Made by a program: the position numbers and the translations under genes | Notes under the pieces: generated by a model | Told to the model about the DNA's origin: nothing | What the model saw: the letters and a program-made list of their open reading frames with translations, nothing else | The model's database searches: none | IMG/VR virus record: IMGVR_UViG_3300013233_000129 | Coordinates: 1 to 28,168 of that record | From: a virus | Strand: one strand, 5' to 3' | Length of the DNA stretch: 28,168 bases | Shown: in pieces, positions 1 through 28,168 of the stretch | How positions within the stretch are numbered: position 1 is the stretch's first letter | How the letters are laid out: each line of letters begins with the position of its first letter

Positions 1-545
1 ATTATATATTAGGACTTGACTTCGGGTTTACTCACCCTACCGCTGCTATCCTCGTTTCCTATATTAAAGAATTTGATGAATATTGGGTTCTTGGTTCTTA
101 TCGACAATCTAAGAAAACGATGAGTATTCACAATGAAGAAATTCATCAAATGCTCCATGATTCTAATGTAGACCTAACTGAAATTGAATATATCTTCTAC
201 GATTATGCTGCCCCTCAATTCCTAGCTGATCTTATGGAAGTTGATTCTAGATGGTGGGCTAATCCTGCACTGAAATCGGTTGAGTCTGGACGAAACTTTA
301 TCAAAGAATTATTGTTAGCCAAAAAATTATATGTCATTGAGGATTATTGTGAGCCCCTTGTGGAAGAATTGCTAAATTTTTCGTTTAAACAAACAAGGTC
401 TGGAGAAACAAAATTAGACAAGGTTAATGATGATGCTCTTGATGCCCTTCGATATGCTATTTATTCGTATAGTATGTGTGTGAATGGGGATCTTCATTTA
501 GAGAAAAATCAAGAAAAAGAAGATTTAGAATATTCTTATCTTTAG
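1..545 (+). CDS. Terminase large subunit, C-terminal nuclease part (cut by window edge)
   Basis: This is the 3' end of the packaging motor gene. The reading frame is open from base 3 with no stop, and translation starts with the motif GLDFGFTHPTAAILV. The first ATG at 120 is therefore internal and the true start lies outside the window. The visible part is the RNase H-like nuclease domain that cuts concatemeric DNA during packaging. The acidic metal-binding residues expected in the family are present: Asp in GLDFG, Asp in FYDYAAPQFL and the pair in VNDDALDALRYAI near the end, a very typical terminase signature. The ATPase domain is not in the window. The stop codon overlaps the ribosome binding site of the next gene. 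A TTTCGTTTAAAC sequence inside this gene matches the intergenic motif described elsewhere. Confidence 0.93.
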   Translation, partial: YILGLDFGFTHPTAAILVSYIKEFDEYWVLGSYRQSKKTMSIHNEEIHQMLHDSNVDLTEIEYIFYDYAAPQFLADLMEVDSRWWANPALKSVESGRNFIKELLLAKKLYVIEDYCEPLVEELLNFSFKQTRSGETKLDKVNDDALDALRYAIYSYSMCVNGDLHLEKNQEKEDLEYSYL

Positions 546-557
546 GAGTTATTCCTT

Positions 558-1067
558 ATGGCATTTGCAAGTAGTATATATTCACAATTAAAAGAATGGT
601 TCGGGAAAGATCCATGCGCAGTAGCTGCCCTCTCCGTCACCACCGACCCCAGTGGTGGGGTGGTGGAGGTCCGGGAAGGAGTCGCAGGGACTCTCTACAC
701 TTTGGCATTGCACCCAGACAACTCCTGGGCCAGTGCTGAAAGTGACACATCCCATTTCTTCGAGTTTGCATCCGGCGCGCTTGCGGTCAGGGTAAAACGC
801 ATTGGGACCAATGGTGCGTTGTACTGGGGGACGGATACAGACACCACGCCAGCCACCGCCGCCACGGCAATCAAGGCTGAGATTGATGGCTTGCAGGCGG
901 ACATTACAACGCCTCCGGGTACGTCTGGCCGCTCAGTCCATTATCTAGCGTCGGCCGATACAGGTTGGAGTGATTGGGAAGTTTTTAATTCTTCCGCGAT
1001 CGCTGCGATTGGCATGGAAACGGACAACGTGACCGCTGACACGATTCTCGTACAGTGGGTGGAGTAG
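558..1067 (+). CDS. Unknown protein, first gene of the GC-rich block
   Basis: A 169-residue protein with no family I can name. AGGAG lies ten bases before the ATG and overlaps the terminase stop, so the start is well supported. The gene changes composition within itself: the first 16 or so codons (MAFASSIYSQLKEW) use AT-rich codons like the rest of the phage, and from about base 610 it becomes GC-rich. The middle is rich in Gly, Ala, Thr and Ser, with alternating hydrophobic residues that suggest beta structure, as in many phage structural or fibre-associated proteins. There is no membrane segment or signal peptide. It sits four bases before the LamG gene and is probably co-translated with it. 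A virion or surface role is inferred only from these neighbours. The open frame across the composition change argues against a simple assembly error. Confidence 0.75.
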   Translation: MAFASSIYSQLKEWFGKDPCAVAALSVTTDPSGGVVEVREGVAGTLYTLALHPDNSWASAESDTSHFFEFASGALAVRVKRIGTNGALYWGTDTDTTPATAATAIKAEIDGLQADITTPPGTSGRSVHYLASADTGWSDWEVFNSSAIAAIGMETDNVTADTILVQWVE

Positions 1068-1071
1068 ACCA

Positions 1072-1839
1072 ATGCTTAACCCTGGACTATCTATCTCATC
1101 CGTGAGCAGAGACGACTATGCTGTGTCTTCAGCCTTGTGCGATGCCTGGCGCTGCACGGGACTAGGCGCTAACGACACAGTCATTCCCACAGCAGTTCCG
1201 GAACTTGGTGGAGTTGACCTTGAGCTTGACTCTGGCAGTACGCAGACCGGGCTTGGGAGCGTGGCTAATGCTGTGACCTTCAACGGCACGGATCAGCGGG
1301 TTGTGGCTAGTACCACTCGGCACAACCTCGCTGCCGGTGAGGCATTTCTGTTTTCTTTGTGGGCCAACCATACTTCTACGGACACTGGAAACAACGCATT
1401 CCTTGATATGCACGCGGATTCACAGTTCCGGTTGTACGACTCTTCTTCGTCTGGCCGCCCTGTTCGGTATTTTTCAGGGGCGGCGAGTAACTTCGGGCCA
1501 AGTAGCGTCCTTGATGATTCATGGCACCATTTTGTATTTGCAGGCGATCCCAGCGTTGGCGCAAATGGAACGTTGTATTGCTACGTCGATGGTGTCGAGT
1601 ACGCGGCTGGCGGGGGAGATGTGATGGCGTATGATCCTCCTACGGGTTCGTCGCCTTTGTGCCTCGGCGCGCGGTCTACATACATTGCCACCTTGGCGTC
1701 TTCAGCCCCTTGGTTGGGAAGCCTGAGGGACGTGCAAGTCTACAAATCAATGTCCGGCTTGCCGAGTGATGTAGGCCGCGCAGTTAGATGGCTCCGGGGC
1801 CATCAATACAGATTTCTCCCTTCCGGGTTATGGTCATGA
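1072..1839 (+). CDS. LamG / concanavalin A-like lectin domain protein
   Basis: A 255-residue protein whose core matches the LamG-type jelly-roll fold (concanavalin A-like superfamily). Visible signatures are AVTFNGTDQRVVAS, FLFSLWANHTS, DDSWHHFVFAGD (about residues 147-158), YCYVDGVEY and the closing WLGSLRDVQVYKSM. These match the usual order of a LamG_3 domain: strand, Trp-His-His-x-Val, then Tyr-x-Asp-Gly. Such domains bind glycans and are common in phage tail fibres and in adhesive proteins. GGTGGAG lies about eight bases before the ATG. The last codons overlap the next start as ATGA, indicating translational coupling to the SGNH hydrolase. Composition is GC-rich, unlike the flanking phage genes. 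Family assignment is fairly safe; the role as a virion lectin is inferred. Confidence 0.8.
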   Translation: MLNPGLSISSVSRDDYAVSSALCDAWRCTGLGANDTVIPTAVPELGGVDLELDSGSTQTGLGSVANAVTFNGTDQRVVASTTRHNLAAGEAFLFSLWANHTSTDTGNNAFLDMHADSQFRLYDSSSSGRPVRYFSGAASNFGPSSVLDDSWHHFVFAGDPSVGANGTLYCYVDGVEYAAGGGDVMAYDPPTGSSPLCLGARSTYIATLASSAPWLGSLRDVQVYKSMSGLPSDVGRAVRWLRGHQYRFLPSGLWS

Positions 1840-2543
1840 GCGCACCGTACGTTGGCCCTCCCAGGACAGTGATCCTCGGCTCTGTAGGCCAGTCACAGTC
1901 CATTCGGGTGTCGCAAGGCATCCAACATAATTCGGACGGTCTGGCGTGGTTCGCGGCCATAAAAACGTGGCTTGTGCGTGCGCATGGAGTTGTGATTGAG
2001 ATCCCGAATGTTGGTAGTGCAGGGAAGCCGGGGGACAATCGAAATTGGGGAGTTGGAGGCAGTGGGGTATCCACACCTGTCGCGGCTGCGGATTCTTGGC
2101 AGCCAGGTGCCGCATCGGGTTACCGGGCCGCCGCGCTCACAGGTCTCGCAGCGGCAGGAGTTACGCATTGTGAAGTTACATTTGGAACTGAAGATGCGAA
2201 TGTAGGCGCAACGGCACAGCATTACCACGACGGTCTCAAGAGTCTCGTGGATGCTATCGTCGCTCTCGGTATCAAGTGCATGGTGAACCACTGCCCCAAT
2301 ACGCAAAGCTCCCCACGAGATACGGTGAGTGCAGGGTGGGATAGCTACATCGTGGCTGAGGTAGATAACGTCAACGTGTTCGAGGGTGTGAACTTTTATT
2401 CAGCGATATTGATGAATGGTGTGGGGGCTACGTTCGGGTGGTGGGATGACAGCGATCAGTCTCATCAGAATCTAGCAGGCAACTGGTTCTTTGCCCGCAG
2501 GCTGATTGGGCGCTATCACCAGACTGGGTGGTTGCTGAAATAA
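1836..2543 (+). CDS. SGNH/GDSL-type hydrolase, probable carbohydrate esterase
   Basis: A probable esterase of the SGNH superfamily, about 235 residues. Block I is VILGSVGQSQSI, resembling the GQS-type nucleophile motif of sialate O-acetylesterase-like members (the Ser follows GQ rather than GD). FGTEDAN sits where the family's GxND block III occurs. The C-terminal DQSHQNLAGNWFFARRL gives the Asp-x-x-His of block V. Together these supply the Ser, Asn, Asp and His expected of the active site. Such enzymes remove acetyl or other ester groups from polysaccharides. I chose ATG 1836 because it overlaps the LamG stop as ATGA; ATG 1830 and 1788 are in-frame alternatives and no start has a strong Shine-Dalgarno. 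There is no signal peptide, which fits a virion component or a cytoplasmic enzyme. The substrate is unknown. Confidence 0.75.
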   Translation: MSAPYVGPPRTVILGSVGQSQSIRVSQGIQHNSDGLAWFAAIKTWLVRAHGVVIEIPNVGSAGKPGDNRNWGVGGSGVSTPVAAADSWQPGAASGYRAAALTGLAAAGVTHCEVTFGTEDANVGATAQHYHDGLKSLVDAIVALGIKCMVNHCPNTQSSPRDTVSAGWDSYIVAEVDNVNVFEGVNFYSAILMNGVGATFGWWDDSDQSHQNLAGNWFFARRLIGRYHQTGWLLK

Positions 2544-2569
2544 CTTTTACACCAAAAGAGGGTTGACAG

Positions 2570-2614
2570 ATGGGACTTCTTTCCGCAGCCGCAAAAGTCA
2601 ATTTAACTAAATAA
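2570..2614 (+). CDS. Possible 14-residue leader or gene remnant
   Basis: A very short frame encoding MGLLSAAAKVNLTK. AGAGGG lies seven bases before its ATG, which is better than what precedes the next gene: the peptidase at 2622 has only an A-rich stretch. Its stop is seven bases before that ATG, so it could act as a leader that delivers ribosomes to the peptidase by re-initiation. It could equally be a scrap of a gene broken when the GC-rich block arrived, since it lies exactly at the right-hand composition boundary. Low confidence. Confidence 0.25.
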   Translation: MGLLSAAAKVNLTK

Positions 2615-2621
2615 AACAAAA

Positions 2622-3116
2622 ATGACCTCAATCTTATTCTTTCCTCCACGTGCCTTCTTTGGAAAACTAATCGCCGCAGTTTCCCATCATGCGCCGGGTG
2701 TACCAGAAGTAGCCCACGTAGCTATCGTCTACAATGACACCGATATCCACAACTTTGTATTTGAAGCATTCGCCCCAAATGGTGTAAGAGAAGGATACTA
2801 CACAAAGGGCCAAGGTATCAAATTTAACATAGAACTTGACCCCACTAAATTAAATCAAATACGCCAAGAGGTCAATGGTGCCAAATATGACTGGTTGGCC
2901 TATCCATTCCTAGCAATAGATGGTCTATTCTCTTTCTTTGGTAAGTCAATCCATCGTAACCCTTTCCAGAATAAAAACCGTTGGGTATGTTCCGAACTTG
3001 TAGCATATGTAATCCAGGAGTGTGCAGTAGATCCAAAATATGTGAAGCTAATTAAAGATGGCCCATCATGTTGGTCTCCTCAACGTCTAATAAATACTTT
3101 TTGGGGTACACTATAA
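2622..3116 (+). CDS. Permuted papain-like (NlpC/P60 superfamily, YiiX/YebB-like) peptidase; candidate endolysin
   Basis: A 164-residue protein with the permuted papain-like layout: an early His in AHVAIV (about H32), an acidic residue in FEAF (about E48) and a late Cys in WVCSELVAYVIQ (about C123). The CSEL signature and a following SPQRLI segment are typical of YiiX/YebB-like members of the NlpC/P60 superfamily, which cleave amide bonds. Its stop overlaps the next start as TAATG, and the gene after that encodes a holin. Cassette position therefore makes it the leading candidate for the cell-wall lysis enzyme. No signal peptide is obvious, so it would need the holin to leave the cytoplasm. 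There is no clear Shine-Dalgarno. A second protein of the same fold lies at 24383-24847, so which one is the lysin is uncertain. Confidence 0.7.
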   Translation: MTSILFFPPRAFFGKLIAAVSHHAPGVPEVAHVAIVYNDTDIHNFVFEAFAPNGVREGYYTKGQGIKFNIELDPTKLNQIRQEVNGAKYDWLAYPFLAIDGLFSFFGKSIHRNPFQNKNRWVCSELVAYVIQECAVDPKYVKLIKDGPSCWSPQRLINTFWGTL

Positions 3117-3187
3117 TGGGTTGGGCTCTTACTCTAGCATTTATGGGAACGGTTGTTTATAAGTTAATAGAGGGGATGGTTCATTAA
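3116..3187 (+). CDS. 23-residue single-helix membrane peptide of the lysis cassette
   Basis: A tiny gene whose ATG overlaps the peptidase stop as TAATG and whose own stop is one base before the holin ATG. The peptide begins MGWALTLAFMGTVVYKLIEG: a hydrophobic helix of about 15 residues followed by a short tail with one Lys and one Glu. Tight placement between peptidase and holin suggests translation and a membrane role in lysis, for example as a holin partner or antiholin. A purely spacer role cannot be excluded. Its 3' end carries the GAGGGG that is probably the ribosome binding site of the holin gene. Confidence 0.55.
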   Translation: MGWALTLAFMGTVVYKLIEGMVH

Positions 3188-3188
3188 A

Positions 3189-3608
3189 ATGTTTGGTTTA
3201 GTAGGAGCAGCTGTATCTGGTTTATTCTCACCTTCTAACAACTCAAATAGTACCCCAATAGAAGCTATAGGAAAAACTATAGGTGAATTATTTACTTCAG
3301 ATGATGAGAGGTTAACTCATCAAGAAATCCTCACAAAATTAGCACAGGCTCCCCAAACAGCTCAACAAGAAATTAATAAACTAGAAGCCCAATCAAGATC
3401 AACTTTTGTATCAGGTTGGCGCCCTGCAATAGGTTGGGTTTGTGCTGTAGCCTTACTTTTCAACTTCGTGCTTAACCCCCTAATTCAATGGATAGTAGGA
3501 TCTACCGGACCAGTAATTGATCAGGATATGATTATGAAACTTGTATGGGCTCTGTTAGGATTGGGTGGATTCAGAACAGTAGAAAAGATCAAAGGTAGAA
3601 CAAAGTAA
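3189..3608 (+). CDS. Holin, GTA-type three-transmembrane (3TM) family
   Basis: A 139-residue inner-membrane protein matching the 3TM holin family first described in gene transfer agents. The N-terminus is a short hydrophobic segment (MFGLVGAAVSGLF). A charged, Gln-rich middle follows (about residues 30-70), then the family signature SGWRPAIGWVCAVALLF leading into a long hydrophobic region, and a last hydrophobic stretch LVWALLGLGGF before a basic tail. Length and order of segments match the family. It would permeabilise the inner membrane to release the peptidase encoded just upstream. GAGGGG within the preceding small gene is the probable ribosome binding site. A lysis cassette between terminase and portal is unusual, since lysis genes more often follow the tail genes. 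Confidence 0.85.
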   Translation: MFGLVGAAVSGLFSPSNNSNSTPIEAIGKTIGELFTSDDERLTHQEILTKLAQAPQTAQQEINKLEAQSRSTFVSGWRPAIGWVCAVALLFNFVLNPLIQWIVGSTGPVIDQDMIMKLVWALLGLGGFRTVEKIKGRTK

Positions 3609-3614
3609 AGAAAA

Positions 3615-3627
3615 TTTCGTTTAAATA
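3615..3627 (+). promoter_or_regulatory. TTTCGTT motif, candidate phage promoter (copy 1)
   Basis: TTTCGTTTAAATA lies in the gap after the holin and before the 28-codon repeat gene and the portal. It is one of four intergenic copies of TTTCGTT followed by an AT-rich stretch. It lies only four bases before the ATG at 3631, so if it is a promoter its start site would fall at or inside that small frame. Confidence 0.4.
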
Positions 3628-3630
3628 CTT

Positions 3631-3717
3631 ATGGCAAAAAGAACAGTAAAATCGAAAACAGTAGTACGGACAGTAAAATCTCTTACTGTTGTACGAACTG
3701 TAAAGTCTCTATCCTAA
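3631..3717 (+). CDS. 28-residue basic peptide made of TVVRTVKSL repeats
   Basis: A small frame not recognised as any known family. It encodes MAKRTVKSK and then two copies of TVVRTVKSL plus a final Ser. The core RTVKS occurs three times, with Arg written as AGA, CGG and CGA. The two full repeats differ at six bases, all third codon positions and all synonymous. That pattern is expected if the peptide, not the DNA, has been kept. Eight of 28 residues are Lys or Arg and none is acidic, so binding to nucleic acid or to an acidic protein surface is possible. It ends six bases before the portal ATG. There is no good Shine-Dalgarno, and the same DNA can fold into a hairpin, so an RNA role is a rival explanation. 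Confidence 0.5.
   Translation: MAKRTVKSKTVVRTVKSLTVVRTVKSLS
3658..3701 (+). other. Imperfect inverted repeat (possible RNA hairpin) upstream of portal
   Basis: ACAGTAA (3670-3676) pairs with TTACTGT (3683-3689) around a six-base loop. GTAC (3664-3667) pairs with GTAC (3691-3694), and ACAGT (3658-3662) pairs with ACTGT (3697-3701), with small internal loops between. No T-tract follows, so it is not a typical terminator. It could regulate portal expression or be a by-product of the repeats in the small gene. Confidence 0.4.
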
Positions 3718-3723
3718 TAATCT

Positions 3724-5085
3724 ATGTTTAATCCTCTATCTATATTCTCTAGCAAAAAAGAAGAAGTAAAGACCATTGAGGTTTTTGAAAAGTCTTCTGA
3801 TTCTTTTGGTATAGATGTTCCTACTGGAATGTATGGTCAGGAAATCTCTGCCACTAATGTTGTTGATACCTTTAGCACCCTTGTTTATGTACGATCTGCT
3901 ATAGGAATCCTTCAAGATAGTATTTCTCAGATTCCAGTTAAGATTTTACGAGAAGATGCTGATGGGGAATTAGTAGAATTATACCGAGTTAGGGATCCAG
4001 CATTTAGAAAAGACCTCTTTAGTGCTCCTAATCCTTTCTTTACTTATGATGAGTATATTTCTGATATTATCTTAAATTACTGTCTCTATGGTAATGCATT
4101 TACTACTCTAGAAATAGATGGAGGAAAGGCAGAAACCTACTCCATAGATCCCACTAAGATGAGGATTGTTCCAGATAAGAGAAATTACATCAAACAGTAC
4201 GAATATGGAAATGGAACCTCTAAGGTAATCTACGTTCCTAGACAAATAGGCCATATTCGTACAAGATCTCTTAGTGGTATTTATTTTGGACAATCTCCTA
4301 TAGAAACCATCTCTAATGAATTAAACACACTACTATATCAGAATAAGTTCCTCCTAGATTACTTTAAAAACTCAGCTAGACCTGATGGGGTACTTGTAAC
4401 AGATAACTTCCTATCTCCCACAATCAAAGATAAGATTCGCGCAGAGTGGAATCGCCTCCATAGTTTCTTCGGCTCCAATGCAGGAAAAGTTGCAATCCTC
4501 TCAAATGGTCTCCGGTACGAAAAGATCCAAGATTCCCTATCTGATGTTAATGTTGATAAGTTAGATAATTTCCTAGCACGAAGGGTTGCGACAGCATTTA
4601 GAATTCCAATGCTATTCTTTGCAAACTCCGAAAATGTAAACTTTAGTACAAGTACCAACGTAATCAAGATTTATTACAGAATGGCAGTTCGTCCTATTAT
4701 TTCTAGGATTGAAGATCGTCTTACTCGACTTGTTCAGGGATATTTTAACGACAATAAGTTACATGTGAAATTTCAGTTACATGGACTTCCTGGACTTGTA
4801 GAGGATCTTGAGACATATGCTAAGACCCTAGGCTCCCTTAAAGATGCGGGGATTGTTTCTGCTAATGAGGCGAGAAAAATGCTTAATCAGGTTGTACGTG
4901 TTAATCTAGATATTAGAGATGATGAGGCAGCAGACGAATTAGTGGTGAGGGGTAGTGGTTCAGCTAGAGATGCAGGACAACCACAACAGTCTCCTGATAA
5001 ACCAAGACGAGAAGGTACTGATAATACGAATTCAGATTTATCTATCCCCGAAACTCTAGCTATGCTGGAGGAGTTAGATCTATGA
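3724..5085 (+). CDS. Portal protein, HK97 family
   Basis: A 453-residue portal, close to the usual length of the HK97-type portal family. It forms the dodecameric ring at one head vertex through which DNA enters and to which the neck attaches. Recognisable landmarks are VYVRSAIGILQDSISQIPVKIL near the start, the wing region with LYGNAFTTLEI, GIYFGQSPIETISNEL, the stem helices around YFKNSARPDGVLV, and VATAFRIPMLFF followed by the C-terminal crown. The last 50 residues are polar and probably disordered. No convincing Shine-Dalgarno precedes the ATG, so expression may depend on coupling to the small repeat gene six bases upstream. The stop overlaps the next ATG as ATGA. Confidence 0.93.
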   Translation: MFNPLSIFSSKKEEVKTIEVFEKSSDSFGIDVPTGMYGQEISATNVVDTFSTLVYVRSAIGILQDSISQIPVKILREDADGELVELYRVRDPAFRKDLFSAPNPFFTYDEYISDIILNYCLYGNAFTTLEIDGGKAETYSIDPTKMRIVPDKRNYIKQYEYGNGTSKVIYVPRQIGHIRTRSLSGIYFGQSPIETISNELNTLLYQNKFLLDYFKNSARPDGVLVTDNFLSPTIKDKIRAEWNRLHSFFGSNAGKVAILSNGLRYEKIQDSLSDVNVDKLDNFLARRVATAFRIPMLFFANSENVNFSTSTNVIKIYYRMAVRPIISRIEDRLTRLVQGYFNDNKLHVKFQLHGLPGLVEDLETYAKTLGSLKDAGIVSANEARKMLNQVVRVNLDIRDDEAADELVVRGSGSARDAGQPQQSPDKPRREGTDNTNSDLSIPETLAMLEELDL

Positions 5086-5435
5086 AAACTGAAATCGTTT
5101 ATAGGGATAGTATTACTGATTACGGGAATGAATATAAATTTCAATTATTAAATGATGGGATTGTTATAGACCATATTAATGATATAGGAAAAGTAATTTT
5201 AATTTTTAAAAACGATAGTACCTCTTTTCAATTAAGTAGTACAGATTATGCCGCTGGATTTACTATTGAGACTTCGGCTATCTCCGTAACTTTGGGGGAA
5301 AGTTCTATATTTGTAGGATTACCATTGGGGAAATTTTTTTTAACATTATCTGCTTATAAGTCATCTGGGTCTCTGTTGGATATATATGCAGAGAATATCC
5401 CCTTTGAGATTAAAGATGGACCACTACCTACTTAA
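5082..5435 (+). CDS. Unknown small beta-rich protein between portal and protease
   Basis: A 117-residue acidic protein that I do not recognise. The start overlaps the portal stop (ATGA) and is preceded by a strong GGAGGAG. Alternating hydrophobic residues through the whole length (for example GKVILIFKN, FTIETSAISVTLG, GKFFLTLSAYKS, NIPFEIKDG) suggest a single beta-sandwich domain of the Ig or jelly-roll kind. There is no Cys, membrane segment or coiled coil. Small beta proteins in this position can be head decoration proteins or adaptors, but position is the only support for that. It is followed by the TTTCGTT motif, so it closes the portal transcription block. Confidence 0.75.
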   Translation: MKTEIVYRDSITDYGNEYKFQLLNDGIVIDHINDIGKVILIFKNDSTSFQLSSTDYAAGFTIETSAISVTLGESSIFVGLPLGKFFLTLSAYKSSGSLLDIYAENIPFEIKDGPLPT

Positions 5436-5457
5436 TTTGTAAACTAATCATAACTTT

Positions 5458-5470
5458 TTTCGTTAGTATA
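5458..5470 (+). promoter_or_regulatory. TTTCGTT motif, candidate phage promoter (copy 2)
   Basis: TTTCGTTAGTATA, in the 59-base gap before the protease-scaffold and major capsid genes and 24 bases before the protease ATG. It follows a short T-tract. A strong start of transcription here would suit the need for much capsid protein. Confidence 0.45.
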
Positions 5471-5494
5471 CCTAGACCACTGAGGATTTAATAC

Positions 5495-6409
5495 ATGAAA
5501 TTGAAAAATACCGAAATTACTCCAAAGGATCTTTTTGAGAAAGATAGTATTGCTGATATTCTAGATCCTGAAACTGGAGAGGTTAAGACTGTACAGATTA
5601 ATAAAGAGGGAACTTTTAATTGTCTTGTACAGAAGGATGCTACCTCAAATAAGTTTGAGATCAATATCCTAGCAAGTACTCCCGACATTGATCGTATGGG
5701 AGATATTGTAGAACCTGATGCGTTTAAATCTTCACTACAGCGTTTTAAGGATGTGGGTGTTATTCTCTATCAGCATGACCCAAATCGTCCTATTGGTCAT
5801 CCAATTGAAGCAAGTATAGGTGCTGATGGTCTTAACGTAAAAGCCTTTATTTCAGAAACTGCCCAGGATGTGCGTAAGCTAGTAGAGGAAGGTATTCTTA
5901 AACAGGCAAGTATTGGGTTTAGAATTCTCGATCATGAGTTTAAAAAGATTGGTGAGAATGTAATCTTTATTATTAAGGATCTAGAACTCCTAGAAGTTTC
6001 TCTTGTTTCCGTCGCAGCTAATCCCTCTACCTCAGTTTCTATTGCTAAATCTTTTTATTCAGAAATTCCAGAAGAAGTGGTAGAAGAAAAAGAGGCTGCT
6101 AAGGAAGTAGAAGTTAAGGAAGAAGAGGTTGATGATAAAGAGGAAATTAATGAAGAGGTAAAAGAGGAAGAGATCGAGGAAACAAAAGAGGTAATACAAG
6201 ATACAAAAGAAGAAGTAGAAGAGGAAATCGATTATAAATCCCTCATTGATTCTCTAGCAACCGAAGTTACATCTCTTAAATCACAACTAACTGAATTAAT
6301 TGAAGAAAATAGTGAACAAATTGAAGAAAAATCCGTTAGTAACTTTGAGAGTGAAGTTACAAAACAATTACTAGAAATTAAAACTCTACTCAATACCGAC
6401 AAGGAGTAA
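5495..6409 (+). CDS. HK97-family prohead protease with acidic C-terminal scaffold-like region
   Basis: A 304-residue protein with two parts. Residues about 45-190 match the HK97 prohead protease (S78/U35, herpesvirus assemblin-like fold): ASTPDIDRMGDIVEPDAF, then VILYQHDPNRPIGH holding the probable catalytic His (about 94), then ILKQASIGFRIL with the probable catalytic Ser (about 139), then LLEVSLVSVAANP. Residues about 190-300 are extremely rich in Glu and Lys and then form a coiled-coil-like stretch (YKSLIDSLATEVTSLKSQL). Protease fused to such a tail often means the tail serves as internal scaffold and is degraded on maturation, which is consistent with no separate scaffold gene being present. 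GAGGA precedes the ATG. The capsid gene starts four bases after the stop. Confidence 0.9.
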   Translation: MKLKNTEITPKDLFEKDSIADILDPETGEVKTVQINKEGTFNCLVQKDATSNKFEINILASTPDIDRMGDIVEPDAFKSSLQRFKDVGVILYQHDPNRPIGHPIEASIGADGLNVKAFISETAQDVRKLVEEGILKQASIGFRILDHEFKKIGENVIFIIKDLELLEVSLVSVAANPSTSVSIAKSFYSEIPEEVVEEKEAAKEVEVKEEEVDDKEEINEEVKEEEIEETKEVIQDTKEEVEEEIDYKSLIDSLATEVTSLKSQLTELIEENSEQIEEKSVSNFESEVTKQLLEIKTLLNTDKE

Positions 6410-6413
6410 TGTT

Positions 6414-7694
6414 ATGGCTGATGAAGTAAAAACCGAAACTACTGGAATGGACGCAGTTCTTGATCTTGTAAAGGAGATTAAGACTGGTATGGTTACTCGT
6501 GACGCTGTTAAGGAGATCGCCGAGGAAATCGTAGCCACTAAAATGGTAGACCTTGAAACTCGTACTACTCAGTTTGATGCTGACGAGAAGGATACCGTTA
6601 TCGAAACTAAGGAGGGGACTCCCGTACTTAAAACTTCCTTTACCCCTGATGAGGCTAAGGATCTAGATTATGTATTTCTCTATTCTCTAATGCTTGGTAA
6701 GGACGCCGCTGCTGTATCTCCTTGGGTTGCTAAGACTCTAGGGGGGGTATATGGTGCAGACTTTACTAAGGCCCAGGCAGTAGCAACTCATCAATCCCTA
6801 ATCCCTACTGGTCTTTCTAGCCAGCTTCTAAGTGATGTTGAACTTGAACTTGTTGTTGCTAATAAGTTCCGAGTTATCGATATGCCTACTAACCCATTTG
6901 AACTCCCTCTAAAAACTGGGCGTACTACTGCATATCATATTGTTACTGATGGTACTAATGCTACAGAGAGTTCAGCCACAACCGGTAAGACTACTCTTAC
7001 CTTAGAGAAGCTTGCTGTTTACACCCAGTTCACCTATGAGCTAGAAGCTGATTCTATCGTACCTGTGCTTCCCATGCTTCGACAGGACATCGTTGAGGTT
7101 CTAGCACGCCAGCTTGATGACAACATTCTCAACGGTCACGATAGTGCTGTTACTGGTCAGACTCTTGTTTACAATACTTGGGATGGTCTTAAGACTGAGG
7201 CTACTACTCAGGCTACCGTTTCTTCAGCAGTTGCAGGAACCTTCACCGTTGCTGATATTGCAAACATGCGAGTATCCCTAAAATCTCGTGGTGTTCGTAC
7301 TGATGACCTTATCCTCTTTACCGGTGTAGATGGTTATAAAGATCTTTACACTACTGGCGAAGTTATTACCATGGACAAACTTGGCCCCAAGGCTACTGTC
7401 CTAACTGGTCAGATTGGTGCTATCTACGGCGTGCCTATCGTAGTCTCCGAGTTCTCAAACACAACCTCAGCTAACCAGGGTGATGCTCTAGGTCTAGCGC
7501 GCACTCGGGATATCGTAATGGCTTCCCGGTCTGCTTTTGTCCTTGGCCGCCCTCGTAATGATGGTGTTCTAGTTGAGCAGGACAAGAACATTGTGAACCA
7601 GACTGTGCAGCTTGTCTCCTCAATTCGTCGGGACTTCCAGAAGATCTTCGGTGATTCTACTGATCCTTCAGTTGCACAACGCTATATCAAATAG
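6414..7694 (+). CDS. Major capsid protein, HK97 fold
   Basis: A 426-residue capsid protein. The first 100 or so residues are charged and helical, like the delta domain cleaved by the protease during maturation. The mature part has the order typical of HK97-fold capsids: SLIPTGLSSQLLSDVELELV (N-arm), a beta E-loop region (TTAYHIVTDGTNATESS), the spine helix VPVLPMLRQDIVEVLARQLDDNIL, a P-domain and the A-domain with TGQIGAIYGVPIVVSEF. AAGGAG precedes the ATG. Codon use looks more uniform and slightly richer in G and C than in neighbouring genes, as expected of a very highly expressed gene. A strong terminator follows 30 bases after the stop, so it is the last gene before a transcription boundary. 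Confidence 0.93.
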   Translation: MADEVKTETTGMDAVLDLVKEIKTGMVTRDAVKEIAEEIVATKMVDLETRTTQFDADEKDTVIETKEGTPVLKTSFTPDEAKDLDYVFLYSLMLGKDAAAVSPWVAKTLGGVYGADFTKAQAVATHQSLIPTGLSSQLLSDVELELVVANKFRVIDMPTNPFELPLKTGRTTAYHIVTDGTNATESSATTGKTTLTLEKLAVYTQFTYELEADSIVPVLPMLRQDIVEVLARQLDDNILNGHDSAVTGQTLVYNTWDGLKTEATTQATVSSAVAGTFTVADIANMRVSLKSRGVRTDDLILFTGVDGYKDLYTTGEVITMDKLGPKATVLTGQIGAIYGVPIVVSEFSNTTSANQGDALGLARTRDIVMASRSAFVLGRPRNDGVLVEQDKNIVNQTVQLVSSIRRDFQKIFGDSTDPSVAQRYIK

Positions 7695-7724
7695 ATCCTA
7701 GCGTAAAATAATCACAACAACCAA

Positions 7725-7757
7725 GGGGCGAGGGCAGTTTAGCCTCGCCCCTTTTTT
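7725..7757 (+). terminator. Rho-independent terminator after the capsid gene
   Basis: GGGGCGAGG (7725-7733) pairs perfectly with CCTCGCCCC (7743-7751) around a nine-base loop, followed by six T. It lies between the capsid stop (7694) and the connector start (7770). It probably limits read-through so that capsid transcripts exceed those of the tail genes. Confidence 0.9.
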
Positions 7758-7769
7758 GGGTACTTTTCT

Positions 7770-8372
7770 ATGTCATTTGCTACTATACATGAATTAAAAC
7801 TTCTTCTTGATATTGACGAGAGCAATACCAATGAGGATGAAACTTTAGACATGTTCCTTACACTTTCTGAGGATGTAGTAAAGGAGTACACAGGTTCAAC
7901 ATTTACAAGCGCAACAACTTCAGCACTCTATGATGGTACAGGTACTAATGAACTTTTCTTAAAAAATCCAGTCCTAACTTTCACAGTGTTAAAAAGGAAT
8001 AGTAGCAGAAAAACAGTACTTGAATCCACAACTTCTGCATTAACTTATCCAGACGATTATGTATACTATCCCAATGTAGGAAAAGTCCTCTTAAATGACT
8101 CTGTTTTTACTAAAGGTCTTCAGAATATTTATATTGAGTATGTATCTGGTTATTCTAGTACTCCTACCCCTATTAAACAAGCTACTCTTGAATTGGCGAT
8201 AAAATCCTACAAAGATCACCGCCAGGGTAGGTTCGGGGTTAATTCAAAAGCCTTATCTTCTAATGCTACAGTACGAGATGATTTTGTAAGAACTTATCTA
8301 ACTCCTAGCACAAAATCACTTTTAGATCTCTATAGGAACCCACTAGAAGAGGGAGAGGAAATAACTCTCTAA
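7770..8372 (+). CDS. Head-tail connector, gp6-like
   Basis: A 200-residue protein. The N-terminus (FATIHELKLLLDIDESNTNEDETLDMFLTLSEDVVKEYTGSTF in the genome, residues about 3-45) has the helix-turn-helix-like pattern of gp6-type connectors. The C-terminal part has PTPIKQATLELAIKSYKDHRQGRFG, again typical of the family (helix that packs on the portal). It would form the ring just below the portal. The ATG is only 13 bases past the terminator T-tract and has no recognisable Shine-Dalgarno, so its translation and transcription both look weak, in keeping with a low-copy neck component. The stop overlaps the next start as TAATG. Confidence 0.8.
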   Translation: MSFATIHELKLLLDIDESNTNEDETLDMFLTLSEDVVKEYTGSTFTSATTSALYDGTGTNELFLKNPVLTFTVLKRNSSRKTVLESTTSALTYPDDYVYYPNVGKVLLNDSVFTKGLQNIYIEYVSGYSSTPTPIKQATLELAIKSYKDHRQGRFGVNSKALSSNATVRDDFVRTYLTPSTKSLLDLYRNPLEEGEEITL

Positions 8373-8974
8373 TGGCTACTTCTCGTAAACCCGGACAAAT
8401 ATTTGATCGAGAGACTAAAAGACGGATTCTCTCTCAAATTAGTGCTGGTGGCGGAGCAGATGTAGTACGTCGTTTTCTCTATGATATAACTGATGAATTA
8501 GACTCAGAATTAAGAAGAGCAAAGAGGTATGCACTATCAAATCGTTGGTGGGTTGGTCCAAAGAAACAACGTCCTGGATGGAATCTAACCCCTAGGGTAT
8601 TTTACTGGCGTTCTGGTAAAATGATGTTGTCCTCAAAAGTGCTTATGGTATTAAAATTTAAAACCAGAGGATCTAGAAAATTTACCATATCTAAAACAGC
8701 AAAAAGTGTTACTGGGGTTAAAAGAGAAATTAAAAGAACTATTGCTAGTCTCTCAGATGATAAACTAATAAAACAGGCTCGTTTCTCTAATTCTTTTACT
8801 TCACCATGGAAATTCTCTTATTCCCTAGAAAGTACAGTACAAAATCCTGCAGATGGTGCTCGTTACGGGGAATTACAGAATCAAGGCTTTTTTAATTCAA
8901 AAGCAGGTAAAAATACCCTACCAACTCCCTGGCTTACAGACTCAATTGATAGGATTAATATAAATGGCATCTAG
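8372..8974 (+). CDS. Probable neck / head closure protein, HK97 gp10-like
   Basis: A 200-residue basic protein. Identity rests on position (between connector and tail terminator) and on a C-terminal pattern, ARYGELQNQGFFNS followed by LPTPWLTDSID. This resembles the gp10-like family's Tyr-x-x-x-x-x-x-Gly and late Pro-Phe/Trp-Leu motif. The central part is rich in Lys and Arg (FKTRGSRKFTISKTAKS). GAGAGG within the end of the preceding gene is a plausible ribosome binding site. It overlaps the next gene by 11 bases. It could instead be another minor head-tail joining protein. Confidence 0.6.
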   Translation: MATSRKPGQIFDRETKRRILSQISAGGGADVVRRFLYDITDELDSELRRAKRYALSNRWWVGPKKQRPGWNLTPRVFYWRSGKMMLSSKVLMVLKFKTRGSRKFTISKTAKSVTGVKREIKRTIASLSDDKLIKQARFSNSFTSPWKFSYSLESTVQNPADGARYGELQNQGFFNSKAGKNTLPTPWLTDSIDRININGI

Positions 8975-9374
8975 AGTTACTATACTTACCGCACTAACTT
9001 CCATACTTGACACATTACGGTATTCTGATGATATTGCTAAAGTCAAAAATACCCAAACTGATTTTATGTCAGAACCGGCATATCCTGTTCTTTACGTTCT
9101 AGTGGGAGATGAAAGTAGGGATAGGAGAAATACAGGAAATGGCTACAGAAGCCACATCGAACTAATCGTACGAATTGCCGCAAAAGGAAATCAAGGAGAG
9201 GAACAAGATGTACTCAATCCACTTATTGAAGCTGTGTTTGATAAAATTGCATCTAATGATAATCTTAACACAACCGTATTGGATGCGTATGTTTCCGATG
9301 TAAATACCGACCAAGGAACTGCTTATCCCTATGCTCTAGCCGAAATAATCATTAAAGCTATGTATGTGGAGTAG
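8964..9374 (+). CDS. Probable tail terminator / tail completion protein
   Basis: A 136-residue protein with the size and pattern of lambda gpU-like tail terminators: an N-terminal helix (VTILTALTSILDTL), then EPAYPVLYVLVGDES, a hydrophobic beta strand HIELIVRIAAKG, a helix with VLNPLIEAVFDKI, and a final strand AEIIIKAMYVE. Such proteins cap the finished tail tube and provide the joining surface for the head. The gene overlaps the previous one by 11 bases. After its stop comes a 69-base gap with the TTTCGTT motif, which closes the neck block. Family assignment is by pattern and position. Confidence 0.65.
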   Translation: MASRVTILTALTSILDTLRYSDDIAKVKNTQTDFMSEPAYPVLYVLVGDESRDRRNTGNGYRSHIELIVRIAAKGNQGEEQDVLNPLIEAVFDKIASNDNLNTTVLDAYVSDVNTDQGTAYPYALAEIIIKAMYVE

Positions 9375-9403
9375 GATGAAATTTGTGGAATAATCAAGAG
9401 ATT

Positions 9404-9416
9404 TTTCGTTTAATAA
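9404..9416 (+). promoter_or_regulatory. TTTCGTT motif, candidate phage promoter (copy 3)
   Basis: TTTCGTTTAATAA, in the gap before the major tail protein and 27 bases before its ATG. The tail tube protein is needed in many copies, so a promoter here is reasonable. Confidence 0.45.
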
Positions 9417-9443
9417 TTAGCACCAAATTAAAAGGAGTCAATC

Positions 9444-10460
9444 ATGGCTGAAGTACTACAAAGAAGTATGAGATTATATATTGCACCCACAACTGTCACC
9501 TCTGCAACGGCTTTAGCCACTGCATATCGGGTGCCTTTTGTATCCCAGGATCTAAACAGTCAGTTTGATACTGTGGATCGTAATGTTGTGTTGAATAGTA
9601 TTGTAAAAGAGCACTCACTTGTTGTACGTGAACAGGTGGCTGGTACTTATACTAAAGAACTTTATTTTAGTGATACCTCTCTAACTACCGCCTCTGCGGC
9701 TGTTCCTGATTTTTGGATTCTTAAGGCTCTTGGTCTTAATAATACAGCCGCTAATGCTACTCCTACTGGAGTAACTTCTGCTTATACTTTTACAAACACA
9801 GCAACTCCATCTACTGACTGGTTAAACATTTATAAGATTTTTGATAATGCTACCCCATCAACAGGTAGTGGTGAGGTTTATCAACATACCTCAGCTCGAC
9901 CCACAGCGATGACTTGGAATTTTGCAGTAGGTAGTATTGTAGAACCTCAGATTACTTTTGCAGGGCTTAATACTGCTGTTACTTCCGCTTTTACAATTCC
10001 TTCAGATACTATCACTACAAGTACTTTAGATCCTGCTATTCCAAAGAGTATGAGCATTACTATTGATGGCTCGGGTTTTAACCTTACAGATCTAACTCTT
10101 AATTTAACAGGTACTACCCAGAATGTAGAGAGTATTGCAACCGATGGTATTACTAATATTATCAATACTGGGTTTGCTGTAACTGGTTCTTTCAATGTTC
10201 TTTATAACACTGCGGATGAGTTCTATAAGAAGTTCCTAAACTCAACCGCCGTATCTGCTGAAGTTATTATTAAGGACGCCCCCGCTCTAGCAGGAAATAC
10301 AGGACGATCCATCACCTTCACAATTCCTAACCTTAAATTCTCAAATGTAACCCCTCAGGTTTCTAATGACTTCGTATCAAATGCTGTAGAGTTTACCGCA
10401 GCTAACCCAACAGATCAATCTTCAGGAGCTATTGAGATTAAGTATCAGATCGTACCATAA
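9444..10460 (+). CDS. Major tail protein (tail tube)
   Basis: A 338-residue, Thr/Ser/Ala-rich protein of beta character with few charged residues, the usual look of a siphovirus tube protein. MAEVLQRSMRLYIAPTTVTS at the start and the FTIPNLKFSNVTPQ / EFTAANPTDQSSGAIEIKYQ ending fit tube proteins that stack as hexamers. A clear AAGGAG lies about nine bases before the ATG. The position between the tail terminator and the frameshifted chaperone pair is the canonical place. The protein is longer than the minimum tube fold (about 150-250 residues), so part may be an added surface domain, perhaps in the middle (residues about 180-260). The gene directly follows a putative promoter motif. Confidence 0.85.
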   Translation: MAEVLQRSMRLYIAPTTVTSATALATAYRVPFVSQDLNSQFDTVDRNVVLNSIVKEHSLVVREQVAGTYTKELYFSDTSLTTASAAVPDFWILKALGLNNTAANATPTGVTSAYTFTNTATPSTDWLNIYKIFDNATPSTGSGEVYQHTSARPTAMTWNFAVGSIVEPQITFAGLNTAVTSAFTIPSDTITTSTLDPAIPKSMSITIDGSGFNLTDLTLNLTGTTQNVESIATDGITNIINTGFAVTGSFNVLYNTADEFYKKFLNSTAVSAEVIIKDAPALAGNTGRSITFTIPNLKFSNVTPQVSNDFVSNAVEFTAANPTDQSSGAIEIKYQIVP

Positions 10461-10530
10461 TAAGTAAGCAATTGGCAGTTGGGAGATCTGCCCTAACAAA
10501 ACTCCTATCCGAACATCTAGCACTATTAAC

Positions 10531-10556
10531 TATGAAAGGAGATCAATTATGATCTT
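10531..10556 (+). promoter_or_regulatory. MKG-type mini-leader and ribosome binding site (copy 1)
   Basis: AACTATGAAAGGA, six bases, then TTATGATC. The first ATG opens a six-codon frame (MKGDQL) whose TGA overlaps the gene's ATG. The AAAGGAG in it is the Shine-Dalgarno of the tail chaperone gene. The same arrangement recurs at 23587-23611. Confidence 0.4.
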
Positions 10557-10944
10557 TGCAGTCTCAACAAAGCAGACATTCGATTATGTACCAGAGTCCG
10601 ATAGAAAGTCAGATACACCTACTACTTTCAAACTACGGACCCTGACAGCTAGAGAACTTGTAGCCATCGAAGATCGAGTTACAAGACTCTCACAAACTGA
10701 AAATTCAGATGAAGTAAGTATCTCAGTTTTCAGTGGTACTCAGTCACTTCTAGCCCTTCGTTACGGTCTACGTGGTTGGGAAAACTTTAGTCTTCCTGAT
10801 GGTAGTGAGGTTAAGTTTAAGGCAGATAGAAACGGCACCCCAAAGGATGTTACTATTGACTTTATTCCTTCTGAAATCCGTCAGGAACTTTCTACTGCAA
10901 TCCTTGATCGTTCACGTCTAGCAGAGGAAGAAACAAAAAACTAA
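10549..10944 (+). CDS. Tail assembly chaperone, gpG-like (short form)
   Basis: A 131-residue protein at the position of lambda gpG, between the tube protein and the tape measure. It is charged and largely helical in its second half (FIPSEIRQELSTAILDRSRLAEEE), with an N-terminal beta-like part that includes KLRTLTARELVAIEDRV. Chaperones of this type coat the tape measure until the tube assembles and are not found in the virion. The gene ends in AAA AAC TAA, preceded by A, giving the heptamer A AAA AAC at 10935-10941. This is a classic slippery site that would move some ribosomes into the -1 frame and produce the longer GT-like form. The start has a strong AAAGGAG. Confidence 0.82.
   Translation: MIFAVSTKQTFDYVPESDRKSDTPTTFKLRTLTARELVAIEDRVTRLSQTENSDEVSISVFSGTQSLLALRYGLRGWENFSLPDGSEVKFKADRNGTPKDVTIDFIPSEIRQELSTAILDRSRLAEEETKN
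10935..10941 (+). promoter_or_regulatory. Programmed -1 frameshift site A AAA AAC
   Basis: The zero-frame codons are AAA AAC, followed at once by TAA. Slipping back one base re-pairs both tRNAs well and continues with CTA ACA ATC. The -1 frame is then open for 121 codons. Same position and logic as lambda G/GT. Confidence 0.85.
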
Positions 10945-11306
10945 CAATCTTCTCACATGGAATCCTTAGAGAACCTTACTCAAAGTGGAAATGTGAGGAG
11001 TGTCAAGAAAGAAATTTATACAAAATAAGAGGATGTAAATTTTATCCAGAAACTTCGGGCATTGTTTCAAATTACCAACTAGGAAGAAACTTAATATCTG
11101 ATCAATGCCCACTTTCTTATGCAACAAAAGAGTTTAGTAAATACCTCAAATACTATAGTTTCTACTCATCATCAAAACTATTACCTGAACCTGGTGGAGT
11201 CCTAGATCAACAGAATTTATTTATTGAATTTGTAAATATTGTTGATGCTGTTAAATCAGAAGTTGAACGAGACGAATTAGATAAATCCAGAAGTAAGAGA
11301 AATTAA
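10941..11306 (+). CDS. gpT-like extension of the tail chaperone, made by -1 frameshift
   Basis: The -1 frame continuing the gpG-like gene. It has 121 codons without a stop and without a single Met, so it cannot start by itself at ATG and must be made as a fusion of 252 residues (lambda gpGT is similar in size). It begins LTIFSHGILREPYSKWKCEE. Four Cys (CEEC, then GC and QC) could bind a metal. The end, PGGVLDQQNLFIEFVNIVDA, is the Pro-Gly-Gly-x-Leu-Asp-Gln pattern seen in other T-type proteins. The T part recruits tube protein to the chaperone-coated tape measure. The stop is four bases before the tape-measure ATG. A simple ORF search would leave this stretch as an empty 366-base gap. Confidence 0.85.
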   Translation, partial: LTIFSHGILREPYSKWKCEECQERNLYKIRGCKFYPETSGIVSNYQLGRNLISDQCPLSYATKEFSKYLKYYSFYSSSKLLPEPGGVLDQQNLFIEFVNIVDAVKSEVERDELDKSRSKRN

Positions 11307-11310
11307 AACT

Positions 11311-14300
11311 ATGGCTAAGAAAGATCAAGCTGAATTAAAAGTTAATGTTTCTGGAGACCTGACTCAATTAGAAACCAAACTAAGAGAGTTAGAATCTAAG
11401 GGAGTCAAGGTATCACTTGTACCTATTGACTCCCTTATTAAGCAGGTTAAGGCTGTTAAGGCCAGTCTCTTTTCTTTGAATCGAGCTATTGGTTCAAAGA
11501 CTACGGGCGGTTTAGTTTCTAGACTTCGATCTTTAAATGATCAAGCAAAAAAAGCAGGAACAGGATTAGGTGAAGTTTCTACAGCTTCTAGTAATGCTGT
11601 AAGAAGTATAAATGCATTTACTACAGCACTCTCGGCAGCAGCATCTACAGTTGTTACAAAAGCACAATCTATTGGAGGATCCTCTGGAGGAAGTAGTGCA
11701 TTTAGTCAAACAGCTACTCTTGCAGGAAATAGAAGAACGGCTACTGTTGTTCGGGAATCAATGGAGAAGTTAGTACGGGCTGTAAAAACTCTCCCAACTT
11801 TAAATTCCAGGCTTACCTCAACCTCACCAACAGATTCTGGACGAGTACTACGAACATCTCCCCAGTTAATATCAGCAGCTAGAAATTCTGCAACTAGATT
11901 AAGTAGAGTATTTTCAGGACTAGGTAGAACAGTGGTGTCTACTAGTAAGAAGTTTGAAGAATTAATAGCAGTAATGAATTTTGGTAAAGCAGGTAGTTTA
12001 AGACAGTTGCCAGCCCCCCCACAACGAAAACTTCTTACCGCCCCCACAGTTCCTAGAGAACAGTTAAATATATTTAATACACAATCGGTAGCTGTATCAA
12101 GGTATTCAAAATTATTAACAAAGTTACAAAGGTCTCTTAGAGCGGCTTCCAAAAGTACAACAGCCTTAAGGAAACACGTCGACAGGTCAACTAAATCCTT
12201 CAAAGAGGGTGACCGCGCTCTATCTGACTACATTAGATTTATTGGTAAGTTTGCTGTAGCTTCTGCAATCGTATTTGCTTTTCCCGCAGCAATACGAGCA
12301 ATGGTTACTGGATTTGTTGACCTAGTAAAAGTAGGTCTAGAGTTTAATGAGATTTTAGAAACAGCACAAGTAGGTATTTCAAGTATCGTTGTAGCACAGG
12401 CTTCTGTTTTTAAAAATGGAGAAAAGGGTAATAGAAAAGAAATCTCCGGTCTCCAAGCTGTAATAGAGACAAGAAAAATTGCAATTGGTCAGTTAGAAAA
12501 ATTACGTATTGCTGGACTTAAAACTGCTGCAACTACAAACCAACTTGCATTTGCATTTCAGCAAGCAATTGGTCCAGGTCTTGCTGCTGGAATTTCTAAC
12601 TTTGATACATTAAGAAAAATCACCGTAGAGATTGTTCAGGGGGCATTTGCAATTGGTGTTCCTATGCGCCAGTTGAACGAGGAAGTTAGGTCTCTTCTTA
12701 CTGGGGCTATCAATCCAATTAACTCCCGCCTCGCCGCTGTACTAAACATTACTGGGGCCATGGTAAAAGATTGGAGAGAGTCTGGTCACCTAGCAGATGA
12801 ACTACTAAAAAGGATGGCTCCGTTTGAGAAAGCTGGAGAATTAGTATTTAACACCTTCGCTGGAATCAAGAGTAACATAGTTGAGTCGTTAGGAGCACTA
12901 AGCGGTAATGCATTTGGGGGATTCTTCTCGGAGTTAAAATTACAACTACAGGGAATCGTTGAAAATATTGTACCCGACGCCTCTGCGGGCATTATCTCCC
13001 CTGAACTTCTAGCAAGTGGTCATAAATTAGATGTGTTACTCGTTAAATTGACCAAGCATTTAGATCCATTAGTTAAGAGATTTATAAAACTTTCTAATGT
13101 AGTACTTGATAATACAGATGTAATTAGTAATTTCTTTCATCTAGTAGGTAATTTTATAAAAGGATCATTACTATTAAAATTTCTATTTAAGTGGCATAGA
13201 AGTAACCTGTTACTTACTAAGGGCACAGGTACTCTAGCTAAAGTAATGAGGAAGGTAGTAGGGGGATCAGAAATATTTATAAGAAAATTTACAGGATCTG
13301 CTCGTGCTGCTACATTATTTGGGTTTGCATTAAAACGTATATTAGGATTTTTTACATTAATTCTTTCAAATCCTCTTATTAGACTTTTTATGATTGCTGG
13401 GGGTATTCTATTATGGACCCTTCATATAAAGTTTGGTAAGGGGGTTGATAAAGAAACAGTTAGAATTACTAAGGAATTAAAGCAAGCAAAAGAAGATCTG
13501 GATAATATACAAGCAAAGATCAACCAGGTTAATAAAAAAGGTGGATTAGTTAATGCTCCGGATACAGCTAATAACTTATTAAACCAAGCAAATCAATCTC
13601 TGGCGGGGCCTCAACTATCTTTATCTAAAATAGCGGATAAAATTGAAACTGCACAATCAGCATTAAATCATGAAAATTCTAAACTTAAGGACCTTATATC
13701 TAAAAATGTAAATGGTAAAAATAATCGTGCAATATCTGGAGAAGAGATAAAAGTAAGAGATCTTACTTCAAGATTAGACGCATTACGAAGTAAGTATATA
13801 GAGTTGACAGCAGTTATAAATCCACTAATTGAAACTCAGAAAACTCTAAAAGGAACACTACAGGGAAATATAGATATTATAAAAGTAAATGCTGATATAA
13901 AATCTACTGTTGATACTCTTACTCAAATTTCTAATAAAACAGAAACTAGGGGCGAGAAGTTTACTCGTTTTGTTGATGGTGCAAAAACACGTTTAGAGGA
14001 ACTTAAGGCACAGATCAAATCCTTAGGTGTACAATCTGGTCCAACTTTTGATTCTCTTACTGCCTCTGCCTTACAGTTACAGAATGCTATAAATTTAAAA
14101 GGGCCTATTGCAGATGCTGTTGTTGCTTTCGAGGATGCGCAAGGAGCCGCAAAGGGATTCAGACAAGAACTTCATGAGATATCCTCAAACAAACAAATAG
14201 CACCAATAGACCAAATAGCACAAATTGAGTACTTATCAAATACTATAAAAATACTACAGGAAAACCTACGTGGACAAGGCTTTACAGATGCTGCTGATGC

Positions 14301-16608
14301 TTTACAAAATGTACTTATAGCAACAGGAGCAGCAGCAGAATCAAGTGGAGCACAAGTAGATGAATTTATTAATTCTGTAACAAACTCTTTCAATAAGGCC
14401 GCCGATCCCCTAGCAGCATTTATTCAAAAGACAGAATTACAGTTAGCTAGATTGAAAAAAATTCTTAACACTGCAACTGACCCTAAGAGATTAAAAGCAG
14501 CTAAGGCAGCAATTGATGCTATTTACTCTGGACTTCCTGCAAAACTAGAAAAGTTTAAGAAATCTTCAAAATCCCTATTCGCAGAACTTACAAAAGGTAC
14601 GTTGACTTGGGGAGATACATTCCTTGGGGTGTTTAAGAATATCCAAACTGGGTTTAGGGAGATTGTTTATAATTCTATTATAGGGGATACTAAAGGTATA
14701 CATTCTGCATTCAAGAACCTAGCTAAAAATATAGTTCATACATTAACAAATAAAGTTGCTGATAATCTATTTAAATCCTTTTTAACTAAAATTGGTGTAC
14801 CAGGAGCATCTGATATGAAGACTGCTTCTGATAAAGTTTTAGAAGGGGGGCGTTTACAAATTCAAGCAGCACAGTTAATGTTAGATGTTGCTAACGAGAA
14901 AAACCCAAATTTTGTCGGACCACCTAGGACAACCTTTGATTTAAATAGATTATCAGAGTCAAATGGTAAATTTTTAGGATTAAAGAAAGATAAGTATTTT
15001 AGTAAGTTTAGTGAAACATTTAAAGATGCCTTAAACAAATGGTCTAATAAACTCGGAAATAGTAAAATTGGGAGCTTCTTTGCTAAGTTAGGAGTTAGTA
15101 ACAAAAAATTAAAGAAAGCATTTGACTCCGTTGGGTCCATTATTGCAGGATATAATTTAGGGCAAGCCATAGGAGGTAATACAGCCAGTAAAGCTATATT
15201 TTCAGCTATAGGATCTGGGTCTGCTACTTTTGCCGCTACTGAGAATCCTTATGCAGCAGCAGGTGCAGCAGCTGCTGGGGGCGCTTTATCTTTCTATGGA
15301 TCTTATAATGAAAGGATTGCAAAAAGAGACAAAGCTGACGAAGATAGAAATATTTTTGAAAAATATGCATCATCATCTAGAGTACCAGGCTTTTCCTCTT
15401 TTAAAGGGTTACTTCCTTATAATACAAGTAAACTCACACAACAACAGCAGGAGTTTTTTGGAAATAAGTCTTTTATCGGTGATTTAAATAGGTTTGATCC
15501 CTTTACAGACGAAACTACACAATCTAGTAATTTATTTGGATTTGGTAAACATACAAGATATCATCCCCAAGGAGGCGTAGGCTCTCCAGAGAACATCTTT
15601 AAAGTAGTTATAGAAGATATATTAGGATCCCCCAACATAAATACTAATGGTCCGGTTTCTAATTTTGGCCCCACCGCAGGCGTAGGTACGAAAGCTTTTA
15701 CAGATTTTATATCAACCACATTAAAAGACTCTAAATTACCAGTAATAACTACAAAACAATTACTTGATTTTTCTGGAATTAGTACTCAATATACAGTATT
15801 ATTTAATGATTTACAGGAAAAACTTACGGAGTTTGGTGATGCATTAACCACTGCTGATGTTGCAAAAATGGACGATGGTATCAATAATTTCGTACAATCA
15901 GCTCTACAATCGGCCCAAGATTTTGTTTCTAAATTAAATAGCACATTAGATAATATAAAAACACTTACAGTTGCTCAATCTAATTTCGCTCTTAGTATTG
16001 GTAATGACATTAATACAGCAATTGGTATCATTCCTGGAAATGAGAAAGATATATTTGCACGATTACTAGGCAATGAGCAAGCAACTAAGAAAACACTAAC
16101 TGATCTTAATGCTAACCCAAATGCTACAGGGGATCAATTAGTAGGTGCTTCACAAGGTTTACAAGGAGCGGCTAATACCTTACTTTCTTATGTACAATCA
16201 CACCCAGATGTGTTCTTTGGTAAGGAGTTATTGAGTATAAGAGATACTGTAATTGGTGATCTAACCCTAGCAGGAAAAAGTGGAGTATCTGGATTTGATG
16301 CGCTACTAGAAAATGCAAAAGATCAACTTGTATCCTTAACCAATATAGATACAGCAACTTCTCTAATCGCTAGTGCATTAAGTGGAATAACCTCAGTAAC
16401 AGATCTGCCTGCATTTTCTAGAGATCCGCAAACAGAAGCAACTGTTACCAATGGAGGAAATACAGTAGCTTTCCAACCACATATTACTATAAATGCTGAT
16501 CTCAACAATCTAACAGATGAAGATATAACAGAACTTCTAGTACGATCTTTACGAGAAGGAACTCCTGAATTAATTGGAGAACTCCGCCATCTAGTAGTAA
16601 CAACCTAA
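11311..16608 (+). CDS. Tape measure protein
   Basis: A 1765-residue protein that sets tail length and leads DNA through the cell envelope. The first 300 residues are rich in Ser, Thr, Lys and Ala with helical pattern. Hydrophobic segments appear at about residues 308-345 (FIGKFAVASAIVFAFPAAIR), about 663-706 (with LILSNPLIRLFMIAGGILLW) and about 1300-1330 (AAAGAAAAGGALSFYG). Long coiled-coil-like helices lie between (for example residues 720-960). Using the lambda ratio of about 0.15 nm per residue, the tail would be roughly 260 nm, long for a siphovirus. No lysozyme or peptidase domain is evident to me. Only a weak purine stretch (AAGAGAAA) precedes the ATG. Confidence 0.93.
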   Translation: MAKKDQAELKVNVSGDLTQLETKLRELESKGVKVSLVPIDSLIKQVKAVKASLFSLNRAIGSKTTGGLVSRLRSLNDQAKKAGTGLGEVSTASSNAVRSINAFTTALSAAASTVVTKAQSIGGSSGGSSAFSQTATLAGNRRTATVVRESMEKLVRAVKTLPTLNSRLTSTSPTDSGRVLRTSPQLISAARNSATRLSRVFSGLGRTVVSTSKKFEELIAVMNFGKAGSLRQLPAPPQRKLLTAPTVPREQLNIFNTQSVAVSRYSKLLTKLQRSLRAASKSTTALRKHVDRSTKSFKEGDRALSDYIRFIGKFAVASAIVFAFPAAIRAMVTGFVDLVKVGLEFNEILETAQVGISSIVVAQASVFKNGEKGNRKEISGLQAVIETRKIAIGQLEKLRIAGLKTAATTNQLAFAFQQAIGPGLAAGISNFDTLRKITVEIVQGAFAIGVPMRQLNEEVRSLLTGAINPINSRLAAVLNITGAMVKDWRESGHLADELLKRMAPFEKAGELVFNTFAGIKSNIVESLGALSGNAFGGFFSELKLQLQGIVENIVPDASAGIISPELLASGHKLDVLLVKLTKHLDPLVKRFIKLSNVVLDNTDVISNFFHLVGNFIKGSLLLKFLFKWHRSNLLLTKGTGTLAKVMRKVVGGSEIFIRKFTGSARAATLFGFALKRILGFFTLILSNPLIRLFMIAGGILLWTLHIKFGKGVDKETVRITKELKQAKEDLDNIQAKINQVNKKGGLVNAPDTANNLLNQANQSLAGPQLSLSKIADKIETAQSALNHENSKLKDLISKNVNGKNNRAISGEEIKVRDLTSRLDALRSKYIELTAVINPLIETQKTLKGTLQGNIDIIKVNADIKSTVDTLTQISNKTETRGEKFTRFVDGAKTRLEELKAQIKSLGVQSGPTFDSLTASALQLQNAINLKGPIADAVVAFEDAQGAAKGFRQELHEISSNKQIAPIDQIAQIEYLSNTIKILQENLRGQGFTDAADALQNVLIATGAAAESSGAQVDEFINSVTNSFNKAADPLAAFIQKTELQLARLKKILNTATDPKRLKAAKAAIDAIYSGLPAKLEKFKKSSKSLFAELTKGTLTWGDTFLGVFKNIQTGFREIVYNSIIGDTKGIHSAFKNLAKNIVHTLTNKVADNLFKSFLTKIGVPGASDMKTASDKVLEGGRLQIQAAQLMLDVANEKNPNFVGPPRTTFDLNRLSESNGKFLGLKKDKYFSKFSETFKDALNKWSNKLGNSKIGSFFAKLGVSNKKLKKAFDSVGSIIAGYNLGQAIGGNTASKAIFSAIGSGSATFAATENPYAAAGAAAAGGALSFYGSYNERIAKRDKADEDRNIFEKYASSSRVPGFSSFKGLLPYNTSKLTQQQQEFFGNKSFIGDLNRFDPFTDETTQSSNLFGFGKHTRYHPQGGVGSPENIFKVVIEDILGSPNINTNGPVSNFGPTAGVGTKAFTDFISTTLKDSKLPVITTKQLLDFSGISTQYTVLFNDLQEKLTEFGDALTTADVAKMDDGINNFVQSALQSAQDFVSKLNSTLDNIKTLTVAQSNFALSIGNDINTAIGIIPGNEKDIFARLLGNEQATKKTLTDLNANPNATGDQLVGASQGLQGAANTLLSYVQSHPDVFFGKELLSIRDTVIGDLTLAGKSGVSGFDALLENAKDQLVSLTNIDTATSLIASALSGITSVTDLPAFSRDPQTEATVTNGGNTVAFQPHITINADLNNLTDEDITELLVRSLREGTPELIGELRHLVVTT

Positions 16609-16627
16609 ATTAAATTAAAGTAAAAAT

Positions 16628-18172
16628 ATGAATAGACGATTACTCTACATATATCCAGGAACAGTAGATACAACCTATTTTGCTAAGAATGGGCAACCTG
16701 CTGTTTACTCTGGTTCCCTAGATTCCACATTAACTTCTGAGTTTGTATATGATGACCTAGCAAGTTTATCGGTATCTCTACGTCCTAGTTTTGAAGGTCC
16801 ATACTTTAATAGTGACTTTGGGGTGTTTGCAGTAGAACACAGTACAGAAAATTATATTGTAACTTCTGGTAGCAAAGATGCGGTTACCTTAATAGATTGG
16901 ACTCAGTTTGGATCTCCTACTACTTTTGATATAACCTCTTCCCACTCAGATGGTCCTTGGGGAAGTGACGGGCCAAAAGCTACTTATATTAATGTTGCAG
17001 GTGGATCTTCTAGCACATTTTACTATGGCAATGCTGGATTTACGAGTGTGAGTGGTACTTCTTATAAAGGTTCAATTTACATCAAGCCTATAAGTGGAAC
17101 TGTTCGTGTTCGTCTAAATGGTTCTACTACTTATCAAGATTTCTCAGTTGCTGGATTATGGGATAGAGCTAATGTTAGTTTTACAGGTAATGGGTCGAGT
17201 TCTGTTCAACTTTTATTAGAAACTCCTACCGCTGGTGGATCTGCAACTTTTCTTGTATGCTGTGGACAAATCGAACTATCTACTCTAGCAACTTCTTTTG
17301 TAAACGGTTCTAGGTCAGTTGGGAAGATACAATTACCCAATACCCTAGATACAAGTAATTTTACTTTTTCTGGATGGGCTGCTCCTGCCATAGCAAATAC
17401 TTCTATCCCTTCTAAATTCCTAGAAATAGTAGAGGGGACTTCTTACTCCGCAGGAAAGGTTTTATCTTTTGGTAGAAGTGCTAGTGCAAATGAGATAACT
17501 CTAACCCTACCAACTGGAGACTCTACCTCCGCCGCCACAACTTCAGCAACAACTTGGGTAGATGGAGATTGGCACCATGTGGTACTAGTAGTCGACACGG
17601 GTGTAACTCAAATGTACATAGACGGGGTTTCCTTCGGTGTACCTTTTGGAACAGCTAAGAAAATGAGTAATCCTACAGTATGGCTAGGGAACGAGGGTGG
17701 CACGGGATCCTCTTCTGTAGGTAGCACTTTAATTTCAGATGTTTCTATTTTTGATACTCCCTTAACTTCCGCAGAAATTGCTAATCTTTATGTAACTCCA
17801 TGTGGTGCAACAACTGTCCCACTTTATATTGATTTAGATAATACTACAATTCCACAACCGACTGTATCCATGCAGGGTACATCATTACAAAGAAGTACAG
17901 TAATAGAAACAATCTCGGGTCGTCGTATAACTCAATTCTTAACTAATAATGAGGATGAGTCTTTTAATGTCCAATGGGGACCACTAGTCCAATCTGAAAT
18001 CAATATTATCAAGGACTTCTATGATGCTAATGGTTCATGGGGAACTTTCTACTTTACTCCCCCAAATGGTATTCGTGGGGTTTATAGATTTAGCAATAAG
18101 AAACCGTTGAATATAGTTGCTACCCCTCCCCAACTCTATAAAGTATCCGGGACAATAATTAAGGTTTCCTAA
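16628..18172 (+). CDS. Distal tail protein with inserted CBM-like and LamG domains
   Basis: A 514-residue protein. The N-terminal 90 residues have no clear relative. Residues about 90-225 look like a jelly-roll carbohydrate-binding module, ending in the CGQIELSTLATSFVNGS pattern typical of such modules in phage tails. Residues about 227-390 are a LamG domain, with FTFSGWAAP, DGDWHHVVLVVD (about 312-323), QMYIDGVSFG and LISDVSIFDTPLTSAEIANLY. Residues about 405-514 resemble lambda gpM/DUF2460-like tail tip domains (WGPLVQSEINIIKDFY, GSWGTFYFTPPNG, VYRFSNKKPL). The C-terminal domain probably fixes it under the tape measure, and the two glycan-binding domains would project outward. The stop overlaps the next start as TAATG. 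Ribosome binding site is weak. Confidence 0.75.
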   Translation: MNRRLLYIYPGTVDTTYFAKNGQPAVYSGSLDSTLTSEFVYDDLASLSVSLRPSFEGPYFNSDFGVFAVEHSTENYIVTSGSKDAVTLIDWTQFGSPTTFDITSSHSDGPWGSDGPKATYINVAGGSSSTFYYGNAGFTSVSGTSYKGSIYIKPISGTVRVRLNGSTTYQDFSVAGLWDRANVSFTGNGSSSVQLLLETPTAGGSATFLVCCGQIELSTLATSFVNGSRSVGKIQLPNTLDTSNFTFSGWAAPAIANTSIPSKFLEIVEGTSYSAGKVLSFGRSASANEITLTLPTGDSTSAATTSATTWVDGDWHHVVLVVDTGVTQMYIDGVSFGVPFGTAKKMSNPTVWLGNEGGTGSSSVGSTLISDVSIFDTPLTSAEIANLYVTPCGATTVPLYIDLDNTTIPQPTVSMQGTSLQRSTVIETISGRRITQFLTNNEDESFNVQWGPLVQSEINIIKDFYDANGSWGTFYFTPPNGIRGVYRFSNKKPLNIVATPPQLYKVSGTIIKVS

Positions 18173-21100
18173 TGGCAAACACTCTAAGCGCAGTTGTACA
18201 AAAAGAGGTTGCCTCCAATGTACAACATCCAATCCAATACCTAGAAATTAACACTGGATCTCCTTTTGATTCAGTGCTACGGGTAAGTACCGAAAAGTTA
18301 GATTGGAAGGGTGACTCTTATGATGACCTACTAATTAAGGTTGGAAAAAGAAGTGGTGGAACTTTTAACATCGGTGAAGGAATACCGTCACAACACACTT
18401 TCTCCTTTTCTCTAGCAGACCCAACCGGTGTATATTCTAGAACACCCTCGACCACTTTCTTAGGTAAAAATGTAGTTCTTCATGAATCTTTTGTAGGGAT
18501 CAATGAGTCAGTAGATTTTACATTCATAATTCGTAAAGTATCTCAAAAATCAGATGGTTCTCTAGCATTTTCTTGTACTGATATTTTTAGTATTCAAGAT
18601 CTTCCTACTATACCATCTCTAACTCTCCAAGCTTCTGTATTCCCTAGAATGGCACAAGGCCTAGAGAATACACTTGTTCCTGTTCTCTTTGGCCGTAAAA
18701 GAGTAGAATGTACTTTATTAGATGTGGGGAGTGCTCATCCAACTATTACAACCTCCTCCTCAATAAAACCTAGATTCCTGGTCACCGCAGGTGGAGCAAC
18801 AATTCATCAATTTTGGAATAGGGATGATTTGCTTACTGAGGACTCAACCACTAGTGCTGGGTATGAGGTTGTTTATTTAGATGATGTAGGTAATACAACA
18901 ACAGAGGCTTTAGCATCTTATACTTGCGTTGATATGAATTACTTCGCAATGATCTATGCTGCTGATGCTTCTTATGCACAATTCATAGCAGATGCAGAAA
19001 GAACAAACTCTTTTCATGCTTGGGGAACCTCCGCTAATACCCCCACAAATGTTTATGGAGATTTCTATTCCAGCACACTTTATGGGTTACAACAATCCTC
19101 AGCAAATCTAGATACAACCACATTTAATGCGGCAACCACATCCCTCGAATCTTCTAATATAGTCTTTAACACTTTAATTAGAGATGCTTTTGATTTTAAC
19201 AATCTATTTGGTAATCTCCTTTTCTCTTCTCATGCTTGGACTACTGTAAATGATAAGATTTATTTTTATCATAATCCCACAACTGAACATACTTCTGCAA
19301 TAACCAAAGATTCCATATTAATCAAATCTAATAAACCTGGGATTACTAGAAATACTAGAGATCTATCCAGAGTTTATAATGATCTAGTTCTAGAATATGA
19401 GGAGAAGGATTTTTGGGGAATTGAAACAGGCGCTGCACCTGGCCCACAAACAACCCAAACTACAGCAAATGTATTGACTGGAGCCGGTGGACAAAATACA
19501 GTAGGATTACATGCATTAAGTACACATGACTCTCCTAAGAAATCACTTTTTATTGGAGACTTTGATACTGCTGCTACAATTGCCCAACTTAATATACAAG
19601 AACTAGCTAACGCAATTTATGATACTACAATTACAATAGGCCAAGAGGGGAAAGCCTATACTCCTCTTGATCTAGTTCCAGTAATTTACCAAGATTTCAA
19701 TTGGACAGGTTCTGGTCAACTTGTTCGTATTACTAGTATTGAGAATAATATTAGTACCTATACTCTCAAGGGATACACACAAGAGACTAAAGTACTTAAT
19801 GCAGATTCTCAACCCGTTACTACACCAAGTCCTGATATTGTTAATCAAGATCCTAGCGCACCTACTAATTTTACAGGTTCCTATCTCTATCGCACACAAA
19901 CAGATGGTAGTGTAACTGTAATAGCAAAACTAACTTGGACAGCAACTGCTCATCCTATGCTAGATCGTTATGAGATACGAGTTAGAAATACAGACACCTC
20001 TGAAGATCGCTTTTATACAGTTAAGGCTCCAGCAACCACACTTTCTATAGAAGGTATAGACCAAAATGGCGCCGATACTTACTACATAAAAGCTATAACT
20101 TCGAATGGTCTTGTAAGTATAGAACAGTCTCTTACTCTAGCAAGTCCTGCATTTGGGGGATCACCCACAACTACAAATTCCTACAATATAGAATATGGTA
20201 TAGATGGTATTGATATAACTTGGAATGTTAATGGGGAAATCTCAAAAAGTACTTTCCCAGATTTCGATCACTATACTGTGGAACTAGGATCACCAACCTA
20301 CACAGTAATGCATGAGGGAAAAAATAATAATTGGCACCCAAGTTATCAACAATTAAGTACCTTTGGTGTAGATCCTAGAAGTTCAACATTATTAATTTAC
20401 ACTTGGGATACTTGGGGAAATAAAGATTCCTCATCATTGTCTATCCCACTTGTTAATGACTTTCCTCTTGCACCAACTACATTCTCTGCTACTCCTTTAT
20501 TCACAACAGTTAAATTAGATTCAGATTCTATCCCAACCTCTAGCCCAGATGATATTGTAAGGCGGGAATTTTGGTACAAAAAAAGTACAGATTCTACATA
20601 CACTAAATTTGATGAAGGTTATAAGACTAGTACTATTTTTTCGGGGGAAGAGAGTACAGACTATAACTTCAAATGTATTGATGTAGATTTTCTTAGTACT
20701 GTACTTCATGACGAGTATAGTATATCTTCTGCAAATTGGTCTACCCCAGATACTTCTGCTACAACACTAGGGGTTAGTGCTCCAGATCTTTCCAATGTAG
20801 GAACCTTAAACCTAGTACGAAATGGTGGATTTGAGAATTGGACCGGAAGTACCTTAGATCATTGGTTACTTATAGGATCTTCTAATTCACAAATTACAGG
20901 GACTAAATCTGGAACTTATGCATTAAAAGCTGCTTATCCTTCAAATGGAGCATCTTCTGTTTCTTACTTAATTACAGGTTCTGATTCTGGAGTTACTATA
21001 GATGATATAAAAGGTGAGGAATTGACTTTATCTTTTTGGTATAAAAAATCTTCATCAAATGGATCTAATAGTGCTAAATGGTTAATAACAGATGGTGGAT

Positions 21101-23241
21101 CAAAAACAGTATCTGGGAATTTAACACCAACCGCAACATGGCAGTATTTTTCACAAGTAATTAATACCTCCAATTATCCAGTTTGGGATACTTCCTGGAC
21201 CGCAGCATATCTAAGATTTATACCTAATTTACTAGTATCTTCTACAGAGTACGCAATTGATTTAGATAATGTTCAAATTCAAGAAGGTAATCAACCTACT
21301 GCGTTTATTCCGCATACAACTGATATTCTAAAAGGTGGAACCTCTGTAGTATCCCAACTTGTAGATGAAGCACAAATTAATTCCTCCGCATATATTGCGA
21401 ATGCTGTTGTTATAGGCTCTCATGTTGTAACTGATACTCTGTCCGCTGCTAATATATCCCCAGGAACTTTAACAAGTGCTGAAATTGCAGTAGCTACTAT
21501 AGTTGGAGATAATATTGTTGGAGGTACTATCACAGGAGGTTTAATAGCCGCCGATACAGTGTCTGCTGCCCATATAGCCACAAACACAATAACCGCAAAT
21601 GAAATAGCCTCCAATACAATCCTAGCAGATAATATTGTTGGTGGAACAATAACCGGTGTTAAGATTGCAACAGATACACTAACCGCCACCAATATGGTTA
21701 AGACTTCAAATATCTTAACTGCTTCTGCACAAATTGCTAATGCTATAGTTTATAACGCACATATTCATGATCTTTCTGTAGATAAATTAAATGCAGGTAC
21801 TTTAGATGCTAGTGTTGTGAATATTGGTGGTATGAGTGACGGGGCTACGATTGATAGTACAGGGATTCATTTAGGGACTAATACTCAAATTGATTTTTCA
21901 AAAGTTAATGGAAGTACAAAACCCTCTAATAACGCAGATGTTACTGCCTCCTCACCTCAAAGCCTAGATTGGATTTCTGAAAACTCTGCTGTATCTGGTA
22001 CTGTTTACACTGGTGGGTGGTATAGAATAGCTTCAAATAATGGTAGTCGTGCTTACGCCGACTTCATATTAAGAAATACAGAATCTAGTAGACACAATAC
22101 TATTGAATTTAGTGCTGGTATAAATTATAATAATATATCAAATATTAACTTCACTCTTCTAGCCTATTCTGTTTATAATACTCAAGTATTTACAAGAGCT
22201 AGATTCTTAACTAATACAACTTATGATACCCAATATCTAGAAGTATATTGTGCAAATCCTCTAGGAACAACAAATGGTTTTAAATATTGGATTCTAAATA
22301 ATATACAGTCTACTGGATGGGATAGCATAAATTGGGCTGCAGGATCTATACCTACTGGCTATACATCTACAGAATTTAATATATCAAAAAATGATGTTGT
22401 AGAGTCAAACCCCTCATATATAACCTCCACCTACATAGATGCAACAGAAATAAAATCCCCCAACATCTCATCAAATAGCGGACAAATTTCTGGGACCCTA
22501 TCCATAGGCACAATGTCTAGCAGTACGGGTATTACGATTAGTAGTGCAGGAATCTACCACTCTAATGCTGACGACTTTACTGGAGGAAATGCTAATAGCC
22601 AATTTGGTATAAGAGCGAGTGATGGTACTGCTTATTTTAAAGGGGATATATCAGGAGCAAGTGGAGCATTTAGTGGATCTCTTTCAGCTGCTGGAAAGGT
22701 CACAATTGATGGCTCTGCTGGTAAGGTAAATATAGATGGATCTTCCTCAACAAATCTATTTCGAGTGCGATCATCTCCCTCAGCCTACGAAATTATCAGC
22801 ATCTCAAGATCTACTGTTGATATTAATTGGGATCAATCTTTTTCAAATGGTTTACGAGTAAAGGGCAGCAGTGGAGCGCCTACATTACATTTATATAATT
22901 CTGCTATCGTTGCATTAGGAGGAAATGCTGCCGTCGACGCAGAAACTGCAACCCCTAATGGTATTGGAATTTATGCACGTGGATATGGGTCTGGAGGAAT
23001 TGGTGCTAAATTAAATGGGTTATCTATAGGTGTTGAGATACAAAAAGGCGCTACATCTTCACCACACATACGTTTTTCTGGAGCCATCCGTACAGTCGAC
23101 CCAAATGGTGTCATCACCGGAACAGTAGGAGATTTGATGTTGTGGTGGTACCCAGGCGGCGCGCGTCCAGTCTTATCATTATGCTACGGAGATCGCACCG
23201 GTCCAACTTCAACTGGAACCTCCTGGGGTCCCTCATACTAA
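18172..23241 (+). CDS. Tail hub and receptor-binding protein (lambda gpJ-like role)
   Basis: A 1689-residue tail tip protein. Residues 1 to about 550 appear to be the hub (YLEINTGSPFDSVLRVSTEK, LVPVLFGRKRVECTLLDVG). Then come fibronectin III-like domains at about 560-660 (SAPTNFTGSY, RYEIRVRNTD, TYYIKAIT), about 668-760 and about 765-860. A CBM4/9-like domain follows at about 878-1045 (NLVRNGGFENWTGSTLDHW ... YAIDLDNVQIQEG). Residues about 1060-1200 repeat short units such as DNIVGGTITG and TNTITANEIA, a pattern known from J-like proteins that builds a beta-helical stalk. The rest is a fibre-like tip with GDISGASGAFSGSL. The last 50 codons are richer in GC than the rest. It probably recognises host surface glycans or receptor. 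Confidence 0.85.
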   Translation: MANTLSAVVQKEVASNVQHPIQYLEINTGSPFDSVLRVSTEKLDWKGDSYDDLLIKVGKRSGGTFNIGEGIPSQHTFSFSLADPTGVYSRTPSTTFLGKNVVLHESFVGINESVDFTFIIRKVSQKSDGSLAFSCTDIFSIQDLPTIPSLTLQASVFPRMAQGLENTLVPVLFGRKRVECTLLDVGSAHPTITTSSSIKPRFLVTAGGATIHQFWNRDDLLTEDSTTSAGYEVVYLDDVGNTTTEALASYTCVDMNYFAMIYAADASYAQFIADAERTNSFHAWGTSANTPTNVYGDFYSSTLYGLQQSSANLDTTTFNAATTSLESSNIVFNTLIRDAFDFNNLFGNLLFSSHAWTTVNDKIYFYHNPTTEHTSAITKDSILIKSNKPGITRNTRDLSRVYNDLVLEYEEKDFWGIETGAAPGPQTTQTTANVLTGAGGQNTVGLHALSTHDSPKKSLFIGDFDTAATIAQLNIQELANAIYDTTITIGQEGKAYTPLDLVPVIYQDFNWTGSGQLVRITSIENNISTYTLKGYTQETKVLNADSQPVTTPSPDIVNQDPSAPTNFTGSYLYRTQTDGSVTVIAKLTWTATAHPMLDRYEIRVRNTDTSEDRFYTVKAPATTLSIEGIDQNGADTYYIKAITSNGLVSIEQSLTLASPAFGGSPTTTNSYNIEYGIDGIDITWNVNGEISKSTFPDFDHYTVELGSPTYTVMHEGKNNNWHPSYQQLSTFGVDPRSSTLLIYTWDTWGNKDSSSLSIPLVNDFPLAPTTFSATPLFTTVKLDSDSIPTSSPDDIVRREFWYKKSTDSTYTKFDEGYKTSTIFSGEESTDYNFKCIDVDFLSTVLHDEYSISSANWSTPDTSATTLGVSAPDLSNVGTLNLVRNGGFENWTGSTLDHWLLIGSSNSQITGTKSGTYALKAAYPSNGASSVSYLITGSDSGVTIDDIKGEELTLSFWYKKSSSNGSNSAKWLITDGGSKTVSGNLTPTATWQYFSQVINTSNYPVWDTSWTAAYLRFIPNLLVSSTEYAIDLDNVQIQEGNQPTAFIPHTTDILKGGTSVVSQLVDEAQINSSAYIANAVVIGSHVVTDTLSAANISPGTLTSAEIAVATIVGDNIVGGTITGGLIAADTVSAAHIATNTITANEIASNTILADNIVGGTITGVKIATDTLTATNMVKTSNILTASAQIANAIVYNAHIHDLSVDKLNAGTLDASVVNIGGMSDGATIDSTGIHLGTNTQIDFSKVNGSTKPSNNADVTASSPQSLDWISENSAVSGTVYTGGWYRIASNNGSRAYADFILRNTESSRHNTIEFSAGINYNNISNINFTLLAYSVYNTQVFTRARFLTNTTYDTQYLEVYCANPLGTTNGFKYWILNNIQSTGWDSINWAAGSIPTGYTSTEFNISKNDVVESNPSYITSTYIDATEIKSPNISSNSGQISGTLSIGTMSSSTGITISSAGIYHSNADDFTGGNANSQFGIRASDGTAYFKGDISGASGAFSGSLSAAGKVTIDGSAGKVNIDGSSSTNLFRVRSSPSAYEIISISRSTVDINWDQSFSNGLRVKGSSGAPTLHLYNSAIVALGGNAAVDAETATPNGIGIYARGYGSGGIGAKLNGLSIGVEIQKGATSSPHIRFSGAIRTVDPNGVITGTVGDLMLWWYPGGARPVLSLCYGDRTGPTSTGTSWGPSY

Positions 23242-23251
23242 GGTTATTATT

Positions 23252-23536
23252 ATGCCAATCACACTTACACAACCTATTCCACGTACCTCTGGTTTGACTA
23301 TCAGTTTACGAGAACTAAATGTACAACTTCATCCTACAGTCCAAATTTCCTTCATATGGCATTTAGTTGATGTAGATGGCACTTATGTAACTGGAGGCTC
23401 TGAGGTTATTCAAGAAACAGAAGCTCTTGCATGGTTGCGATCTAGTGGTGTAGGAAGAAAACTTAAACAAGCTGCATATAAAAAAATCAAAAATACCTAT
23501 GCAGAATATGGGGGTACAGATGATGATGCAATATAA
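23252..23536 (+). CDS. Unknown small protein after the tail tip gene
   Basis: A 94-residue protein starting ten bases after the tail hub stop, with a weak AAGG before its ATG. The N-terminal half is beta-like (LTISLRELNVQLHPTVQISFIWHLVDVDG), the C-terminal half is a basic helix (WLRSSGVGRKLKQAAYKKIKNTYAEY) with an acidic end (GGTDDDAI). I do not recognise the family. Placement right after the receptor-binding gene suggests a tail accessory part or an assembly factor for the fibre, but that is inference. No Cys or membrane segment. It is the last gene before the fourth TTTCGTT motif and so ends the tail block. Confidence 0.75.
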   Translation: MPITLTQPIPRTSGLTISLRELNVQLHPTVQISFIWHLVDVDGTYVTGGSEVIQETEALAWLRSSGVGRKLKQAAYKKIKNTYAEYGGTDDDAI

Positions 23537-23572
23537 GTATAAAGCCGTCATTGGATTAGGTTACAAATAAAA

Positions 23573-23585
23573 TTTCGTTAATAAC
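23573..23585 (+). promoter_or_regulatory. TTTCGTT motif, candidate phage promoter (copy 4)
   Basis: TTTCGTTAATAAC, between the tail genes and the last plus-strand cassette (23604-24847), 18 bases before the first ATG. Confidence 0.4.
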
Positions 23586-23586
23586 T

Positions 23587-23611
23587 ATGAAAGGACTACT
23601 ATTATGATCAC
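23587..23611 (+). promoter_or_regulatory. MKG-type mini-leader and ribosome binding site (copy 2)
   Basis: ATGAAAGGA opens a six-codon frame (MKGLLL) whose TGA overlaps the ATG at 23604. The flanks AACT before and TTATGATC after match copy 1 near 10531. It supplies AAAGGA as the ribosome binding site. Confidence 0.4.
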
Positions 23612-23786
23612 AGAAGCAGAACTACTAAACCTCACAGTTCGTCACCACTCTACACAAGGTGAATTACTACAAGCGTTACAAAACTGCCTTGGACAACTCG
23701 AACAAAAAGATCAAGTAATCAAGGAGTTACAAGATCGCTTAAAAGAAATCGAAGGAGAAGTTACCAATGAATCTTCCGACACCTAA
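23604..23786 (+). CDS. Small coiled-coil protein
   Basis: A 60-residue protein, family unknown. From about residue 18 to 50 it shows heptad spacing of Leu and Ile (ELLQALQNCLGQLEQKDQVI, then KELQDRLKEIE), so it should form a coiled coil. It is highly charged and has no membrane segment. It overlaps the following membrane protein gene by 20 bases and carries that gene's ribosome binding site (GAAGGAGAAG), so the two are translated together. A soluble coiled-coil protein coupled to a membrane coiled-coil protein suggests that they bind each other, possibly as a regulator of lysis. This is inferred from arrangement only. Confidence 0.75.
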   Translation: MITEAELLNLTVRHHSTQGELLQALQNCLGQLEQKDQVIKELQDRLKEIEGEVTNESSDT

Positions 23787-24132
23787 AAATGATCACGAAT
23801 TTGCTATGTGGGTAGGTATGATCCTCTTATCTAGCCTAATCTATGGAATAGGTTGGTTAGGTAAAAAGGTCTATCCAAAGTGGGTTCAAAAACAGGAAGA
23901 ATTGGAAGATTTACGAACAGAGTCTATTACTAGGATTTGTAATGATATGTCAAAATCTGTAATCGAGCATGGTAAACGAGAAGAAAAAGTATTAGAACAG
24001 ATAAGTGAAAAATTGACCTCAATCTCTACAAATCAAGAGTCTATTCTTAAAAACCTAGAAATGGAACGTCAATTAAGAGATTTAAAAACCCAAGTTGCAG
24101 AGATGGTAAAAGGCGGTTGTCAAAATGAATAA
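23767..24132 (+). CDS. Single-pass membrane protein with coiled coil (lysis or envelope role possible)
   Basis: A 121-residue protein. Residues about 12-33 are a hydrophobic helix (FAMWVGMILLSSLIYGIGWL) followed by basic residues (GKKVYPKW), so the long C-terminal part is probably on the cytoplasmic side by the positive-inside rule. That part is a charged coiled coil (QKQEELEDLRTES, EKVLEQISEKLTSI, ILKNLEMERQLRDLKTQVAE). The layout resembles small phage holin-like or spanin-like proteins, but the orientation does not fit an i-spanin well and no family is recognised. GAAGGAG lies in the gene before it. It overlaps the next gene by eight bases. Confidence 0.7.
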   Translation: MNLPTPKNDHEFAMWVGMILLSSLIYGIGWLGKKVYPKWVQKQEELEDLRTESITRICNDMSKSVIEHGKREEKVLEQISEKLTSISTNQESILKNLEMERQLRDLKTQVAEMVKGGCQNE

Positions 24133-24364
24133 TGTAAAAGCATTCAGTACCAATGATATTAACCTCGCATCTTTTCTACAATGTCATTATAATCTAATTA
24201 AAGCAAGTACTCTAGCTAATGGAAGAGTTACTTTCCATTTCCCAGATTCTCCAATGCTACGACAGCGGGTATTTGATTTCTTCTCAAAAAATGCAGACGC
24301 TAATATTGCAGACTTTTGTGATAATCTAAGGCGCCTTAAAGCTCTAACTATAAATTCTCGTTAG
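24125..24364 (+). CDS. DUF5659-like small phage protein
   Basis: A 79-residue protein. KAFSTNDINLASFLQCHYNLIKA followed by NGRVTFHFPD and LRQRVFDFF fits the DUF5659 pattern: Phe-x-Thr-x-Asp, Leu-Ala-Ser/Ala-Phe-Leu, a Gly-x-Val-x-Phe-x-Phe strand, then a helix. The family is found in many phages and has no established function. AAGGCGG about 12 bases before the ATG lies within the upstream gene. The overlap with the membrane protein gene and the peptidase 18 bases downstream place it in the same transcription unit. Assignment is from the pattern by eye. Confidence 0.6.
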   Translation: MNNVKAFSTNDINLASFLQCHYNLIKASTLANGRVTFHFPDSPMLRQRVFDFFSKNADANIADFCDNLRRLKALTINSR

Positions 24365-24382
24365 ACACACCTGTTTTCAGCC

Positions 24383-24847
24383 ATGCTTGTTTATCTAGGC
24401 TTCACTACCCACATATGCCCTACCTGTTATGTGATCTCTCTTCTAGCAGGGAACCCAAACCACTGCTTTTTAGAGATTCCTGGAGTGGGTATATTTGAGA
24501 GCACTCGAAGAGGGAAGTTCAAAGGCATCGTATGGGAAGATCATTTTGACTGTTCCCACTGTGTAGACACCTTTAGGATACCTATAGAAGTACCCGACTT
24601 TGATATAAACTACATTTGGTGCTTAGTAGGTAGATATAAAATAAGTATGCTTTATGTCTTTACTACTGCTTTTCCTATAAGTTGGAAGGCAAAAAAATAC
24701 GCCCACTGTTCAGAATTCATAGTGGACGCATTTAGGTACTTTGGATTAGATGTTTACGGTTCTAAGTGTTCACGATTAATCTCTCCTAAAGATCTAGCAT
24801 TATGGGCGAATGAAAATAGGTGTGGGGATGCTAAATTAAAATTCTAA
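24383..24847 (+). CDS. Second permuted papain-like (YiiX/YebB-type) cysteine peptidase
   Basis: A 154-residue protein with the same motif order as the peptidase at 2622: His in NPNHCFLEI (about H27), Glu in GIFES (about E39), Cys in YAHCSEFIVDAFRYFG (about C109) and a following SPKDLALW segment that matches SPQRLINTFW there. The Cys-Ser-Glu signature is shared. It is unusually rich in Cys, with pairs such as CPTC and CSHC, which might bind a metal or form disulphides. It follows a membrane protein gene, so it could be a second lysis enzyme, or it could act on a host amide bond during infection. No Shine-Dalgarno is clear. It converges on the minus-strand gene and overlaps it by 17 bases. Confidence 0.65.
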   Translation: MLVYLGFTTHICPTCYVISLLAGNPNHCFLEIPGVGIFESTRRGKFKGIVWEDHFDCSHCVDTFRIPIEVPDFDINYIWCLVGRYKISMLYVFTTAFPISWKAKKYAHCSEFIVDAFRYFGLDVYGSKCSRLISPKDLALWANENRCGDAKLKF

Positions 24848-25031
24848 AAGAAACTATAGAAGCTAAATTTATAACTTCTATTCTAGTTTCTTTCTTAACA
24901 ACTTTTTCAATAAATAATAGTTTATCTTGTAAATCTATATCAATTAAAATACCTTCTCTATACCTACTAAAATCTTCTCTTCCAAATTCTATACTAACAA
25001 ATTTACCAATATACTTAGTCAGTTTCATCAT
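24831..25031 (-). CDS. Small beta-rich protein, possibly Sm-like (YolD-like)
   Basis: A 66-residue protein, last in the minus-strand operon. The pattern YIGKFVSIEF, REGILIDIDLQDKLLFIEKV, then ETRIEVINLASIVSFRI gives about five short strands with a Gly-x-Leu-x-x-x-Asp turn, as in Sm-like barrels and YolD-like proteins. If so, it might bind RNA or a protein partner. This is a pattern guess, not a family match. It starts three bases after the ThyX stop with AAAGGA upstream, so it is translated from the same message. Its 3' end overlaps the plus-strand peptidase gene by 17 bases and contains the hairpin described at 24850-24890. Confidence 0.65.
   Translation of the reverse strand: MMKLTKYIGKFVSIEFGREDFSRYREGILIDIDLQDKLLFIEKVVKKETRIEVINLASIVSFRILI
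24850..24890. terminator. Possible bidirectional terminator at the convergent gene ends
   Basis: GAAACTATAGAAG (24850-24862) pairs with CTTCTAT plus AGTTTC (24875-24881, 24885-24890) with a TCT bulge. It lies three bases past the plus-strand stop, and the flanks are T-rich when read from either side. It is AT-rich and within the minus-strand coding region, so confidence is moderate. Confidence 0.4.
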
Positions 25032-25034
25032 AAC

Positions 25035-26021
25035 TTAATTAAGATCCTTTTCAATCATTTCAGCAATCTCTCTAATTTGTGGGTGGGCGTCTTTCTTGCT
25101 CCGAAGAGATAGAAAGTCCTCCCACATTCTTTTTGTTCCAGTTACTACAATTGTAGTAGCTAGACCAAGGGGGAGAACATCTCTAGCATGTTGAGGGTTA
25201 ACCCCTTCTGCTAGATATTCGAGGTATTGTTCTGCTGCAAGTCTACAATCCTCCACGTACCAATCTAGTAGGTTACCTTCCGTTTCATTATTCCACCCCT
25301 GTGCCATCTTTACTACTTTATCAAATGCTGGATTCTTGATAAAATTAAAACTTTTATTGTTAGAATAATTTACATATCTTGTGCTTTCTTGGGTGTATGA
25401 CATTTGACGGTGACGAACAATCTCATTTGCAATAGCCCTATTAGTAATAATCTCGAAAGTGTAATATTCCGGATGCTCAATAAGACATTTGCTAGGAAGT
25501 AGATCCTCATAATCTTCATTCATAAATTGAGGACACCCATCAATCTCCTCAAAAATCTCAGGACCAACTGCTCTATATAGAATGGCCTTCATTAGACAAT
25601 TATCTGCTGAAATCTTATTATAAACCTCTAGCAGGGTTCTAAGGTTAAGAGAGAAGATTCCAGGAAGTTCTGGATATGCATACTTCTTAATATTGATATC
25701 ATGCATAAGAACTTCGTAGATTTCAATCGTATAAACAAAACTATCTCTAAACACCTCAATATTAGCATATAGTGGATTAAGATCTAGAAGGAACCACATA
25801 TGCTCAAAAACAGAAGTATGTTTGTTAGAGTTAAGAATGTTAAAAAATCTCTTATAAGAATCAGGCTTAGTTTTATCATGAGACTTATAAGATACTCTCC
25901 CACACCACTCTACCTTCTTCAACCAACCTATATAATTAGGAGGAACACATGGACCAACTCTATATACTTCTTGGTCTAGTAGGTTTACATCAACGGCACA
26001 CTCAAAACACTCATCCTTCAT
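25035..26021 (-). CDS. thyX: Flavin-dependent thymidylate synthase ThyX
   Basis: This enzyme makes dTMP from dUMP using FAD, NADPH and methylene-tetrahydrofolate, supplying thymidine for phage DNA. The ThyX signature is clear: RHRQMSYTQESTRY at residues 203-216, with the RHR, Ser208, Ser213, Arg215 and Tyr216 of the family. HTSVFEH at 68-74 is the conserved early motif. The C-terminal region has HARDVLPLGLATTIVVTGTK and LRSKKDAHPQIREIAEMI, as expected. At 328 residues it is longer than the usual 210-250, with extra sequence between the early motif and the RHR motif (about residues 105-190). A perfect AAGGAGG precedes the ATG inside the end of the glycosyltransferase gene, which it overlaps by 11 bases. 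Confidence 0.95.
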   Translation of the reverse strand: MKDECFECAVDVNLLDQEVYRVGPCVPPNYIGWLKKVEWCGRVSYKSHDKTKPDSYKRFFNILNSNKHTSVFEHMWFLLDLNPLYANIEVFRDSFVYTIEIYEVLMHDINIKKYAYPELPGIFSLNLRTLLEVYNKISADNCLMKAILYRAVGPEIFEEIDGCPQFMNEDYEDLLPSKCLIEHPEYYTFEIITNRAIANEIVRHRQMSYTQESTRYVNYSNNKSFNFIKNPAFDKVVKMAQGWNNETEGNLLDWYVEDCRLAAEQYLEYLAEGVNPQHARDVLPLGLATTIVVTGTKRMWEDFLSLRSKKDAHPQIREIAEMIEKDLN

Positions 26022-27060
26022 TTTCTAATACCTCCTTATAAAAAGTTTCCCAAAGTCTCCAATTCTTATCCATATTATTCGATCTACATAATCGTTTATA
26101 TGCCCTTTCTCCTATCTTCCTAGCCTGCATTGGATGTTCTACTAAATCCTCTAACACAGAAATCCATTCGTCCTTACTATTAGAGTTTACCACAAAAGAC
26201 TCATTCTTGTAAAGTAAATAATTAGGGGCAGGGCTACATACTGTCGCTGTGTGCCTTTGAGCCCCATCGAGTATCTTGATCTCCGACTTCCCCTCGTTGA
26301 ATACACTAGGGAGTCGGAGCGGGGCAATCTGTGCGTGTATGGGTAGGCGTCGATATGCGTGGTAGAACTCAGGGACCATTTTCCAGGGAATGAAAAATCG
26401 CTGCGATTCAGGAATCACCTCAACAAACTGTTTATCCATTTCCCCCATTGCTAGAAACTTAACATGAGAAAACTTCTGAGTAATATGTTTTAGAGGATCA
26501 AGGATAATAGGAATATCTTGGTTGTGAAAAGAACTCGTCGGCCAAGCTAGGATGAAAGGGTTAGGATTTACAAAAGAAGGTTTTATAATTTTACATTCTT
26601 CCACAAAAGTCATTGGGAGAGAATTACGAAGAACTTTAACGTTACCATTATACTTCCCGAACATTCCAGCAAGTTGGGTAGTGGTTGTAGTTACCCCATC
26701 ACACTCCTCAATAATCTTCTTCGCTACTACTTGCACTTCTGAACGATTATAAAGTAAGGCTCCAGGATTACCTTTAGGCATTCCCCGATCCACAATACTA
26801 TCATCAATCTCATAAATAACCTTCTTACCCAACTTGTGAAGTCTCTTAACAATTTTCAACCAGGGAAGAATAACTTTACGCTGTATTACAAAAAGATCTC
26901 CCCAAGCAATCTCATCATCCCCAAGTGTATCCTTATCTCTAGCCCATCGTACCTCAAACTCTAGCGATTGGTTATTGATATACTCTTTTACATATTCAAG
27001 GCGGATAATACTACATCCACTAGTATCCTGACGACTAAAGATTATATGCTTTTTACTCAT
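26011..27060 (-). CDS. Glycosyltransferase, GT4-like
   Basis: A 349-residue GT-B-type glycosyltransferase. The N-terminal domain has WGDLFVIQRKVILPWLKIVK, LGKKVIYEIDDSIVDRGMP and DGVTTTTTQLAGMFGKYNG followed by VLRNSLP, the usual order in this group. The C-terminal, nucleotide-sugar-binding domain has HAQIAPLRLPSVFNEGKSEI, KILDGAQRHTATVCS, where the Glu/Lys and Ser-x-Ile-Lys positions match GT4 enzymes. It probably transfers sugars to phage DNA, virion protein or host surface. I chose ATG 27060 because it overlaps the preceding stop as TAATG, with GAAAGAAG upstream; an in-frame ATG at 27078 would add six residues. Bases about 26225-26420 are GC-richer than the rest of the gene. Confidence 0.83.
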   Translation of the reverse strand: MSKKHIIFSRQDTSGCSIIRLEYVKEYINNQSLEFEVRWARDKDTLGDDEIAWGDLFVIQRKVILPWLKIVKRLHKLGKKVIYEIDDSIVDRGMPKGNPGALLYNRSEVQVVAKKIIEECDGVTTTTTQLAGMFGKYNGNVKVLRNSLPMTFVEECKIIKPSFVNPNPFILAWPTSSFHNQDIPIILDPLKHITQKFSHVKFLAMGEMDKQFVEVIPESQRFFIPWKMVPEFYHAYRRLPIHAQIAPLRLPSVFNEGKSEIKILDGAQRHTATVCSPAPNYLLYKNESFVVNSNSKDEWISVLEDLVEHPMQARKIGERAYKRLCRSNNMDKNWRLWETFYKEVLENEG

Positions 27061-27485
27061 TAATTTTCTTCTTTCCATTTCTTATAATATTCAGCATGGA
27101 CGGCACAGAGACTTATAATTTCCTCGCCAGCCTCATCAAACCTACAACAACAATTGGGGGCAGTTACAGATTCTTTTCCACTTTGAAACCAACTAAAGAA
27201 GTTTTCTGCGTCCCAATACCTACAACACTCTTCTGGATCCTCATTGTCTAGCATTGTAATTTGACTAGGATAGTCCGCAAGTTGATCTGGCATCTCCATC
27301 ACATATTCTGTTCTATGATCTATCACTCTAAATTTCTCTCCTCGTACTATCTCAGATTCATCTGTAATTGGTCGCCATTTACCAACTTCATTTATTGTGG
27401 ACCATTTAAAAACTTCTATTCCTTTACCAAAGAATCTTACTGCTTGTTCATAAGATAATTTTCTAGTAGGTAGTTTAGTTTTCAT
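27060..27485 (-). CDS. Cys-rich small protein, possible zinc-binding
   Basis: A 141-residue protein starting MKTKLPTRKLSYEQAVRFFG. I chose ATG 27485 because it overlaps the upstream stop as TAATG; an in-frame ATG at 27533 would overlap the glycosyltransferase by 49 bases and is unlikely. The second half holds CCRYWDAENFFSWFQ, then PNCCCRFDEAGEEIISLCAVHAEYYKKW. The Cys-x-Cys and Cys-x-x-His pairs resemble a small zinc ribbon found in many short phage proteins of unknown role. The N-terminal half has a Lys/Arg-rich start and an acidic, beta-like middle. It lies between two glycosyltransferase genes and is co-translated with both. Function unknown. Confidence 0.75.
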   Translation of the reverse strand: MKTKLPTRKLSYEQAVRFFGKGIEVFKWSTINEVGKWRPITDESEIVRGEKFRVIDHRTEYVMEMPDQLADYPSQITMLDNEDPEECCRYWDAENFFSWFQSGKESVTAPNCCCRFDEAGEEIISLCAVHAEYYKKWKEEN

Positions 27486-28168
27486 TAGTATTCTACTACA
27501 TAATTTAATACTTTTGTTAATTGATCTTCCCAAGAATATCCATTATCTAACTTAGCTTCTTGCTGTAATTTTTTATAATATTCATAATTACTTAAAATAT
27601 TATCTATAACTCCATCCATTTCATCTTTAGTCTTAAATATAAAAGGTTTCCAATTAAACTTAGAATCTATATATTTAAATGCATATGATTCTTCAGAGAT
27701 CATTATAGCATTTGTTGCTAGTGTGCATAGTACTCTATTTGATACTATAAAAGGATCTCTAACTAAATTTACAACCATTTTAGATTGGTTATATATCTTA
27801 TTACAGTCCACATAAGAATAGGCATACATAGAGGATTCAAATACAGTTACTTTAGAATTATCAAAATATTCATGGCGTTTCTTATCTAAACTTCCAACAA
27901 AAGAGACATCATATTTTATAGGTAATTTTTCTTTTTTCCAAGTATCAGTATCTATACCTTCAAAAATAACTTTCCCATTTACAATACTAGCTAGAGAAAT
28001 AGAGGTGGTACTTTTATACTTACAAGCCTCTAAAACTGGTTTGCTATTGCATCTTAGGAATTCCTGATATCCATCCATAAACCAAAGATATGTATCCCAA
28101 TTTGGCGAAATCCTTTCACGAATAAATTTTGGATCTAGATACATTCCTTTCATTATAAATACTAGATC
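27485..28168 (-). CDS. CgeB/YkvP-like glycosyltransferase, 5' end cut by window edge
   Basis: The C-terminal part of a glycosyltransferase of the CgeB (Glyco_trans_1_2) type. YDVSFVGSLDKKRHEYF is the start of the second Rossmann-like domain. VSNRVLCTLATNAIMISEES, FIFKTKDEMDGVIDNILSN and AKLDNGYSWEDQLTKVL are the family's closing motifs. A Met at 28153 could serve as start, but the frame is open to the edge and reads DLVFIMKGMYLDPKF. That fits the conserved Asp-Leu-Val strand of the N-terminal domain, so the true start lies beyond the window. It is the first visible gene of the minus-strand operon. It presumably glycosylates the same kind of target as the GT4-like enzyme downstream. Confidence 0.8.
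   Translation of the reverse strand, partial: DLVFIMKGMYLDPKFIRERISPNWDTYLWFMDGYQEFLRCNSKPVLEACKYKSTTSISLASIVNGKVIFEGIDTDTWKKEKLPIKYDVSFVGSLDKKRHEYFDNSKVTVFESSMYAYSYVDCNKIYNQSKMVVNLVRDPFIVSNRVLCTLATNAIMISEESYAFKYIDSKFNWKPFIFKTKDEMDGVIDNILSNYEYYKKLQQEAKLDNGYSWEDQLTKVLNYVVEY

Follow-up and report, generated by a model that had tools for sequence, protein, structure and literature searches.

What is an open reading frame (ORF) of 28 codons, repetitive almost from end to end, doing in the short space between the holin and portal genes of a phage, and is its peptide what selection has kept? The window analysed here is an entire virus record of 28,168 bases (IMGVR_UViG_3300013233_000129), and the ORF, MAKRTVKSKTVVRTVKSLTVVRTVKSLS, extends on its plus strand from an ATG at 3631 to a TAA at 3717, with a co-directional holin gene (PHROG 3427, 3189–3608) upstream and a portal protein gene (PHROG 12, 3724–5085) downstream. 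As the earlier note had described, it carries RTVKS three times, with AGA, CGG and CGA as the Arg codons, and encodes a strongly basic peptide, having a net charge of +8 over 28 residues and no acidic residue. The partial first unit RTVKSK (3640–3657, AGA ACA GTA AAA TCG AAA) is followed on the plus strand by two full nine-codon TVVRTVKSL units, unit 1 at 3658–3684 and unit 2 at 3685–3711, and Tandem Repeats Finder (TRF) independently found the array (3641–3711, period 27, 2.6 copies). Comparison of the two full units, 27 nt each, bore out the note's count of six differing bases (offsets 2, 5, 11, 14, 20 and 26), all of which fall at third codon positions and are silent. In the first copy, MAKRTVKSK, only the RTVKS core is common to the later units, and non-silent differences, K/L and MAK/TVV, flank it; silent-only divergence applies to the two full units and the RTVKS core, not to the rest of the first unit. 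Upstream of the holin gene, a 23-residue membrane-type ORF, MGWALTLAFMGTVVYKLIEGMVH (3116–3187), preceded by a Shine-Dalgarno (SD)-like sequence, was also observed between that gene and the one at 2622–3116.

By itself, an open frame of 28 codons is unremarkable in DNA of 35% GC, at about 14% per ATG by our own rough estimate. Simulation of six random substitutions, however, yielded an all-silent outcome with P = 0.0003–0.0005 across a range of transition biases, a value that refers to a single repeat pair picked post hoc and uncorrected for the picking; since 16 tandem arrays are listed for the window, a 16-fold correction still leaves it below 0.01, though the pair was picked after looking. 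Codon log-odds, based on the usage of 15 other genes, were +8.6 bits in the frame of the ORF versus −42.6 and −16.3 bits in the other two frames. Thus, a coding constraint is supported by the silent-only divergence of the two full units together with the frame-specific codon usage, and the 28-codon ORF is probably translated, because its repeat units differ at silent positions only. These values also bear on whether the array is a non-functional recent tandem duplication, namely intergenic filler in which the open frame and the silent-only differences coincide by accident. That the ORF is an orphan missing from a related phage (see below), and that so many arrays leave room to select the striking one, would both suit such filler, but the P value survives the correction and codon usage backs the frame, and we hold this explanation to be improbable. 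Silent change inside one sequence demonstrates that two units were constrained in the past, not that a family is conserved; if translated, the ORF would nevertheless exemplify a repeat-internal test for coding selection, of use where homologues do not exist.

A coding tandem repeat in a tail gene of the same phage (22688–22743), as read from its sequence, likewise has a 27-nt period and changes largely at third positions; it forms a segment of a large protein, whereas the 28-codon ORF is repeat almost throughout. Two other frames across the array were considered and rejected. The six differences are silent also in one antisense frame, RDFTVRTTV, which is equally unchanged because the third positions coincide there, but on the minus strand that frame is offered no ATG, GTG or TTG start, and a stop immediately precedes it. 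Read-through of the holin stop would continue in a frame open to about 3730, in which the differences between the units are mostly non-silent.

At the level of the RNA or DNA, the silent changes make the direct units partly an inverted repeat, and a possible hairpin is predicted at 3658–3701 on the plus strand (arms 3658–3676 and 3683–3701, ACAGTAGTACGGACAGTAA / TTACTGTTGTACGAACTGT), with a folding energy of −17.4 kcal/mol versus −6.4 kcal/mol if the units were identical; the silent changes at 3660/3687 and 3672/3699 yield A-U pairs. As some of the silent changes contribute to a hairpin, selection may have had a target other than the peptide, so the note's step from silent-only change to selection on the peptide is sustained as regards coding constraint but not as regards the peptide being the only object of it. 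If the hairpin were the functional element, for example a site at which the mRNA is processed, stabilised or bound by a protein, the ORF would be incidental, and the gain in folding energy and these A-U pairs speak for this. Among synonymous sequences retaining the peptide and the phage codon usage, however, an equally stable fold was reached by 1.25% over the chosen core and by 18% over the full ORF, and in its context the hairpin reached a z of only −0.76. Moreover, two of the six differences (3669/3696 and 3678/3705) touch no paired base, yet are third-position and silent, and in two more only one of the two sites is paired. No Rfam RNA matched the hairpin, and an intrinsic terminator was discounted at it for want of a terminator-like T run. 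The hairpin accounts for the silent pattern less well than coding does, and a role of its own with the ORF incidental seems unlikely.

Searches for a homologue of the ORF in IMG/VR viral contigs, GTDB genomes, phage records (tblastn), PHROGs and the phage's own and related records found none. The strict peptide pattern had 0 matches in GTDB genomes, the matches of peptide patterns in viral contigs proved to be antisense stretches or unrelated ORFs, and in a motif scan over the fetched loci the window itself was the only match; at distant portal loci, no RTVKS-like ORF was found before the portal. As a query of 28 residues brings these searches close to their limit, the absence is weaker evidence than it would be for a long protein. 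By these sequence comparisons the 28-codon ORF is an orphan within the collections searched, and the note's remark that no family is known for the peptide agrees with this within the limits of the searches. Its claim that the peptide is kept by selection holds for the coding constraint seen in the silent-only units and in codon usage, and is not supported across phages, as no homologue was found in the collections searched and the only close relative is without the ORF.

The orphan status weighs against the idea of a functional basic micropeptide, in which TVVRTVKSL would bind to membrane or nucleic acid, perhaps assisting lysis next to the holin or head assembly next to the portal, and this function would drive the silent-only divergence. 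The charge of the peptide and its freedom from acidic residues, the retention of the repeat at the amino-acid level, and the position of the ORF between holin and portal are in keeping with it, and a Lys-rich ORF of 29 residues, different from and unrelated to this one, also follows the holin at other loci (L054/L055). That ORF was rejected as a relative, being alike in composition only, as is all the resemblance seen; furthermore, no homologue turned up in any collection searched, the one close relative does not carry the ORF, and no consistent helical or strand amphipathicity runs over the whole peptide. A functional micropeptide of this kind therefore appears doubtful, if less so than either filler or a functional hairpin.

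The intergenic DNA before the ORF contains a promoter-like motif, AAAATTTCGTTTAAATA (3611–3627, plus strand), and the pattern TTTCGTT[AT][AG] occurs 4 times in the 532 nt of non-coding DNA, versus an expectation of 0.036 from shuffles, none of 1000 of which exceeded 2. These intergenic sites lie at 3615, 5458, 9404 and 23573, one further copy lies in the terminase end, and none was found on the minus strand of the window. Scans with portal, capsid, tail and holin were used in the hunt for relatives of the phage, and the sole close relative found was IMGVR_UViG_3300031563_000005, whose portal, capsid and tail-tube proteins are 56%, 51% and 53% identical, respectively; portal alignment against genomes found no relative. 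In this relative, AAATTACGTTA is present five times on the coding strand (L001 2607, 5970, 7370 and 12643; L032 983), of which three sites are syntenic with those in the window, namely before the portal gene, before the small gene preceding the protease, and before the tail-tube gene. The recurrent motif is thus a candidate phage promoter. A position weight matrix (PWM) built from the relative's sites alone placed the window's site in the 3615 region only 12th, so the homology of the motif rests on the common core and synteny rather than on score. The 28-codon ORF is absent before the portal of the relative, where the portal ATG itself lies 19 nt downstream of the AAATT start, after AAATTACGTTA; in the window, it is the ATG of the 28-codon ORF that lies 19 nt downstream of the AAATT start, in AAATTTCGTTTA, which resembles the relative's AAATTACGTTA.

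Anti-SD energies of 0.2 kcal/mol at the ORF, −0.4 kcal/mol at the portal and 1.2 kcal/mol at the relative's portal indicate no SD at any of the three starts, whereas −5 kcal/mol or less was obtained for 13 of the 24 starts tested. The portal gene is on the same strand as the ORF and would be co-transcribed with it, and the TAA at 3717 stands 6 nt before the portal ATG at 3724, the intervening gap (3718–3723) containing no SD. Termination-reinitiation is limited to overlaps or very short gaps, and in E. coli the loss of reinitiation efficiency is 5–70% with a 2-nt gap and 40–80% with a 14-nt gap (PMC10666635), by which 6 nt would be permissive, though not optimal. SD-less coupling is established for the coat and lysis genes of RNA phage GA (PMC9955659), which share with the ORF and the portal a short stop-to-start distance, an SD-less downstream gene and the same direction. 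They differ in that the GA genes overlap while a 6-nt gap lies here, the upstream ORF here is an orphan of 28 codons made up of repeats, and the coupling here is only proposed.

Taken together, we give a probability of about 50% to the reading that the ORF is a lineage-specific micro-cistron heading the portal/head transcript and acting as a reinitiation coupler for the SD-less portal gene. Transcription would begin at or just before the ATG of the ORF; an mRNA with no leader, or hardly any, would agree with the closeness of the motif to the ATG. Having translated its 28 codons, ribosomes would terminate 6 nt short of the portal ATG and initiate anew at it, whereby the ORF would act as a translational coupler, while the position of the first start in the relative would be taken by the portal ATG. 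Coupling would be the most economical role for the ORF, and is put forward as a proposal; the ORF may merely deliver ribosomes to the portal gene, and the basic peptide could be a by-product or have a minor role of its own. Several points count against a coupler: the relative's SD-less portal copes without such an ORF, 6 nt is not a favoured geometry as reinitiation usually uses overlaps, the putative promoter ranked only 12th with the relative-derived matrix, and the ORF has no homologue while its silent pattern is one pair chosen after it was seen.

As to its origin, tandem duplication of a short stretch probably enlarged the ORF, with the 3′ end of the holin gene, AGAACAGTA, as a possible seed. 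The C-terminal AGAACAGTAGAA of the holin resembles the start of the repeat, and the first unit and the holin 3′ end contain like stretches (AGAACAGTAgAA/AGAACAGTAaAA) 67 nt apart, which suggests a local origin by duplication. One could go further and see a de novo micro-gene soon after its birth, in which a fragment of the holin tail underwent tandem duplication in the space separating a late promoter from the portal, acquired a start, and now yields a basic repeat peptide that is under selection and couples portal translation as well; we view this fuller scenario as a long shot. Catalogued small ORFs (smORFs) are supported by homologue clusters or expression data, whereas the 28-codon ORF has no homologue and shows the internal-repeat signature in place of it. 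With orphan smORFs of the GMSC type (PMC11364881) it has in common a length below 50 codons, being missed by gene callers, and a function that is mostly unassigned. It does not constitute a new type of system; if translated, it would be a clean example of phages generating and tolerating ORFs of very small size within intergenic gaps of a few bases.

Several other features of the two phages were observed. In the window, an A AAA AAC heptamer (10935–10941) lies just before the stop of the gene at 10549–10944, with the −1 frame open to about 11307, a combination that looks like the typical frameshift of a tail-assembly chaperone; a poly-A run occupies the matching place in the relative (L032 about 15383). 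A G+C-rich cassette (558–2543, about 55% versus 36% in the window) separates the terminase from the lysis and portal genes, and the matching slot of the relative (L001 3133–5916) contains a different gene set. A gene at L001 2635–3078 in the relative encodes a product with a PEP-CTERM-like signal at its end, VPEPTSMLLFGSTIVGLVALRKR. In both phages, the major capsid gene is directly followed by a strong intrinsic-terminator-like hairpin and a T run (window 7725–7760; L001 about 10158–10192), and in the relative a gene that, judged from its sequence only, is homing-endonuclease-like (GIY-YIG type) is inserted after the capsid gene (L001 10231–10926).
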